NCBI GenBank assembly: GCA_945868845.1
Contig: CAMBMS010000002.1
Location: forward strand, 62,001-126,000
Direction: 5' to 3'
Length of the DNA: 64,000 nucleotides
DNA from: Asaia bogorensis
GTDB lineage: Bacteria; Pseudomonadota; Alphaproteobacteria; Acetobacterales; Acetobacteraceae
Shown: piece after piece, positions 1 through 64,000 of the stretch
How positions within the stretch are numbered: the stretch's first letter is position 1
How the letters are laid out: each line of letters opens with the position of its first letter
The notes under the pieces: generated by a model
Told to the model about the DNA's origin: nothing
The model's database searches: none
The model's input: only the letters and a program-made list of their open reading frames with translations
Made by a program: the position numbers and the translations under genes

Positions 1-583
1 TGGAGGTATGGATGCGGCCCTGGCTTTCGGTGGCGGGTACACGTTGAACGCGATGCACTCCGGATTCGTATTTCAAACGCGCGAACACATTCTTGCCGGT
101 GATTTCTGCAATCGCTTCCTTCACCCCCCCTAGTTCGGTATCGAAATATTCCATAATCTCGAACCCCCAACCTTTCAGGCTTGCATATTTTTGATACATC
201 CCGAAAAGCTGCGCTGCAAAAAGTCCCGCCTCATCGCCACCCGCGGCGGGGCGAATTTCCAGAATGGCCGAACGTGCATCCGCTTCATCTTTTGGCAGGA
301 GCGCAATACTGATCTCATGCGCCAGTGTGGGGATTTTTTCTTTCAAGGCGTATAATTCCGCTTCTGCCAGTTCCTTCATCTCTGGATCGGTGAGCATGGC
401 CTGCGCCTCATCACGCGCGCGTTCGGCAGCGCGCAATTCGGAGATGCGCGCGACGATGGGCTCCAGTTCGGACAATTCCCTAGATGCCTTGGTATAAGCC
501 TCACCGGTCATCACCTCGCCCAACAATGCCTGTAATTCATCTGCCCGCGCGGCGATGCGATCGAGTTTCAGCGCCAGATTCAT
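1..583 (-). CDS. prfA: Peptide chain release factor 1 (RF1), N-terminal part, cut by window edge
   Basis: Class I release factor that reads UAA and UAG in the ribosomal A site and triggers peptide release. The first 194 residues are present; the frame runs off the left edge. The codon-recognition tripeptide PAT lies at residues 183-185 (context [10 protein letters not shown]), which distinguishes RF1 from RF2 (SPF). The GEAGGDEA-like segment appears as [12 protein letters not shown] around residue 110. The GGQ catalytic loop would lie outside the window. The ATG (583-581) overlaps the hisS stop in an ATGA junction, so the two are probably translationally coupled and co-transcribed. No defect is seen in the visible part. 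Confidence 0.97.
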
Positions 584-1815
584 ATTAGTCGGTCAACCAA
601 CTGGGCAAACGGCACCGTCTCCTGCACGCCGGTTTCTAAATCTTTCAGCTGCGCCACGCCGACCGCGATATCGCTGTCACCAATAATAACAGCGGCGCGC
701 GCCCCGACGCGGTTGGCTCGTTCCATTCGTCGACGCAGATTTCCCCGGTATGCCATTTCCGCGCGTACGCCGGCGCGGCGCAGACTTTGCAAAACTTCCA
801 GCGCCCTTGCCTCAGCTGCGTCGCCGATGGGGATCACGGCCACCGACGCGCGTGGCGCGGGCGCGGCCGCCATCAGCATCGACAGGCGTTCGATCCCCGC
901 CGCCCAGCCCACCGCCGGGGTCGACGGTCCACCCATCTCGGCGACCAGACCATCGTAACGCCCACCCGCCATCACCGTGCCCTGCGCACCGAGGCGCGTG
1001 GTGACGAATTCGAACGCCGTATGACCGTAATAATCGAGGCCGCGCACGATATGCGGATTTTCGATAAACGGCACACCGAACCGAACCAGATGCGCCTTCA
1101 GCCCGTCATAGAACGAATCGGCCGCGGCGCTCAGATAGGCACCAATCGTCGGTGCGTCGGCGACGATGCGTTTATCCGCCATATCCTTGGAATCGAGAAT
1201 CCGCATCGGGTTGCGTTCCAACCGCGCCAGGCTGTCTTCCGACAAAGCCGACTTGTGATCCGTAAAATACTCCACCAGCGCGGCGCGATAGGCATCGCGC
1301 GATTCCGGATCGCCAAGGGTATTTACCTCCAGCACCGTGCCGTCCTGCACACCAAGCGCGCACAAAATGTCCCAGCCACAGGCAATAACTTCCGCGTCCG
1401 CCAGCGGCTCAGCGGGCCCGATCAGTTCCAGCCCGATCTGGTGAAACTGCCGGTAACGCCCCTTCTGCGGCCGCTCATAGCGAAACATCGGCCCGGCATA
1501 GAACACTTTCTGCGGCAGGGACTGCGTCAGTCCATTGGTCACCAGCGCCCGGCACACCCCGGCCGTGCCCTCCGGGCGTAAGGTTACGGAATCGCCGCCG
1601 CGATCGGTGAAGGAATACATTTCCTTCATCACCACGTCCGATGTCTCGCCAAGGGTGCGCGCGAACACACGCGTATCCTCGAAGATCGGCGTGGTCCATT
1701 CATCGAAGCCGTAAACGGCGGCGATGCGGCGGGCCGTATCCGCCACATGGGTATAGCGACGCTGGCTATCGCCGATCAGATCGCGCGTGCCGCGAACCGG
1801 TTGGAGTTCACTCAA
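580..1815 (-). CDS. hisS: Histidine--tRNA ligase
   Basis: Charges tRNA-His with histidine in the cytoplasm. The 411-residue length is normal for bacterial HisRS. Class II motif 2 is visible at about 111-130 ([20 protein letters not shown]). The histidine-specific RGLDYYGHT segment sits near residue 260, and motif 3 (GWAAGIERL) follows. A C-terminal anticodon-binding domain follows from about 325 (VAVIPIGD onward). The stop overlaps the prfA start by an ATGA junction. Upstream is ispG on the same strand after a 101-nt gap, an ispG-hisS-prfA order that is common in Rhodospirillales and relatives. Confidence 0.97.
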
Positions 1816-1916
1816 TGTCGATCGTCCTTGTAAGGGTCGCCGTTATGGCAGAACCACGTAGTGCGGAAAAGCGCAGCATATTCCGCCACGAGGGCCGGAC
1901 CGAGCAGGCAAAGCGC

Positions 1917-3035
1917 TTACTCCGCCGCAACCTTCGCCGCCGCCGCCTGCAAGGCCGCCGCCTTCGCTTTGACAAGGGAAATAATATGCTCGACCATAGC
2001 CTCCTGGTCGATCGTGTGGTCGGTCTTGCCGGTGGCATAGACCATGTGCCGCCCATTACCGCCGCCGGTCAGCCCGATATCGGTCATCAGCGCCTCGCCC
2101 GGCCCGTTCACCACGCAGCCGATGATAGACAGTGTGATCGGTGTCTCGATATGCGCCAGCCGTTCTTCCAACGTCTGCACCGTCTGGATGACATTGAACC
2201 CCTGCCGCGCGCAGGACGGGCATGAGACGATCTTCACCCCGCGATGGCGCAACCCCAACCCCTTCAGCAATTCCCAACCGACATGGACTTCCTCCTCCGG
2301 TTCGGCCGAGAGCGACACGCGCAACGTATCCCCCACCCCGGCCCAGAGTAGCGCGCCCAGCCCGATCGATGATTTCACCGTCCCCGTCCGCCGCCCGCCA
2401 GCCTCGGTAATGCCGATATGCAGCGGATGGTCGCAAACTTCCGCCAGTTGCTGATAGGCCGCAACGGCAAGGAAAACATCGGACGCCTTCACGCTGATCT
2501 TGAATTCGTGAAAATCATAGTCCTGCAAAATTTTGGCGTGTTCCAGCGCGCTTTCCACCAACGCTTCCGGGTTCGGCTCACCATATTTTTCCAAAAGATG
2601 CTTTTCCAGAGATCCCGCGTTCACGCCAATGCGGATGGAGCAATTATGATCGCGCGCTGCCTGGATCACCTCCTTGACGCGCTGCGCGCTACCAATATTG
2701 CCGGGATTGATGCGCAGGCACGCCGCGCCGCTCTGCGCCGCCTCGATGGCCCGGCGGTAATGGAAATGGATGTCGGCGACGATCGGCACTTTTACCTGGC
2801 GCACGATGTCCCTTAGCGCCAGCGCGCTTTTCTGATCGGGACAGGAGACACGCACGATATCCACCCCCGCGGCCTCGGCACGCCTGATCTGCGCCACCGT
2901 CGCCGGCACGTCGTGCGTGAGCGTGTTGGTCATAGTCTGCACGGTAATCGGCGCGTCGCCGCCCACGGGCACGGAGCCGACCATCACCTGGCGGGACTTG
3001 CGACGGATGATCTGCTGATAGGGGCGATAACTCAT
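1917..3035 (-). CDS. ispG: 4-hydroxy-3-methylbut-2-enyl diphosphate synthase (GcpE/IspG)
   Basis: Penultimate step of the MEP isoprenoid pathway: reductive conversion of MEcPP to HMBPP using a [4Fe-4S] cluster. The 372 residues match the bacterial form, which lacks the inserted domain of plant and chlamydial enzymes. The N-terminal TIM barrel starts with [17 protein letters not shown]. The C-terminal cluster ligands are visible as [10 protein letters not shown] (about 268-277) and [10 protein letters not shown] (about 305-314). The tail is Ala/Lys-rich. It lies 72 nt downstream of the RodZ-like gene on the same strand, in one probable transcription unit with hisS and prfA. Confidence 0.97.
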
Positions 3036-3107
3036 CGTTGCCTGCTTACGGGTGAAGGGCGGCGGGACATGCCAGCATGTCCCCTAGCAAATTTATCGAA
3101 TATCCCG

Positions 3108-4079
3108 CTACTGCGCCCGTATGTCGTTTTGGCTACCGGCGAGCTGCGCCGCCAGCCTACCGTCGCGGATGGCGTCCGCATCCAGGATCAAATCGCGCCG
3201 CACGCCCTTCACGCCGCCCAGACCAGGGCTAGCTATGCCATCGACCAGAAACTCCGTGGCTAGCGCGTTGCCGGTTGTGAACAGCAGCCCGGCGCGGGCC
3301 GGCACGGCATATGTCTCACCGGGCTTCAGGACCCGGTTAAAGATGACGGGACCGTTCCGTTCGTGCATCTGGATCCACACATCCGCCTTCACTCGCACCA
3401 CGATGCGTCCCTCTGCGGCCGGGGCACCGGCCTCCGGGGCCAGCGGCGCCGCGGCCGACGAGTCGGCTATCGGGGCGGGCGGCGGCAGCGGCATGGCGGC
3501 AGCGGCCCGGCTGGATATCACCGGTGGAGCTTCTTGTGCCGATACAGCCACCGCCGGCGGATCTGCCGGACGGGATGGCGTGTCCGTGGTCAGTGCGGGT
3601 GCCGCCGCCAGCACGCCGGCCTGCTGGGCAAAAGGCGCCAGCCGCGCCGGCACCGTAGCCACGACCTCCGCTGGCAGTCTGCCATCGCCGGACAGCTTGT
3701 ACCAACCGATATAGACCACGACCACTAGGACCAGCCCGAGTAGCACCATCGCTCCGGCGGGAATACCGGCACGTAGCGTGGGAGAGGGAAAATCCAGCTC
3801 GGTCTGTTTATTCATTGCGTCGGCTTCGGACTTGAAGCTGCGCGAAATTTCCTCCGCGTCCAACCCCAGCGCCTCGGCATAGATACGCAGGAAGCCCAGC
3901 GCATAGGCGCTCCCCGGCAGATCGCTGATGCGGCCTGCTTCCAGTGCTTCCAGATAGGCAAGGCGAATGCGCAGCTCGACCGCGATTTCTTCTAGCGTGT
4001 AGCCTATTCGTTCGCGCGCGGCGCGCAGATCGGCGCCCACTTGCGGCGCTCCGGCGCCTTCATCCGCCAGAACGAGCAT
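3108..4079 (-). CDS. rodZ: RodZ-like cytoskeletal/HTH membrane protein
   Basis: The sequence has the RodZ architecture: an N-terminal Xre-like helix-turn-helix (VGADLRAARERIGYTLEEI onward), one transmembrane helix (around AGAMVLLGLVLVVVVYIGW), a Pro/Ala-rich linker, and a C-terminal DUF4115 beta domain (IVVRVKADVWIQMHERNG onward). RodZ binds MreB and helps maintain rod shape; mreBCD-mrdA-rodA lies at 43.4-49.0 kb in this window. I prefer the ATG at 4079 (GGAAGG upstream). A GTG at 4124 would add 15 residues. The place before ispG is typical for alphaproteobacteria. Confidence 0.88.
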   Translation of the reverse strand: MLVLADEGAGAPQVGADLRAARERIGYTLEEIAVELRIRLAYLEALEAGRISDLPGSAYALGFLRIYAEALGLDAEEISRSFKSEADAMNKQTELDFPSPTLRAGIPAGAMVLLGLVLVVVVYIGWYKLSGDGRLPAEVVATVPARLAPFAQQAGVLAAAPALTTDTPSRPADPPAVAVSAQEAPPVISSRAAAAMPLPPPAPIADSSAAAPLAPEAGAPAAEGRIVVRVKADVWIQMHERNGPVIFNRVLKPGETYAVPARAGLLFTTGNALATEFLVDGIASPGLGGVKGVRRDLILDADAIRDGRLAAQLAGSQNDIRAQ

Positions 4080-4275
4080 CTTTGCCGCGCCTTCCGTCAG
4101 TTTCGACCTGCCTTCCTGCAGCACGATGATCCGGTCCTGTCACCCACTCGCCCATGCCAGCCGATGGCTCTTCGCCGTCCGCTCCCGGGACGCGGTTATA
4201 GTCTGCCCACCTAGATCAGTTAGAATGCCCCAAAACGATCCCAACGTCGAATCCGGCCACATCCCCGCGTGTGCA

Positions 4276-4693
4276 TTAAATCCCTATGCCATACTCGTGG
4301 GCCCAGGCGGCAATTGGCTCGCGCAGGCTGCGCACCTCAGCTCCATCGCGGCGGATCCTGGCCAGCAGCGAGGCATAAGGTTCCTCCCCCGTCTCCGGCC
4401 GATAAGCAAAGGAAGGATGGTCCTGCGCGTCCCCAAGGTTCATCACCTGCCCGGTCGCAGCGCACAGCCCGACGATACCTTCGCCGACACGCAGGCGGGT
4501 GCGGCCCACTGCTTCGGCATTCAGCCCGTGCGTCGCCGCCAGTTTCAGAATACCGCCCGACCGCAGGGCGTAGACGGAGCACGCCTCCGCCACCAGTTCG
4601 CCGGAAACCAGCCACGCCATTTCCGGCAACGGGCGCCGTACCCGCCGCAATGATTGCGCGCAGCCGGACCACAAACCGGCGTGGAGTGATCAT
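4276..4693 (-). pseudogene. ptsP: ptsP remnant (PTS-Ntr enzyme I): frameshifted GAF domain joined to a C-terminal scrap
   Basis: The N-terminus of a PtsP-type protein (MITPRRFVVRLRAIIA) starts at 4693. One extra C in a CCC run (4631-4633 on the plus strand) then shifts the frame. The GAF domain continues in the second frame: ELVAEACSVYALRSG, GRTRLRVGEGIVGLCAATG, SFAYRPETGEEPYASLL. Right after this the sequence becomes GAEVRSLREPIAAWAHEYG and stops. That tail resembles the extreme C-terminus of alphaproteobacterial PtsP as I remember it, so most of the roughly 750-residue protein, including the phospho-His and PEP-binding domains, appears deleted. The lysC-ptsP position is the usual one. The remnant call is well supported; the identity of the tail is inference. 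Confidence 0.8.
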
Positions 4694-4700
4694 CCCTGCA

Positions 4701-5756
4701 TCACAAACCGGTGCGTGCCGCCAAGGCGAGTATGGCCTGCTCCACCAGCTCCGCCATGATCTCAGTTACCGATTGTTCCGCTGTCACCATGCCGACGGAT
4801 TGGCCGGCCATGACCGAACCGCTCTCCACGTCACCTTGGATCACCGCGCGGCGCAGGGCGCCGGCCCAGAAATGCTCGATATCGAGCTGGGCCTCGTCCT
4901 TCGTCAGTTCGCCAGCCTGGAATTTTTTTAGTATCTCCGTCTGATGTGCGAGGAAATGTTTAGTTCCCTCATTCACTAGACCTCGAACCGGAATGACGGG
5001 AAACCGTTCGTCTAACTGAATTGACGGCAGCGCATCGCGCGCATTGGCACGGATAAAAGCGCGCTTGAAGTTCGGATGTGCGATGCTCTGCTTGCTGGCG
5101 GCGAAACGTGTGCCCAGTTGCGCGCCGGACGCGCCCATTTCTAGATAGGCGACGATCGCATCGCCGCGCCCCAATCCGCCGGCGACAAAAATCGGCACCT
5201 CCCGCACATGCGGCAGAATTTCCTGCACCAGCACGGTGAGCGAGACAGGGCCGATATGGCCGCCGGCCTCCGAGCCCTCGATCACGAGCGCATCTGTGCC
5301 GGAACGGACCAAACGCTTCGCCAGCACCAGGGCGGGCGTAAACGCGATCAGTTTCGCCCCGCTGTCCTTGACTGCGCGCACCGTGCTGCCGGACGGAATA
5401 CCGCCGGCTAGTACCACATGGCCCACTTTTGCCTCCACGCAGACGCGCACCAGATCGTCCAGCTGCGGATGCATGGTGATCAGGTTCACGCCGAACGGCT
5501 TGCTGGTCATCGCCTGCGTGGCGGCGATTTCCTTCGCCAATAGGTCTGGCCCCATCGATCCGCAGGCGAGCACGCCGAATCCGCCGGCATTGGAAATGGC
5601 GGAGACCAGATGACGCTCGCTCACCCAGCTCATCGCCCCGCCCATCAAAGCGAGTTCGGTGCCGAGGAAAGCGGTCCCGCGCGCCCACAGCGCGTCCAGC
5701 CGCGCGCGCGCGGCGGTGCGTTGTATTTCGGTCAGATCAAGCGGCATCGAGGCCAT
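4701..5756 (-). CDS. Nitronate monooxygenase family protein (NPD-like, FMN)
   Basis: FMN-dependent TIM-barrel enzyme of the 2-nitropropane dioxygenase/nitronate monooxygenase family, which oxidises alkyl nitronates; some members are reductases of other substrates. Family marks are GGAMSWVSERHLVSAISNAG near the N-terminus, the conserved histidine segment EGSEAGGHIGP at about 155, and the phosphate-binding VAGGLGRGDAI with GTRFAASKQS. The 351 residues are close to the usual length. The start region overlaps the lysC 3' end by about 20 nt; MPLDLTEI at 5747 is an alternative start. It sits between lysC and the ptsP remnant, where most relatives have ptsP directly, so it is probably a later insertion. 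Confidence 0.88.
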   Translation of the reverse strand: MASMPLDLTEIQRTAARARLDALWARGTAFLGTELALMGGAMSWVSERHLVSAISNAGGFGVLACGSMGPDLLAKEIAATQAMTSKPFGVNLITMHPQLDDLVRVCVEAKVGHVVLAGGIPSGSTVRAVKDSGAKLIAFTPALVLAKRLVRSGTDALVIEGSEAGGHIGPVSLTVLVQEILPHVREVPIFVAGGLGRGDAIVAYLEMGASGAQLGTRFAASKQSIAHPNFKRAFIRANARDALPSIQLDERFPVIPVRGLVNEGTKHFLAHQTEILKKFQAGELTKDEAQLDIEHFWAGALRRAVIQGDVESGSVMAGQSVGMVTAEQSVTEIMAELVEQAILALAARTGL

Positions 5757-6954
5757 ACGCGGTGTGCAGTGCCCGCACCGCCAGTTCCGTGTAATCAGCC
5801 GAGATGAGGACGGAGACCTTGATTTCGGACGTCGAGATCACCTCGATATTGATGCCTTTTTCCGCCAGCGCCTTGAACATCGTGTTCGCTACACCGGCAT
5901 GACTGCGCATGCCCACGCCGACCACGCTGATTTTTGCCACGTTGGGATCGGAAAGGACTTCCTGGAACCCAACGGCATTTTTGACTTCATCGAGGGCCGC
6001 ATGGGCGCGCGGCAGATCGGCCTTACCGACGGTGAAGGTCATGTCCGTGGTACCATCGGCGGCAGTGTTCTGCACGATCATATCCACATTGACGTTTTGG
6101 CTCGCCAGCGCGCCGAACACCGTGGCGGCGATGCCCGGCCGGTCCGGCACGCGGCGCAGGGTTATCTTCGCGTCGTCGCGCGAATAGGCGATGCCCGAAA
6201 CGGTCTCTTTTTCCACAATTTCTTCCTCATCCACCACCAATGTACCCGGCAAATCCTGGAAACTGGACAGCACCTGCACGCGAACCCGTTCATTCATTGC
6301 CAACTCGACACTACGCGTCTGCAGCACTCTCGCGCCAACGGAGGCGAGTTCCAACATCTCTTCGTATGAAATTTTTTCTAGCTTCCGCGCTTTGGCGACA
6401 ATACGCGGGTCGGTGGTGTAGACGCCATCCACATCTGTGTAGATATCGCACCGATCCGCCTTGATCGCGGCGGCGAGCGCAACGGCCGAGGTATCCGATC
6501 CACCGCGACCGAGGGTAGTGATCAGGTTATCCGAGCCAATTCCTTGGAATCCTGCCATCACAGCGACCTGCCCGGCCTGCATGCGCCGGATTAGTTCGCT
6601 GCCATCAATCCTGAGAATACGGGCCTTGCCATGCACCTCATCGGTCTGGATGGGAATTTGCCAGCCCTGCCAGGAGCGTGCCTCCACGCCAAGCTCCTGC
6701 AAGGCGATCGCCAGCAGGCCAGAGGTTACCTGCTCACCGGTCGCCACCACCGCGTCATATTCGCGCGCGTCATGCAGCGGCGCCAGGCTCTGGCAATAGC
6801 CGACCAGCGTATTGGTCACGCCGGACATGGCGGAGACCACCACGGCGACCTGGTTGCCGGCATCGACCTCGCGTTTGACGCGAGTGGCGACGTTTCGGAT
6901 ACGGTCCAGATCGGCGACGGAGGTGCCACCGAATTTCATCACGATGCGTGCCAT
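5737..6954 (-). CDS. lysC: Aspartokinase
   Basis: Phosphorylates aspartate, the first step to lysine, threonine, methionine and diaminopimelate. The kinase domain opens with MKFGGTSVADL. The C-terminal half carries two ACT domains (VSGIAYSRDDAKITLRRV and ISVVGVGMRSHAGV), the usual site of feedback inhibition. The start MARIVMKFGG at 6954 gives 405 residues, the normal size. The longer open frame to 7044 adds 30 residues with no family similarity and would run into the divergent ubiG promoter region. Confidence 0.96.
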   Translation of the reverse strand: MARIVMKFGGTSVADLDRIRNVATRVKREVDAGNQVAVVVSAMSGVTNTLVGYCQSLAPLHDAREYDAVVATGEQVTSGLLAIALQELGVEARSWQGWQIPIQTDEVHGKARILRIDGSELIRRMQAGQVAVMAGFQGIGSDNLITTLGRGGSDTSAVALAAAIKADRCDIYTDVDGVYTTDPRIVAKARKLEKISYEEMLELASVGARVLQTRSVELAMNERVRVQVLSSFQDLPGTLVVDEEEIVEKETVSGIAYSRDDAKITLRRVPDRPGIAATVFGALASQNVNVDMIVQNTAADGTTDMTFTVGKADLPRAHAALDEVKNAVGFQEVLSDPNVAKISVVGVGMRSHAGVANTMFKALAEKGINIEVISTSEIKVSVLISADYTELAVRALHTAYGLDAA

Positions 6955-7058
6955 GCGTGTCCTATCCTGTGGCAATTTTTCGGCGCGACGGATTGCCAGC
7001 GTCGCGGCGGGCGCACACATACTGGCCGTTGGACAGAGGAGCAACCCAAGGGGACGCT

Positions 7059-7814
7059 ATGGTGGCAGGCAATTCACCCATCGCGGCGACGCATTTGGTC
7101 GTGGCGCATTCGGTCCGGGCCGAGGAAGTCACCCGTTTCAACGCCCTGGCCGGCGCGTGGTGGGATCCGGCCGGGCCAATGGCCCCGCTGCACCGGATGA
7201 ACCCGGCGCGGATTGGCTGGATCCTTTCTCGCCTCCGCGCCCGCCGCTCCGATCTTACGGGTCTGCGCGTGCTCGATGTTGGCTGCGGCGCAGGCTTGGC
7301 GGCGGAGGCGTTGGCGCGCGAAGGGCTGGATGTGCTGGGCATCGACGCCGCCAGCGCGGCCATCGATGCCGCCCGGGCGCATGCCGCTGGCCTGAACCTC
7401 CCCCTCGCCTACCGCGCTGCCACGACGGAAACCCTGCTGGCGGAAGGACAAAAATTTCCTGTCATCACCGCGCTAGAAGTGATCGAGCATGTCGCCCATC
7501 CAGCCGCCTTCATCGCCCTACTCGCCGGCCTGCTGGAACCCGGGGGAGAATTGTTTCTCTCCACCCTGAACCGTACCGCGCGGTCTTTCATCACGGCCAA
7601 GCTGGGCGCGGAATATGTGCTGCGCTGGCTGCCCATCGGCACGCATGACTGGCGCCGCTTCCTGACCCCGGCGGAGACGGCGGCGCACCTGCGGGCGACT
7701 GGCCTGAACGTCACCGATCTCACGGGCCTGGTGCCAAATTTCCGCCACGGGATGTGGGAGACGAAGCCTGATGTCAGCGTGAATTATTTGCTGGCAGCGA
7801 GTGACGGGACGTAA
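7059..7814 (+). CDS. ubiG: Ubiquinone biosynthesis O-methyltransferase UbiG
   Basis: SAM-dependent methyltransferase that performs both O-methylations in ubiquinone synthesis. The family-specific N-terminus is EEVTRFNALAGAWWDPAGPM. SAM motif I is LDVGCGAGLAAEALAREG, and the post-I acidic residue is in LGIDAA. ITALEVIEHV and FLSTLNRTARSF are typical of UbiG. The ATG at 7059 has AAGGGG 6 nt upstream and gives 251 residues. An upstream start at 6948 would overlap lysC. It is divergent from lysC with about 104 nt between them, where both promoters must lie. Confidence 0.95.
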   Translation: MVAGNSPIAATHLVVAHSVRAEEVTRFNALAGAWWDPAGPMAPLHRMNPARIGWILSRLRARRSDLTGLRVLDVGCGAGLAAEALAREGLDVLGIDAASAAIDAARAHAAGLNLPLAYRAATTETLLAEGQKFPVITALEVIEHVAHPAAFIALLAGLLEPGGELFLSTLNRTARSFITAKLGAEYVLRWLPIGTHDWRRFLTPAETAAHLRATGLNVTDLTGLVPNFRHGMWETKPDVSVNYLLAASDGT

Positions 7815-7826
7815 TTCAAGCTCGAC

Positions 7827-8291
7827 CTAGCCGTCGGCGCGCGGGACCCAGGGGATGGAGGAAATAGCAATACCTTCCTCGGCGAGTGCCTCGGCTTCAT
7901 CCGGGGTGGTTTCACCGTAGATGCCGCGCTTGTCGCTTTCACCGCGATGGATTTTGCGGGCCTCATAGGCGAATTCGGGGCCAACATAGTCGCAATTCTG
8001 TTCCACTTCGGCGCGCAGGCGTTGCAGCGCGGCACGGACTTCGGCGGGCAGGCGGGCGGCTTTCTTGCCGACGCCAAGCATCGCTTCTGCTGCCTGCGGG
8101 GGCACCGGCGCGGGCAGTTGGGACGATTTCTTCGGCACCGCAGGGGTCATCAAGGCCCGGGAAACCCTGCTATCGCCGCAGTGCGGGCATTCGACGAGGC
8201 CGCGCTTCGCCTGCCGGTCGAACGCGGCGCTGTCCTTGAACCAGCCGTCGAATTCATGGTCGTGGTCGCAGCGTAGCTGGTAGTGGATCAT
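7827..8291 (-). CDS. DUF1178 family zinc-ribbon-like protein
   Basis: Protein of unknown function in the DUF1178 family, widespread in alphaproteobacteria. The N-terminus MIHYQLRCDHDHEFDGWF and the CPHCG pair (about residues 37-41) are diagnostic; together with C8 they suggest a small zinc-binding head. The middle is Ala/Pro-rich. The C-terminal half (AALQRLRAEVEQNCDYVG, FAYEARKIHRGE) is helical and conserved. The start at 8291 gives 154 residues, the family norm. It is convergent with ubiG (12 nt gap) and probably in the same unit as grxC upstream. Confidence 0.9.
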   Translation of the reverse strand: MIHYQLRCDHDHEFDGWFKDSAAFDRQAKRGLVECPHCGDSRVSRALMTPAVPKKSSQLPAPVPPQAAEAMLGVGKKAARLPAEVRAALQRLRAEVEQNCDYVGPEFAYEARKIHRGESDKRGIYGETTPDEAEALAEEGIAISSIPWVPRADG

Positions 8292-8403
8292 TCCTTGAAC
8301 CCTATCGAACCCCGTGCCGGGGGCATATCTGTGATCTTCGCACCGTTGCGACGAGTGTGCCAAGCAGCGATGACAAAATGATGGCGGATCAGTTTAAGCT
8401 CGG

Positions 8404-8480
8404 CACTGGCCCGCACCCCCACGCGGCCACCCAACAAAATTGTACCGCTGTGGGTGGCCGGGTGGGGGTGCGGGCCAGTG
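8404..8480. repeat. Long palindrome: two 30-bp arms, one mismatch, 17-bp loop
   Basis: Left arm 8404-8433 (CACTGGCCCGCACCCCCACG...) and right arm 8451-8480 are reverse complements at 29 of 30 positions; the loop is 8434-8450. It lies between grxC and the DUF1178 gene. It is much longer than a usual intrinsic terminator stem and has no T-run, so it looks more like a mobile palindromic (REP/REPIN-like) element. I see no second copy in the window. Confidence 0.85.
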
Positions 8481-8499
8481 AGGAACTTATTGATATATT

Positions 8500-8760
8500 T
8501 TACGCCGCGCGCAGCAATGGATCGAGTTTGCCTGCGCGTTCCAGCGCTAGAAGCTCGTCGCAGCCACCGATATGCCGCCCGCCAATGAAAATCTGTGGCA
8601 TGGTGGTGCGCCCACCGGAACGACGCGTGGCTTCCGTGCGCGCCGTCGAGCCATGCGGCGCCTCGATCTCCGTCACGGGCACGCCCTTGCCGCTCAGCAA
8701 ATTCATCGCGCGGGCGCAGAACGGGCACCAATTCTGGGTATAGACTTCGATTTCGGGCAT
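8500..8760 (-). CDS. grxC: Glutaredoxin 3
   Basis: Small dithiol glutaredoxin reduced by glutathione. The redox motif CPFC is at residues 12-15 in VYTQNWCPFCARAMNLL. The cis-proline segment TMPQIFIGG and the GGCDEL glutathione-binding loop follow. The 86-residue length is normal. The start MPEIEVYTQ at 8760 is chosen over a longer frame whose extra 33 residues come from the comF remnant in another frame. In related genomes comF-grxC-DUF1178 are neighbours; here comF is broken just upstream. Confidence 0.96.
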   Translation of the reverse strand: MPEIEVYTQNWCPFCARAMNLLSGKGVPVTEIEAPHGSTARTEATRRSGGRTTMPQIFIGGRHIGGCDELLALERAGKLDPLLRAA

Positions 8761-8825
8761 ATTCGTCTCCTGTAGGCCAAAAATCCTGTCTTCCGGCCAC
8801 AGCCGCAAGGGGGGGGTAGCCAAGC

Positions 8826-8956
8826 CGACGATCCGGCACCCGCGCCGCCACCAGCACATCCACCGCGGTGGCCCCGCCCTTCTGCAACGCCCGCGGGCAG
8901 GCGTTGGCGGTGGCGTCCGTGGTCATCGAATCGTCGATCAGCAGCAAACGCCACTC
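8826..8956 (-). pseudogene. comF: comF fragment (phosphoribosyltransferase C-terminus)
   Basis: About 44 residues read EWRLLLIDDSMTTDATANAC... to VDVLVAARVPD, the end of a ComF-type amidophosphoribosyltransferase domain. The usual PRPP loop is DDVxTTGAT. Here it reads DDSMTTDAT, so the invariant glycine is Asp. All of the N-terminal part (zinc finger and most of the domain) is missing: the coding similarity stops where the rhodanese gene ends (8977). An eight-G run (8809-8816) follows the fragment. It is the remnant of the expected comF between the methyltransferase and grxC. Confidence 0.75.
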
Positions 8957-8976
8957 GGCCAGAACGAGGTCGCTGT

Positions 8977-10560
8977 TCAATGCAAGCTGGGCGCGTTGGC
9001 GCCGAATTTGACAGTCCCGTCGCGCACGATTTCATGCACTAGGTCAATTTCCCAGGACAGGTAGTCCTTCATCGCCTTCTCGACACCCGAATTGCGGTCA
9101 TAGGCGCGCAGGTAGAAATCGATGCAATCCGCATCCGCCGGATTGGTCCGGTCGCGCGCTAGGGGCCGCCCGGCGGCGCGCCAGGAGGCATTGCCGCCTT
9201 CAAGCACCCGCACCTCGCCCTTGGTCAGGCTGCGTGCTTCCGCCACCGTCAGCGCAGCCAGCGTGCCATCGGGGCAGGTCAGCACCACATGCTTGGCACC
9301 GGCCAGCCGGCCTTGCAGTCGTTCCAGCCGCGTGCGCACGCCCCAAGCCGCGCCGGGGATATGGCCGTCGCGGAAATCGATGCTGCGGGCGAGATCCATC
9401 ACCATCGTACTGTCGCCGCTATCCAGCAGCTTTGCCAGTTCGGGCACGCCGATCAGCGGCGCCGCGATAGGCGCTGACGGTGACGCCGTGATCGTGTCGG
9501 ACGCCAACCAGCCTTCGAGGACAAACACGTCCTTGTGCCCCATCTGGCGCAGCCAGGCGGCCGACATGCGCGCGCGCACCCCGGTATCATCGACCAGCAC
9601 GATGCGGGCACCGGCTACCCCGATCCATGTGTCGGTGGCCTGCACCAACTGCCCGCCCGGCGCGCCGCGGCTGCCCTCTATATGGCCGACGTGAAACTCC
9701 GGCGGATCGCGCACGTCGAGCAGATAGAGCGTACGCGACCCATCCGCCTGGAATTTTTCCAACCCGGCCATGTCAAGCACGCGCACGCCGCTTTCCTCAG
9801 CGAATTTTACCGCGCGTTGCAGTGCTAGGGCGGCGGATTTCGGGGTCACGGGAAAAAATTTATCAGCCCGGCCCCGGTCACAGCTGAAGCCGGCCAGTTC
9901 CCAGCCCATGGTCCCGTTGCGCAAGGCCAGGACCTGATTTGGAATCCCCGCCCGGCGCAGGCTTTCCGCCCCCATGATGGAGCGCGTGCGCCCGGCGCAG
10001 TTCACCACCACCAAGGTTTCCGGGTTCGGCACCAAATCGGCGATGTGATAGGCGAGCTCGCCACCCGGCACGCTGCGCGCAGTGGGGATCGTCATGCGGG
10101 CGAATTCCTCTGCCGTGCGGCTGTCGAGGATGATCATGTCCTTCTTCGCCGCGATCCAGACGTTTAGTTCCGCCGCGTCCACGCTTTCCGTGCCGTAATG
10201 ATGCTCCACCCATTCGCCAAACGCTTTCGAAGGCACGTTGACGCCGGAAAATAGGACCTGGCCCGCGGCGGCCCAGGCTTTCGTTCCGCCGTCCAGCATA
10301 TGTACATCGGTGTAACCGGAGGCTTCTAAATATGCTGCCAGCTTTTCCGCCAGCCCGCGCCCGTCATCGACGCAGACAATGCGCACCGATTTGCGCGGCA
10401 GAATGGTCGGCACCCGGATTTCCCGGCGTGATAATGGGCAGGGAATTGCCCAAAAGAGATGCGAGGTGCCGAATTCACCTTCTTCGCGCGCATCCAGGAT
10501 CGCCAGCTCCTGACCATCCAAGATCCAGCCGCGTAAGGTCGGTGCGTCGATGCATTTCAT
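8977..10560 (-). CDS. Four-domain rhodanese-like sulfurtransferase
   Basis: Four tandem rhodanese-like domains in about 527 residues: roughly 1-105, 120-235, 255-370 and 375-480, with a helical C-terminal extension (IDFYLRAYDRNSGVEKAMKD). At the catalytic-loop position domain 2 has Cys (VVVNCAGRTRS) and domain 4 has Cys (VVLTCPDGT). Domain 1 (IVCVDDGRG) and domain 3 (IVLVDDTG) have Asp there, so only half look active. I start at 10560 (MKCIDAPTL) with GAGGGG upstream; 10575 is possible. Such proteins move sulfane sulfur between thiols, but the substrate is unknown. It sits where the 5' part of comF should be. Confidence 0.85.
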   Translation of the reverse strand: MKCIDAPTLRGWILDGQELAILDAREEGEFGTSHLFWAIPCPLSRREIRVPTILPRKSVRIVCVDDGRGLAEKLAAYLEASGYTDVHMLDGGTKAWAAAGQVLFSGVNVPSKAFGEWVEHHYGTESVDAAELNVWIAAKKDMIILDSRTAEEFARMTIPTARSVPGGELAYHIADLVPNPETLVVVNCAGRTRSIMGAESLRRAGIPNQVLALRNGTMGWELAGFSCDRGRADKFFPVTPKSAALALQRAVKFAEESGVRVLDMAGLEKFQADGSRTLYLLDVRDPPEFHVGHIEGSRGAPGGQLVQATDTWIGVAGARIVLVDDTGVRARMSAAWLRQMGHKDVFVLEGWLASDTITASPSAPIAAPLIGVPELAKLLDSGDSTMVMDLARSIDFRDGHIPGAAWGVRTRLERLQGRLAGAKHVVLTCPDGTLAALTVAEARSLTKGEVRVLEGGNASWRAAGRPLARDRTNPADADCIDFYLRAYDRNSGVEKAMKDYLSWEIDLVHEIVRDGTVKFGANAPSLH

Positions 10561-10646
10561 CGCGGATCCCCTCATCGTTCGGCACTATACCCTAGGCATG
10601 CACGCAAAGGCTTGGCAACTCGATAGCGACGGCGCACATCGGCGCC

Positions 10647-11519
10647 ATGAATGATCCGATGCAATTATTCGATCGCCAGGCCGTCCGCCGCCACCGCGAC
10701 CGCGCGAGCATGACCCTCGACCAGGTCGCCCCCATCCTGCGCGACGCCGCGGAGCGCCTGCTGGACCGGCTGGACGATACCACCCATCGCTTTGCCCAGG
10801 CCCTCGACATTGGCGGGCGCGGCATCGTCGCGCCCCTACTACGCGCGCGCGGGATCGATGTGGTGAGTTGCGATCTTTCTCCCGCCATGCTCGCCCGCGG
10901 CCCAAGCCTAGCGATCGTGGCAGACGAGGACCTACTGCCTTTCAGCCCGAACAGCTTCGATCTCATCGTCGCGTCGTTATCGCTGCATTGGGTGAACGAT
11001 CTGCCCGGCACGCTGATACAGCTGCGCCACGCCCTGCGCCCGGACGGGCTTCTCCTCGTCAGCCTTCCGGCGACCGGCACGCTTGGCGAACTTCGTGCAG
11101 CGCTGACGGAGGCCGAGGTCGCGCTGACCGGAGGCGCGGCGCCACGCATCGCGCCATTTCCCGATTTGCGCGACTGCGCCGGGCTGCTGCAACGGGCCGG
11201 CTTCGCGCTGCCGGTGGCGGATGTCGAGGAACTGCGTTTGCTCTATGCGAACCCGGGAGATATTTTCCGCGAATTGCGCGCCGCCGGGGAAACCAACGCG
11301 CTGCGCCTGCGCCACCGCGCCGTGCCCCCGGTCCTGCTGTTTCCCGCCGCGTTGGCCGCCCTGCCACGCGAGGGCGAACGGGTGCCAATTACCCTGCGTC
11401 TGGCCATGCTGACTGGCTGGGCGCCGGCCGCCTCGCAACCACGCGCGCTGCGCCCCGGTAGCGCGCGTATCTCACTCGCTGACGTGCTGAAAGGCGAGCC
11501 GCCCGACACTACGCGCTAA
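10647..11519 (+). CDS. SAM-dependent methyltransferase, NDUFAF5/BioC-like
   Basis: Class I methyltransferase of the alphaproteobacterial group related to mitochondrial NDUFAF5 (complex I assembly) and more distantly BioC. Seen: N-terminal LFDRQAVRRHRDRAS, a modified SAM motif I (ALDIGGRGIVAPLL), post-I VSCDLSPAML, and FDLIVASLSLHWVNDLPG, a signature of this group. The 290 residues match. The role is inferred from the family only. It is divergent from the rhodanese gene with an 86-nt gap, and convergent with the frameshifted small gene that follows. Confidence 0.85.
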   Translation: MNDPMQLFDRQAVRRHRDRASMTLDQVAPILRDAAERLLDRLDDTTHRFAQALDIGGRGIVAPLLRARGIDVVSCDLSPAMLARGPSLAIVADEDLLPFSPNSFDLIVASLSLHWVNDLPGTLIQLRHALRPDGLLLVSLPATGTLGELRAALTEAEVALTGGAAPRIAPFPDLRDCAGLLQRAGFALPVADVEELRLLYANPGDIFRELRAAGETNALRLRHRAVPPVLLFPAALAALPREGERVPITLRLAMLTGWAPAASQPRALRPGSARISLADVLKGEPPDTTR

Positions 11520-11524
11520 ATCCG

Positions 11525-11678
11525 TCAGGAGTTCTTAATGACACAGATGAAGCCTATCGTCAGCACGACGATGGTCGCGATCGGCAAGGTGAATGGCTGT
11601 ATCGCAACACCGGTCCAGTCATACAACAATCTGCACCAATGGCTGGAACATCTGGTGGGTAATGTAATCGCGTTCCAT
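11525..11678 (-). pseudogene. Small membrane protein gene with a one-base frameshift
   Basis: From an ATG at 11678 (GAGG upstream) the frame reads MERDYITHQMFQPLVQIV, then a stop. Removing one base from the GTTGTA run restores a second frame: YDWTGVAIQPFTLPIATIVV... to VIKNS and a stop at 11525. The repaired product is 50 residues with one C-terminal hydrophobic segment. It lies 29 nt downstream of moaA on the same strand. The sensible hydrophobic tail argues that this was a gene; the shift may be mutation or a sequencing error. Function unknown. Confidence 0.5.
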
Positions 11679-11707
11679 GCCGCCTCGTCTATACTCATTT
11701 CGCAGAC

Positions 11708-12724
11708 CTACCCGCCGGTCACGCTCATATGCCGCCCTACCGCCGGCCGGTCATGGCGGCGGTCAATAATAAAGTCATGCCCCTTCGGCTTGCGGCTGAT
11801 CGCCGCGCGGATCGCCTGATCGAGCCCGACATCGTCAACACCGGCACGTAACACTGACCGTAGATCCGCCGAATCCTCTTGCCCCAAGCACATGAACAGC
11901 GTACCCGTGCAAGTTAAACGTACTCGATTGCAACTCTCGCAAAAGTTATGTGTCATTGGCGTGATGAAGCCAATCCGCCGGCCGGTCTCCGCCACGGTGA
12001 AATAGCGCGCAGGACCGCCGGTGCGATAATCCGTCTCCTCCAAAGTCCAGTTGCGGCGTAGGCGCGAACGCACCACGGACAAGGGTAGATATTGCTCTAC
12101 ACGGCCATCGCCAATTTCGCCCATCGGCATCACCTCGATCAGGCAGAGGTCGAAGCCGTGCTCCCCGCACCAGGCCAGCATCGAGTCGAAATCATCGTCG
12201 TTCACGCCCTTCATCGCCACCGCGTTGATCTTGATGGCGAGCCCAGCGGCCTTGGCTGCAAAAATCCCATCCAGGATTGGTTCGATCTTACCCCAGCGCG
12301 TGATGGCGGCGAATTTTTCAGCATTCAGCGTATCGAGCGAGATATTGACCCGACGCACGCCGATCGCCGCCAATTTTTCGGCATATTTGGTCAGCTGCGT
12401 GCCATTGGTAGTCAGGGTCAGTTCCTCAAGCCCGCCATCCACGCCCTTGGTGCCCAGCCGCGCGGCCAGGCTTTCGAACAGTCCCATTACACCGCGCCGC
12501 ACCAGCGGTTCGCCACCGGTCAGGCGCAGTTTGGTGGTGCCAAGGCGGATAAAAGCGCCGCATAGCCGGTCCAGCTCCTCCAGCGACAACAGATCCTTCT
12601 TCGGCAGGAAGGTCATGTCCTCCGCCATGCAATAGACACAACGCAGGTCACAGCGGTCGGTTACCGACACGCGCAAGTAGGTGATGGCACGTCCGAATGG
12701 ATCGATCATGGCAGCTTTGTTCAC
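11708..12724 (-). CDS. moaA: GTP 3',8-cyclase (molybdenum cofactor synthesis)
   Basis: Radical-SAM enzyme for the first step of molybdopterin synthesis, acting on GTP together with MoaC. The N-terminal cluster motif is [12 protein letters not shown] (CxxxCxxC). The C-terminal second cluster is in [19 protein letters not shown]. The chain ends in the conserved GG (MSVTGG). The GTG start at 12724 has GAGGGG 9 nt upstream; MIDPFGR at 12709 is the alternative. Molybdenum cofactor is needed by the Mo hydroxylase at 60.4-64.0 kb. No other moa gene adjoins it. Confidence 0.96.
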
Positions 12725-13637
12725 TCCCGCATCCCCCTCACCTGCGCCTTTCCAACGGTCCGTTCAAGAGGGTCACGTTTGCGCCACAAATAATCGCACC
12801 ATTCGTCCTCACCAGATGCTCTGGGGGATATTCCAGCGGGCCCGGTATTCCGGTGGGTTGCTTGACCCCGATGGCTGGTCCCACTAGCTGATTGTCCGAT
12901 GTCGATTTTCAGTGTCACGTGTATGGCCCATGCCGTCGCGGTTTCAATCATGTATTCGGCGCACGTTATTTCCAAGAAATATTGCCATGCGACACCCAAG
13001 TGATGAAAACATTTTTTACAGCCATACTTCATGTTTGGATAAAAAGACATTTAATCGTTGATTATTCGTAAATTCTATGGACGGATCGAGGCAGTGCCGC
13101 GAGATGGAAATATACGGACGACCACCATGCAACCCAGCTTGTCCTGGCCGAGCTCACCGAGGAAACCCATGGCAGCGAGGCCCTGGCCACCTCGCATGAC
13201 ACCACCTTGAGGCTCGAGCAACGCATGGGTCTGCTGCGCAACGCCTGGGCAGCCGACCCCGCGCCGCCTGGCCATTCTGCCTCCCTCGCTATCTGCTCGA
13301 TCTGAGCTGCGTCTGGCCGGAATTTGCGGAGCCGCCGACCCCTCAGGCCGCGCCCACTGTCCTACCGGCGATGCAAGTCTGGCACCGGCTGTCCTGGCTG
13401 ACGCCTATGACGGACATCCCCGACACCCCGGCGCCGATCCCGTTGCCAATCGGCTGATCACACGCAGGCAGGCCAAATCCCGGCGTCGCGCCACCCGCGA
13501 CCAAAACTCCGCCCCCGAACCCGCATACCTTTCGTGCCGCCCTTTACGTTTTTTTGGGTGGTAAGCACGCAGGGTGTCATCGACACCGCCACGCCGCACC
13601 CCAACCGACACATGGTAGGGTCTCCGATGGCGGGCGC
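12725..13637. other. Gene-poor, probably decayed stretch of about 900 bp
   Basis: No open frame here has a convincing product. Part of it (12890-13080) is visibly more AT-rich than the flanks. Between about 13105 and 13460 the plus strand has short open runs with coding-like composition (for example LVLAELTEETHGSEALATS and RYLLDLSCVWPEFAEPP) in different frames. They suggest an eroded gene, but I cannot name it. It directly precedes the cheR remnant. Confidence 0.5.
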
Positions 13638-13918
13638 ATGGCGACACGCATGGACGATCTGCTGGCCGGTCTGCGCCCGCTCGGCCAGTTCGATATCGTG
13701 TTCTGCCGTAACGTGCTAATTTATTCCGACCTACCAGCAAGACGCACGTGCTGGAAGTAATCGCGCAGCAAATGCGCCCAGGCGGGCTTCACTATCTGGG
13801 CGGGGTGGAGATGGTGATGGGCGTGACCGCACATTTTACCGCCGGGGATGGTGAGCGCGGCGTGTTTGAGCGCCAGGCCACCCTCGCAACCGTCCGGCCA
13901 ATGGTGGCCGCGCGGTAA
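13638..13918 (+). pseudogene. cheR: CheR-type chemotaxis methyltransferase remnant
   Basis: The first frame carries LRPLGQFDIVFCRNVLIYSD, the post-SAM core signature of CheR (FDxIFCRNVLIYF). About position 13735 one base is missing and the frame continues as SKTHVLEVIAQQMRPGGLHY and LGGVEMVMGV, matching the CheR C-terminus, to the TAA at 13918. The N-terminal domain and SAM motif I are not recognisable upstream. The protein methylates chemoreceptor glutamates; nothing else of a chemotaxis operon is in the window. I am confident this is a dead gene fragment. Confidence 0.8.
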
Positions 13919-13993
13919 AGATTTCCGCCGGCCCCTTGCGCCACCTGCTCTCTGGCGACAGACTCGTGTCTCGCCGAGACAGGATAAGCCCGC

Positions 13994-14824
13994 ATGAGCG
14001 ACCAGGACGCCGCCCCACTATTGACTGCTCGATACGGCGTACCGCATGCAGCAGTGCCGGTACCCGATGCCGTGGCCGCGCTGCTCGATCGGCGCGTCAC
14101 GCGCCGCTACAAGCCCGATGCGGTGCCCGACAGCCTGCTGGATGTGCTGCTGGCGGCGGCGCAGTCGGCGCCGGCAAAATCCGACTTGCAGCAGTATTCC
14201 GTGGTGGTGATGCGCGATGCGGCGCGCATAAAGCGCATCGCCGACTGGATCGGCACGATGGACTGGATCGCCGACGCGCCGGTGTTCCTGGTCTGGTGTG
14301 GCGACATGCGGCGCGCGCAACGCATGTGCGAGCTGCATGACATGCCGCACGCCAACAACAACATGGACACGTTCCTCAATACCGCCGTCGATTGCGCGCT
14401 GGCGATGGCGCAGTTCATGGCCGCCGCCGACGGGGTGGGCCTCGGCACCTGCCCGATTTCCTATGTGCGCAGCCATATCGAGCGGGTGACGCCGCTGCTG
14501 GGCCTGCCCAAGGGCGTCTATCCGGTCTCCGGCCTGACGGTGGGGTGGCCGGTGCAGAAGCGGTCTACCTCCATGCGCCTGCCGCAGAGCATCGTCTTGC
14601 ACCGGGAACGCTACGACGATACCAATCTGCCGGCCGAACTCGCCACCTATGATGAACGCCGCCGCGCCCGTGAGCCGGTGCATCCGGGCGGGCTGAAGAA
14701 CAACGATGTCTATGCCCCGCGCGAAGGCGTGGGCTGGAGCGAGAATTGCGCGCGCCAACTTTCCGTGCCGGAACGCTTCGGCTTTTCCACCTACCTAAAG
14801 ACTCGAGGCTTTGATCTTGCCTGA
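13994..14824 (+). CDS. Nitroreductase family NAD(P)H-dependent FMN oxidoreductase
   Basis: FMN enzyme of the nitroreductase fold (NfsA/FRP-like). Seen: LLDRRVTRRYKPDAVPD at about 31-47 and AAAQSAPAKSDLQQYSVVV for FMN contacts. Further on are NTAVDCALAMAQFMAAADGVG, typical of the dimer/FMN region, and SGLTVGWP. The C-terminal third (RRRAREPVHPGGLKNNDVY) is an extension found in some groups. Substrates could be nitroaromatics, quinones or flavins; the sequence does not decide. It overlaps the start of the Nudix gene by 14 nt, so the two are co-transcribed. Confidence 0.88.
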   Translation: MSDQDAAPLLTARYGVPHAAVPVPDAVAALLDRRVTRRYKPDAVPDSLLDVLLAAAQSAPAKSDLQQYSVVVMRDAARIKRIADWIGTMDWIADAPVFLVWCGDMRRAQRMCELHDMPHANNNMDTFLNTAVDCALAMAQFMAAADGVGLGTCPISYVRSHIERVTPLLGLPKGVYPVSGLTVGWPVQKRSTSMRLPQSIVLHRERYDDTNLPAELATYDERRRAREPVHPGGLKNNDVYAPREGVGWSENCARQLSVPERFGFSTYLKTRGFDLA

Positions 14825-15458
14825 TTCGATCGCTCCGTCGGTGGCAAAGCAACGCGCCGTCCAACCGCGCCATGCCGCCAGCCTGATCGTCGTCCGGGAA
14901 ACCCGCAAGGGGCTGGAAATGCTGATGGGCATGCGCGGCTCGCGCCATCGTTTCATGCCGAACGTACTGGTGTTTCCCGGCGGACGGGTGGATCGCGGCG
15001 ATTATCGTACGCCTTTTGCCACGCCGTTGCGCGACGATACGCGCGCCTTGTTGGAACGCAGCGCGTCGCCGCGCCTAGCACAAAGCCTCGCCCTAGCCGC
15101 CGCCCGGGAGTTGGAAGAAGAAACAGGTCTGCATCTGGCCTGCGCGCCGGGCAAGTTGGCGGAACTCGATGGGCTGCATTATCTGTGCCGCGCCGTCACG
15201 CCACCATCGCAGCGCATGCGCTTCAACGCGCGCTTCCTGATAGTGGACACGGAGCGGGTGTCCGGCACGCTCGCGGGCTCGGGCGAACTGGAGGCGCTAC
15301 GCTATCACGCAATGGAGGATGTATTCCGCCAGGCCCTGGCCGGCATCACGCGCGAGGTGCTGCATAATCTGCAACGCTTCCTGGCCATGAGCGCGGACGA
15401 GCGTGCGACGCGCCGGTACGTGCCGATCAACCAGCGCGATGTCTGGCGGATGGAGTGA
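14811..15458 (+). CDS. Nudix hydrolase
   Basis: The Nudix fold is indicated by VLVFPGGRVDRGD and the box-like AAARELEEETGLHL (REUxEExGU form). About 30 residues lie between the G-part and the E-part, more than in the canonical box. That spacing resembles eukaryotic NUDT7/NUDT19-like CoA or acyl-CoA diphosphatases. The start is uncertain: a TTG at 14811 inside the nitroreductase gene, or a GTG near 14841. The stop overlaps the MFS gene start in a GTGA junction. Substrate unknown. Confidence 0.82.
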   Translation: MILPDSIAPSVAKQRAVQPRHAASLIVVRETRKGLEMLMGMRGSRHRFMPNVLVFPGGRVDRGDYRTPFATPLRDDTRALLERSASPRLAQSLALAAARELEEETGLHLACAPGKLAELDGLHYLCRAVTPPSQRMRFNARFLIVDTERVSGTLAGSGELEALRYHAMEDVFRQALAGITREVLHNLQRFLAMSADERATRRYVPINQRDVWRME

Positions 15459-16711
15459 AGGACGGCGCCACCACATTGGAGCCGTTCAGCCTGTTCCTGC
15501 GCGTCTATCTGCCCTTTGCCGGCGCTTATTTTCTGTCCTATCTTTACCGCACGGTAAACGTTGTGGTGGGGCCGGTAATCGCTGGGGAATTGCAACTTTC
15601 CGCCAGTGACCTTGGCCTGCTCAGTGCCGCCTATTTCATCATGTTCGCCGCCATCCAATTGCCGCTGGGTATCGCATTGGATCGCTTCGGACCGCGCCGC
15701 GTGCAGACCGGCCTGCTGCTGATCGCTGCACTTGGTGCCTGTCTGTTCGGTCTCGGCGGCACGTTGGTGGAACTGACACTGGGGCGCATGCTAATCGGCC
15801 TTGGCGTTGCCGCGGGGCTGATGGGGTCGCTGAAGATCATCACCCTGTGGTTTCCCGCCAGGCAATGGCCGCTGATGAACGGCCTGCTAATGGCCGCTGG
15901 CGGGCTGGGGTCGCTGATGGCGACCGCGCCTGCCCAGGCGGCGCTGGATATTATGAGCTGGCCCGCCTTGTTCTTCTGGCTAAGCGGCATCACCGTTGGC
16001 GTGGCTTGCCTGATCTGGCTGGTGGTGCCGGAAAAGCCGGCCCCGCCCGTCATTGATGACTGGGGCACGCAGATTCGGGCAGTAGGCCGCATCGCGCGCG
16101 ACGGATTTTTCTGGCGCATTCTGCCCGTGTTCGCCATCCAGATGGCCAGTTTCATCAGCGTGCAAACCTTGTGGGTTGGTCCCTGGCTGCGCGATGTCGC
16201 GGGGCAGAACGCGACGACGCGCGCGTCAAGCATGCTGCTAATCGCCCTGGCGATGACGGCGGGATTTTTAACCTCCGGCATCATCTCCGGCCTGCTGCGC
16301 CGGATCGGCCTGTCGAACACCGCCACGGCGAATGCCGCGATGCTGCTGTTCCTCGCCTGCTCGGTCGGGTTGGCGGCGGCATCGGCGGGTATCGCCACGG
16401 GGATCCCCATTTTGCCGCTTTGGTGCGCGTTTGCCTTTCTCGGCACCTATTCGATTCTTTACTTTCCTATCCTGACCACGGCGTTTCCTTTGGAGCTGTC
16501 AGGACGCGTCACGACGAGTGCCAATTTTGCCATGTTCGGAATGGTCTTCTTTATCCAGTGGGGCATCGGCTCGATGCTAGATTTCTGGCCGCGCACCGCG
16601 ATCGGCGGATATGCGCCGGATGGCTACGCGATCAGCTTCCTGGTGCTATGCGGTTATCAGGCGGCTGGGCTGGCCTGGTTGTTTGTGTCACGCGCTCGGC
16701 CTTTGCTGTAA
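15455..16711 (+). CDS. MFS transporter
   Basis: Major facilitator with about 12 hydrophobic segments in 418 residues. The loop 2-3 signature is present as GIALDRFGPRRVQTGLLL. The second half begins with FWRILPVFAIQMASFISVQ. It starts with GTG at 15455, overlapping the Nudix stop, the third gene of a coupled run. No substrate can be assigned from the sequence; related alphaproteobacterial proteins are annotated only as MFS family. Confidence 0.9.
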   Translation: MKDGATTLEPFSLFLRVYLPFAGAYFLSYLYRTVNVVVGPVIAGELQLSASDLGLLSAAYFIMFAAIQLPLGIALDRFGPRRVQTGLLLIAALGACLFGLGGTLVELTLGRMLIGLGVAAGLMGSLKIITLWFPARQWPLMNGLLMAAGGLGSLMATAPAQAALDIMSWPALFFWLSGITVGVACLIWLVVPEKPAPPVIDDWGTQIRAVGRIARDGFFWRILPVFAIQMASFISVQTLWVGPWLRDVAGQNATTRASSMLLIALAMTAGFLTSGIISGLLRRIGLSNTATANAAMLLFLACSVGLAAASAGIATGIPILPLWCAFAFLGTYSILYFPILTTAFPLELSGRVTTSANFAMFGMVFFIQWGIGSMLDFWPRTAIGGYAPDGYAISFLVLCGYQAAGLAWLFVSRARPLL

Positions 16712-16844
16712 CGCTTGGTACCTAAGGGTTGAAAACACGCTCCGCCGCGATCTGCATGCCGTTATCCGGGCGTTCGCCCAGGCCCGGACCCTACACGTTG
16801 TAATGTAATGGCCGCGCATCGGGCTGGCAGGGTGCCAGATCGAA

Positions 16845-17155
16845 CTAGGCGCGCACGCCGCTTTGCCCGGAGCTATGGTCCCAAAGATCGAGCGCGATCC
16901 AGTGCCGCGTGCCCACTTTCGCGTAATAGACAAAGCGATAGGCGTTGCCGCCCAGCACTTGGCCGAGCAACTGGCGCAGCGCATGCGTGGTGGCACTTGT
17001 GTCCTTACGCAGCAGGACCGCGCTGGCGGTCTCATCGGGGATCAGGTAACCGGGGGTTACGGCCGCATCGGCCAGTTTCCAGGGCGGCGCGGCGCGGCGG
17101 GAGTGAGCGAGGCATCCAGCAAGTTGGGCAAGGGCATGATTTTGAACGCCGTCAT
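16845..17155 (-). pseudogene. Hypothetical protein gene split by a 5-bp tandem duplication
   Basis: An ATG at 17155 follows AGGAGG at good spacing. The frame reads MTAFKIMPLPNLLDASLTPA and stops early. A direct tandem of GGCGC (17086-17090 and 17091-17095, plus strand) causes it. Deleting one copy gives an open 101-residue frame continuing WKLADAAVTPGYLIP, then HALRQLLGQVLGGNAYRFVY and HWIALDLWDHS, to a TAG at 16845. The product resembles a small alphaproteobacterial hypothetical protein. It could be a pseudogene, a reversible slippage switch, or a read error. It is last in the oxygenase operon, 64 nt after the dehydrogenase gene. Confidence 0.6.
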
Positions 17156-17219
17156 TCTTGTGGCTGCCTCCTGTCTAGGTCTACGTCACAGGAAGGCGCC
17201 GAATTTTTCAAAGGGCCCC

Positions 17220-18191
17220 TCAGAACCAGCTAGCCTTATCCACGATGTTGCGCAACGGGCCGCCCTTGGCCATCGCCCGGCAATTATCTTCCAGGATCTG
17301 ATAGCGCCGTTCGTTTAAATATTTACCGTGCCCGGCCATGTGCGGTGTGAGCAGCACGTTCGGCATCGTCCAGAGCAGATGATCTTCCGGCAGAGGCTCG
17401 ATCTCGAACACATCGAGGCCGGCGCCGGCAATCTCGCCCGCCTCCAGGCTGGCGACGAGGTCGTCCAGCTTCGTGGTCATGCCGCGGCCAATATTGATAA
17501 AGTACGAAGTGCGCTTCATGCGCTGGAAACGGGTACGGTGAAAAAATCCTTCGGTGGCAGGCGTGTGCGGCACGGTCAGGACGACGAAGTCGGCCTGCGG
17601 CAGCAAGGCGTCGAGCTGTTCCGGGTGATGCATTTCCTCCACGCCTGGGGGCGGCGCGGTGCGGCGGGCATCGGTGCCGATCACGCGCAGCCCTGCGGCA
17701 GCGGCCAGACGCGCGGCTTCCGCGCCGATGCCGCCAAGGCCGACGATCAGGATGGTGGCTTCCGGCAGATGCACCACATCGCCATCTTCCGCCGGGGATT
17801 TTGCCCATTGCCGTTTCATTTGCTGCGGAATAAAGCGGTGAAAACCGCGAGCGAAGGCATAGACGAAGGCCATGATATGCGCGCCGATATGGTCGTTGAA
17901 AATTTCCCGAAAATTAGTGGTGACGGACGGGTGCGCGATCAGCGCGGGGAAATAGAACCCGGCCGGCGGGGCGGCCTGCGGCGCCTGCTGCCAGCGCAAT
18001 TTTTGGGCGCGGGCGAGTAGATCGGGCGTCAGAGTGCCAAACACGCCATCGGCATCAACGATTTCATGCTGCGCCTGCTGAATACCTTCCGCAACCACTA
18101 TCTGCGCGGCTGGCACGGCCCGCGCCAGCCGCGTGGCCCAGCCGCGCGCCACATCCGATTGCGGCGGCAGCATGACGAGCTTGAATGCCAT
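17220..18191 (-). CDS. D-2-hydroxyacid dehydrogenase, NAD-binding
   Basis: Formate/D-lactate dehydrogenase superfamily, 323 residues. The Rossmann motif is ILIVGLGGIGAEAARLA at about 147-163. The catalytic Arg is in FINIGRGMTTKLDDLV, the Glu in GLDVFEIEPLP, and the His in LLTPHMAGH. The N-terminal catalytic half is less conserved. The place behind an MBL hydrolase and a ring-hydroxylating dioxygenase suggests it reduces or oxidises a 2-keto/2-hydroxy acid made in that pathway. This is inferred from context only. Confidence 0.9.
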   Translation of the reverse strand: MAFKLVMLPPQSDVARGWATRLARAVPAAQIVVAEGIQQAQHEIVDADGVFGTLTPDLLARAQKLRWQQAPQAAPPAGFYFPALIAHPSVTTNFREIFNDHIGAHIMAFVYAFARGFHRFIPQQMKRQWAKSPAEDGDVVHLPEATILIVGLGGIGAEAARLAAAAGLRVIGTDARRTAPPPGVEEMHHPEQLDALLPQADFVVLTVPHTPATEGFFHRTRFQRMKRTSYFINIGRGMTTKLDDLVASLEAGEIAGAGLDVFEIEPLPEDHLLWTMPNVLLTPHMAGHGKYLNERRYQILEDNCRAMAKGGPLRNIVDKASWF

Positions 18192-18208
18192 CTTTGCGTT
18201 TCCTCGTC

Positions 18209-19048
18209 TCAGGTGGCGCGCCAGAGTTCCCCGGTGCGCATCGCCTTGCCTTCTTCTTCCAGTTTGAGCAGATGCGCCAATACATTACGCTCCGCCGCGC
18301 GGCGGAGATTGGGGTGGGTTTGCGAATAGAGCGTGTCCATCAACGTATAGGTGTCAAAGGACGTGCCGGAGGACAGTTCCTTGGCAATCGCCTGTTCGCG
18401 CATCATCCGGTGCGCCAGAAGGTTGCGCACCAGGTCGCGCGGATTGGGCAGTTTCGGGCCGTGACCAGGTAGAAAATAATCGTCGCTCCGGCTGAGCAGC
18501 AATTCGAGGGAGGCGAAATATTCCCGCATATTGCCGCCTGGCGGGCTGACGATAGAGGACGACCAGGACATGACGTGATCGGCGCTGAACAATATCTGCC
18601 GCCCATCCTCGCCCGGCATGACGAAACAGAGATGATCTGCCGCGTGGCCCGGGGTGTGGATGGCGGTAAGGCCCGCGATTATGTCGCCATCGATCAGCTT
18701 AATATCGGCCTCGAAGCGTTCATCGCCGCTGATACAGAAACCGACGGTCGGCGCGCCGGTGGCTTTCTTCAGCGCGTCGATAGCGCCGAAATGGTCGTGA
18801 TGGGTGTGGCTGAGCAGGATATATTTGACCGGTTTATCGTTTGTCGCGCGCAGCACCGCCTCGATATGGGCGGGGTACTCCTCCGGGCCGGGATCGAGGA
18901 CGACTAGGCCCTCCGGCGTGTCGAATAGATAGGTGTTGGTGCCATGATAGGTCATCCGGCCGGGATTATTGGCGACGATCCGGCGAATGCCGGGCATCAC
19001 GGCTTCCGCCACCCCGCGCTGCGGCTCAGTTTCGGTCAGAAACGCCAT
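18209..19048 (-). CDS. MBL-fold metallohydrolase (LACTB2-like)
   Basis: Metallo-beta-lactamase superfamily hydrolase with the zinc motif SHTHHDHFGAID (HxHxDH). A later zinc His is in HTPGHAADHLCF and another in YFLPGHGPKLPN. A C-terminal winged-helix-like region (LAHRMMREQAIAKEL, TLRRAAERNVLAHLLKL-like) matches the LACTB2/glyoxalase-II-like group. The 279 residues fit. It is 17 nt upstream of the 2-hydroxyacid dehydrogenase and 85 nt downstream of the dioxygenase beta subunit, so probably in the same operon. The true substrate (thioester, lactone or other) is unknown. Confidence 0.88.
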   Translation of the reverse strand: MAFLTETEPQRGVAEAVMPGIRRIVANNPGRMTYHGTNTYLFDTPEGLVVLDPGPEEYPAHIEAVLRATNDKPVKYILLSHTHHDHFGAIDALKKATGAPTVGFCISGDERFEADIKLIDGDIIAGLTAIHTPGHAADHLCFVMPGEDGRQILFSADHVMSWSSSIVSPPGGNMREYFASLELLLSRSDDYFLPGHGPKLPNPRDLVRNLLAHRMMREQAIAKELSSGTSFDTYTLMDTLYSQTHPNLRRAAERNVLAHLLKLEEEGKAMRTGELWRAT

Positions 19049-19133
19049 TTGGTTGAGGCTCCAGCTAGGAAGTCACGGACTACTGGCGGGTGAATGCCGC
19101 AAAGCAGCATAGAACGCAAATGTAAGCCCAAGG

Positions 19134-19610
19134 CTACAGGGGTATGGCGACCAATGTATCAAAACGTGGGCTGTCGCAGATGGCAATCCGTTCGGCAAAG
19201 CGCAGGGCGCCGGTCGGGTCAGGGCGCACATGGTCGAGATAGCGCCCGGCGGCGAACAGGCTCATCTCCCCGGTCCGCATGGTGCGCACGACCAGGAACG
19301 GCGCCTCGGCGCGGATGCCGCCCATGTCTTCCGACAGGATCGAGGGCATACCGATGACGTGGCGATAGATCTGCCGTTCATAGATATTGGCTCGGCGCAG
19401 CGCCGCGACGCGATCCGCGAGCATGCCGCGCGAATCGGCATAGATAATGCCAGCGGGCTGGTTACGGCGATGATTTTCCGCCGTGGTGATCTTGTAGAGG
19501 CAGTCAGGGTGAAAAAAACCGGGCCAGTCCTCCAGCCGGTCGCCATCGATTGCGGAGGCATAATCGGTGTTCAGCGCGGACAGGCGAAACAGAGTCTCGG
19601 GGCCGGGCAT
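19134..19610 (-). CDS. Aromatic-ring-hydroxylating dioxygenase, beta subunit
   Basis: Small structural subunit (158 residues, SnoaL/NTF2-like fold) of a Rieske non-heme iron oxygenase. Typical features are LNTDYASAIDGDRLEDWPGFF near the N-terminus and AALRRANIYERQIYRHVIG in the middle. The C-terminus ends in DTLVAIPL. The gene begins 2 nt after the alpha-subunit stop, so the two chains are made together and should form an alpha3beta3 oxygenase. No dedicated ferredoxin or reductase gene is adjacent, so electrons must come from elsewhere. Confidence 0.93.
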   Translation of the reverse strand: MPGPETLFRLSALNTDYASAIDGDRLEDWPGFFHPDCLYKITTAENHRRNQPAGIIYADSRGMLADRVAALRRANIYERQIYRHVIGMPSILSEDMGGIRAEAPFLVVRTMRTGEMSLFAAGRYLDHVRPDPTGALRFAERIAICDSPRFDTLVAIPL

Positions 19611-19612
19611 GG

Positions 19613-20875
19613 TCAGATATCCATCAGTCGGCGGTAGTTTTTCCAGAAGCCGCGCACGGAGGCTTCCGTGGCACGGGTATTCTGCGATCGCGCCTCATAA
19701 CCGCCCATTTCCACCACCGCGATTTCGTCGGGTGCCGCCCTGATGCCGCGCTGGACCAAATTGCCGATCATGCCGTCCTCCATGGACACATAACCGGCCG
19801 GGCCGGCCAGATTGGCCTGCTTCAGCCGCATCTTGCGCATCGCGGGTGTATCGTCGGTAAAACCAAGAAAAATCCAGTTCAGATCCATGCCTTCCACGCC
19901 GCGTGGCACGGTCTGACGCACAGCGATGGAGTTATAAAGCTGTTGCAGCATGGTGGCCGGAAACAGCGCCACGTTCTGCAACTGGATGTCGTCGCCAAAC
20001 TCCGGCTGGGAGGCCAGGAAACTGTCATCGTGCAGGCGGAAGTCTTCGCTATCCGAGCGCAGGCCTTGGTCCTTGTAGATCGACTGCGTCTCGATCCCCT
20101 TGCCGATGGTCGCCGAGGCATGATGTGCGCCATCTGCGCTGATCGTCACGCCACCGGCCTGATCGAAGCGGGTGATTTTGAAGGTGGTGAAGAACAGATG
20201 CAGCAGGCTGGCGTGATAGGTGTCACGGATATTTTCTGCATACATCTTCCAATTATTCGGCAAGAATTGGGTGAAGCGGCCGATCACCTCCAGCTTGCGG
20301 TTGAACACTCGTCTAATCTTAGCCGCGATCTCGGGGCCGAGATATTCCTCCAAGGGCGGTGCGCTAGGGTCGACGGTGCCGAACACGAGGCCACCAATCG
20401 CGGCCACCTTTAACTTGCGCGGGCCATAATCCTGCATGCGGAACTCTGGCGGCATACCGCCTTTACCGCCAACACCGCGCTGGAAGGCGATGGAGCATAG
20501 ATTGCCAGCCAGATCATAACGCCAGGCGTGATAGGCGCATGTAAAATCCTTCACGTTGCCGCTATCCTCAAAGGCGATCAGCGCGCCGCGATGAGCGCAG
20601 CGATTCTCAAATGCGTGGATCGCACTTTGTTCGCCGCGCACCACCACCACTGGCATCTCGCCCACCGAAGTGGTACGATAATCTCCCCGGTTTTCGATAT
20701 CGACTTCCAGGCAGAGAAAATGCCAGACCGGGCCTTCGAAGATTTTCCGCTGTTCGGCACGCAAAATGCCCGGGTTCTGATACAGCCAGAACGGCACCCG
20801 GCTAATACCAGGGGGCCAGTGATGTTCCGTTGGGCTGTCGGGAATGACGGCGCCATCGTCCATGGATGCCTCCAT
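19613..20875 (-). CDS. Aromatic-ring-hydroxylating dioxygenase, alpha subunit (Rieske)
   Basis: Large catalytic subunit. The Rieske [2Fe-2S] ligands are visible as CAHRG and, 17 residues on, CAYH (CxH-x17-CxxH), at about 90-115. The mononuclear iron region is NWKMYAENIRDTYHASLLH, with the bridging Asp and two His. The start at 20875 has AGGA upstream; MDDGAV at 20863 with GGAGG is equally possible; the longer frame to 20923 lacks support. The aromatic substrate cannot be read from sequence. It heads a run beta, MBL hydrolase, 2-hydroxyacid dehydrogenase on the minus strand. Confidence 0.93.
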   Translation of the reverse strand: MEASMDDGAVIPDSPTEHHWPPGISRVPFWLYQNPGILRAEQRKIFEGPVWHFLCLEVDIENRGDYRTTSVGEMPVVVVRGEQSAIHAFENRCAHRGALIAFEDSGNVKDFTCAYHAWRYDLAGNLCSIAFQRGVGGKGGMPPEFRMQDYGPRKLKVAAIGGLVFGTVDPSAPPLEEYLGPEIAAKIRRVFNRKLEVIGRFTQFLPNNWKMYAENIRDTYHASLLHLFFTTFKITRFDQAGGVTISADGAHHASATIGKGIETQSIYKDQGLRSDSEDFRLHDDSFLASQPEFGDDIQLQNVALFPATMLQQLYNSIAVRQTVPRGVEGMDLNWIFLGFTDDTPAMRKMRLKQANLAGPAGYVSMEDGMIGNLVQRGIRAAPDEIAVVEMGGYEARSQNTRATEASVRGFWKNYRRLMDI

Positions 20876-20928
20876 TGGGCTGTTTCCTCGCCGCGAGTGC
20901 AGCACGACCGGGCAGCGACGCACAAGCG

Positions 20929-21774
20929 TTACGACGTGTCGAGCGCCTGGCGTAAACGGGCCGCCACCGCGCCTGCAACCAGGCCATGGCGAAGAAAGAA
21001 ATCGATCAGCACCAGCGGCACGTTGAATTTGAATTTTTCTCCATCCCGCACCGCTTCCTGTACGCGATCGATGGGCCAGAGTTCAAAGGACTCCACCTCG
21101 CCATCCGCGGCGACTGGGCAAAAACCCTCCGGCAGGTCGAGGTCGTAGCAATACAGTCGGTCCCGACGCAGGCCTTCGGGCCGTTCCATCGTGTAGCTGA
21201 CTAGCCCGACATGGCGGGCGCGGGCGGCCAGTTCGGCCGGGATGGCGGCTTCCTCAGCGGCTTCCTTGATCAGAGCGGCGGCGGGTGACAAGCCGGCGGA
21301 CACGCCGCCGGCGACTAGGTGATCGAGCCTGCCCGGGTCCAGCGCCTTGTTGGCGGCGCGCCTGGCGACCCAGAGATGCAGCCCGTCCGCCCGACGCACG
21401 ATCCCGTTTAAATGCACACCCAACGTCTCTACGCCGAAGGCCGGTAGGGCGCCGCGATCCAGTTGAGCCAGGACCGGGCCATCCGGGGTGGCCCGCACAT
21501 CGAACGCCTCGTCACGCCAGCGGAAGAATCCTTGGCCCGCCAGGTCCTGGCTGATCCGTTGCAGCGCCGCCGGATCGGTCAAGTTGAGGCCGCGCGAATC
21601 TTCGGTGATTTGGGTCCGCGTGCGCAGGGCCGCGGCCAAGGGCTGGACTACCCAACCCACTTGCTGCCCCCCCAGCCAGAAAGCAAGACGCGCGCCGGGG
21701 AGCAAAATATTCCGGCAGGCGCGAATGTGGCGCAGATACCCTTCCTCCTCAACGCTGCCTAGCATGGTCCTCAC
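20929..21774 (-). CDS. DUF4743 / Nudix domain protein
   Basis: Two-part protein: an N-terminal DUF4743 domain (YLRHIRACRNILLPGARLAF) and a C-terminal Nudix domain. The Nudix helix reads AALIKEAAEEAAIPAEL. The canonical box GX5EX7REUXEE is loosened: KEAAEE is kept, while the first glutamate is not obvious in GGVSAGLSPAA. Homologs include the yeast YJR142W and plant NUDT20/24-like proteins, which act on oxidised thiamine diphosphate or similar compounds. It is 53 nt upstream of the dioxygenase alpha gene on the same strand and may share its promoter. Confidence 0.88.
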   Translation of the reverse strand: MRTMLGSVEEEGYLRHIRACRNILLPGARLAFWLGGQQVGWVVQPLAAALRTRTQITEDSRGLNLTDPAALQRISQDLAGQGFFRWRDEAFDVRATPDGPVLAQLDRGALPAFGVETLGVHLNGIVRRADGLHLWVARRAANKALDPGRLDHLVAGGVSAGLSPAAALIKEAAEEAAIPAELAARARHVGLVSYTMERPEGLRRDRLYCYDLDLPEGFCPVAADGEVESFELWPIDRVQEAVRDGEKFKFNVPLVLIDFFLRHGLVAGAVAARLRQALDTS

Positions 21775-21824
21775 CTTTCAAAACGGCCCAAGCCATGCCA
21801 CATCGGGGGCATGAGATCGAGCCA

Positions 21825-23696
21825 ATGAGATCGGGCCTCGCCACCGCCCTGGATGCCACCGTCACCGCCATCCCGAAGACGGAGAAGGAACGCTCCCTCG
21901 CGCGCACCTTAATCATCCTGCTGCCCTATCTGTGGCCGCGCGACGATGCGATGGCGCGGGTACGGGTGGTGGTGGCGGTTATTCTCCTGGTGGCCGCCAA
22001 GGTCACGATCGTGCTGGTGCCGGTGGTCTATGGGCTGGCGGTGGATGCCCTGGTGGCAAAGCCGGGCATGCCCAGTGCGGTGCTCACTGTGCCGTTGGCA
22101 CTAATCGCCGGCTATGGCTTGCTGCGCGCCGCGGGAGCAGCGTTTGGCGAATTGCGTGATGCCGTCATCGCCGCCGTGCAGCAGCGGGCCGCGCGCAATG
22201 TGGCGCTGCAAAGTTTCGTACATATGCATAATCTTTCCCTCCGCTTTCATCTGGACCGCCAGACCGGGGGGCTGTCGCGTGCCATCGAGCGTGGCTCGAT
22301 GGGTGTGCAGCTCGTGCTGCGTCTGGCGGTGTTCAATGTCGTGCCGACCATCCTGGAAGTGGGCATGGTCACGGCGATGATGTGGTGGATGTTCGACTGG
22401 CGTTTCGCCGCCATCATCCTTTTCGCCATGACGGGCTATTTGCTGTTCACATTCACCTGTTCCAACTGGCGCGCGAAGATCCGGCGCACCATGAACGAGA
22501 TGGACAGCCAGGCTCAGACGCGCGCCATAGATAGCCTTCTTAATTTCGAGACCGTCAAATATTTCGGTAATGAGCACCACGAATCGAAGCGCTTTGACGA
22601 AGCCCTGGGGCGTTATGAGCGCGCGGCGGTGATGAGCCAGATCTCGCTCAATATGCTGAATCTGGGGCAAGCTACCATTATCGCGCTCGGTCTGGCGGTG
22701 ATCATGCTACTGGCGGCGGATGGAGTGGCGGCGGGAACGATGACGGTGGGTGCCTTCGTGCTGGCCAACACCTACCTCATTCAGCTTTACCAGCCGCTGA
22801 ACATGCTGGGGGTTGTTTATCGCGAAATCCGCCAAGGGCTGGTGGACATGGAATCGCTATTCAGGCTGCTGGAGATGAAGGCAGAAATCACCGACCGCCC
22901 TGGCGCCAGGGCGCTGGCCACGCATCTGGCCGATGGCCCCGCGGGCGTGGTCGAATTCGATGATGTACATTTCGATTACCGGCCCGACCGCAAGATCCTG
23001 AAAGGGGTGAGCTTCCGCGCACCCCCTGGCGGCAAGCTAGCCATTGTCGGACCGACCGGGGCGGGGAAATCCACCATCTCACGTCTGCTGTTCCGCTTCT
23101 ATGATGTCACGTCTGGCGCGGTGCGCATTGATGGGCAGGATGTACGTGACATCACCCAGGAAAGCCTGCGCGCCGCAGTCGGCGTGGTGCCGCAGGATAC
23201 CGTGCTGTTCAACGATACGATCCGCTACAACATCGCCTATGGCCGCCCGGGTGCGACGCAGGAAGAGATCGAGGCGGCGGCGAAGCTGGCCCAGGTGCAT
23301 GATTTCGTGCTGCGGCTGCCGGAGGGTTACGACACGCGCGTCGGCGAGCGCGGACTGAAACTTTCGGGGGGCGAAAAGCAGCGCGTCGCCATCGCGCGCA
23401 CTATCCTCAAGGACCCGCGCATTCTTATTCTTGACGAGGCGACGAGCGCGCTGGATACCAGTACGGAACAGGATATTCAGGCCGCCCTGCGCGGCCTTGC
23501 CAGCCACCGCACCACGTTGGTGATCGCGCACCGGCTGTCCACCGTGGTGGATGCCGACGAGATCATCGTTCTGCGGGATGGCGAGGTGGCGGAGCGCGGC
23601 ACGCATGCGGGCCTGCTAGTGTGCGGCGGCCTCTATGCCCACATGTGGGCGCTGCAAGCCGAGCAAACCGAAGCCAACGATATCGCAGCCGATTAG
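21825..23696 (+). CDS. Atm1/ABCB7-type ABC exporter, fused permease and ATPase
   Basis: Half-transporter with an N-terminal six-helix type I exporter domain and a C-terminal ATPase. Visible ATPase parts are Walker A GPTGAGKST, Q-loop VVPQDTVLF, signature LSGGEKQR, Walker B ILILDEATSALD and switch IAHRLST. The segment FETVKYFGNEHHESKRFDEA is characteristic of the Atm1/HMT1 branch, which exports glutathione-based sulfur or metal conjugates and supports cytosolic Fe-S biology. I start at 21825 (MRSGLATALD), giving 623 residues; 21795 is an alternative. A small hypothetical gene follows directly. Confidence 0.93.
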   Translation: MRSGLATALDATVTAIPKTEKERSLARTLIILLPYLWPRDDAMARVRVVVAVILLVAAKVTIVLVPVVYGLAVDALVAKPGMPSAVLTVPLALIAGYGLLRAAGAAFGELRDAVIAAVQQRAARNVALQSFVHMHNLSLRFHLDRQTGGLSRAIERGSMGVQLVLRLAVFNVVPTILEVGMVTAMMWWMFDWRFAAIILFAMTGYLLFTFTCSNWRAKIRRTMNEMDSQAQTRAIDSLLNFETVKYFGNEHHESKRFDEALGRYERAAVMSQISLNMLNLGQATIIALGLAVIMLLAADGVAAGTMTVGAFVLANTYLIQLYQPLNMLGVVYREIRQGLVDMESLFRLLEMKAEITDRPGARALATHLADGPAGVVEFDDVHFDYRPDRKILKGVSFRAPPGGKLAIVGPTGAGKSTISRLLFRFYDVTSGAVRIDGQDVRDITQESLRAAVGVVPQDTVLFNDTIRYNIAYGRPGATQEEIEAAAKLAQVHDFVLRLPEGYDTRVGERGLKLSGGEKQRVAIARTILKDPRILILDEATSALDTSTEQDIQAALRGLASHRTTLVIAHRLSTVVDADEIIVLRDGEVAERGTHAGLLVCGGLYAHMWALQAEQTEANDIAAD

Positions 23697-23700
23697 AAAG

Positions 23701-23976
23701 GTGTTGACCTTGAACAGCGAACCCTCCGATCTGGACGGTACGGCCCCGCGGGATCTCGGCTATGCCGGGTCGGTGGTGGACAAGGCCATCGAATACATGG
23801 CCGGACAGAATATTTCCTCCATCGCCATCGCCTCCGCCCTGCTCGGCGGCGCGCTGGGGATGCTGGCGCGCTCCGTGGCAGAGGAAGCGATCATCGGCAT
23901 CCTAAACAATGCGATTACCTCCGTCCGCAATGGAGAGTTGCGAGCCATGGCCGATATCCCCTCTGCCTCGCAGTAG
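23701..23976 (+). CDS. Small hypothetical membrane-associated protein
   Basis: A GTG at 23701, 4 nt after the ABC exporter stop, with AAAGG just upstream, gives 91 residues. The core is amphipathic to hydrophobic: IAIASALLGGALGMLARSVA, followed by EEAIIGILNNAITSVRNG. It contains one possible membrane or glycine-zipper-like helix. I recognise no family. Tight spacing suggests co-expression with the exporter. An upstream ATG at 23635 lies inside the exporter gene and is unlikely. Confidence 0.6.
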   Translation: MLTLNSEPSDLDGTAPRDLGYAGSVVDKAIEYMAGQNISSIAIASALLGGALGMLARSVAEEAIIGILNNAITSVRNGELRAMADIPSASQ

Positions 23977-24001
23977 TTTTTCGGTTTGCTGTCCCGCAGC
24001 G

Positions 24002-24013
24002 CCCCCCCCCCCC
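24002..24013 (+). repeat. Run of 12 cytosines in the rpmB leader
   Basis: A C12 homopolymer 71 nt upstream of the rpmB start codon. Such tracts change length by slippage and could alter leader spacing or promoter geometry; they are also frequent sites of sequencing error. Confidence 0.8.
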
Positions 24014-24084
24014 GCGCGCTTGACCTGGGAAACAGCTTTCGCCATAACCCGCCCCTTCCGGAACGACTGCAAGGGTGTTTGATC

Positions 24085-24390
24085 ATGTCCCGTCGCTGCC
24101 AGCTCACTGGCAAGACCGTCCTGGCCGGCAACAATGTCAGCCATGCGAACAACAAAACCCGCCGCCGTTTCCTGCCCAATTTGCAGAATTATTCGGTGCT
24201 GTCCGACGTGCTGGGCGGGTCCGAGCGCATGCGCCTGTCCACCCGCGCCATCCGCACGTTGGAACGTAATGGGGGCATCGATGCCTTCCTGCTGGGTACG
24301 CCCAACAGCAAGCTTACGGAAGACGCCCTTACCCTGAAGCGCCGTATCGTTCGCGCCAAGGCCAAGCAGGACGCCAAGCTCACCAGCTGA
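24085..24390 (+). CDS. rpmB: 50S ribosomal protein L28
   Basis: Large-subunit ribosomal protein, 101 residues, the long alphaproteobacterial form. It begins [20 protein letters not shown], continues [13 protein letters not shown] and ends with the basic [16 protein letters not shown]. The ATG at 24085 is set by family length; an in-frame upstream start at 23986 would add 33 unrelated residues after the C-tract. It is monocistronic by appearance. Confidence 0.97.
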
Positions 24391-24615
24391 TAGCGCGTTT
24401 GTGGGGGCTGCCGAGCGATCCGCCGGCATGCCGGGAGCGATGGCAGGGGCGCATCCGAACCCCCTCCCAGGCCTCCCTCACCAAGCCCGTGGCAACAGGC
24501 CGCGCGGGTATTGGATGTCTCTTCATAGCGTCGCTCGACATTTTGGATCGGACACCCCCGAGCCTACCGGCTCTAGGTGGCCAACGCCGACTAGCCTATT
24601 GCAATATTGGACAGG
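24391..24615. other. Intergenic region downstream of rpmB, nothing recognised
   Basis: About 225 bp between rpmB and a small ORF. A short palindromic CGCCGGCATGCCGG-like stem near 24420-24435 could act as an rpmB terminator, but it has no T-run. No gene or RNA is recognised. Confidence 0.4.
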
Positions 24616-24732
24616 ATGGGCCCGAAAATCAGCGCGCAGGGGGATGCCTTTCAGAAACTGACCGAATTCGCCGCGCCAATATTGAGCGGTGCCGGTGCTA
24701 TCCCGGCCGGTATGCTCAACCTGCTGAAGTAA
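24616..24732 (+). CDS. Possible 38-residue small ORF
   Basis: The ATG at 24616 is preceded by GGACAGG. The frame reads MGPKISAQGDAFQKLTEFA, then PILSGAGAIPAGMLNLLK, and stops at TAA 24730-24732. Composition is protein-like: an amphipathic start and a small-residue hydrophobic core. It overlaps the 3' end of the convergent ppx gene by 17 nt. No family recognised; it might be a complete microprotein or the tail of a lost gene. Confidence 0.35.
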   Translation: MGPKISAQGDAFQKLTEFAAPILSGAGAIPAGMLNLLK

Positions 24733-26248
24733 CGTTTTCCACCACGCGGCGCGTGGGGGTCCAAGCTTCGGTGCCGGTGTCGAGACCAAGTTCCTGGGCC
24801 AGGCGATCGAGGCCGCGAAGCACCGATTCGCCGGCGAAGACACCGGCGTTTTCGGCCAGGCACAGAAGCAGGCGTTTACCACGCAGGGAGAGCGAAGTGC
24901 TGGCCAGCATGCCGGACGTGCCGGCCGAGAGTACATAGGCGAGGCGCAGGGCGAAGCCGATGACGGTGGCGCGATGGGCGGTGGCGACGTCGAGCAGCAT
25001 GCGGGCCGGTCGCAGGAACGGTGCATCGAGGTCGGCGTCGTAGCGAATGGCGGTGGCGAGGGCGAGGAAGGCACGGGCATGGTGGTCCATCCCGCTGCCG
25101 GGCTGGCGGAGCACACGCAGGAAGGCTTGCTCGGCGCGGAATTCGGGATGGTCGTGGCTGCCGATATCGGAGATCCAGCAGGCGGCCTCGCGCAGGCGGC
25201 TTGGTTCGCCGCTTTCGTGCGGAAAGAGCGAATCGGTCCAGGCGAGTAGGGCGCGGGGCAGGCTGGGATCGCGGCTGAATCGGCGAGCGTAATCATGGCC
25301 GACAGCGAGCAACGGATCCTCCGCGCGAACATGGTCGGGCAGGCGCCGCATGAACCAGCCCTCGCGCATGCCGTTGGCGCTGAACACCACGCGGCGCACG
25401 CCGGTGGCCCGCAGCAGCCGGCGCAGGGTGATGGCGGCAAAGGGCAGGTCGTCGATGCGCCGGTGCAGAATGCCGGGCAAGCGTTCCAGAGCGCGCCGCC
25501 CGGAGGTGGCGATGACCTCCGTCAGGTCACGCGCTTCCTCGCGGCTAATCGTGTAGCGGTGCACCAGCGGCAGCGGATAGCTGGTCTGCGCTATGTGGAT
25601 GCGCGCCAGCGCCCGCCAGACGCCACCCACCAGATACAGATCGCGCCCGGAGCCTTCGGCGAGCCAGGGCACTTTATCGAGTTCGGCTTCGACGATGGCG
25701 CGGGCTTTGCCCCGATCGCCGCCGGCGCGTTCCTCCAGACGGATCACGCCGAGGGAGAGGGTTTGCGCCGAGCCCTGATGGCCGGCATCGAGGCGCACCA
25801 GTTCCAGAGATCCGCCGCCCATGTCGGCGAGTACGCCGTCGGCGGCGGGAATGTCGGACAGCACGCCGGCGACGGAGAATGTGGCTTCCTGTTCGCCGGA
25901 GAGAATATGGATCGGCACATTCGGCATGCGCGCTCGCAGCACGGCAACGAAATCCGCGCCATTGCTGGCGTCCCGCACGGCGGAGGTGGCAAGTACCTCC
26001 ATCGGCTCCGCCCCCATGGTGCGCGCGACGGCGTAGTAGCGCTGCATCACCGTCAGCGCACGCGCCATGCCGTCTTCATGCAGCCGGCCGGTGGATTGCA
26101 GGCCGCGACCCAGGCGGAGAACGGATTTTTCGTTAAAGATCGCCACCGGATTGCGGTTGAGCCCTTCATACACAACCAGGCGGACCGAGTTCGAACCGAG
26201 TTCGACGATCGCGCAGCGCGGCACCTCGGGCGCGGGGATCACCGACAT
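24716..26248 (-). CDS. ppx: Exopolyphosphatase (Ppx/GppA family)
   Basis: Releases phosphate from the ends of polyphosphate and, in GppA forms, hydrolyses pppGpp. The ASKHA phosphate loops are visible as AIVELGSNSVRLVVYEG at about 12-28 and VLADMGGGSLELVRLD at about 140-155. Between them is EVLATSAVRDASNGADFV. A C-terminal helical HD-like region (ARRFSRDPSLPRALLAW onward) brings it to 510 residues, the long Ppx length. It follows ppk1 by 7 nt on the same strand, so synthesis and degradation of polyphosphate are encoded together. Confidence 0.94.
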   Translation of the reverse strand: MSVIPAPEVPRCAIVELGSNSVRLVVYEGLNRNPVAIFNEKSVLRLGRGLQSTGRLHEDGMARALTVMQRYYAVARTMGAEPMEVLATSAVRDASNGADFVAVLRARMPNVPIHILSGEQEATFSVAGVLSDIPAADGVLADMGGGSLELVRLDAGHQGSAQTLSLGVIRLEERAGGDRGKARAIVEAELDKVPWLAEGSGRDLYLVGGVWRALARIHIAQTSYPLPLVHRYTISREEARDLTEVIATSGRRALERLPGILHRRIDDLPFAAITLRRLLRATGVRRVVFSANGMREGWFMRRLPDHVRAEDPLLAVGHDYARRFSRDPSLPRALLAWTDSLFPHESGEPSRLREAACWISDIGSHDHPEFRAEQAFLRVLRQPGSGMDHHARAFLALATAIRYDADLDAPFLRPARMLLDVATAHRATVIGFALRLAYVLSAGTSGMLASTSLSLRGKRLLLCLAENAGVFAGESVLRGLDRLAQELGLDTGTEAWTPTRRVVENVTSAG

Positions 26249-26255
26249 AGGCGGT

Positions 26256-28508
26256 TCAATCCCGCGCCACGTGATACGGCGTGAGCGGGTCGGGATTTGC
26301 GCCGATGTCCGTTGGCTCTACCGTGGCTGGGCCGTGCAGAGCGGTGCCACGCCCGGACAGCGAGGGATTGGTCATGAAAAACTCATGCGCGGAAACGGGG
26401 CGTCTTCCCTTGGCCACGCGTTGCCAGGTGCCGCCCGCATGCAGCTCCCAGCTTTGCATCGTGTCGCGCAAATTCACCACCATGATCTGATCCAGAACCT
26501 GCGCGTGCACCGTGGGATTGCGAATCGGCACCAATGTCTCAATGCGTCGGTCCATATTTCGCGCCATCCAGTCGGCGGAGCTGATATAGACGCGCGCATG
26601 CCGGCTGGGCAATGCATGGCCATTACCGAAGGCGCAGACGCGGCTATGCTCCAAAAATCGCCCGACGATTGATTTTATACGGATATTTTCCGACATGCCG
26701 TGAATGCCGGGGCGCAGGCAACAGATGCCGCGTACCACACCCATTATTTTCACCCCGGCGTTCGAGGCGGCATATAATTTGTCGATGATCGTTTCGTCGA
26801 CGATGGAATTCAGCTTGAACCAGATGGTTGCTGGACGGCCGGCGCGGGCGAAGGCGATTTCCGCATCGATCAGTTCCAGCAGCTTCGCCCGCGTGGTCAG
26901 CGGGCTGAAGGCCAGTGCGGCCATTTTTTCCGGCCGCGCATAGCCGGTCATGTAATTGAACAGCCGCGCCGCATCACGCGTCAGATCTGGGTCACAGCTA
27001 AAGAACGACAGATCGGTATAAACGCGCGCGGTGATCGGATGATAATTACCGGTGCCAAAATGCGCGTAGGACCGCATCTGCGCGCCTTCGCGGCGCACTA
27101 CTAGCGAAAACTTGGCGTGGGTTTTAACCTGCATGAAGCCGAACACCACCTGTACGCCGACCGCTTCCAGGCTGCGGGCGAGGCCAATATTGGCTTCCTC
27201 GTCGAAGCGCGCACGCAGTTCCACCATGGCGGTGACCGACTTGCCGACCTCAGCGGCCTCGATTAGGGCCTTGACGATCGGACTGTCATGGCTGGTGCGA
27301 TAGAGCGTCTGCTTCACCGCCACTACATGCGGATCGCGCGCGGCCTGGCGCAGGAACTGCACCACCACGTCGAAACTTTCGAACGGGTGATGGACGATGA
27401 TGTCCTTGGCGCGGATGGCGGCGAAGCAGTCGCCGCCAAAATCGCGAATGCGTTCGGGAAAGCGCGCCGTATAGGGCGGGAATTGCAAATCCGAGCGATC
27501 CTCGACAATCAGCTGCGTCAGGTCCGCGAGGCCCAGCATGCCGTCCTGGATGAACACCTCATATTCGTCGAGCGAGCCTGTCACGAGGGCACGCAAATCC
27601 TCGGGCATGTCGGCCGACAGGCTGAGATGGATCACCGCGCCGCGCCGGCGCCGTTTCAGCGCCGTTTCATAGGAGCGCACGAGGTCTTCCGCCTCGTCTT
27701 CGAATTCCACATCGGTGTCGCGGATCAGCCGGAACATGCCCATGCCGGCAACGGCGAAGCCGGGGAATAGGCGGTCAAGAAACAGATCGACCAGATCCTC
27801 CAGCATGACGAAGCGAATCCGGTCGTCCACGCCGGACGGCGGGACGCGGATGAAACGTTCCACCTGCGCAGGCAGTGGGATGAGCGCGCGCATGTCGCCC
27901 ACATCGCCCACCCGAGTCAGACGCAGCACCTTGACCAGCCCTGTATTGGGGATGAACGGGAACGGATGTGCCGGATCGATCGCCAGCGGCGTGAGAACCG
28001 GGAATACGCGCTCCATGAACCAGTCATCCAGCCAGGCGATGTCGGCGGGGCCCAAACGCTCGGCCGGGCAGACGGCGATGCCGCATTTTTCCAGCTTCGG
28101 ACGCAATTCCCGCCATACGCGCTGCTGTTCCGCCATCAGGGCCTGGCCCTGGCCGCGGATAGCGGTGAGTTGCTGCGCCGGGGTCAAGCCGTCCGGCGAC
28201 AAGGTGGCGAGGCCGGCGCGTTCCTGGCCGACTAGGCCGGAAACGCGGACGGAATAGAATTCGTCCAGGTTAGAGGCGCTGATGGCGACGAAGCGCAGTC
28301 GCTCCAGCACCGGATGGCGCAAGTTTTCCGCTTCCTCCATCACGCGGTGGTTGAAGGCCAGCCAGGATAATTCTCGATTGATGAAACGCGCCGGGCTATC
28401 GAGGGCGATGCTGCAGCCAAGCGTATCACCCGGCGGACGCGGCAGGGCCGCGGGCGCGTCGGGCAGGTTCAATGCGGGTGACAATGCGTGTGGCGCGGCA
28501 TCGTTCAT
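26256..28508 (-). CDS. ppk1: Polyphosphate kinase 1
   Basis: Reversible ATP-dependent synthesis of polyphosphate at the membrane or cytosol. The N-terminal domain shows [19 protein letters not shown]. The catalytic PLD-like part has [20 protein letters not shown] with the phospho-accepting His, [15 protein letters not shown], and further on [20 protein letters not shown]. The 750 residues are complete. The start overlaps the hda stop (TGATG). The C-terminal tail beyond about 700 is species-specific. Confidence 0.96.
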
Positions 28509-29245
28509 CAGCCAACCTTACAGGAAATCGCGGGCGAGTGGGAAGGGGTCACAAAAATTTCATCCTCGGGTCGCTCCGGTATCATTTCCGCCAGCACTGA
28601 CGTGGCAAAAGTGCGGGTGATGGGGCGCCCCCGCGCCAGGGAGACGCGATCCAGGGAGGCGCGATCCAGCCGGGCTACCGCCTCGGCCAGCGCCGCCGAG
28701 TGACGCGGCAAGCGGGTGAGCAGCCAGGTTTGCAGGGCAAGCGGCACAGCCAGCTGCCTCTCCGCCAGCAGCCGGGCCAGCACGGCAGCCAGCAGCGAAT
28801 CCTCCGCCGGGCCGATCACGGCGATGGTGCTGGCTCGCAAGCGGCTGGCGAGGTCGGGCACGCGCGTGGTCCAGCGCGCGGGCGGCTCGCGCGCTGCAAG
28901 AAGCAAAGGCCGGCTCGCCTGGCCGGCGGCATTGATCAGATGGAATAGCGCGATTTCCTCGGCGAGATCGGCGTCGTCGAGGGCAACCGGCCCGTCCGGC
29001 AGCGGCGGCAGGCCGCGTAGGGCGGGGCCGGACCACAGCGCGGCGCGCGTCTGCGCGCACCATAGATGCAGCAAATGCGTCTTGCCGCTGCCCGGTGGGC
29101 CGCACAGCACCAGCCGGCCGAAGGACCAGCCCGCCGGCCGCGCCAGCCATATCCGCGCAGCCGCGTTCGAGGCGGCGGGGATAAAATCTACCGCCGCGTA
29201 GTCCGGCTCGGTCCCGAACGGCAATGCCAGCTGGCGCGCGGTCAT
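28508..29245 (-). CDS. hda: DnaA-like regulatory ATPase HdaA
   Basis: AAA+ protein related to DnaA domain III without the DNA-binding domain. It works with the DNA polymerase clamp to hydrolyse DnaA-bound ATP and stop re-initiation. The N-terminal clamp-binding motif QLALPF is at residues 5-10. Walker A is [13 protein letters not shown], and Walker B is VALDDADL. The start at 29245 ([10 protein letters not shown]) gives 245 residues and overlaps the upstream permease stop in an ATGA junction; the longer frame to 29404 is out of place. The order hda-ppk1-ppx is common in alphaproteobacteria. Confidence 0.93.
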
Positions 29246-30354
29246 GGCGAGCGGTGATCGGGATCGGCGTAGAGCGAGCTGTCCAGATAGCGGCGCAGCC
29301 AGAATCGGCAGAGCACTCCGATCGTCGCCGCCATCGGCACCGCCAGCATAACTCCGAGAAAACCGAATGCCACGCCGCCGGCGAACAGCGCGAAGATCAC
29401 CCACACGGCCGGCAATTCTACCTTGTCACCCAGGTAGCGCGGATAGATCACGTAGGCTTCCAAAGTGTGGCCGATCACCAGCACTAGCGCCACCAGACTG
29501 ACCCCGCGCCAGTCCGGAAACTGCGCCGCCGCCAGCGCGAGCGAAGAAACGCCGCCGGTGATCGAACCGACATAGGGAATGAAGGACAATACTCCCGCGG
29601 CCAGGCCGATGATCAGGCCGAACTCCAGTCCGACTAGTTGCAGCGCGATGATGTAGAACAGCGCCAGGATCACGCAGCACAGAGCCTGCCCGCGCACCCA
29701 GGCGGAGAGGATCCGGTCCACCTCTCGCGCCTGCACGCAGATTACGTCGAGATAGCGGCGTGGCATCCAGGACTCGATCATCGCCACCATTTGCGGCCAG
29801 TCGCGCAACAGATAGAAACCAACCACCGGTGTTACCACCACCAGCATCAATACGTTGAGCACGGCGACGCCGCCGCCGATTAGGCCCGGTAGGGCACCGA
29901 GCGCGTAGGAAAGCATTGCCACCGCCTGGCCGCTGACTAGGTCCCGCAGATTCTGATCGCCGAAGCCAGCGCCGAAATTTTCCGCCAGCCGATTCATCAC
30001 CTGCTGCGCCCAGGACTGCAATTGCAGCGCGTAGAGCGGCAGGCGGCCGAGCAGCAGGCCGATCTGCGCCAGGATCAGCGGATAGATCAGCAGCGCCACG
30101 ACCAGCCCGGCCAGCACCATGCTGAGGATCAGTAGCAAAGCGGCAACGCCACGACTGACGCCGAGATGCACCAACCGGCTGGTCGGCGGATCCAGCACAT
30201 AGGCGATCATGCCGGCGATCACGAAAGGCAGCAGTACCGGGCTGAACAGCTTCAGGCCAAGCCAGGCGACGATCGCCAGCCCGGCCAACAAGGCGATGCG
30301 CTGGGTGCGCGTGGCATTCGCCAAAAGGGGGGGTAGTGATGGTGGCTCGGTCAT
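29242..30354 (-). CDS. AI-2E family transporter (PerM-like permease)
   Basis: Multi-pass membrane protein of the AI-2E/PerM family, with 7-8 hydrophobic segments in 370 residues. Conserved parts are the N-terminal LPFVIAGMIAYVLDPPTSRL, the amphipathic middle LLLGRLPLYALQLQSWAQQV, and the C-terminal GGVAFGFLGVMLAVPMAATI. Members are proposed exporters or ion antiporters, and most have no tested substrate. The start at 30354 (MTEPPSLPP) is chosen for the ATGA overlap with the preceding pgsA-like gene. Confidence 0.9.
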   Translation of the reverse strand: MTEPPSLPPLLANATRTQRIALLAGLAIVAWLGLKLFSPVLLPFVIAGMIAYVLDPPTSRLVHLGVSRGVAALLLILSMVLAGLVVALLIYPLILAQIGLLLGRLPLYALQLQSWAQQVMNRLAENFGAGFGDQNLRDLVSGQAVAMLSYALGALPGLIGGGVAVLNVLMLVVVTPVVGFYLLRDWPQMVAMIESWMPRRYLDVICVQAREVDRILSAWVRGQALCCVILALFYIIALQLVGLEFGLIIGLAAGVLSFIPYVGSITGGVSSLALAAAQFPDWRGVSLVALVLVIGHTLEAYVIYPRYLGDKVELPAVWVIFALFAGGVAFGFLGVMLAVPMAATIGVLCRFWLRRYLDSSLYADPDHRSP

Positions 30355-30920
30355 CGCGCGCGCACCGTGTTCAAAACATAGGCGGCGCCGGAGCCGACCG
30401 TGGTCGCCGCCACCACCCATATCAGGATCCCCTGCGCCAACGGCGCTGACAGCCTGAAGCCGGCCAGAAACAGGGTACAGGCCACCAGCACGATCTGCGC
30501 CAAGGTGTTCAACTTGGAGATCAAGAGCGGGCGAATGTTGACCCGCTGGCCCGTCACGGTGAGCATCAGCACGCCGCCGACGATGACCACGTCGCGGAAC
30601 ACCACCAGGATCGCTAGCCAGTCCGGCAAGGCGGCGACGGCGGCGAGGGTGATATACATCGTTACCAGCAGCGCTTTGTCGGCCACCGGATCCAGGATCG
30701 CGCCCAGCGCGCTGCCCGCCCCGCGACGTGCCAGCCAGCCATCCACCGCGTCGGATATGCCGGCGGCGACGAACAGATAGAACGCTTCCTCCATCCGGTG
30801 TTGCAGCACCAGCCAGACCGCTAGCGGCACCGCGCAGAGACGCGCAAAGGTGATCACGTTCGGCACTGTGAGTAGCGCCGAGGAAACCGGTGGCTCCGAC
30901 ATGTGCGGCCCGTCAGGCAT
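30351..30920 (-). CDS. CDP-alcohol phosphatidyltransferase (PgsA-like)
   Basis: Integral membrane enzyme that joins a CDP-diacylglycerol to an alcohol. The signature DG-x2-AR-x8-G-x3-D-x3-D is visible in DAVDGWLARRGAGSALGAIL and then DPVADK. N-terminal VPNVITFARLCAVPLAVWLV is typical of phosphatidylglycerophosphate synthases, so PgsA or a cardiolipin-synthase-like role is likely, but the alcohol is not proven. The start is unsure among 30950 (TTG), 30935, 30920 and 30902. It is first in a coupled run of five genes ending with ppx. Confidence 0.88.
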   Translation of the reverse strand: MPDGPHMSEPPVSSALLTVPNVITFARLCAVPLAVWLVLQHRMEEAFYLFVAAGISDAVDGWLARRGAGSALGAILDPVADKALLVTMYITLAAVAALPDWLAILVVFRDVVIVGGVLMLTVTGQRVNIRPLLISKLNTLAQIVLVACTLFLAGFRLSAPLAQGILIWVVAATTVGSGAAYVLNTVRAR

Positions 30921-31076
30921 CTGTCTTCTTAACATGACGGTCGGCTGCAAATAAGCTGCGACCCGTCATTGCGCGCGGGCCGTGGCTATGGTTGTTTCCG
31001 GCCCAGTTTGTCTGCCTTGCGCCTTCCGGCATGTCTCCAACTCTCCCCGGAGCAAGGCCTTAGCCTATCGGGGGCC

Positions 31077-32228
31077 ATGGTGAGAAGTGGAAGCGATGAT
31101 ACTGGCGGGAATAAGCCCGCTTTCGGCACTCAAAACGACCCCGGCAACGGGCTGACCTATCGTGCCGCGGGCGTCGATATAGAGGCCGGGGATGCGTTGG
31201 TCGAAGCCATCAAGCCGCTGGCGCGTGCCACGTCGCGGCCCGGCGTGCTGGGCGGGCTGGGCGGCTTTGGCGCGCTGTTCGACCTGAAGGCGGCAGGGTT
31301 TTGCGATCCGGTGCTAGTCTCCACTACCGATGGCGTCGGCACCAAGCTGAAAGTCGCCATCGAGACGGGCATTCATGGCACGGTGGGCATCGACCTGGTG
31401 GCGATGTGCGTCAACGACCTGATCGTGCAGGGCGCGGAACCGTTATTCTTCTTGGATTATTTCGCCACTGGCAAATTGTCGGTCGAACAGGCGCGCCAGG
31501 TAATTGCTGGCATTGCAGAGGGCTGCCGGCAGGCCGGTTGCGCGCTGGTGGGCGGGGAAACCGCCGAGATGCCGGGGATGTACGCGAGGGGGGATTACGA
31601 TCTTGCCGGATTTGCGGTGGGCGCGGCGGAGCGCGATGCGCTGCTGCCGACGACCGTGGTCGCGGGGGACACATTGCTCGGGCTGGGCAGCGCGGGGGTA
31701 CATTCCAACGGATTTTCACTGGTCCGCCGTATCGTGGAAGCCACACGGCTGGACTGGGGCGCGCCGGCGCCGTTCCTGGCGGGGGAGACGTTAGCGCATG
31801 CCTTGATGACACCGACGCGGATTTACGTGAGATCGCTGCTCGCGCTGCACCGTGCAGGGTTGTTGAAAGCGGCGGCGCATATCACCGGGGGCGGGCTGTC
31901 CGGCAACCTGTCGCGCGTTCTGCCGGCGCGGGTGCGGGCGGTGGTTGATCAGGCCTGGAAAGTGCCACCGGTGTTTTCCTGGTTGGCGCGCGCGGGCGGT
32001 GTCGCACCGGCCGAAATGCTACGGGTGTTCAACTGCGGTATCGGCATGGTCGTCGTCACCGCCGATCCCGATGCGGCGGCGGCGGCACTGCGCGCGGCGG
32101 GCGAGAGCGTCTACCGACTGGGCCGGATCGAGGCGAGGGCCGGGACCGGGGCCGGGATTGGGACAGGGGTGAGGGCGGCGGAGGCAAGTGTGCATCTGGA
32201 TCTTCCCGCCGGCTGGCTGAACGGATGA
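31077..32228 (+). CDS. purM: Phosphoribosylformylglycinamidine cyclo-ligase (AIR synthetase)
   Basis: Step five of purine synthesis: ATP-dependent ring closure to AIR. Recognised by [20 protein letters not shown], the glycine loop [51 protein letters not shown] and the C-terminal [11 protein letters not shown]. The start at 31077 gives 383 residues, somewhat longer than E. coli PurM because of an N-terminal leader and a Gly/Ala tail insert. The stop overlaps the purN start (ATGA). It is divergent from the pgsA-like gene. Confidence 0.95.
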
Positions 32229-32854
32229 AACGCCGCGTCGGCATCCTGATCAGCGGGCGTGGTTCCAACATGTCCGCGCTGATCGATGCCGCACGGGCGG
32301 ATAACTATCCGGCGGAGATCGTGCTGGTGGTATCGAACCGGGCGGATGCGGCGGGCCTGGCGCATGCGGCTGCGGCGGGGATCGCGACCGTAGTAATCGA
32401 TCACAAGCTCTTCCTGCGCGACCCTGCCCGGCATGAGGCGGCGATCGATGCCGCGTTACGCGCGGCGGCGGTCGAACTGGTGTGCCTGGCCGGCTATATG
32501 CGCCTACTGACGCCGTTCCTGGTGAGTGCCTGGGCGGGCAGGATGCTGAATATCCACCCCAGCCTACTGCCGGCCTTCCCGGGGCTGAATACGCATGCGC
32601 GGGCGCTGGCGGCGGGGGTCGCTTTACATGGCTGCACGGTGCACCTGGTGACGGAGGCGATGGACGAGGGGCCCATCCTGGCGCAGGCGGCGGTGCCGGT
32701 GTTTTCGGGCGAACCTGCGGACAGGCTGGCAGCGCGCGTGCTGGCGCAGGAGCACGTGCTTTATCCGGCGGCGCTGGCGGCGCTGGCGGCGGGTCGGCCC
32801 GGCGTTGCGCCCCCCGCGGACGCAGCCTTACGCAACCCCACCGGATTCTCATAA
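32225..32854 (+). CDS. purN: Phosphoribosylglycinamide formyltransferase 1
   Basis: Transfers formyl from 10-formyl-THF to GAR in purine synthesis. The N-terminal phosphate loop is [17 protein letters not shown]. The catalytic Asn-His pair is in [20 protein letters not shown], and the catalytic Asp is in [14 protein letters not shown]. The 209 residues are normal. It is translationally coupled to purM by a 4-nt overlap. Confidence 0.96.
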
Positions 32855-32890
32855 AACGTTGACTGAACCTGACCCATTCCGAGGGCGTAG

Positions 32891-33046
32891 ACGGCCGAAC
32901 ACAGCACGGTCTTTATCGGACCGGACACGCAGAAAGCCCTGGTGGCGGGTCGTCAGCACGCCTTAGGTGGGTTTTTGCAGTTTACTTTCATCAGCAGGGT
33001 ATTCCTGGCGGTGCTACTAGCGCTGATGGCGATATTTTCGGTCTGA
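32891..33046 (+). pseudogene. Membrane-protein tail without a start codon
   Basis: An open run from after a TAG (32888-32890) to a TGA at 33044-33046 encodes GPDTQKALVAGRQHALGGFL, then QFTFISRVFLAVLLALMAIF, ending SV. A polar segment followed by one strong hydrophobic helix looks like a genuine small tail-anchored protein, but there is no ATG, GTG or TTG in the frame. A TTG in another frame at 32859 could have been the start before a frameshift. It lies right after purN. No family named. Confidence 0.35.
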
Positions 33047-33103
33047 TACCGGACCACACGCTATTGTCATGCGCGGGCATGACGATGCCGAGATGGAAAA
33101 AAT

Positions 33104-34516
33104 TCAGCGCCCCGTCAGGATACGTTCCACCAGTTGCTTCACGGTCGGAATAAAACCGTTCGAATAGAACGGGTCCGAGGCAAAGCGATAGGCATTGTGG
33201 CCGCTGAACATCAGGTTGCGGTCCAACGCTTCGTCCCAGTCGCTCTGATGGGCGATGTCCTGTAAGGTTTTCTGGATGCAGAAGCTGCGCGGATCGGCGC
33301 GCTTGCCATTGTCGAAATTCGGCTCGTGGTGGCTCCAGTTGGAGAAGCGGCATTGTGACAGGCAGCCCATGCAATCGGTCTGGTCGGTGAGGATTTCGCG
33401 CGCCTTATCCGAGGTGACGAAGATCAGGGTTGAATCGGGTGTGCGCAACGCCTCGGTGAAGCCTTGCGCGGTCCAGATCAGTGCGCGCGCGCGATCCGCT
33501 GGGGAGAGGTAGACGATGCGCTTGCGCGGGCCGACGCCGAATTCGGCGACATGGTCTCCCACCGGTTCGGTGGTGAATGCCGTCTGGCGGTCGTTGCGCT
33601 CACGCAGTTCGCCAATGAAGCCGTTATGGACGGCGGAGGAATAAAACCCGGTGGGGCTGAAGCGATTGAGGAAGACATCGCCTTCCTTCAAGGTGCCGAG
33701 TTTGCGTTTCCAGGCCGGGCCAATTGGACTTTCCTGAGTCAGTAGCGGGCGAGTGCCGAACTGAAAGGCGATCGGGCCGAGTTCGGAGTTGCCAATCCAG
33801 TGTTCCCATTCCTCCAGCCACCAGACGCCGCCGGCCATGATGATCGGGGTGTCATGCAGGCCGAATTCTCTCATCTGCTGGCGTAGGGCGAGCACTCGCG
33901 GATAGGGGGCCTCGGGCTTTACGGGGTCTTCTGAGTTAGACAATCCGTTATGACCGCCGGCGAGCCAGGGGTCTTCATAGACCACGCCGCCGAGCAGGTT
34001 TGCGGCCTTGTGATAGGCGCGCCGCCACAGTGCGTTGAAGGCGCGGGCGGAGGAGACAATCGGGTAGTAATGGACGTTGAATTTCACCGCGATGTCGGAT
34101 AGCCGGTATGGCATGCCGGCGCCGCAGGTGATGCCGTGGATCAGGCCCTTCGCCTGTTCCAGCAGGCCGGTGACGACCCTTTCGGCACCGCCCATTTCCC
34201 ACAGGATATTGGCGTGAACTCTTCCCCGTCCCGACGCCAGATCCCAGGCCCGCTTGGCCTGCGTCACGGCGCCCTGGATGGCATAGTCGATCAGTTCCTC
34301 GTGACGGTCGCGCCTTGTCTTGCCGTGGTAAAGCTGCGGGATCGGCTGCCCAGCGGCATCATAGCTGTCGGCATTAACGGCGCTGAACGTGCCCACACCG
34401 CCCGAGGCCGCCCAGTGGCCAGCGGAAACGCCGTTGGAGATGGCGACTCCCTTGCCGCCTTCGACCAGCGGCAGCACGTCCGTCCCACCCATCCGGATCG
34501 CGTTAATCGCCCTCAT
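33104..34516 (-). CDS. Nitronate monooxygenase-like protein with C-terminal cysteine cluster
   Basis: Distant member of the nitronate monooxygenase/NPD family (470 residues, against about 350 for the standard form). TIM-barrel marks: PLVEGGKGVAISNGVSAGHW at the start, GITCGAGMPYRLSDIAVKFN, MAGGVWWLEEWEHWIGNSEL and FQFGTRPLLTQ. The extra C-terminal part has TDCMGCLSQCRFSNW and a later FCIQ: three cysteines as CxxCxxxC plus a fourth, a plausible metal or Fe-S site. The reaction is unknown. It stands alone between purN and pnp. Confidence 0.8.
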   Translation of the reverse strand: MRAINAIRMGGTDVLPLVEGGKGVAISNGVSAGHWAASGGVGTFSAVNADSYDAAGQPIPQLYHGKTRRDRHEELIDYAIQGAVTQAKRAWDLASGRGRVHANILWEMGGAERVVTGLLEQAKGLIHGITCGAGMPYRLSDIAVKFNVHYYPIVSSARAFNALWRRAYHKAANLLGGVVYEDPWLAGGHNGLSNSEDPVKPEAPYPRVLALRQQMREFGLHDTPIIMAGGVWWLEEWEHWIGNSELGPIAFQFGTRPLLTQESPIGPAWKRKLGTLKEGDVFLNRFSPTGFYSSAVHNGFIGELRERNDRQTAFTTEPVGDHVAEFGVGPRKRIVYLSPADRARALIWTAQGFTEALRTPDSTLIFVTSDKAREILTDQTDCMGCLSQCRFSNWSHHEPNFDNGKRADPRSFCIQKTLQDIAHQSDWDEALDRNLMFSGHNAYRFASDPFYSNGFIPTVKQLVERILTGR

Positions 34517-34613
34517 CCGTGTCCCATCCCTCAGCAGGCCGACGTCTTATACCTGGCCTGTGCTTATCCCAAAATTATCGGACAGGCCCGCGCGGCTTTC
34601 GCCAGGCAGGCCT

Positions 34614-34630
34614 GCGTCGTCAAACGACGT
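34614..34630 (-). terminator. Short hairpin after pnp
   Basis: A CGTCGT / ACGACG stem with a 3-nt loop, 8 nt past the pnp stop on the minus strand, and no clear T-run. It may be a weak terminator or mRNA 3' end protector. Confidence 0.35.
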
Positions 34631-34637
34631 AGGGACG

Positions 34638-36815
34638 TTATTCGCCGGCGGCGGCGCTTTCGCCCCGGTCGCCGCGATCCCGGTCGCTGCGCCCTGGTTT
34701 GGCACCAACCTGGTCGGTGATGTCGGCACCGGTGTCCTGGTCCACTACGCGCATCGAAAGCTTGACCTTACCGCGATCGTCAAAGCCGATGACCTTAACT
34801 TTCACGGCGTCGCCCATGTTAACTACATCGGTCGTCTTCGCCACCCTGCCCTGTTGCAGCTCGCTGATATGCACGAGCCCATCCTTGGAGCCAAGGAAGT
34901 TCACAAAGGCGCCAAAATCAGCAGTCTTCACCACCTTGCCGGTATAGATCACGCCGATCTCCGGCTCCGCCACAATGCCGCGGATCCAGTCGATCGCCGC
35001 CTGCGCTTGGGCGACATCAGTGGCCGCAATCTTGATCGTGCCATCATCGTTGATGTCGATCTTGCAGTTGGTGGTCGCGGAAATCTCGCGAATCACCTTG
35101 CCGCCGGTTCCGATCACTTCACGGATTTTTTCCTTCGGCACGTTAATAACGGTAATGCGTGGCGCAGTCTGCGCGACCTCGCCGCGCGCGCCGGTCAGCG
35201 CCTTGGCCATCTCGCCCAAGATATGCAGCCGGCCATCACGCGCCTGATCGAGCGCGATCTTCATGATTTCCGGGGTAATGGAGGTGATCTTGATGTCCAT
35301 CTGAAGCGAGGTAACGCCCGCTTCGGTGCCGGCCACCTTGAAATCCATATCTCCCAAATGATCCTCGTCGCCGAGGATGTCGGAGAGCACCGCGAAACCC
35401 TTATCTTCCTTGATCAGGCCCATGGCGATGCCGGCGACGGGCCGCAGCAGCGGCACACCGGCATCCATCAGCGCGAGCGACGTGCCGCACACCGTGGCCA
35501 TGGAGGAAGATCCATTGGATTCGGTGATCTCGGAGACGATACGCATGGTGTAGGGGAATTTGTCTTTCTCCGGCAGCAGCGGATGCACCGCGCGCCAAGC
35601 CAACTTGCCGTGACCGACTTCCCGCCGCCCGGGGCTGCCCATCCGGCCTGTCTCGCCGACAGAGTAGGGAGGGAAATTGTAATGCAGCATGAAATGCTCC
35701 CGGTACTCGCCTTCGAGCGCGTCGATGATCTGCTCGTCCTGGCCGGTGCCCAGAGTGGCCACGCAGAGCGCCTGGGTTTCGCCGCGGGTGAACAGGGCGG
35801 ACCCATGCGCGCGCGGCAGAACGCCCACTTCGGCGATGATTGGACGGACGGTGCGCGTGTCGCGGCCATCGATTCTTAAACCGGTGTCGAGAATGGCATT
35901 GCGGACGATGGCAGCTTCCAGATCCTTGAACAGGCCTTTGCTCTTGTCGGCATCGAGGCCCTCGGCGGCGAGCGCGGCGGCGGCCTCTTTCTTGGCGGCA
36001 CCGATTTTTTCGTAGCGAACCTGTTTTTGGCTCTCCTTGTAGGCTTCGGTGATCGGGCCACGTGCCAGCGCATCGACGCGGGCGGCGAGGGCGATCTCTT
36101 CGGCGGATTTTTCGGTCAACGCCCACGGTTCCTTGGCCGCATGCTCCGCCAGTTCGATGATCGCCTGGATGACGGGCTGGAAGCTGGCATGGCCGAAATT
36201 CACCGCGCCGAGCATGATTTCTTCAGATAGTTCCTGCGCTTCGGATTCCACCATCAGCACGCCCTCGACGGTGCCGGCGACGACGAGTTCGAGTTTCGTC
36301 GTCTCCATCTGCGTCGCGGTCGGGTTTAGAATATACTGGCCATCCGCATAGCCCACGCGCGTGGCGGCGACGGGGCCGAAGAAGGGAATGCCCGAAAGCG
36401 TCAGCGCGGCGGAGCAGCCGACCAGGGCGACGATATCGGGATCGTTTTCCAGATCATGGCTGAGCACGGTGGCGACGACCTGGACCTCGTTGCGGAAGCC
36501 GTTCGGGAACAACGGGCGGATCGGCCGGTCAATCAGGCGGGAGACGAGCACTTCCTTTTCGGACGGACGGCCCTCACGCTTGAAAAAGCCGCCGGGGATC
36601 TTACCGGCGGCGAACGCCTTTTCCTGGTAGTTTACGGTCAGCGGAAAGAAATCTTGCCCCGGCTTGGTGGAGCGCGCACCCACCGCGGTGCAGAGCACTA
36701 TGGTGTCGCCATAACTGACCAGCACGGCCCCATCGGCCTGCCGCGCGATCTTGCCGGTTTCGAGCACGAGCTTGCGTCCGCCCCAGTCCAGTTCTTTGCG
36801 GAAATAATTAAACAT
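34638..36815 (-). CDS. pnp: Polyribonucleotide nucleotidyltransferase (PNPase)
   Basis: 3'-5' phosphorolytic exoribonuclease of the degradosome. Two RNase PH domains are visible: [20 protein letters not shown] at the start, and [20 protein letters not shown] opening the second. The KH domain has [13 protein letters not shown] (GxxG), and the S1 domain has [18 protein letters not shown] short acidic/Arg tail ([15 protein letters not shown]) ends the 725 residues. The start at 36815 is set by the family. It lies downstream of truB-rpsO, the universal order. Confidence 0.97.
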
Positions 36816-37126
36816 CTTTCGGTCACATCCTTCGAATGCACGGCCAAGGCGGTCCAGCATTCCAAACGATCCGCATTCGGATCACGGATGGGGGGCGTCG
36901 TCTCGGGTCACAGGGTGGGCTGCACATCGTCCGTGCAGCCGAAGCCTTGTGGCCGGAAACGCCGCCGCGATTCCCATACGCGTAACGAAGTTCGGGATCG
37001 GTGGTCTGTCGGTCCGACGCGGTCGCGGCGTCTGGGAGGATATCCCCCCACGATTGCCCCGCGCCCCCATGGCGCGAGGTATCTTTTCCATTCTCGCCAT
37101 ATGGGGCGAGGACGGCGGAATAAAAC
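36816..37126 (-). promoter_or_regulatory. rpsO-pnp intergenic leader with stable hairpins
   Basis: The 311-bp gap carries a perfect 8-bp stem (GGCTGCAC 36918-36925, loop 36926-36932, GTGCAGCC 36933-36940), a CGCGCC/GGCGCG stem near 37060, and a CTCGCC/GGCGAG stem near 37095 just past rpsO. In E. coli and relatives a structured pnp leader is cut by RNase III and mediates PNPase autocontrol. A similar role here is inference from position and structure. Confidence 0.5.
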
Positions 37127-37396
37127 CTATCGGCGCAGGCTGAGGCGGCCGATCAAGGTTGTGTAACGCTTCTGGTCCTTGGCCTTCAGGTAATCCAGCA
37201 GGCGGCGGCGCCTTCCGACCAGCATCAACAGGCCGCGGCGCGAATGAAAATCCTTCGCATGCGTCTTCAGATGTTCGGTCAGGTAGGTGATGCGTTCGCT
37301 CAGCAGGGCCACCTGCACTTCCGGGCTACCGGTATCGGCCGGGCCGGTCGCGTATTCGCCGATCAGCGCCGTGCGGCGCTCCGCGGTCATCGACAT
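37127..37396 (-). CDS. rpsO: 30S ribosomal protein S15
   Basis: Small-subunit protein that binds 16S rRNA early in assembly. The 89 residues match the family: [40 protein letters not shown] and the C-terminal [18 protein letters not shown] start at 37396 (MSMTAERR) by family length; one more Met precedes it. It lies 47 nt downstream of truB and upstream of pnp. Confidence 0.97.
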
Positions 37397-37443
37397 CAAT
37401 TATTCTCCATCGTTCGGGTTAAAACGACGCGCGGGGTGTTGGA

Positions 37444-38370
37444 TCACAACATCCGTTCGGGCTTCAGCATGCCGGCTTTCAGACGGCACAGCCCGATCAC
37501 GCGACTCCCCGCCATGGCTCGGACCGAACCCCCATCGGGATTGGCGTTGCCAGGAATACGCCCCATCAAGTCCACCAGGCTGATTGCCTGGCCATGATTG
37601 AGGGCGGTGGCCTCTGCCGCAGTCAGGGCCAGCGCCGGGATGTCGGCCAGCGCGGTCGCGACCGGAAGCAAGAGGTCCGGGGAAACCGGGACGGTATCGT
37701 CGGTCCGGACGATTTTGTCCAGCGGAATCGCCTGTGACTCCAGGAAGGGGCCGACCCGCAGCCGGCGCAGGGCTACCACATGGCCGAATGTGCCACAGGC
37801 TAGGGCGAGGTCGCGGGCGAGGGAGCGCATATAGACGCCCTTGCCGGACTGCACCTCGAAAATCGTCGTATCGACGTCGATGCGCGCGATCAGCTCGAAG
37901 CGGTCCACCCGGGCAGGGCGCGGTTCCATTACCTGGGCGCGGCCCTCCCGCGCCATGTCGTAGGCACGCTCGCCGGCGACCTTCACCGCCGAATAGGCGG
38001 GGGGCACCTGCATGATGTCGCCACGGAATTTTGCCAGCGCGGCGCAGATCTGATCGTCGCTGGGGCGGATGTCGGACGTCGCGGTGACCTGGCCATCGGC
38101 ATCGTCGGTGTCGCGTGCCTCGCCGAAGCGGAGCGTGAAATAGTAAAGCTTCGTGCCATCCATGACATAAGGCACGGTCTTGGTGGCGGCGCCGAAAGCA
38201 ATGGGCAGCAGCCCGGTGGCGAGCGGATCGAGCGTGCCGCCATGGCCGGCTTTCTGCGCTCCAAAGGCCCGGCGGACCCGGTTGACGACATCGGTACTGG
38301 TGATACCGGCTGGCTTGTCGATGATTAGCCAGCCATCAATCGGACGGCCATGAGGCTTGCGCCGGCGCAT
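37444..38370 (-). CDS. truB: tRNA pseudouridine(55) synthase
   Basis: Makes pseudouridine 55 in the T-loop of tRNAs. The catalytic Asp is in KAGHGGTLDPLATGLLPIAF. Other marks: GWLIIDKPAGITSTDVVNRV near the start, VPPAYSAVKVAGERAYDMAR, and GKGVYMRSLARDLALACGTF. The start at 38370 (MRRRKPHGRPIDGW) gives 308 residues; the longer frame adds an unrelated 32. It is the first visible gene of truB-rpsO-pnp. Confidence 0.96.
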   Translation of the reverse strand: MRRRKPHGRPIDGWLIIDKPAGITSTDVVNRVRRAFGAQKAGHGGTLDPLATGLLPIAFGAATKTVPYVMDGTKLYYFTLRFGEARDTDDADGQVTATSDIRPSDDQICAALAKFRGDIMQVPPAYSAVKVAGERAYDMAREGRAQVMEPRPARVDRFELIARIDVDTTIFEVQSGKGVYMRSLARDLALACGTFGHVVALRRLRVGPFLESQAIPLDKIVRTDDTVPVSPDLLLPVATALADIPALALTAAEATALNHGQAISLVDLMGRIPGNANPDGGSVRAMAGSRVIGLCRLKAGMLKPERML

Positions 38371-38528
38371 GGAATGTTCCCGAGTCTCCGTGAAGGGGGG
38401 CGTTCTGACACGCCACGACCGGCAGGGGAATGGGGCATCTGGATCGTACGACCCACATTGCGGCATTCGGAGGCCGATTGTAGCCTCACCGGCGATGGAA
38501 CACGCGAAAATCTGAGGATAGGCCTCCG

Positions 38529-38942
38529 ATGAGTAAGCATATTGTCGCCGCGGTTACCGATATTCCACCGGGGAGCCGCAAGCTGGTGACCGTGCGCGGC
38601 CGGCCGATCGTGGTGTTCAACATCAAGGGCGAGTTTTTCGGCCTATTCAACCGCTGCCCGCATCAGGGCGGGGAGTTGGTGAACGGAACCCTATGCGGGC
38701 TGGTACAGGCCAACGAACCGGGCGTCTACACCTACACCCGTGAAGGCGAGGTGCTGCGCTGCCCCTGGCATGGCTGGGAGTTCGACGTGCGCACGGGGCA
38801 ATCCTGGTGCGAGCCGTCGAAAATTCAGACCCGCTCCTATCAGGTGGAAATCACTTCTGGTGAGACGCTGGTAAAAGGCCCCTATGTCGCGGAAACCGTG
38901 AGCGTGGCGGTGGAGCAAGATTACATTGTGGTGGATGTTTGA
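38529..38942 (+). CDS. Rieske (2Fe-2S) protein, ferredoxin-like
   Basis: Stand-alone Rieske domain of 137 residues. Ligands are C43 and H45 in NRCPHQGG, and C78 and H81 in RCPWHGWEF, spaced wider than in bacterial ferredoxins because of an insert around NEPGVYTYTREGEV. No membrane segment is seen. Such proteins serve as electron carriers for Rieske oxygenases or as small subunits of reductases. It could in principle feed the dioxygenase at 19.1-20.9 kb, which lacks a local ferredoxin, but it is 18 kb away and this is a guess. Confidence 0.88.
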   Translation: MSKHIVAAVTDIPPGSRKLVTVRGRPIVVFNIKGEFFGLFNRCPHQGGELVNGTLCGLVQANEPGVYTYTREGEVLRCPWHGWEFDVRTGQSWCEPSKIQTRSYQVEITSGETLVKGPYVAETVSVAVEQDYIVVDV

Positions 38943-38967
38943 TCCCATCTGCGGATCGCCACCACCG

Positions 38968-39132
38968 TCAGACAAATACCTTCACGACAAAGCCGAACGT
39001 GAGAAATACCACCAACAGACCGAACATCGCGATCAGCAGACCAGAAGCGTAGTAGCGGCCGTTCAGCGACAAACCGCCCCCGGCCATCAGCAGCGCGACG
39101 ATATCAGTCTCCAAAAGTTGCATACGATCCAT
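38968..39132 (-). CDS. Small membrane protein, hypothetical
   Basis: A 54-residue product starting MDRMQLLETDIVALLMAGGG. It has one clear hydrophobic helix in YASGLLIAMFGLLVVFLTFG and ends VVKVFV. The ATG at 39132 fits family-like small single-pass proteins; the longer frame to 39222 runs through AT-rich intergenic DNA. It is convergent with the Rieske gene. No function recognised. Confidence 0.5.
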   Translation of the reverse strand: MDRMQLLETDIVALLMAGGGLSLNGRYYASGLLIAMFGLLVVFLTFGFVVKVFV

Positions 39133-39241
39133 AATCGGTTCTCGTGATGCGCGAGAGTAGCCATGAAATGATTGATAAATTCTAAACAAAACAGGAAAAT
39201 GGCGCTGGAAAAATAAAATCAAAAATGGATGGCCCTAAATT

Positions 39242-39892
39242 TTAAGGCCCCGTCAGGTCCACCAGCACGGCGCGCAATTCTGGAATACCGGCGCCCGTTT
39301 CACTGCTGGTGGCGAGAACATGATGCAGGGCCGCCGGGTGCTTGCGGGCCAGGGCTTCCTTGTCGGCCTGTTTGCGGGCTAGGGCGGTGGGTTTAAGTTG
39401 ATCGGTCTTGGTCAGCACGAGCTGGAATAGGATCGCTGCGCGGTCAAACAGTTCCATCACCGCCTCATCGGACGGTTTGATCTCGATGCGAGCGTCGAGC
39501 AGCAGGAACACGCGTTTCAGGCTGGGGCGGCCGCGCAGATAGGCAAACATCAGGCCCTGCCAGTCTTCCTTCACCGATTTCGCCGCCTGGGCATAGCCGT
39601 AGCCTGGCATGTCCACCAGGGCGAGGCGGTCGGCGAGGTTGAAGAAGTTTAGCTGCTTAGTGCGCCCGGGAGTGGAGGAGACGCGTGCTAGCGCGTTGCG
39701 CCCGGTAAGCGCGTTCAGCAGCGACGATTTACCCACGTTGGAGCGGCCGGCGAAGGCCACTTCCGGCAGGCCTATCGGGGGGAGTTGATCCAGCCGCTGC
39801 GCGCCGTGGTAAAAACTGCAGACGCCGGTGAAAAGCAGCCGCCCGGCCTCGATCGCTGCCGCATCGATTTCTTCCGCTGTCGTGATGGCCAC
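39242..39892 (-). CDS. engB: Ribosome biogenesis GTPase YihA/YsxC
   Basis: Essential small GTPase acting in 50S assembly and, in some species, division. G-motifs are seen: G1 GRSNVGKSSLLNALTG, G2-like SSTPGRTKQLNFF, G3 DMPGYGYA, G4 LTKTDQLKP. The 216 residues are typical. It is 22 nt downstream of yidC, so it ends the rpmH-rnpA-yidD-yidC-engB run. Its stop is followed by a GGCC/GGCC stem in AT-rich DNA that may terminate the operon. Confidence 0.96.
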   Translation of the reverse strand: MAITTAEEIDAAAIEAGRLLFTGVCSFYHGAQRLDQLPPIGLPEVAFAGRSNVGKSSLLNALTGRNALARVSSTPGRTKQLNFFNLADRLALVDMPGYGYAQAAKSVKEDWQGLMFAYLRGRPSLKRVFLLLDARIEIKPSDEAVMELFDRAAILFQLVLTKTDQLKPTALARKQADKEALARKHPAALHHVLATSSETGAGIPELRAVLVDLTGP

Positions 39893-39914
39893 GCGGGGCT
39901 CTCCAGCCGCCTGG

Positions 39915-41699
39915 TCAGGTCTTGGCTAGGTTGGGCTTCGGTAGCGATGTCTGTTTCATGATCATCCATTGTTGCGCGATGGAAAGCAGGTTGTTCCAGG
40001 TCCAGTAGATCACCAGCCCGGCCGGAAAGCCCGCCAGCATAAAGGTGAAGCCGATCGGCATAAGCTGAAACAGTTTCGCCTGCACCGGATCGGGCGGCGG
40101 TGGGTTCAGCTGCATTTGCAGCCACATCGTCACGCCCATCAGCAGCGGCCAGATGCCGACATGCAGGAACGAGACATAGGCCGCCACGTCGATCGGGATC
40201 AGGCCGAACAGGTTGAAGATATTGGTTGGATCGACAGCCGATAAATCCTTGATCCAGCCATAGAATGGCGCCTGGCGCATTTCGATAGTGACAAAAATCA
40301 CCTTGTAGAGAGAGAAGAAGACTGGGATCTGCACAATGATCGGCAGGCAGCCCGAGGCAGGATTTACTTTCTCCTCCCGGTACAGAGTCATGATTTCCTT
40401 TTGCATGCGCTGCGGGTCTTCTTTGTATTTCTCGCGTAGCTCCGTCATTTTCGGCGCCAGCAATTTCATCCGGCTCATGGAACGGTACGAATAATTGGCG
40501 AGCGGGAAGAAAACGAGCTTGGCGAAAACCGTGAACACCAAGATTGCCAGGCCGAAATTCCCGAGATGGTGGTTCAGCCAGTCGATGGCGGCAAAGATCG
40601 GACGGGTGATGAACCAGAACCAACCCCAGTCCACCGCATAGTCAAACATCGGAATACTGAGCTGCTGTTCATAGTTTTGCAGCAACCCCACCACTTTCGC
40701 GCCGGCAAAAACATGCGTGGGCAGGGCGGCGCGCGTGCCGGGGGCGATAGTCTGGGCCTCGGCGGTGCGAAAATCGACCTGATAGTTATCAGCAGCGGGG
40801 CCGGGCCCGGTGCCAGGCACGTGGCGGAAGGTCATGGTGGTAGGCACGCTCGCATTGGTGATCAGGGCAGTCAGCCAGTATTTGTCGGTCAGGCCCGCCC
40901 AGCCGCCGGTGGTCGTAGCGTCGAAGGCAATGTTTGCGGCCGGCTTGCCCTCCTTGCGTAGGCGCGCGTCGCGTTTTTCCGCGTCGGTCTTGGCCGTATC
41001 ATAGTCCATTTCCTGCAGCTTCCCGTTCAGGACGCCGAACAGGCCCTCGAACAACACATAGTAACCTTCCAGCACTGGCTTGTAGTCGCGCCGGATACGG
41101 CCCCAGGGGTAGAGCTGGACAGCGGCGCCGGTATTGTTACGCACGCGCTGTTCGACGGCGAACATGTATTTGTCGTCAATGCCGATCTCGATCTCGAAGA
41201 TCATATCGGCGCCGTTGTCCCAGGAGAGCGTAACCGACTTACCCTGGCCGAGCGTCGGTGCGGAGGCGGTCCAGACGGTATCGTTATCGGGCAGTTTCGC
41301 CGTGGTGCCGGCGGCGGCACTCCAGCCATATTGCACGTAATAGGGGCGCGGATCGGAGCGTGGTTCGAGCAGACGCACGCGCGGGGAGCCGCGATCGAGC
41401 GTCTCATGATAGTCGGACAGCACGAGATCATCGATGCGCGCGCCGAGCAGACTGATGGAGCCGGCGACGCGCGGCGCCTCAATCTTCACGCGCGGCACCT
41501 CGCGCGGCACGCCGGCGGACGCGGTGGCCGGAGCAGCACCGGTTCCGGCCGGCTGGGCAGCTTGCTGTCCGGCTTGCTGAGCTCCCTCCTGAGTTCCCTG
41601 GCGCTGCGCCGTCGATGGCGGCTTCGGCATCAGGTACTGAAAGCCCATGAGGATCGCCAACGAGATGGCGATCGCGAGAAACAGTCGCTTTTGGTCCAT
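39915..41699 (-). CDS. yidC: Membrane protein insertase YidC
   Basis: Inserts and folds inner-membrane proteins, with or without Sec. The N-terminal signal-anchor MDQKRLFLAIAISLAILMGF is followed by a Gln/Ala/Pro-rich stretch and the large periplasmic P1 domain (about 100-370). The conserved Oxa1-like core has MKLLAPKMTELREKYKED, NPASGCLPIIVQIPVFFSLY and ends near WTWNNLLSIAQQWMIMK. The start at 41699 gives 594 residues and shares one base with the yidD stop (TAATG); the 116 extra upstream codons are the yidD and rnpA genes in another frame. Confidence 0.97.
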   Translation of the reverse strand: MDQKRLFLAIAISLAILMGFQYLMPKPPSTAQRQGTQEGAQQAGQQAAQPAGTGAAPATASAGVPREVPRVKIEAPRVAGSISLLGARIDDLVLSDYHETLDRGSPRVRLLEPRSDPRPYYVQYGWSAAAGTTAKLPDNDTVWTASAPTLGQGKSVTLSWDNGADMIFEIEIGIDDKYMFAVEQRVRNNTGAAVQLYPWGRIRRDYKPVLEGYYVLFEGLFGVLNGKLQEMDYDTAKTDAEKRDARLRKEGKPAANIAFDATTTGGWAGLTDKYWLTALITNASVPTTMTFRHVPGTGPGPAADNYQVDFRTAEAQTIAPGTRAALPTHVFAGAKVVGLLQNYEQQLSIPMFDYAVDWGWFWFITRPIFAAIDWLNHHLGNFGLAILVFTVFAKLVFFPLANYSYRSMSRMKLLAPKMTELREKYKEDPQRMQKEIMTLYREEKVNPASGCLPIIVQIPVFFSLYKVIFVTIEMRQAPFYGWIKDLSAVDPTNIFNLFGLIPIDVAAYVSFLHVGIWPLLMGVTMWLQMQLNPPPPDPVQAKLFQLMPIGFTFMLAGFPAGLVIYWTWNNLLSIAQQWMIMKQTSLPKPNLAKT

Positions 41700-41971
41700 T
41701 ATGATCCGGTCCGGTCGTCTGGGGAAGGCGTTGGCCCCGGTAGTATGGGCCTGGGTGGCACGAGATCCAGCCCGCCAGGGTGCCACGGATTGCAGCGCAG
41801 GATGCGCTTGCCGGCAAGCCATGCGCCATGGCCGCCGCCATGGGTCTGAAAAGCCTCGATCGCATAGTCGCTGCAACTGGGATGGAAACGGCAATTGGCG
41901 CCGATCAAGGGGCGCAGGGTCCATTGATAGGTGCGCACGACGCCGATGCCGAGAGCAGTACCCAGATTCAT
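41699..41971 (-). CDS. yidD: Membrane protein insertion efficiency factor YidD
   Basis: Small amphipathic protein that helps YidC-dependent insertion. The diagnostic stretch is CRFHPSCSDYAIEAF (three cysteines are conserved across the family), then KRILRCNPWHPGGLD. The start MNLGTALGIGVV at 41971 gives 90 residues and overlaps the rnpA stop by 4 nt. The longer frame to 42037 lies in rnpA. Confidence 0.95.
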   Translation of the reverse strand: MNLGTALGIGVVRTYQWTLRPLIGANCRFHPSCSDYAIEAFQTHGGGHGAWLAGKRILRCNPWHPGGLDLVPPRPILPGPTPSPDDRTGS

Positions 41972-42309
41972 GCGACCCCCGTTTTTGCCAAAGCGCGGCG
42001 AAAATCGTCTTGCAAGGCGAGGAAATTGCGCTTGCACGTGCCGTCACGGCCGATCAGCACAAGGTCGACGCCGACCACCGGATGCGCTGCCAGCCACAGC
42101 CGGGCAGCTTCCTTCAGGCGACGGCGTGTGCGGTTGCGGATCACCGCGTTGCCGACTTTCTTTGTCACGGTAAAGCCGATGCGTGCCGCGCCATCGTCTG
42201 GGCGCGGCAAGGCTTGCAGGACGAGGCCCGGCATCGGGGCCTTGCGGCCTGTGGCGGCGACGAGGCGAAAAGCTGGCCGACGCTTGAGCCGCTCTGGTGG
42301 CAGGCTCAT
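41968..42309 (-). CDS. rnpA: Ribonuclease P protein component
   Basis: Protein cofactor of RNase P, which trims tRNA 5' leaders. The RNR motif region is GFTVTKKVGNAVIRNRTRRR, followed by LKEAARLWLAAHPVVGVDLV and the CKRNFLALQDDFRRAL tail. The 113 residues are normal. It lies 36 nt downstream of rpmH and overlaps yidD. Confidence 0.94.
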   Translation of the reverse strand: MSLPPERLKRRPAFRLVAATGRKAPMPGLVLQALPRPDDGAARIGFTVTKKVGNAVIRNRTRRRLKEAARLWLAAHPVVGVDLVLIGRDGTCKRNFLALQDDFRRALAKTGVA

Positions 42310-42345
42310 GATACGGCAACCATGCGCTTGGTCGCCTGCCTAGCG

Positions 42346-42480
42346 CTAAGCCGAGAGGCGCTTGCGGCCCTTGGCGCGGCGATTGGCCAGCACCTTGCGC
42401 CCGCCCACGGTCTCCATGCGAGACCGAAAACCATGCCGGCGCTTGCGGACAAGCTTGGAGGGTTGATAGGTACGCTTCAC
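42346..42480 (-). CDS. rpmH: 50S ribosomal protein L34
   Basis: A 44-residue basic protein with the invariant [20 protein letters not shown] and ending [13 protein letters not shown]. It starts with GTG at 42480, preceded by GAGAGTGTC; a longer frame through upstream DNA is spurious. It is first gene of rpmH-rnpA-yidD-yidC-engB. No dnaA or oriC-like sequence is next to it, unlike gammaproteobacteria. Confidence 0.96.
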
Positions 42481-42644
42481 GACACTCTCCGGGATAGCAG
42501 TAACGTCCGCGAACGGACGGGCAGGGCGGGTTGGCCCTGGCGCAAGCGGCGGCTTATAGGGGGCGGGTTCTGCCGCGTCAATTATAGCGGTGGATGGGGA
42601 CGGCGGATGGCGGGATGCGCGCCACCGGCGAGGGGAAAGACAGC

Positions 42645-43430
42645 ATGGCCGAGACAACCAAACATGAAGCGTGGGATCCGATGCAATACCTGCGGTTCGG
42701 CGATGAGCGATTGCGGCCGGCGCTGGATATGCTGGGTCGCGTGCCGCTGGCCGCGCCGGCGCGCATCGTCGATCTGGGCTGCGGGCCAGGTAATGTCACT
42801 GCCATCCTGAAGCAGCGTTTTCCGGCGGCGGCGGTCACCGGCCTTGATGGCTCTGCGGCGATGCTGGCCAAGGCACGAGTGGTGGCGCCGGACTGCGACT
42901 TCGTGCAGGGCGATTTCTTCACCTGGGTGCCGGAGGAGAAACCCGACCTGATCTATTCCAACGCCGCGCTGCACTGGGTGGGTGAGCACGCAGTTCTGTT
43001 TTCGCGTCTGCTGTCGCTGCTGCCACCAGGTGGCGTGCTGGCCGTGCAAATGCCGGCCATGCACAAAGAGCCGCTACGCACCTTGCCCCTCACGGTGATG
43101 ACCAGCGAGCCGTGGGCGGAGCATCTGCGCGGCGTGACCTCGGCCCGTAATATCCTGGAACCGGGGGAATACTGGGACATGGTGCGTCCCCGCGTCTCCG
43201 CGCTAGATCTGTGGGAAACGACTTACATGCACGCGCTGACTGGTGAAAATGCGGTCGGCGAATGGGCGACGGGAAGCTCGCTGCGCCCGTTCCTGGATGC
43301 GCTGCCCATCGAATTGCGCGCGCCGTTCCGCGCCGCCTATGACGCCGAAGCAAACAAAATCTACCCACGCCGCGCCGACGGCATCACCCTGCTGCCATTC
43401 CGCCGCCTGTTCATCGTGGCCCGCGTGTAG
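42645..43430 (+). CDS. tam: Trans-aconitate 2-methyltransferase
   Basis: SAM-dependent methyltransferase that detoxifies trans-aconitate by esterification. The family start is [23 protein letters not shown] motif I is [16 protein letters not shown], then [14 protein letters not shown] and FDL-type [13 protein letters not shown] (here [12 protein letters not shown]). The C-terminal [18 protein letters not shown]-like segment fits. The start at 42645 gives 261 residues. Divergent from rpmH and convergent with rodA. Confidence 0.92.
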
Positions 43431-43453
43431 GTTAATACGAGTCTCGTATTAAC
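43431..43453. terminator. Perfect palindrome between convergent tam and rodA
   Basis: GTTAATACGA (43431-43440), 3-nt loop, then its exact reverse complement (43444-43453). It starts right after the tam stop and includes the rodA stop codon (43449-43451). It probably works as a bidirectional terminator; a TTT follows on the plus strand. Confidence 0.7.
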
Positions 43454-44594
43454 TTTCCTCGCGGCCGTCGGAGAATTCGACGTCGCGGTGGACGTAGGCG
43501 GACATGAGGATGCCGAAGCCGATCATGATGGTAAACATGGCTGAGCCGCCGTGGGATATGAGTGGCAGGGGCAGGCCGCCGACGGGGATGGCGCCCATGA
43601 CCATGGCGATATTGACGAAGACATAGAGCGAAAAATTAACCGAGATACCAAGTGCGACTAGCCTGCCGTATTGATGGCGGCAGCGCAGGGCCATGACCAT
43701 GCCACCGAGGATGATGGCGCCGAGCAGGGTGAGCAGGAAGATACCACCCATGAAGCCGAATTCCTCGCCCAGCATGGTGAAGATGAAATCGGTTTGCTTT
43801 TCCGGCAGGAAGTTTAGGTGGCCTTGCGTGCCTTGCAGGAAACCCTTGCCCCACAAGCCGCCGCTGCCGAGCGCGATCTTCGACTGGATGATGTGATAGC
43901 CGCTGCCCAACGGATCGGATTCGGGGTTAAGGAAGGTGTCGATGCGGGCGCGTTGGTATCCGTGCATATGTTCGTAGGCATATTGCAAGACTATCGGGAT
44001 CGGCGTGATGACAATCAGAAATTTCCACCAGCGCACGCCGACAGCGAAGAACATCGCGCCGCCGACCAAAGCGGTGACGAGCGCGGTGCCGAGATTGGGT
44101 TGCTTGAGAATCAACCAGACGGGGACCAGGACCGCAGCGAGGGGCACAATGAGAAACAACGGATTGCCGATGCGTTCCCAGGAGGCACGGCGGAACCAGT
44201 GCGCCAGGGCCAGCACCAGGGCGATCTTCGCCAGCTCAGACGGCTGTAGCTGAAAGCCACCAAGTTCAATCCAACGCTGCGCGCCCTTGCCGGCATGGCC
44301 GAAGCGCAGCACAGCCACCAGAAACCCGATCGCTATCGCGTAGAACACCCAGGAGAAGCGGGCGATGACGCGGATATCGATCACCGCGATAGCGAGCATC
44401 AGAATCAGGGCGAAGCCGAAGCGCAAGCCGTGACGTTCGGCGTAGGGCTCTGCCGAGCCGCCCGCCGCCGAGTAGAGCGCTACGTAGCCGATGCCGGCGA
44501 GGGCGCAGAGCAGCAGAACAAAAATCCAGTTGATCGACCAGAGCTTGCTGATCAACCCGAAGGAAGCTTCGCCATAGAGGCGGCGCTCGCTCAT
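43449..44594 (-). CDS. rodA: Peptidoglycan glycosyltransferase RodA
   Basis: SEDS-family glycan polymerase of the rod elongation complex, partner of PBP2. About ten membrane helices, starting SINWIFVLLLCALAGIGYVA. Conserved SEDS parts: GGFQLQPSELAKIALVLALA, VLKQPNLGTALV (read as ILKQPNLGTALV), and FLPEKQTDFIFTMLGEEFGF. The start at 44594 (MSERRLYGEAS) gives 381 residues; the longer frame lies in mrdA. It is the last gene of mreBCD-mrdA-rodA, 19 nt after mrdA. Confidence 0.96.
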   Translation of the reverse strand: MSERRLYGEASFGLISKLWSINWIFVLLLCALAGIGYVALYSAAGGSAEPYAERHGLRFGFALILMLAIAVIDIRVIARFSWVFYAIAIGFLVAVLRFGHAGKGAQRWIELGGFQLQPSELAKIALVLALAHWFRRASWERIGNPLFLIVPLAAVLVPVWLILKQPNLGTALVTALVGGAMFFAVGVRWWKFLIVITPIPIVLQYAYEHMHGYQRARIDTFLNPESDPLGSGYHIIQSKIALGSGGLWGKGFLQGTQGHLNFLPEKQTDFIFTMLGEEFGFMGGIFLLTLLGAIILGGMVMALRCRHQYGRLVALGISVNFSLYVFVNIAMVMGAIPVGGLPLPLISHGGSAMFTIMIGFGILMSAYVHRDVEFSDGREES

Positions 44595-44613
44595 CCGCGT
44601 TGCCTCGCGATAT

Positions 44614-46476
44614 TCATGACGCACGTTGCTCCGAGACACGCTGCGGCGTGGTGTTCGGCCAGGCGGGATCGCGCGCCAGGGTTTCGGCCATGATATCGCG
44701 CGCGATCGGGCCGGCCGTAACGGAGCCGGCATTGCCGTGTTCCACCACCACGGCGAGAGCGTAGCGTGGCTGGTCGTAGGGCGCGAAGGCGACGAATAAG
44801 GCGTGCGGGCGGTGTTCCCAGGGTAAGCTTTCGCTGTCGAAGCCGCGTTCGCGCTGCTCACGCGTGACGCGGCGCACCTGGGCAGAGCCGGTCTTGCCGG
44901 CCATCAGGGTGCGGGCATCCGGCAGCTTGGCGCCGACGCCGGTTCCGCCGGCTTCATGCACCACCGCCAGCATGCCCTCGCGCACTAGTTTCAGGTCGCG
45001 CTCCACTAGGCCGAGCGGCGGATAATCCTCCGCCCGTGCGCCTGGCTGCGCCACGCCGCCGACGGCACGGATGACGTGGGGCACCACCGCGCGCCCGCTG
45101 GCCACGCGCGCGGTGTAGGTGGCGAGTTGCAGCGGCGTGACCTGCATATAGCCCTGGCCAATGCCGGAGATGATGGCGTCGCCAATATTCCACACCCGTC
45201 CGCGCTCCATGCTCCAGGCGCGGGTCGGGATCAGGCCGCGGCGCGTGCCAGGCAGGTCGATGCCGGTATCGACGCCGAGGCCAAGGCGATTGGACATCGC
45301 GGCGATCCGGTCGATCCCGGTGCGGCGCGCGACCTCGTAGAAGTAAACGTCGCAGCTAAATTTCAGGGCACTGCGCATATCCATGGCGCCATGGCCGTGT
45401 TTGGCGTGGCAATGGAAGCGCGTGTCGCCGAAATCCAAATAACCGGAGCAATGGAACCGTTCGGCCGGGGTGACGACCTTAGCTTCCAGACCGGCCAGGG
45501 CGGTCGCCATTTTGAAGGTGGAGCCAGGGGCGTAGAGGCCGGCGGCAGCCTTGTTGATCAAGGGCGCGCGGCGATTGTTGGTCCATTCCTCCCATTGCGC
45601 TTGGGAAACGCCGGAATTGAACAAGGCCGGATCGAAGGAGGGATTTGTGGCCATCGCCATCACTTCGCCGTTGCGGCAATCGAGCACAACGGCGCTGGCG
45701 CTTTCATCGCCCAGGCGCTTCAGGACGGCTGTCTGCAGGCCGGCATCCAGGGTGAGCGTGACATCCCGACCCTGCTGGCCCTCGCGGCGATCAAGCTCGC
45801 GGATGACGCGGCCGACGGCGTTGACTTCCAGTTGCACGGCACCGGCGCGCCCGCGAAGATCCTCGTCGCGCGCGCGTTCGATGCCAGCGCGGCCGATGCG
45901 GATGCCGGGCAGGGAGAACATCGCGTCCTCCCGGACATCGCTGTCATTGGGGGGCGCGACATAGCCGGCGATATGCGCCAGCTGCTCGCCGAGGGGATAG
46001 ACGCGCGTGGTGCCGACATCGACCAAGATGCCGGGCAGATCGGGGGCGTTGACCTCAATCTTCGCCATATCCTCCCAGCTCAGGAATTCGCGCAGCATGA
46101 TGGGCACGAAGCGGCGATGGCGAAGTACCTCGCGCTCGATGCGCGCGCGCTCATGCTCGGGTACGGCGACGATGCGGGCGAAATTATCCAGGGTAGTGGT
46201 GGGGTTGGCGGTCTGTTCGGCCACCAGCAGGGCGCGCCAGCTCAGCCGGTTGCCGGCGATGACGGTGCCGGCGCGATCAAGGATGCGCCCACGCGGGGGT
46301 GCCATCAGGCGGGCGCTGATGCGGTTCTCCTCTGCCATGGTGGCGTAGCGGGCACTCTCATTGACCTGTACCTGATAAAGTCTGGCCGCGAGCAGGCCGA
46401 GGATGGAGGCCTGCCCGCCCATCAGCAGCAAGGCGCGGCGGGTGAAGACGGCGGCTCGTTTGTTCTCGCGGGCCAT
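44614..46476 (-). CDS. mrdA: Penicillin-binding protein 2 (elongasome transpeptidase)
   Basis: Class B PBP cross-linking peptidoglycan during elongation. An N-terminal membrane anchor (LLLMGGQASILGLLAARLYQ) is followed by the pedestal domain. The transpeptidase box has the catalytic Ser in APGSTFKMATALAG (SxxK), SCD in LKFSCDVYFYEV (SxD variant) and KTG in MAGKTGSAQV. The 620 residues are complete. The start shares bases with the mreD stop (TGATG), so translation is coupled. Confidence 0.96.
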   Translation of the reverse strand: MARENKRAAVFTRRALLLMGGQASILGLLAARLYQVQVNESARYATMAEENRISARLMAPPRGRILDRAGTVIAGNRLSWRALLVAEQTANPTTTLDNFARIVAVPEHERARIEREVLRHRRFVPIMLREFLSWEDMAKIEVNAPDLPGILVDVGTTRVYPLGEQLAHIAGYVAPPNDSDVREDAMFSLPGIRIGRAGIERARDEDLRGRAGAVQLEVNAVGRVIRELDRREGQQGRDVTLTLDAGLQTAVLKRLGDESASAVVLDCRNGEVMAMATNPSFDPALFNSGVSQAQWEEWTNNRRAPLINKAAAGLYAPGSTFKMATALAGLEAKVVTPAERFHCSGYLDFGDTRFHCHAKHGHGAMDMRSALKFSCDVYFYEVARRTGIDRIAAMSNRLGLGVDTGIDLPGTRRGLIPTRAWSMERGRVWNIGDAIISGIGQGYMQVTPLQLATYTARVASGRAVVPHVIRAVGGVAQPGARAEDYPPLGLVERDLKLVREGMLAVVHEAGGTGVGAKLPDARTLMAGKTGSAQVRRVTREQRERGFDSESLPWEHRPHALFVAFAPYDQPRYALAVVVEHGNAGSVTAGPIARDIMAETLARDPAWPNTTPQRVSEQRAS

Positions 46477-47024
46477 CAGGCGCGTCCGGGGTCGGCGATA
46501 GTGGTGTGCGCGCGGGCGAACAGGGTGACGATGGCGGGGTAGATGGCGGTGGCGAGCACGGCCTGGAACACCGCCGGCGCGAAGGGCAGAAGGCGCAAGG
46601 TGAGCAGGGAGCTAAGCGCCCAGGCTAGGATGGAGGTGCCGGTGGCGATCAGCAGGAAGGTCAGCCAGACGAACAGAAAGCCGTGGCGGGTAAGAACGCG
46701 GCGGCCCTGCACCGTCAGGCCATGCAGGCCCAGCAGACTAAGCACGCCCACGCCCAGCGGCAGGTAGCCGAGCAGATCGAGCAGCAGCCCGATGGCAAAG
46801 ACCATCGGTGGGGTCATCGAGGCGGGGCGGAACAGGGACCAGAAGAACACGCTGGTCAGGGTTAGCGCGGGGAGTAGCGCGCTCTGTTCCGGCAAGCCCA
46901 GCGGCATGCAGAGCAGCAACATCAGCAGGATGGTGACCACAGCGGGAAAGGCGCGGCGCGCCAGCGCATCCAGTCGCCGCCAGATGCTGGAGCGCAGGCG
47001 GATCCCGGGGGTGCGGTCATCCAT
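46476..47024 (-). CDS. mreD: Rod shape-determining protein MreD
   Basis: Small polytopic membrane protein of the elongasome; 182 residues with about five hydrophobic segments. Recognisable are FPAVVTILLMLLLCMPLGLP, PPMVFAIGLLLDLLGYLPLG and GVGVLSLLGLHGLTVQGRRV, the usual GLLxDLLxxxPLG signature. It lies 15 nt after mreC and overlaps mrdA. Confidence 0.93.
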   Translation of the reverse strand: MDDRTPGIRLRSSIWRRLDALARRAFPAVVTILLMLLLCMPLGLPEQSALLPALTLTSVFFWSLFRPASMTPPMVFAIGLLLDLLGYLPLGVGVLSLLGLHGLTVQGRRVLTRHGFLFVWLTFLLIATGTSILAWALSSLLTLRLLPFAPAVFQAVLATAIYPAIVTLFARAHTTIADPGRA

Positions 47025-47039
47025 CGAGGTGCCAGGCTC

Positions 47040-47909
47040 CTACCGCCGCCGGTCCTGGGCCGACGGGTGCTGGGTGACGCCCAGCGGGTCGGCCAGTCCG
47101 CGCAGGCCGTAATCGAAGATGCGGACGATTTCCATCCGGTCCAGCCTTGCTTCCGGCTCCACTTCGGCGAGGTTGCCGGCGGTGTAGCGGACGGTGCCGA
47201 CGGGCAGATTGGTGGGGAAGGCGCCGGCTTCCGCGCTGGTGACGACCCGCTCGCCTTCCTCCGGCAGGGTGCCTTCCGGCCAGTATATCAGGCGCGGACG
47301 GGCAGTGTTGGCGCCCACCAGCATGGCACGGGCACGGGAATTTTCCAGGATCACTGGGATGCGGCTGTTCAGATCAGTGATCAGCAGCACGCGGGCGGTG
47401 CGCGCACCGACTTCCGTGACGCGCCCGACGACGCCGCGTTCATCCAGCGCGATCTGGCCCTTGGTGATCGGGTGGTTCGGCCCGGCCGCCAGCAGCGCGG
47501 CGCGGGCATAGACGCCGCCGGCATCGGCGACGACGCGGGCGGTGACGAAGGTGGGGGCGGGATCGGGCATCCAATTCAGATTGGCGCGCAGACGCTGGTT
47601 TTCCGCATCCAGGCCCAGCGCCACCGCGTGCCAGCCACGCAGGCGTTCAGTTTCTTCTCGCAGCCGCGCATTCTCGCCGCGCAGAGACAACAGGCCCTGC
47701 CATTCGCCGAACGTGGCGCGGGTGAGGCTGGCGGGCTTTGCCATCAGCGCATAGAGCGGGGCCAGCGCATCGGCGAGCGCCATGCGCGCGCGCTCCGCCA
47801 GTAGCGCATCGGCCTTGCCGAGCAGCATCAGGCCAAAGGCAAGCGCGATTAGCACCGGCAGGGTCAGGCGCCCCAGTGCCTGGCGCGCCTGAATGGATAG
47901 GCGGATCAC
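47040..47909 (-). CDS. mreC: Rod shape-determining protein MreC
   Basis: Bitopic protein that links MreB to PBP2 in the periplasm. One N-terminal membrane helix (LPVLIALAFGLMLLGK), a coiled coil around LRGENARLREETERLRGW, then the double beta-barrel region (KGQIALDERGVVGRVTEVGA, VLLITDLNSRIPVILENS). The 289 residues are standard. It lies 49 nt downstream of mreB. Confidence 0.95.
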   Translation of the reverse strand: MIRLSIQARQALGRLTLPVLIALAFGLMLLGKADALLAERARMALADALAPLYALMAKPASLTRATFGEWQGLLSLRGENARLREETERLRGWHAVALGLDAENQRLRANLNWMPDPAPTFVTARVVADAGGVYARAALLAAGPNHPITKGQIALDERGVVGRVTEVGARTARVLLITDLNSRIPVILENSRARAMLVGANTARPRLIYWPEGTLPEEGERVVTSAEAGAFPTNLPVGTVRYTAGNLAEVEPEARLDRMEIVRIFDYGLRGLADPLGVTQHPSAQDRRR

Positions 47910-47958
47910 CCCATCCTCTCCTCTGTTCCACGGCCCCGGGCGGGAGCGACGTATTTTT

Positions 47959-49077
<1,119 letters not shown>

Positions 49078-49204
49078 TTACCCAAGACAGTTCTTATTCA
49101 CAAGATGGGGGCACAAGGTGGCGAGGGTATGAGCCCCTGGGGTTGGCTATACATTATAGAGGTAAACCATATGTCATTCCAGTCTGATGGGTAGAATTCT
49201 CGCG

Positions 49205-49483
49205 ATGGAAGTGAAAATCACCCGCAAATCGCGGCGTGCCGGGCTGGGTCTGCTGGCCCTGGTTGCCCTAACTTTGGCCGCCCTGCCTTCGTCCGAGTGC
49301 GGCATTAACGTGGTGGACCTTACCGTTTTTGGCGGGTTGATCGGGGCAGGCGGCGGAGCGGCGATTGGCGCCACGATGGGCTGTGCTGCGGCCAAAGCCA
49401 TGGTGGGCGGCGTCGCCGGGGCGGTGACTGGGGCAGCGACGACTGGAAACAGCCTCAACTTTGGCAAGCCGATCTGGCGTTAG
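49205..49483 (+). CDS. Secreted glycine-zipper small protein
   Basis: The ATG at 49205 (MEVKITRKSRRAGLG) gives 92 residues: a basic N-terminus, a hydrophobic signal segment LLALVALTLAALPS, then SECGINVVDLTVFG, and a glycine/alanine-rich segment (GLIGAGGGAAIGATMG, VGGVAGAVTGAATTG). The pattern matches glycine-zipper (YMGG/OmpA-linker type) periplasmic or outer-membrane proteins. The SEC could be a lipoprotein cysteine, but the lipobox is poor. The longer start at 49187 has no advantage. Function unknown; it is divergent from mreB. Confidence 0.65.
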   Translation: MEVKITRKSRRAGLGLLALVALTLAALPSSECGINVVDLTVFGGLIGAGGGAAIGATMGCAAAKAMVGGVAGAVTGAATTGNSLNFGKPIWR

Positions 49484-50013
49484 GCCGATTTGGCTGCCAG
49501 CAGGCGAGGCTTAGGAAAATCCGATCAAACCCGTCCTGCCAGCAAAACAACGGCACGATCGCCCTTTGATCAAAATTTCCCTAATAGGGTCTTGATCAGA
49601 TTTTCGACCTTAGATTTTTTTGCGCCAAAATCTAATCAGCAAACTCTTCTAAAAATTCACTCCAGTCGTTCCTCGCTAAAAGAAGAACTTGTATACGGAC
49701 AAAAATGCAGTGCTGTCTTTTGATTTTACGTGGTGTCGTGTATCTGCTGCCGACTGAAATCTTATAAAGTCAGTCATCATTCAATATAAAGGATAGAGAC
49801 TTCTGTACAGAGAAGACTATCGCTTGATAACGGGATAATAAGTGTAATGAGAATTTTCTGGATCATTCCATATTTCGTCAGCGTTTGATGCTGGCTAAGG
49901 CGGATTTGAGCGCGGCAGAAATCCGCCCGGCCAGTGCGTCTGGCCAGGGGGATTGCTTTGCTGCGCTAGAAATACCCCCAATTAGTTTTGTCGGGGGACA
50001 CTTGGCATTTGAT
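49484..50013. other. AT-rich intergenic island of about 530 bp
   Basis: Between 49484 and about 49870 base composition is clearly lower in GC than both sides, with repeated GATCA and AAAATC words (for example 49568-49625). Only short unsupported ORFs occur. From about 49890 the DNA returns to GC-rich. It may contain a promoter, a small RNA or an acquired scrap; I recognise none. Confidence 0.5.
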
Positions 50014-51138
50014 TTAGTTCAGGCCATAGAAGGCCTTCGCACCGCCAGCCATGACTTGTTGCACGGTGTTTTCCGACAAGCCTTTTAGTTTTTCGCGCAC
50101 CATCGCCGGGGCGCCGGGGAAGAAACCATCCGGGTGCGGGTAGTCGGTGGCCCAGAGGATTTTGTTCGCGCCGATATAGTCGGCGAGGACGCGTAAACTG
50201 CCTTCCACGGGTTCGAAGGAAATCCAGCAATTGGATTGAAAGATTTCGCTCGGGCGGCGAGACAGGCCAGAGTCGTTGAAGCCGACATCGTCGAAATGGC
50301 GGTCCATGCGTTCCAGCCAGGGCACGATCCAGCCGCCACCGGATTCCAAAAAACCGACGCGCAGTTTCGGATGCTTGTCGATCACGCCGCCCCAGATCAT
50401 GCCGAGGCAGGCCAGCATCATTTCCATCGTGTGCGTCACGATGTGGCGGGCGCCCCGGGTTTCGAACCGGTCCAGCCCGACCTGTGGCATGCCGGACGAG
50501 CCGCCTTCATGGAAGCCCACCGCCATGTCGTAATTTTCCACCGCGGTCCAGAACGGGTCGTAATCGGGGTGGTGGATCATCTTGTTGTTATAGGGATTGG
50601 GGCGAACAAAAATGCCGGTCATGCCGAGCTGCTCGCGGGCGTAGCGCATTTCCTCTATGGCGTGCGGCACCGATTGCAGCGGCACCATGGCGATGCCGAA
50701 CAGGCGATCGGGATAGGGCTTGCAGTAATCGGCGAGCCAGCGGTTATAGGCGCGACAGACATTGGAGGAGACGTCGATATCCTCGATCCCGCCGGCGAAC
50801 AGGCCGATGGAGGGATACAAGTACGCGGCGTCGATGCCGTCCAGGTCCATGTCGGGGATGCGAGCATGGGGGTCGAACCCGCCCTTGCGGCCGTCCTTGT
50901 ATTCGCTAGTGTTGTCCACCACGACGGTACCGTCGCGTGCGCCGACGGCACCGAGATTGGCAAGGCCGAGCGAACTGCCAAGCTGCTTACCAGCGACAAC
51001 GAGGCGTTCGATGCCGTGGTTGTCCTTCACCGCCCGTGGTGCCTGTTCGCGGTATTTTGGGTCCATGTATTGGTGCCAGAGTTCCAGAGGCTCCAGGATA
51101 TGGCCGTCGGCGTCGATACAGTTGTATTCGCGGGTCAT
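50014..51138 (-). CDS. Amidohydrolase family protein (amidohydrolase 2 / ACMSD-like)
   Basis: Metal-dependent TIM-barrel hydrolase or decarboxylase. Start: YNCIDADGHILEPLELWHQY (DxH-type metal site; the first His is replaced by Gly, as in many of these). The metal His pair region is GFHEGGSSGMPQ and the loop HTMEMMLACLGMIWGGVIDK; the conserved Asp is in LWATDYPHPDGFFPGAP. The 374 residues fit the PF04909 group, which includes decarboxylases and lactonases of aromatic pathways. Specific substrate unknown. It stands alone, with 2-hydroxyacid dehydrogenase 210 bp upstream on the same strand. Confidence 0.87.
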   Translation of the reverse strand: MTREYNCIDADGHILEPLELWHQYMDPKYREQAPRAVKDNHGIERLVVAGKQLGSSLGLANLGAVGARDGTVVVDNTSEYKDGRKGGFDPHARIPDMDLDGIDAAYLYPSIGLFAGGIEDIDVSSNVCRAYNRWLADYCKPYPDRLFGIAMVPLQSVPHAIEEMRYAREQLGMTGIFVRPNPYNNKMIHHPDYDPFWTAVENYDMAVGFHEGGSSGMPQVGLDRFETRGARHIVTHTMEMMLACLGMIWGGVIDKHPKLRVGFLESGGGWIVPWLERMDRHFDDVGFNDSGLSRRPSEIFQSNCWISFEPVEGSLRVLADYIGANKILWATDYPHPDGFFPGAPAMVREKLKGLSENTVQQVMAGGAKAFYGLN

Positions 51139-51347
51139 GCTTGGTTTCCTTCCCCAGGGTTAGGTGGTGGAAGCGTATGCGCGGCTGGCTGGTTGGTCTC
51201 TACATGGCGTTCTCGTCGCCGCGAAACTTCCGTGGACGTGCAGCAAGGCTTGGTCGTCGCGCCGATGAGGCTGGCATATTGCCAGAGGGGAGACAAGAGA
51301 TGGTAGGTCGTACCGCCGTTTGGTCGGCACCGGCCCGCCGCCATGTA

Positions 51348-52325
51348 TCAGCGTTTTTGTAGCACCTCTGGATTCGAAACCCGAATCGGCTTGCCGTCGA
51401 GAAAAGCAAGCGCGTTTTCCACATGCTCAGGGTAGAAATTTTCCCACACTTCCTGCACGCAATAGCCGAGATGCGGCGTTAGAATTGCGTTCGGCAGGCA
51501 GCGCAGTTCGTGATCGGCGGGCAGCGGTTCCTTGTCGAACACGTCCAGCCCGACCGTGATCTTGCCGGCCCGCAGCGCCACCAGCATCGCCGCCTCGTCC
51601 ACAATCGGTCCGCGGGAGGTATTCACCAGGATGGCGCCAGGCTTCATGCGCGCGATATCGGCGGCGGCGATCATGCCGCGCGAGCGGTCAGAGAGCACGT
51701 AATGGATGGAAATCACATCTGATGTGGCCATCAAGGTGTCCTTGTCCACCTTGGCGGCGCCGGCGGCCCGGGCGGCTTCGTCGGTGATGTTCTGACTCCA
51801 GGCCTGCACTTTCATGCCCAGCGCGATGCCGTAACGCGCCATCAATGATCCAATCTTACCGACGCCGACCAGGCCCAGGGTTTTGCCGGTACAAGCGAAG
51901 CCGACCGGCACGCCCATCTGGAATTTTCCGGCGCGCATATTGGCGTGCGCCTGATCAAGACCGCGCATCGCATTAAGCATCAGCGCCAGCGCGATTTCTG
52001 CGGTGGCCGGCGTGCCGGGCCCGGAGGAAGTGCTGGTAACGACGATGCCCATTTCTACGCAGGCCGCCATATCCAGCGAGAGCGTGCGCGCCGAGGTGGT
52101 ACCGATCATCTTCACGCCCTTCAGCTGGCGCACCAGATTGGCGTTGAATTGCGTGCGTTCACGCATCGCCAGCACGATGTCAGTGCCGACCAGTTTCGCC
52201 ACCGCGTCGTCGTCGCTGGCGAAAGCGTCCGGGAAGAACACCAGCTCACCGCGCGCGCGCAGTTTGTCCCAGTCGGCGTTGGCCTGCGCCACGCCCTGCC
52301 AGTCATCAAGTACCGCGATCTTCAT
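51348..52325 (-). CDS. D-2-hydroxyacid dehydrogenase family protein
   Basis: Phosphoglycerate-dehydrogenase-like NAD enzyme, 325 residues. Rossmann motif GLVGVGKIGSLMARYGIALG at about 150-170. Catalytic Arg in LVNTSRGPIVDEAAMLV, Glu in LDVFDKEPLPADH, His in LTPHLGYCVQEVWENFY. The N-terminus IAVLDDWQGVAQANADWDKL is typical of the subgroup found in alphaproteobacterial catabolic loci. A seven-C run (52331-52337, plus strand) sits in its ribosome-binding region. It is divergent from the glutaredoxin-DinB gene by 95 bp. Confidence 0.9.
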   Translation of the reverse strand: MKIAVLDDWQGVAQANADWDKLRARGELVFFPDAFASDDDAVAKLVGTDIVLAMRERTQFNANLVRQLKGVKMIGTTSARTLSLDMAACVEMGIVVTSTSSGPGTPATAEIALALMLNAMRGLDQAHANMRAGKFQMGVPVGFACTGKTLGLVGVGKIGSLMARYGIALGMKVQAWSQNITDEAARAAGAAKVDKDTLMATSDVISIHYVLSDRSRGMIAAADIARMKPGAILVNTSRGPIVDEAAMLVALRAGKITVGLDVFDKEPLPADHELRCLPNAILTPHLGYCVQEVWENFYPEHVENALAFLDGKPIRVSNPEVLQKR

Positions 52326-52420
52326 GGTGACCCCCCCGGTTTGCAGCGAGCAGGGTGGATCAGCGTGGGCGGTCGGGCAAGTGAGTTGACGACGCAGGCG
52401 GGACCGGCCACTCTGTCACC

Positions 52421-53185
52421 ATGAATCCCGACATCGCATTGAAGGTGTTCTGGCAGCCTGGCTGAACGAGTTGTCTGAAACTCAAGGAGTTTCTCGCGGT
52501 CCGTGCGATCGTGTTCGATTCGATTAACGTGCTGGAAGACCCTGACGGAATGGCGGAGCTACGCCGGTTGGGTGCGCGTTCCGTGCCTGTACTGTCGCGC
52601 GGTAACGACTACACATTTGCACAGAATATTGCCGCGGTGGTCACGTTCCTTGACCTACAGGAAACGACCGGGCCGTTGCTGTCAGCGCCAGAGCTGATCG
52701 CCCGTCTCGACTTCTTCATCGCCACCGCACAACGCCTGATCGCGCAGATGCCGGACGATAAGCTGGTGGTGGACGTGCCAAACCGGCCGCGCAGCTACCG
52801 CATGCTCGGCCATCATATTTTCCGCATTCCCGAAGTGTTTCTCGATGTCGCGCAGGGCGCGACCCTAGAGTATGAAAGCCTGGTCGGGCCACCGCCGAGC
52901 AGCATGATACGCAGCGCCGATATTTCCGCTTATGGCGAGCAGATTGGTATGCGCCTCGCCGCCTGGTGGGATAGGCAACTTGATAAATCCGGAAAGGAAA
53001 CGGTAAGCACCTATTACGGCCCGCAGACCCTGCATGAAGTGCTGGAACGCACCACTTGGCATTGCGGCCAGCATGTCCGCCAATGGGTAATGCTGCTGGA
53101 TATGCAGGGTGTCACGCCCGATCGCCCGCCCGGGGACGAAAATTTCGCCAAACTGCCGATGCCATCTAATGTCTGGGATGGCTGA
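52421..53185 (+). CDS. Glutaredoxin-DinB fusion with in-frame TGA at the redox cysteine (possible selenoprotein)
   Basis: The ATG at 52421 gives MNPDIALKVFWQPG, then TGA (52463-52465), then TSCLKLKEFLAVRAIVFDSI and an open frame to 53185. Homologs, from memory, read WQPGC-TSC here, so TGA replaces the first Cys of CxxC while the second (C18) is kept. The cis-Pro ARSVPVLSRG is intact. From about 85 a DinB-like four-helix domain follows, with LGHHIF and WHCGQHVRQ as possible metal histidines. With TGA read as Sec the product is 254 residues. Without readthrough, only a GTG start at 52511 could make the DinB part. A hairpin 11 nt past TGA supports Sec; a nonsense mutation remains possible. Confidence 0.6.
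52477..52493 (+). promoter_or_regulatory. Candidate bacterial SECIS hairpin after the in-frame TGA
   Basis: GAAACTC (52477-52483), loop AAG, GAGTTTC (52487-52493): a perfect 7-bp stem with a 3-nt loop, starting 11 nt after TGA. This spacing and the 17-nt size match the minimal E. coli fdhF element as I remember it. The loop lacks the GU and the bulged U of that element. Confidence 0.4.
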
Positions 53186-53221
53186 TCCCCTCGGTCATCC
53201 GGCACTTCGCAGGAGAGCGCC

Positions 53222-54151
53222 ATGCAAGTCGCCGTCATCGGTGCCGGCCTGATCGGCCGCGCCTGGTCCATCGTTTTTTCCCGCGCAGGCTTTGATGTCG
53301 CGCTATGGGATCCGGTGGATACGGCCATCCCGGCCGCGCTCGATTTCATCGCCGCCCGACTGCCGGAATTGTTCGAGGCCGGCCTAACGAAGGAATCGCC
53401 AGAGAAAATTCTGCCGCGCATCAGGCCCGCCGCCACCCTGGAAGCCGCCCTCGCCGATGCCGAATATGTGCAGGAAAACGGCCCCGAGCGCGTGGATGCA
53501 AAGCAAGAGTTATTCACCCGCCTGGACCGGGCCGCCCGCCCCGAAACCATTCTCGCCAGCTCCACCTCCGGTATCCCAGCCAGCGCCTTTACCGAACATC
53601 TGCCCGGACGCGCGCGCTGCCTCGTCGCCCATCCCGTCAACCCGCCCTATCTTATTCCGCTGGTCGAACTCTGCCCCGCCCCCTGGACCTCGCCGGAGGC
53701 CGTCACGCGCACGCGAGACATCATGACCCGAGCAGGACAAGTGCCCGCCACTATTAACTTTGAGATGGATGGCTTTGCCCTGAACCGCCTGCAAGGCGCA
53801 CTACTGGCGGAGGCATTCCGTATGATCGATGACGGCGCCATCTCGCCAAAAGACCTCGATGCGCTCGTCAAACACGGCCTCGGCCTGCGCTGGAGTTTCA
53901 TGGGCCCGCTGGAGACCATCGACCTCAACGCCCCCGGCGGCCTCGCCGATTATTGCGATCGTTACGGCCCACTCTATGTCAAGATGCAACACCAGATGAC
54001 ACCACGGGAATGGGCTCCTTCCCTTGTCGCCAAACTGCAAGCCGCCCAGCGCGCCGCGCTACCGATAGACAAACAAGGCGAACGCCAGGCCTGGCGCGAC
54101 CGGCGACTAATGGCGTTACTGGCGCACAAGGCCTTGCAGCCGGATGGATAA
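53222..54151 (+). CDS. 3-hydroxyacyl-CoA dehydrogenase family NAD enzyme
   Basis: Single-domain-pair dehydrogenase related to lambda-crystallin/L-gulonate dehydrogenase and L-carnitine dehydrogenase. N-terminal NAD fold: VAVIGAGLIGRAWSIVFSRA then FDVALWDPVD. The active-site region ASSTSGIPASAF and the His motif VAHPVNPPYLIPLVELCPAP are clear. The C-terminal helical domain starts FALNRLQGALLAEAFRMIDD. The 309 residues are typical. It has AGGAGAG upstream of the ATG. It follows the glutaredoxin-DinB gene by 36 nt and may be co-transcribed. Confidence 0.92.
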   Translation: MQVAVIGAGLIGRAWSIVFSRAGFDVALWDPVDTAIPAALDFIAARLPELFEAGLTKESPEKILPRIRPAATLEAALADAEYVQENGPERVDAKQELFTRLDRAARPETILASSTSGIPASAFTEHLPGRARCLVAHPVNPPYLIPLVELCPAPWTSPEAVTRTRDIMTRAGQVPATINFEMDGFALNRLQGALLAEAFRMIDDGAISPKDLDALVKHGLGLRWSFMGPLETIDLNAPGGLADYCDRYGPLYVKMQHQMTPREWAPSLVAKLQAAQRAALPIDKQGERQAWRDRRLMALLAHKALQPDG

Positions 54152-54250
54152 CCCGCGGTGGGCGCGTCTACGCCCCTCCGTCGCCCGGCCATTCTCGCAT
54201 TGATAATACCGCAGCTTGATCTCAATGCCGCGATCGTCCGATAAGCGATC

Positions 54251-54724
54251 ATGTTCCTGCCCCTGCTGACCCGGCTCGTCCCCTGGCTGCCCGACCCGCT
54301 GCGCCGGCGGGCGAGCCCGGCCCGTATCGCCGTGCTGGCGCAATTCGGCACGTTCGGCTGCGTCGGCCTGGTTGGCTTCGTGTTCGACACTGCCACCGTC
54401 TATGCGACGCGCGACCGGCTGGGCCTCTATGGCGCCGGTACGATGGCCTATCTAGTGGCCGCTACGGTGACGTGGGTGCTGAACCGGATCTGGACCTTCC
54501 GCGGCCCGCATAGCGGCCCGATGCATCGCCAATGGGGTATCTTCCTCGCCACCAACGCGCTCGGCTTCCTACTCAATCGCGGCACCTATGCGCTTCTGAT
54601 CACCCTTATTCCGGTCTGCGCCACGCACCCAGTCTTAGCCATCGCCGCTGGCTGCCTGGCCGGCATGTTTTTGAATTTCCATTTCAATCGCAAAATTGTC
54701 TTCCGCGAAAGCCCCAATAATTGA
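54251..54724 (+). CDS. GtrA family membrane protein
   Basis: Four-helix membrane protein (157 residues) of the GtrA family, thought to flip bactoprenol-linked glucose or otherwise serve surface polysaccharide synthesis. Seen: FGTFGCVGLVGFVFDTATVY, AYLVAATVTWVLNRIWTFRG (the NRxWTF mark), and the final AGMFLNFHFNRKIVF, where the NFxxxRxxVF repeat of the family appears. No glycosyltransferase partner is adjacent. Confidence 0.9.
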   Translation: MFLPLLTRLVPWLPDPLRRRASPARIAVLAQFGTFGCVGLVGFVFDTATVYATRDRLGLYGAGTMAYLVAATVTWVLNRIWTFRGPHSGPMHRQWGIFLATNALGFLLNRGTYALLITLIPVCATHPVLAIAAGCLAGMFLNFHFNRKIVFRESPNN

Positions 54725-54920
54725 GATATTAGGATGAAATTAAATCTATAATTTATGAAAATGAATCGAATTCCACTTCTTCTAAGGCGATATTTGTGGC
54801 GCCCTCCTCGGGAAAGAGATTTGCGACAGGCCTTTTGGCGATTTAAACGGCGTTCTTGACGTCCATGGCGTATTATCTCCCAGCACGGGATTGGAAGCTG
54901 ATCACAGCATATTGCAAAAA
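54725..54920. other. AT-rich gap with a possible 34-residue basic ORF
   Basis: A 196-bp gap between convergent genes. It holds an ORF at 54755-54859 starting MKMNRIPLLLRRYLW, Arg-rich, without a good ribosome binding site. I do not count it as a gene. Confidence 0.3.
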
Positions 54921-55541
54921 CTAATCTCCTCGTAATGCGAAGGCAGCCTTGGCGGCGGGTCGGGCTTTACACGCATCGTAGAAGGTACGGACAGCCGGGA
55001 ATTTATCCACGATCTCCGGCGCGAAACGAAGAAAATAAAGACAAGAAGTAACATTCAGATCGGCGACGGTGAAACGGTTTCCGACGAGATGACCTCCGCT
55101 TTTCGCCAGCGTGCCGTTCAGCACCGCGAGCGCGCCCTCCACCGTGGTCTGGCTGCGTACGAGGATATTGGCGTCGCGCTGGTCTTCGGGTAGGGTCTTA
55201 CCGTGGGCCATTACGGCCTGCGCGTGCGGTTCCAGTTCCCACACGGCCCACAAGGTCCATTGCAGCACCTGCCCTTCCTCGGAAATATTCACCGGCGCGA
55301 GCGGGCCACCATGCTTGCGGGCGAGATAAAGATTGATAGCGAACGATTCCCACAGGATCAGCCCGTCATCGTTGATCACCGGCACATGGCCGTTCGGATT
55401 GATTTTCAGATGCTCTGGTGTACGGCTGCCCTCGGGGCCGGGCTTCACCTCGATATTTTCATAGGGAATTCCAAGTTCTTTTGCCATCCAGAGCGTACGG
55501 ACGGTGCGGGAATAGGGGCTGCCGATCAAGGTCAGGGTCAT
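54921..55541 (-). CDS. Glutathione S-transferase family protein
   Basis: Two-domain GST, 206 residues. Thioredoxin-fold N-terminus: LTLIGSPYSRTVRTLWMAKE with the Ser/Tyr catalytic area, cis-Pro in GHVPVINDDGLILWESFAIN, where ESFAI contacts glutathione. The helical C-terminal domain contains GGHLVGNRFTVADLNVTSCL, the usual N-capping box. It is close in sequence to the next gene (tandem paralogs). Together with the DsbA-like gene it forms a three-gene minus-strand run. Confidence 0.92.
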   Translation of the reverse strand: MTLTLIGSPYSRTVRTLWMAKELGIPYENIEVKPGPEGSRTPEHLKINPNGHVPVINDDGLILWESFAINLYLARKHGGPLAPVNISEEGQVLQWTLWAVWELEPHAQAVMAHGKTLPEDQRDANILVRSQTTVEGALAVLNGTLAKSGGHLVGNRFTVADLNVTSCLYFLRFAPEIVDKFPAVRTFYDACKARPAAKAAFALRGD

Positions 55542-55556
55542 AGGTTCGTTCCTTAT

Positions 55557-56177
55557 TTATTCGCCGCGAAGCGCCCAGGCGGCTTTCGCCGCCGGACGGG
55601 CGAGGGAGGTTTGGTACCAGGCGCGAATACTGGAAAACGGTTCCAGCGCCTGTGGCGTACCACGCAGTAAAAAAACTAGGCCGACGAGGTTCAGGTCGGC
55701 GACGGTAAAGCGGTTGCCGACGAGATGGCCACCGCCCTTAGCGAGCGCGGCTTCTAACACCCGCAAGGGGGCTTTTACGGCTTCCAGGGCTTGCGCAAGA
55801 ATTCTTGAGTCACGCTGCTCGGGCGGATACATGACGGAATGATAGAGCGTGTTGGTGGCGTCACGTTCCAATTCGCATTCCGCCCAGAGCGTCCATTGCA
55901 GTATTTCTCCCTCTTCGTTCAGATTGGCCGGGGCGAGGGGGCCGCCATGCTTGCGCGCCAGATAAAGATTGATGGCGAGTGATTCCCACAGCACCAGCCC
56001 GTCATCGTCGATAACTGGGATGTGGCCATTCGGGTTGATGGCCAGATGTGCTCGTGTGCGGCTGCCGGTGGGGCCAGTCGGAGTATCGACATGCTCGTAT
56101 CCCAGGCCGAGTTCGTTCGCCATCCAGAGTGTGCGCACGGTGCGCGAACGCGCTATGCCAATGATCCTCAGGGTCAT
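55557..56177 (-). CDS. Glutathione S-transferase family protein, paralog
   Basis: A second 206-residue GST, 15 nt upstream of the first and clearly its paralog. Shared stretches are SRTVRTLWMA, HLAINPNGHIPVIDDDGLVL, NLYLARKHGGPLAP and GGHLVGNRFTVADLN. The differences concentrate in the C-terminal substrate pocket (for example LVFLLRGTPQALEPFSSI against LYFLRFAPEIVDKFPAV), so substrates probably differ. It is 2 nt downstream of the DsbA-like gene. Confidence 0.92.
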   Translation of the reverse strand: MTLRIIGIARSRTVRTLWMANELGLGYEHVDTPTGPTGSRTRAHLAINPNGHIPVIDDDGLVLWESLAINLYLARKHGGPLAPANLNEEGEILQWTLWAECELERDATNTLYHSVMYPPEQRDSRILAQALEAVKAPLRVLEAALAKGGGHLVGNRFTVADLNLVGLVFLLRGTPQALEPFSSIRAWYQTSLARPAAKAAWALRGE

Positions 56178-56179
56178 GG

Positions 56180-56881
56180 TTATTCCGCCGCTTGGGCCGG
56201 ACGTTCGATGAGGGCTTTGTGGGCATGCCGAAACGCCTGCGCCATCTGCTCGGCCGGCTGGGCGCCGGAGAAAAGGAAGTGCCCTTGGAGGAAAAAGGAC
56301 GGCACGCCGGAAACACCGGCAGACCGGCTAGCGTGCTCTTGCGCCTGGATCTGCGCCAGATATTTGTTGGTGGCCAGGCAGGCGGCGGTGGAAGCGCGAT
56401 CCATCCTGCCCTGCTCGGCGCAGGCGAGCAGAATTTCGTCGGCGCCGATATCGCCACCATTGAGGAAGTAAGACTGGAATAGAGCTTCCACCACCAAATC
56501 CTGCACATCTTGCTCGCCGGCCAGCGCGATCAGGCGATGGGCTTTCAACGTATTCGGCGTGCGGGTCAGGCGGTCCAGGTGGAATTCCAGGCCCGCGCCG
56601 GCGGCGGCCTGCGTGATGCGGGCATCGAGCTGCTGGGATTTTTCCCAACTGCCGAATTTGGCGATGCGATAGGCGCGGCGTTCCACGCCTTCCAGTGGCA
56701 TATCAGGGTTCAGTTGGAACGGGTTCCAGTGAACGTCGAAGCGAATGCCTTCCGGCGCGAGTATTGCCAGGGCGCGTTCCATGTGGCGCTTGCCGACATA
56801 GCACCAGGGGCAGATGACATCCGAAACGATGTCGAGGCGCATTAGCGCCGTCTCGGCGGCTTGTTCGATATCCCTATTCAT
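56180..56881 (-). CDS. DsbA family oxidoreductase (FrnE-like)
   Basis: Thioredoxin-like DsbA-type protein of the cytoplasmic FrnE/2-hydroxychromene isomerase group. The redox motif CPWC is in DIVSDVICPWCYVGKRHMER; the partner motif WNPFQLNPDMPLEG follows. The cis-Pro GVSGVPSFFLQGHFLFSGAQ is near residue 190. No signal peptide is seen. The start at 56881 includes an N-terminal MNRDIEQAAETAL; a later Met (LMRLDIVSD) is possible. Transcribed first in the run with the two GSTs, which suggests a shared thiol or xenobiotic function. Confidence 0.9.
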   Translation of the reverse strand: MNRDIEQAAETALMRLDIVSDVICPWCYVGKRHMERALAILAPEGIRFDVHWNPFQLNPDMPLEGVERRAYRIAKFGSWEKSQQLDARITQAAAGAGLEFHLDRLTRTPNTLKAHRLIALAGEQDVQDLVVEALFQSYFLNGGDIGADEILLACAEQGRMDRASTAACLATNKYLAQIQAQEHASRSAGVSGVPSFFLQGHFLFSGAQPAEQMAQAFRHAHKALIERPAQAAE

Positions 56882-56922
56882 GGCGAACTCCCGTTGCTGG
56901 CGGTGCAGAATGGGCGAGCGGG

Positions 56923-57858
56923 GTGCCCGAGCGCAAGGGGAGGGTGGTTGTGGGTTTGGTGATTTCAGAAAATTTTCGCGCGCTGTTTTATGCGCCCTTC
57001 TATGCGGCGCATGCGATCGGGGCTTATGCGGCGGAGGGGGTGGAAGTGACTTTGCGTCCCTCCCCCAGCCCCGCGGCGACGGCGTTGGCCTTACTCAATG
57101 GCGAGGCGGACCTGATGTGGGGCGGGCCGTTGCGGGTAATTCTTTCTCATGCTGAAAATCCAGCCAGCGACCTGGTGTGTTTTGCCGACCTGGTCCGGCG
57201 CGATCCGTTCTTTGTCATCGGGCGCGGTGCGCGGCCGGGGTTGGCGATGCGCGATCTGGCGCGGGTGCGGCTGGGCGTGGTTTCGGAAGTGCCGACGCCG
57301 TGGATTTGCCTGCAGGACGATCTGCGCCGGGCCGGGGTGGATCCGGCGGCGATGAACCTGCTGACCGGGCGGAGCATGGCGGAGAATGCGGGCGCGTTAC
57401 GGACCGGCACGATCGATGCGGTGCAGATTTTTCAGCCGTATGCGGAGGAATTGCTGCAGGCGGGGGAGAAATTCCATGTCTGGTACGCGCAGGCCAGCCG
57501 TGGCCTCACGGCCTATACCATGCTGGTGGCGCGGCGATCGGTGATGGCGCGGCGCGTGCAGGAATTCGCCGCTGTGGCACGCGCGATGGCGCGGACCTTA
57601 CGCTGGTTCGCGGCGACGCAGCCGGCGGAGATTGCGTTGGCATTGCAAGAATTTTTTCCCGATGTGTCGAGCGAGATTTTCGCGGGCGCGATTACCCGCT
57701 ACCTAGCGCTGGAATTATGGTGCACGGACCCTTGGCCGAACCGCGAGGGGTTCGACAGGCTGCATGGGGCAATGCGGTCCTCGGGGGCGTTGGCGCGGGA
57801 TGTGGCTTACGAGGATTGTGTGGATACTGAAATTTTAAAAAAAATTGCCCAGAAATAG
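56923..57858 (+). CDS. ABC transporter substrate-binding protein, NMT1/THI5-like
   Basis: Type II periplasmic-binding fold, 311 residues with GTG start at 56923. Marks: FYAPFYAAHAIGAYAAEGVE, ALLNGEADLMWGGPLRVILS, and AENAGALRTGTIDAVQIFQP. It belongs to the NMT1/TauA-like group that binds pyrimidines, sulfonates and similar. Unusually, there is no signal peptide or lipobox at the N-terminus (PERKGRVVVGLVISENF), and no permease or ATPase next to it. A cytoplasmic THI5-like or regulatory role is possible. It is divergent from the DsbA-like gene. Confidence 0.78.
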   Translation: MPERKGRVVVGLVISENFRALFYAPFYAAHAIGAYAAEGVEVTLRPSPSPAATALALLNGEADLMWGGPLRVILSHAENPASDLVCFADLVRRDPFFVIGRGARPGLAMRDLARVRLGVVSEVPTPWICLQDDLRRAGVDPAAMNLLTGRSMAENAGALRTGTIDAVQIFQPYAEELLQAGEKFHVWYAQASRGLTAYTMLVARRSVMARRVQEFAAVARAMARTLRWFAATQPAEIALALQEFFPDVSSEIFAGAITRYLALELWCTDPWPNREGFDRLHGAMRSSGALARDVAYEDCVDTEILKKIAQK

Positions 57859-57922
57859 GCCTGCGAATAGCAAAGTTTTTACGCGTGCGATGGTCGGTTA
57901 ATGCCAGTGGTGACGGGGGAGG

Positions 57923-58339
57923 TCAGACCGGCGACACAATGACCGGAAGGGTGATTTCGTCCGTCACCCGTTCAAAGCCGATGCGTACGGGTTGACCAAT
58001 GCGCAGGCTGTCAGGATGGAGGCCGCGAGCCTGGGCATTTAGCCGAACATCTTCCTCCAGATCGACCGTGATCAGGATGAAGGGGAGCTCCGCTTTAAAG
58101 CCCGGATGGAATGGGTGGTGCGTGACGGTCCAGCTATGGATAGTGGCTAGGCCGCTCGCCTGTACCCATTCGATTTTCATTGACCAGCAACCATCGCAGA
58201 CCGGGCGGGGATAGTGGCGAATTTTGCCGCATTCGGCGCAGCGTTGTAGCATCATCCGACCTTCGTTCAGGCCGTCCCAATAGGGTTTGTTATCGGCGGT
58301 GATTTCCGGTAGCGGCTTGGTGTAGGTACTCGCGTTCAT
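57923..58339 (-). CDS. Zn-ribbon OB-fold protein (DUF35)
   Basis: Partner protein of acyl-CoA thiolase-like enzymes. The rubredoxin-like zinc ribbon is CAECGKIRHYPRPVCDGCWS (CxxC...CxxC) at about 34-53. An OB-fold domain follows: ATIHSWTVTHHPFHPGFKAE, LPFILITVDLEEDVRLNAQA. The N-terminal helix KPYWDGLNEGRMMLQRCAEC is typical. It lies 3 nt downstream of the thiolase-like gene, the standard pairing, and should form a complex with it. Confidence 0.92.
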   Translation of the reverse strand: MNASTYTKPLPEITADNKPYWDGLNEGRMMLQRCAECGKIRHYPRPVCDGCWSMKIEWVQASGLATIHSWTVTHHPFHPGFKAELPFILITVDLEEDVRLNAQARGLHPDSLRIGQPVRIGFERVTDEITLPVIVSPV

Positions 58340-58342
58340 TAC

Positions 58343-59491
58343 CTAACCCCTGCGCATGATGGCCATGGCGCCATCACCCATGTCGCCATAGCCGGTGACA
58401 AGGCCGATCTCGGCACTATGGATTTGCGCGGCACCGGCCTCGCCGCGCAATTGGCGGACCAGCTCGACGATGTGATTCATGCCAGCAATATGCGCCTGCG
58501 AAAGGAGGCCGCCATGCGTGTTGATGGGCAGCTTGCCGGAGAGGCCGATATTACCTTCCATCACGAACGGTCCGCCCTCGCCCTTCTTGCAGAATCCGAG
58601 ATCTTCCAGTTGGCAGAGGACGATATAGGTGAAGCAGTCATAGATTTCCGCGACATCGATATCAGTATGCGTCACGCCCGCCTGGGCGAACACGCGGGGG
58701 GCGCATTTGGCGATACCGAGGCACGCCATGTCCGGGCGCTGGGTGATGATGGATGGGCTGTCCGGGTGGCCCTCGCCGGCGGCCATGACATAGATCGGGC
58801 GCTTCGCCAGATCGCGGGCGATGTCGGAGCGGCTGATGACGACCGCCGCGGCGCCGTCCGATTCTAGGCTGCAATCGAGCAGGCGGAAGGGATCGGAGAT
58901 GAGGCGGGAATTCTGGTGATCCTCAACCGTGATCGGCTTGGTCATGGTGGCGTTACGGTTCATCAGCGCGTGGCGGCGCGTGGTGACAGCAATTTCAGCA
59001 AAATGGCGGGAGGTGGTGCCATACAGCCCCATGTGCCGGCGCGCCATGGTGGCGTAGATTTGTGCGGGGGCGATGGCGCCGTTGGGCATCTCAAAATCCG
59101 CCATGACGCGGAATTGCGGCATCTGCGCGACGCGCGCGCCGATGCGCAGACCCGAATAGCCGGTGCGGCCCAGCGCCAGCAGGACATGGTTGCAGAGGCC
59201 TGCATGGATGGCGGCCATGGCGCATTGGATAGCGGCGACGGCACTGGCGCCACCCATCGGGGTGGTGGCGGAGAAACGCAGATCCTCGATGCCGAAATTG
59301 GTGATGAAATCCTCTGCGACTGCGCCGAGGCCATAGGGGATGATGCCGTCGATATCACGCGGCGAAAGGCCGGCATCGACGATGGCGGACAGCGCTGCTT
59401 CCATGGTCAGGGAAAGCGCGGTGCGGTCGGTGCCGCGCATATAGTCGGTCTCGCCAATGCCGGAGATAGCAACTTTCTCACGCAAGGACAT
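58343..59491 (-). CDS. Thiolase-fold protein, SCP2/Ltp2-like, without the nucleophilic Cys
   Basis: Thiolase fold, 382 residues: VAISGIGETDYMRGTDRTAL, then the region TPMGGASAVAAIQCAMAAIH, where canonical thiolases have the nucleophilic Cys; here a Gly occupies that position. The C-terminal LPINTHGGLLSQAHIAGMNH gives the HGG box. Loss of the Cys together with a DUF35 partner resembles Ltp2-type aldolases that cleave beta-hydroxyacyl-CoA in steroid side-chain breakdown. I infer a retro-aldol or acyl-CoA binding role rather than a true thiolase. Confidence 0.85.
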   Translation of the reverse strand: MSLREKVAISGIGETDYMRGTDRTALSLTMEAALSAIVDAGLSPRDIDGIIPYGLGAVAEDFITNFGIEDLRFSATTPMGGASAVAAIQCAMAAIHAGLCNHVLLALGRTGYSGLRIGARVAQMPQFRVMADFEMPNGAIAPAQIYATMARRHMGLYGTTSRHFAEIAVTTRRHALMNRNATMTKPITVEDHQNSRLISDPFRLLDCSLESDGAAAVVISRSDIARDLAKRPIYVMAAGEGHPDSPSIITQRPDMACLGIAKCAPRVFAQAGVTHTDIDVAEIYDCFTYIVLCQLEDLGFCKKGEGGPFVMEGNIGLSGKLPINTHGGLLSQAHIAGMNHIVELVRQLRGEAGAAQIHSAEIGLVTGYGDMGDGAMAIMRRG

Positions 59492-60197
59492 TTCTTACTC
59501 CCATCGGGCTGGTGGGAGCGTAATCGAGCGCGAGCGCTTGCGCCATGGGGCGGCGGATTGATGTGGCGCAAGGCGGGTTAAAATTTTTCCACTCGACTGC
59601 GCTGCAACCGGTGGCGACGGTGCGGATGGTCATGGAATTCGTAATGTGTGTGCTGGTGGCGTTGCCTACTCGTGCGTAGAGTACGGGAGATGCACGCCAG
59701 GGTGCTGGGCTGGCGCGTGATTGTTGCGCCAATTGCCATTTGGTGGGGCGCACGAGCCGGGCGGGTGCGGCACCGACGCAGCGCCGAATCCTGCCAGCGT
59801 GGTCCACGATCCGAGGAAAGGACCGGACTATGTCTGCTGTTTATTGGCCAACTCGCATCCATCGATCCCGCAAATTCCGCTCAGCCGGCAGGTAGTCGAG
59901 GATTAAGTGGCCTTTTTTCCGAATATTGCAGACGAAGCCGTGAGGTCAGACCCTGGGGTGATTTATCGTCAACAAGTTTCGGGGCTTTACCCCCTAACTC
60001 CGACCAGGGAGCATTGCTCTCTGGATGCCCGCCCGTATGGTGATGATGAAGAAGAGGGCTGAGAGACTGTTTCCAACAGTAACTAAGCCCTCTTCTTTAT
60101 CATCACTAAATAAATGGGTTCTAAGCGGCGTCGCTTCTTAGCGGAGTTTTGGGAAGCGCCCTGACCTTCCGTGCGATAGCTCCCACAGGATCCGACC
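59492..60197. other. Intergenic region of about 700 bp with inverted repeats, no gene recognised
   Basis: No supported ORF. It contains a CCAGGGAGC/GCTCTCTGG hairpin near 60004-60024, the long inverted repeat at 60041-60105, and T/A-rich patches near 59910 and 60095. The thiolase promoter must lie at the left end. The rest could hold a terminator or a remnant of a small mobile element. Confidence 0.45.
60041..60105. repeat. Nested inverted repeat (20-bp arms, 19 matching)
   Basis: Left arm 60041-60060 (TGATGATGAAGAAGAGGGCT) pairs with 60086-60105, one mismatch. An inner perfect stem ACTGTT / AACAGT (60066-60071 and 60075-60080) sits in the spacer. It could be a strong terminator after the Mo-hydroxylase operon or a miniature palindromic element. 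Confidence 0.75.
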
Positions 60198-60446
60198 TCA
60201 GCCGCCGCCGATTTTTGGGATGAGAACGATTTCGCTGTCGGGGCGTAGGACGACGGAATAGCTGTCCTGAAATATTTCACCATCGATGGCGATGGCCATG
60301 CTTTCGTCGATTTGGGTGCCGAGGCCAGGAAAGCGGCGGTCAAGTTCGATGACGAGGCGTCGGAAATTGGTAGCCTCCACCTCGATCTCGGACTGGCCGC
60401 CGGTGAATTGGCGGCCTGCCGAGCTTGCGAGGATGACCTTTGGCAA
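60198..60446 (-). CDS. MoaD/ThiS family sulfur-carrier-like protein
   Basis: Ubiquitin-like small protein of 82 residues ending in GGG (LIPKIGGG), compatible with a C-terminal thiocarboxylate. Internal marks: VEATNFRRLVIELDRRFPGL and MAIAIDGEIFQDSYSVVLRP, where the MoaD-type IAIDGEI and DSEIVLIP are typical. It follows the Mo-hydroxylase large subunit by 3 nt, so it is produced with it. It may act in molybdopterin or sulfur supply for that enzyme; this is inference from linkage. Confidence 0.85.
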   Translation of the reverse strand: MPKVILASSAGRQFTGGQSEIEVEATNFRRLVIELDRRFPGLGTQIDESMAIAIDGEIFQDSYSVVLRPDSEIVLIPKIGGG

Positions 60447-60449
60447 GTC

Positions 60450-62720
60450 CTATGCGGCGTCGATGGCGGCGCGGACTTTTGGCGGCGTGATGGGCAGGTC
60501 CGGCATGCGCAGCCCGATCGCGCCGCGCACGGCGTTGGAAACAGCGGCCATCGGCGGCACGATGGGAACCTCGCCTACGCCCTTGACCCCGTACGGGTGG
60601 CGGGGGTTTGGCACTTCCACCATCACCGCGTCGATCATCGGCAGGTCGGACGCGACGGGGACGCGGTAATCAAGGAAGCTCGCGTTATCCAGCCTGCCTT
60701 TCTTGTCGTAGATATATTCCTCGTTTAGCGCCCAGCCGATGCCTTGCACAGCGCCGCCCTGGATCTGGCCTTCCACATAGCTGGGGTGAATGGCGCGGCC
60801 CACATCCTGAACGGAGGTGTAACGCAGGACCTGGGTGTGTCCGGTTTCTGGATCGACTTGCACATCGCAGATATGCGTGGCGAAGCCAGGGCCAGCGCCC
60901 TGCGCGTTGACGGCGGATTCCGCGACGATCGGCCCGCCCGTACGGGCGGACTTGGCGGCGATATCGGCCAGGGTCAGCGGCGGGAACTTGCCCGCGTTGG
61001 TTCCGGCCGGGATTGCTTCACCATCTTTCCATTCGACGGCATCGGCGGGAATATCCCAGATCATCGCGGCGCGCTGCTTGAGCTGGCCGATCACGTTCTC
61101 GGTCGCTTGCACGGTCGCCATGCCGGTGGCGAAGGTGACGCGCGAGCCGCCGGTGACGAAGGTGAAGCCAACCGAGGAGGTATCCGCCACGATCGCGCGC
61201 ACCTTGTCATAGGCGATGCCGAGCGTTTCTGCGGCCATCATCGCCATCGAGGCACGTGAGCCGCCAATATCGGGGCTTCCGGTAGCAACCACGGCGGTGC
61301 CGTCCTCGTTGATGTGGATGGTGGCCGAGGATTCACCGCCAATATTGAACCAGAATCCGGTGGCGACGCCGCGGCCTTGGTTCTTGCCCAACGCGGTCTT
61401 GTAATGCGGATGGTTCTTCGCCGCTTCCAGGGTCTCGATGAAGCCAATATTGGTCAGGGTCGGGCCATAGACCGCCTTGGTGCCGTTCTTCGCCGCGTTT
61501 TTCAGGCGCAACTCTATCGGGTCCATGTTCAGCTTCCGGGCCAGCTCGTCCACCGCGCATTCGACGCCGAAGGTGGAGATCGGCGCGCCAGGGGCGCGAT
61601 AGGCGGCGACCTTAGGGCGGTTGGAGACGACATCGAAGCCGACGACCTTGGCGTTTTCCAGATCATACATGGCTAGGCAGCACATGGCGCCGGGACCGAC
61701 CGGGGAGCCGGCGAAGGCGCCGGCCTGGAATTTCAGCACCACATCGGCGGCGACGATCGTGCCGTCCTTTTTCGCGCCGAGTTTTACTTCGACGGTGCCA
61801 CCTGAGGTCGGACCGGATGCCCGGAAAACTTCTTCCCGCGACATGACCATCTTTACCGGCTTGCCGCATTGGCGTGACAGGACGTAGGCAACCGGTTCTA
61901 GATAGACCAGGGTCTTCCCGCCGAAGCCGCCACCGATTTCCGCCGGGGTGACGCGGATAGAGGACATATCCACTCCGAGAACTTTCGACGTAAAGGCGCG
62001 CACCATGAACTGGCCCTGCGAGGAGCACCAGATGGTGGACTGGCCATCGGCCGCGACAGAAACGACGCAGGCATGCGGCTCGATATAGGCCTGATGCACC
62101 GGCTGCGTGGTGTAGCGGCCTTCGATGATCACATCGGCTTGTTTGAACCCGGCATCGACGTCGCCCTTGGCGAACTGCACGCGCTTAGCAATGTTGGACG
62201 GCTTGGACGGCTTCGGATCCACGCCCTGGGTGTAGATGTCGTCATGCAGGATGGGGGCGTTGTCCGCCATCGCGTCTTCTACATCGATGACGTGCGGCAG
62301 CACCTCGTAAGTGACTTCAATCAGATCGAGCGCGGCGTCTGCGGCTTCGGCCGTGAGCGCGGCAACGCCGGCGACGGCATGGCCTTCATACAGCACCTTG
62401 TGGCGCGCCAGGCAATTCCGCGAAAGATCGCGGAAATTGGTGGGGCCTTCGCCGACGAAGGCTTCTTCCGAGGGGATGTCTGGGAAATCTGCGCTGGTGA
62501 CTACGGCCTTTACGCCCGGATGGGCGAGCGCCTTCGTCGTGTCGATCTTGATGATTTTGGCATGCGCGTGCGGGCTGCGCTTGATGCGGCCCACCAGCAT
62601 GCCGGGGAGAAAGAAATCGGCGCCGAAATTAGCGCGACCGGTCACCTTGTCCACTCCATCGGGGCGGATCGGGCGCGTGCCGACAACCTTCAGGTCGGCT
62701 TTATTGGCAACGACGTTCAT
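60450..62720 (-). CDS. Molybdenum hydroxylase large subunit (CoxL/XdhB-like)
   Basis: Molybdopterin-binding subunit of the xanthine dehydrogenase family, 756 residues. Seen: GRANFGADFFLPGMLVGRIK at the start, the Mo-pocket region TPAEIGGGFGGKTLVYLEPV, VAAYRAPGAPISTFGVECAV, and the C-terminal catalytic Glu area GVKGVGEVPIVPPMAA. The active loop AYRAPGAP is not the AYRCSFR of true CO dehydrogenase, so an aldehyde, carboxylate or N-heterocycle hydroxylase is more likely. Operon order on the minus strand: FAD subunit, 2Fe-2S subunit, this, MoaD-like. Confidence 0.93.
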   Translation of the reverse strand: MNVVANKADLKVVGTRPIRPDGVDKVTGRANFGADFFLPGMLVGRIKRSPHAHAKIIKIDTTKALAHPGVKAVVTSADFPDIPSEEAFVGEGPTNFRDLSRNCLARHKVLYEGHAVAGVAALTAEAADAALDLIEVTYEVLPHVIDVEDAMADNAPILHDDIYTQGVDPKPSKPSNIAKRVQFAKGDVDAGFKQADVIIEGRYTTQPVHQAYIEPHACVVSVAADGQSTIWCSSQGQFMVRAFTSKVLGVDMSSIRVTPAEIGGGFGGKTLVYLEPVAYVLSRQCGKPVKMVMSREEVFRASGPTSGGTVEVKLGAKKDGTIVAADVVLKFQAGAFAGSPVGPGAMCCLAMYDLENAKVVGFDVVSNRPKVAAYRAPGAPISTFGVECAVDELARKLNMDPIELRLKNAAKNGTKAVYGPTLTNIGFIETLEAAKNHPHYKTALGKNQGRGVATGFWFNIGGESSATIHINEDGTAVVATGSPDIGGSRASMAMMAAETLGIAYDKVRAIVADTSSVGFTFVTGGSRVTFATGMATVQATENVIGQLKQRAAMIWDIPADAVEWKDGEAIPAGTNAGKFPPLTLADIAAKSARTGGPIVAESAVNAQGAGPGFATHICDVQVDPETGHTQVLRYTSVQDVGRAIHPSYVEGQIQGGAVQGIGWALNEEYIYDKKGRLDNASFLDYRVPVASDLPMIDAVMVEVPNPRHPYGVKGVGEVPIVPPMAAVSNAVRGAIGLRMPDLPITPPKVRAAIDAA

Positions 62721-62735
62721 GAATGGCTCCTTCGG

Positions 62736-63215
62736 TTAGCGGGCGGCGCGGAGTTCGGCGGCGGCATCCTGCACGGCGCGGACGATCTTATCGTAGCCGG
62801 TGCAGCGGCAGAGATTGCCGGCGAGCCAGTAGCGGATTTCCGTGTCGGTGGGCTCCAACGTGCGGTCGAGCAGCGCCTTAGCGGCGACGATCAGGCCCGG
62901 GGTGCAGAATCCGCATTGCAGGGCGGCGTGTTCAAGGAATTTCTGCTGTACCGCGTGCAGCTTTTCGCCATTGGCGATACCTTCCACCGTGACAATGGAC
63001 TTGCCCTGGGCTTCCGGGGCCAGCATCAGGCAGGCGCACATCAGGCGGCCATCGACCATGACGGAGCAGGAGCCGCAATCGCCGGTGCCGCAGCCTTCCT
63101 TCGATCCGGTGAGGCGTAGGTTATCGCGCAGCGCGTCCAGCAAAGACTGGCTGGGTTCGGCGAGGAATTCGGCGGCCTCGCCATTGATGGTGGCAGTTAC
63201 GTGGATCTTGCTCAT
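62736..63215 (-). CDS. Molybdenum hydroxylase small subunit, two [2Fe-2S] clusters (CoxS-like)
   Basis: Electron-transfer subunit. The plant-type cluster is EGCGTGDCGSCSVMVDGRLM with a further Cys (ACLM). The second, all-helical cluster is CGFCTPGLIVAAKALL with NLCRCTGYDKIV. The start MSKIHVTATING at 63215 gives 159 residues; the longer frame to 63281 overlaps the FAD subunit gene. It is separated from the large subunit by 15 nt and from the FAD subunit by 4 nt. Confidence 0.95.
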   Translation of the reverse strand: MSKIHVTATINGEAAEFLAEPSQSLLDALRDNLRLTGSKEGCGTGDCGSCSVMVDGRLMCACLMLAPEAQGKSIVTVEGIANGEKLHAVQQKFLEHAALQCGFCTPGLIVAAKALLDRTLEPTDTEIRYWLAGNLCRCTGYDKIVRAVQDAAAELRAAR

Positions 63216-63219
63216 GTGC

Positions 63220-64000
63220 TTAGCGCCCCTTCGCGCGTTCGAAAGCGATTGCGGCGGTGCGTCGGGCGAGCACGCCGGCAATTTTGATACGGAAATCTAT
63301 GGTGCCGCGCTTGTCGGTGATTGGATTGCAGGCGGCGCGGGCGGCGGCGTCCAACTTGGCCAGGGTGGCGTCATCGAGCTTTTTGCCGATCAGCGCTTTC
63401 GCCGCGTCGTCGGCGACAACCTGCGTCGGTGCGACAGCGCCCAGCGCCACTCGGGCATCAGTGCAGACCCCATTGGCATCTAGCACCACACAAATGCCGA
63501 CACCGACCACGGCGATATCCATTTCCGTGCGCGGTATGAAGCGCAGATACGCATCTCCCGTGCGCGGAGCCTGCTTCGGCAAATGGAATTCGGTAATGAA
63601 CTCGCCTTTCGTCAGCGAGGTGCGGCCGGGACCGGTGACGATGGCTTCGACGGGCGCGGTGCGCGTGCCGTTCGGCCCGGCGATCGTGACGGTGGCGCGC
63701 GCGGCGATCAGTGCGGGGACTGAATCGGCGGCGGGGGACGCGTTGCAGAGATTGCCGGCCAGTGAGGCGCGGCCTTGGATCTGCGTGGAGCCGATCAGGT
63801 TAGCGGCTTCCACCACGCCCGGCCAGGCCTTGCACAAGGCGGCGTGTTCGCCGAGCAGCGCGCCCGAGGTGGCGGCGCCGATGACGAAGCCGCCCTGAAC
63901 CTGGCGGACCCCGGACATGCTAGGCAGCGCCTTCAGATCGACGATCAGATCGGGCTTTAGGCGGCCGATACGATACTGAACGAGAAGGTCCGTGCCACCG
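63220..64000 (-). CDS. Molybdenum hydroxylase FAD-binding subunit (CoxM-like), 5' end cut by window edge
   Basis: The frame is open to position 64000 and carries GGTDLLVQYRIGRLKPDLIV, the FAD loop of the family, upstream of the first internal Met (63918). Next are VIGAATSGALLGEHAAL, IQGRASLAGNLCNASPAADS (second FAD-binding motif) and VGICVVLDANGVCTDARVAL. It ends with IAGVLARRTAAIAFERAKGR. About 259 residues are visible of an expected 270-290. It is first of the M-S-L-MoaD operon. Confidence 0.93.
   Translation of the reverse strand, partial: GGTDLLVQYRIGRLKPDLIVDLKALPSMSGVRQVQGGFVIGAATSGALLGEHAALCKAWPGVVEAANLIGSTQIQGRASLAGNLCNASPAADSVPALIAARATVTIAGPNGTRTAPVEAIVTGPGRTSLTKGEFITEFHLPKQAPRTGDAYLRFIPRTEMDIAVVGVGICVVLDANGVCTDARVALGAVAPTQVVADDAAKALIGKKLDDATLAKLDAAARAACNPITDKRGTIDFRIKIAGVLARRTAAIAFERAKGR

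Follow-up and report, generated by a model that had tools for sequence, protein, structure and literature searches.

An inventory published in 2026 (PMC13188914) distinguishes 119 prokaryotic selenoprotein families or subfamilies, and its Table 1 holds the glutaredoxin Grx (PF00462, UxxC) and UXX-star. The protein described here is encoded in a window of 64,000 nucleotides from Asaia bogorensis, which is the whole stretch of DNA analysed and corresponds to C2:62001-126000 of a 3.2-Mb draft genome of 49 contigs, estimated to be 100% complete. Like the Grx of that table, it would carry selenocysteine (Sec) at the first active-site position of a glutaredoxin domain. The UXX-star families and the HUGP/GUXX-star fusion of NCBIfam are glutaredoxin-like (seleno)proteins, one of them a fusion, whose family names do not include DinB; the window protein scores 29.0 of the 66 bits required by UXX-star model NF041212 and 18.8 of the 325 required by NF045501, below both cut-offs. 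Among solved chains compared by sequence profile, the glutaredoxin 7c10 comes closest (E 1e-13); it is titled 'Dithiol cGrx1' and is presumably the Clostridium oremlandii selenoprotein. Its 84 residues form a chain of their own, whereas the glutaredoxin of the window is fused to a DinB-type domain. Titles of papers on the Clostridium oremlandii protein appear in the reference list of PMC13188914.

The second half of the protein has its described counterparts among DinB/YfiT proteins. BstA-H and mycothiol S-transferase have the four-helix fold in common with it, and BstA-H also shares three conserved histidines (PMC5815605), identified as H67, H160 and H164 in B. subtilis BstA, while mycothiol S-transferase has two His and one Asp (PMC10950700) in place of the three His of the window protein. 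All eight Bst enzymes lost their activity in the presence of EDTA (PMC5815605). The portions of PMC5815605 and PMC10950700 available to us mention neither a glutaredoxin domain nor Sec in these proteins, and the solved DinB-type chains listed have 6-20% sequence identity to the window protein. Glutathione S-transferase (GST) likewise places a redoxin domain ahead of a helical domain, although the fusion described here is built from different parts. The same two domains do occur together in Cys-type Grx-DinB proteins, which are annotated as 'DinB family protein' or 'glutaredoxin domain-containing protein'. They are found in 13 plasmid records at 31-42% identity to the window protein; in five of these records, four of them annotated at the gene, the codon is TGC or TGT instead of TGA.

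The DinB fusion is absent from Table 1 of PMC13188914, the main text of which does not mention DinB, and neither do the available portions of PMC9312934, PMC2398784, PMC5029168, PMC12013277 and PMC8124441. Searching the open full-text literature for selenoprotein together with DinB returned only papers that by title concern mirror-image PCR and the E. coli mercury transcriptome. The original prediction, made from the DNA letters, had stated that a Sec-containing glutaredoxin-DinB fusion was not known as described, which agrees with the tabulated inventory and with these searches within their scope. Sec-Grx-DinB is, within the searched open literature, an undescribed selenoprotein family or subfamily, in which the Sec glutaredoxin belongs to a two-domain architecture that is new.

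The gene extends on the plus strand, as do all features given below, from ATG 52421 to the terminal stop TGA at 53183-53185 (52421..53185), as delimited by translation, Pfam and same-frame homologs. Translation finds one internal stop in it, so that the frame is open except for TGA 52463-52465 in the context WQPG-*-TSC, as originally noticed. Comparison of this codon between homologs leads us to propose that it encodes Sec as residue 15 of a 254-residue product, at position 1 of a UxxC motif, and we consider it highly probable from the sequence comparisons below that the UGA is read in this way and that the gene encodes a selenoprotein. The resolving cysteine of the UTSC pair, Cys18 (52472..52474), is conserved in Sec and Cys forms alike. 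A plain listing of open reading frames without recoding recovers only a 224-aa ORF from GTG 52511 that is missing the redox motif; since an ORF listed in this way begins past the Sec codon, without the active site, genes of this type are probably misannotated. No clear Shine-Dalgarno sequence precedes the ATG of the window gene, in difference to many homologs, which have one. The co-directional gene that follows (53222..54151) is 3-hydroxyacyl-CoA dehydrogenase-like by Pfam PF02737/PF00725, begins 36 bp past the stop codon, and is possibly in a single transcript with the Grx-DinB gene. Close by, at 54921-56881 of the window, a tandem pair of GST genes lies beside a DsbA-like gene.

The amino-terminal part of the protein matches Pfam PF00462 glutaredoxin at residues 8-58 (52442..52594) with 35.4 bits (cut-off 22.9), and the fold extends to about residue 80, structure matches covering residues 4-80. 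Its glutaredoxin features are the C/UxxC motif at residues 15-18 and Pro56, present in 115/115 loci, which we take to be the cis-Pro loop proline of the glutaredoxin fold. An AlphaFold2 model from 31 sequences, with Sec entered as Cys, has a mean pLDDT of 95.6 and a pTM of 0.91, and delimits together with the match to 6iz2_B a DinB/YfiT-type four-helix domain at about residues 86-241 (52676..53143). The best Foldseek matches are DinB/YfiT chains (6iz2, E 5.6e-5, TM 0.81 by target length). VIA-align 2, for which Z values under about 13 may be common among helical bundles, gives Z 15.2 for 6iz2_B (rmsd 2.4, 143 aligned), 14.9 for 3di5 and 13.3 for the mycothiol-dependent maleylpyruvate isomerase 2nsg; on the redoxin side it gives Z 13.0 for the thioredoxin-like BC3987 (3zit_B, residues 4-80), and NrdH structures match as well. 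Alignments with GST chains span residues 4-252 but are weak, at Z about 9.5 and, for most of the chains, an rmsd near 5. Pfam DinB_2 (PF12867) scores 18.1 on the window protein against a cut-off of 24.8, while among four Cys relatives two pass (42.2 and 28.8) and two fail (17.3 and 23.4). Since the score of the window protein is under the cut-off, the modelled carboxyl-terminal domain is called here a DinB-type fold rather than a Pfam-confirmed member.

Seven residues of this domain, His132, His214, His218, Arg210, Gln217, Arg220 and Gln221, are invariant in 115/115 loci. By comparison with the DinB proteins of PMC5815605 and PMC10950700, as far as these are available to us, His132 (52814..52816) and the His214-x3-His218 pair (53060..53074) are likely the metal ligands.

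These features suggest a mechanism. At UGA 52463-52465 the ribosome would insert Sec, brought by a SelB docked on a SECIS hairpin that has its loop 36 nt further downstream. The product would join a glutaredoxin domain, with UTSC as its redox pair, to a DinB/YfiT-type (S-transferase-like) domain. His132, His214 and His218 may hold a metal that activates or positions a thiol of low molecular weight (probably glutathione) or an adduct of this thiol. Reduction or resolution of the mixed disulfide or thiol adduct would fall to the Sec selenolate, Cys18 acting as the resolving residue. Thiol transfer or adduct reduction is suggested by the redoxin half taken together with the metal-ligand pattern of the metal-dependent thiol-transferase superfamily; we tentatively favour a Sec-dependent thiol transferase or reductase in which a metal-positioned thiol or adduct meets reduction by Sec and Cys18. 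A shared fold alone is no proof of function.

Two other activities of a selenoprotein come into question. The glutaredoxin could be a plain thiol-disulfide reductase of a client protein or of ribonucleotide reductase, with the DinB-type domain serving only for binding or dimerisation. No NCBIfam model (June 2026) scores as high as its cut-off for the window protein or for four Cys relatives; the best-scoring glutaredoxin models, all under cut-off, are of the YruB and NrdH types, and for this reason the reductant could be thioredoxin reductase instead of glutathione. These scores and the matching NrdH and thioredoxin-like structures speak for a plain reductase, which we nevertheless find rather unlikely, as a mere scaffold would not need three histidines and R210, Q217, R220 and Q221 kept in 115/115 loci. 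The second possibility, that a catabolic intermediate is the substrate of a selenoperoxidase or a reductive dehalogenase, draws on the gene neighbourhood: the window has an amidohydrolase, a D-isomer 2-hydroxyacid dehydrogenase, the 3-hydroxyacyl-CoA dehydrogenase, the two GST genes and the DsbA-like gene nearby, and homologs elsewhere lie beside amidase and isochorismatase genes, or beside hydantoinase- and VOC-like genes (the latter identified by reading the sequences). The neighbourhoods differ between loci, however, which makes this activity unlikely. Across 51 loci (the window and 50 of the best 80 loci kept by dereplication) no neighbour gene recurs in a way that would indicate a substrate; the gene itself and its antisense frame make up the two largest clusters, and the next one spans 9 loci.

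The reading of the UGA as Sec, preferred here whichever of these activities applies, was assessed on the codon itself. Among 115 scorable loci of 116, the window's own included, codon 15 is TGA in 99, TGC in 10 and TGT in 6; L117 was left out of the count because its match begins at residue 29. In each TGA locus the match contains a single stop, located at the residue-15 column, and the 99 TGA loci comprise 96 distinct sequences, three loci being present in both collections. Of the first 36 loci with the codon read, 20 had TGA and 16 a Cys codon (TGC or TGT), in every case exactly at residue 15. The expectation of the original prediction that related proteins have Cys there thus holds for 16 forms, and the alignment of homologs that it put forward as a check gives TGA in the other 99. 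This proportion overstates the share of Sec, since 80 loci are the most similar of at least 516 relatives confirmed in an alignment-based scan of species genomes; the class sample is fairer, with one TGA in 19 of 33 matches and no stop in 14. Those 33 matches come from 32 of 385 genomes, own included (E <= 1e-15).

The spread of the gene is patchy, through loss or transfer: in the window's own family only the genome of the window (G000) and G015 hold it among 36 genomes, own included, and five further genomes of this family in the class and phylum samples have no match. The phylum-wide sample gave 2 matches in 398 genomes, one being the window's own, and the single genome of the same genus in the search (G001, 85% complete) shows no match whatever to the Grx-DinB protein. 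In the sample of relatives, 4 of 60 genomes matched, own included; two matches are good (69% and 50% identical, a single TGA each), and a weak 25% match with TAG in G050 was discounted as a homolog. Among the best 80 of at least 516 relatives, the holders of the TGA form include Acidisphaera sp. S103, Reyranella soli, Reyranella aquatilis, Vineibacter terrae, Enhydrobacter aerosaccus ATCC 27094 and Desertibaculum subflavum, and a few records among the matches listed belong by title to other groups (Nitrosovibrio, Betaproteobacteria, Gammaproteobacteria and Immundisolibacterales MAGs).

After dereplication (<85% nucleotide identity), 69 Sec genes remain, whose proteins have a median pairwise identity of 52% and a minimum of 38%. 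Cys18 is present in 99/99 Sec and 16/16 Cys forms, and the base after the UGA or Cys codon is A in 99/99 Sec forms vs 7/16 Cys forms. One Sec/Cys change is needed on a tree of 85 proteins, with the Sec forms on one side of a branch of support 79; the tree was made by a quick method, several Cys rows are long-branched, and the Cys forms are few (16) and diverse. One genome (G341) has both a TGA copy (L050) and a stop-free copy (C25:5256-6011), with 46% and 43% identity to the window protein.

Bacterial SECIS elements are defined in PMC13188914 by a stem of 4-16 bp, a loop of 3-9 nt with G within its first two positions, a spacing of 16-37 nt and a minimum free energy <= -7.5 kcal/mol. The SECIS-like hairpin of the window (52495..52513), CGCGGUC-CGUGC-GAUCGUG, agrees with the published values for stem, loop, G and spacing: it has a 7-bp stem and a 5-nt loop with G second, then U, and the loop begins after 36 nt following the UGA. 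Its folding energy is -7.0 to -7.1 kcal/mol alone and -13.8 for the 48 nt after the UGA, against the published limit of -7.5. Plain folding energy was rejected as a SECIS test, with means of -11.22 (Sec) and -11.28 (Cys) kcal/mol that do not separate the two forms; the window region is weakly stable relative to shuffles (z -0.24, -1.57, -0.64). Synonymous-codon conservation and pair counts were used instead.

In the 69 dereplicated Sec genes, codons 26, 27, 28 and 29 take the first four ranks among 167 positions for synonymous-codon conservation, with an excess of identical synonymous codons of 1.00, 1.00, 0.96 and 0.93, and codons 26-32 differ from the rest with p = 8.6e-6 (rank test, kinship ignored). 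The 16 Cys genes do not show this signal (p = 0.82, with no more than three positions scorable). RNAalifold finds the hairpin UCGGU/AUCGA with loop CCGUGNG in the Sec set and no structure in the Cys set; the 16 Cys forms together have no SECIS signal, unlike the Sec forms. In 59 distinct rows the Sec helix has 97.3% of cells paired (95.4% in shuffles, 0/500 as high) and changes on both sides at 2/5 pairs (reached by 11/500 shuffles). These counts are biased towards the hairpin, as the structure came out of the very alignment on which they were made and its bases are also under coding constraint. Sliding the partner strand abolishes pairing. A covariance model of the element, built from 45 of 66 loci (46 rows, one locus twice), retrieves in the own genome at E <= 10 only the Grx-DinB gene, 150 of 3449 first-look candidates having been scored. 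Three of the 69 genes (L121, L126 and L140), left out of that model, diverge from the hairpin motif while keeping the TGA, and their SECIS may differ. Judged from these alignments, the predicted hairpin at 52495-52513 is under synonymous constraint in the Sec forms.

A second hairpin just upstream (52477..52493), GAAACUC-AAG-GAGUUUC, is stable in single-sequence folds and of uncertain role. It was rejected as the SECIS core for showing no covariation beyond shuffles: 79.9% of its cells pair, above all 500 shuffles, its covariation score is reached by 127/500 shuffles and its both-side changes by 250/500, and slid versions score equally high.

The genes named in the original prediction as the ones to look for, selA, selB, selD and the tRNA-Sec gene selC, are all present in the own genome. 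SelD (419 bits) and SelA (550 bits) are encoded in a cluster with tRNA-Sec on contig C11; the tRNA scores 73.5 bits (gathering score 47) and is called tRNA-SeC, anticodon TCA, by ARAGORN. This cluster is compact (L021 1402-3875, L013 1501-1592), with selD divergent from selA, and by translation its SelD carries Cys (GGCGCK), not Sec. Two SelB are encoded, at C43:5219-7072 (L005) and C4:168070-169923 (L006), with 397.7 and 359 bits (cut-off 242.25) and 41% mutual identity. Among 33 genomes searched (E <= 1e-60) this is the sole one with two SelB, and the paralogs might prefer different SECIS elements. A family search found two UGSC-type genes (NF041046) with TGA exactly at the GSC motif, one at 143.7 against a family cut-off of 125 and the other at 98.3, under it; they belong to another protein family than Sec-Grx-DinB and are a sign of Sec use. 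The two genes are L150 (C21:44955-45380) and L151 (C43:3722-4129), the latter, below cut-off, adjoining a thioredoxin-reductase-like gene and one selB. Formate dehydrogenase was discarded as an explanation of the Sec system, since the sole above-cut-off match has no internal stop; this alpha subunit is encoded at C3:22860-24887 (L143).

The Sec machinery also follows the codon form across the 33 genomes picked for holding a homolog. With cut-offs of E <= 1e-60 for selB and E <= 1e-10 for tRNA-Sec, 19 of 20 genomes with the TGA form have selB and 18 have tRNA-Sec, against three and three of the 13 genomes with only stop-free forms, two of which (G092 and G402) were classed by absence of a stop with the codon not read (Fisher p 3e-5 for selB and 1.6e-4 for tRNA-Sec, kinship ignored). 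The exceptions are G046 (77% complete), with neither gene, and G401, with no tRNA-Sec at the cut-off used; in G015 the selB match is partial (345/581 positions).

General reassignment of UGA, or its readthrough without selenium by a near-cognate tRNA or with Cys inserted, would leave the frame equally open. The gene itself ends at a TGA, though, tRNA-Sec, selA, selD and selB are present, and the hairpin signal of the TGA forms is absent from the 16 Cys forms, so we hold this to be very improbable. A nonsense mutation of a Cys codon, making the gene a recent pseudogene or leaving only the fragment downstream of GTG 52511, takes a single change from TGC to TGA and, seen from one genome alone, has the 224-aa ORF to its credit. 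Selection on the remaining codons speaks against it. Between the window gene and six relatives, dN/dS over codons 16-254 is 0.16-0.26, with dS >1 and near saturation in all six comparisons, and differences from L027 number 52, 40 and 123 by codon position, mostly third positions; for the 14 codons that precede the TGA, few and noisy, the values are 0.11-0.63 in five of the comparisons and undefined in the sixth. The codons past the TGA are, by this comparison, under purifying selection. With the identical TGA in 96 distinct genes, the SECIS constraint and the Sec machinery encoded in the genome, a nonsense mutation is extremely improbable. An error of sequencing or assembly, conceivable in a draft of 49 contigs, is dismissed as next to impossible with TGA at the same codon in 99 loci (96 distinct) across many assemblies. 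In the alternative first posed, Sec or nonsense, the comparative tests support Sec, as the sel genes, the TGA kept across genes, the constrained SECIS-like hairpin and the purifying selection past the TGA all favour it.

Sec glutaredoxins being already known, the new part is their fusion to a DinB-type domain, in a Grx-DinB family that recurs in many bacteria (32/385 class genomes, 19/33 matches with TGA). The protein may be an analogue of GST made from other parts, a possibility that we put forward with reserve, in which selenolate and metal-bound thiol chemistry would be united in a single chain, in a family so far mainly of Alphaproteobacteria. Its existence raises the question of why a thiol-transferase-like enzyme would use selenium.
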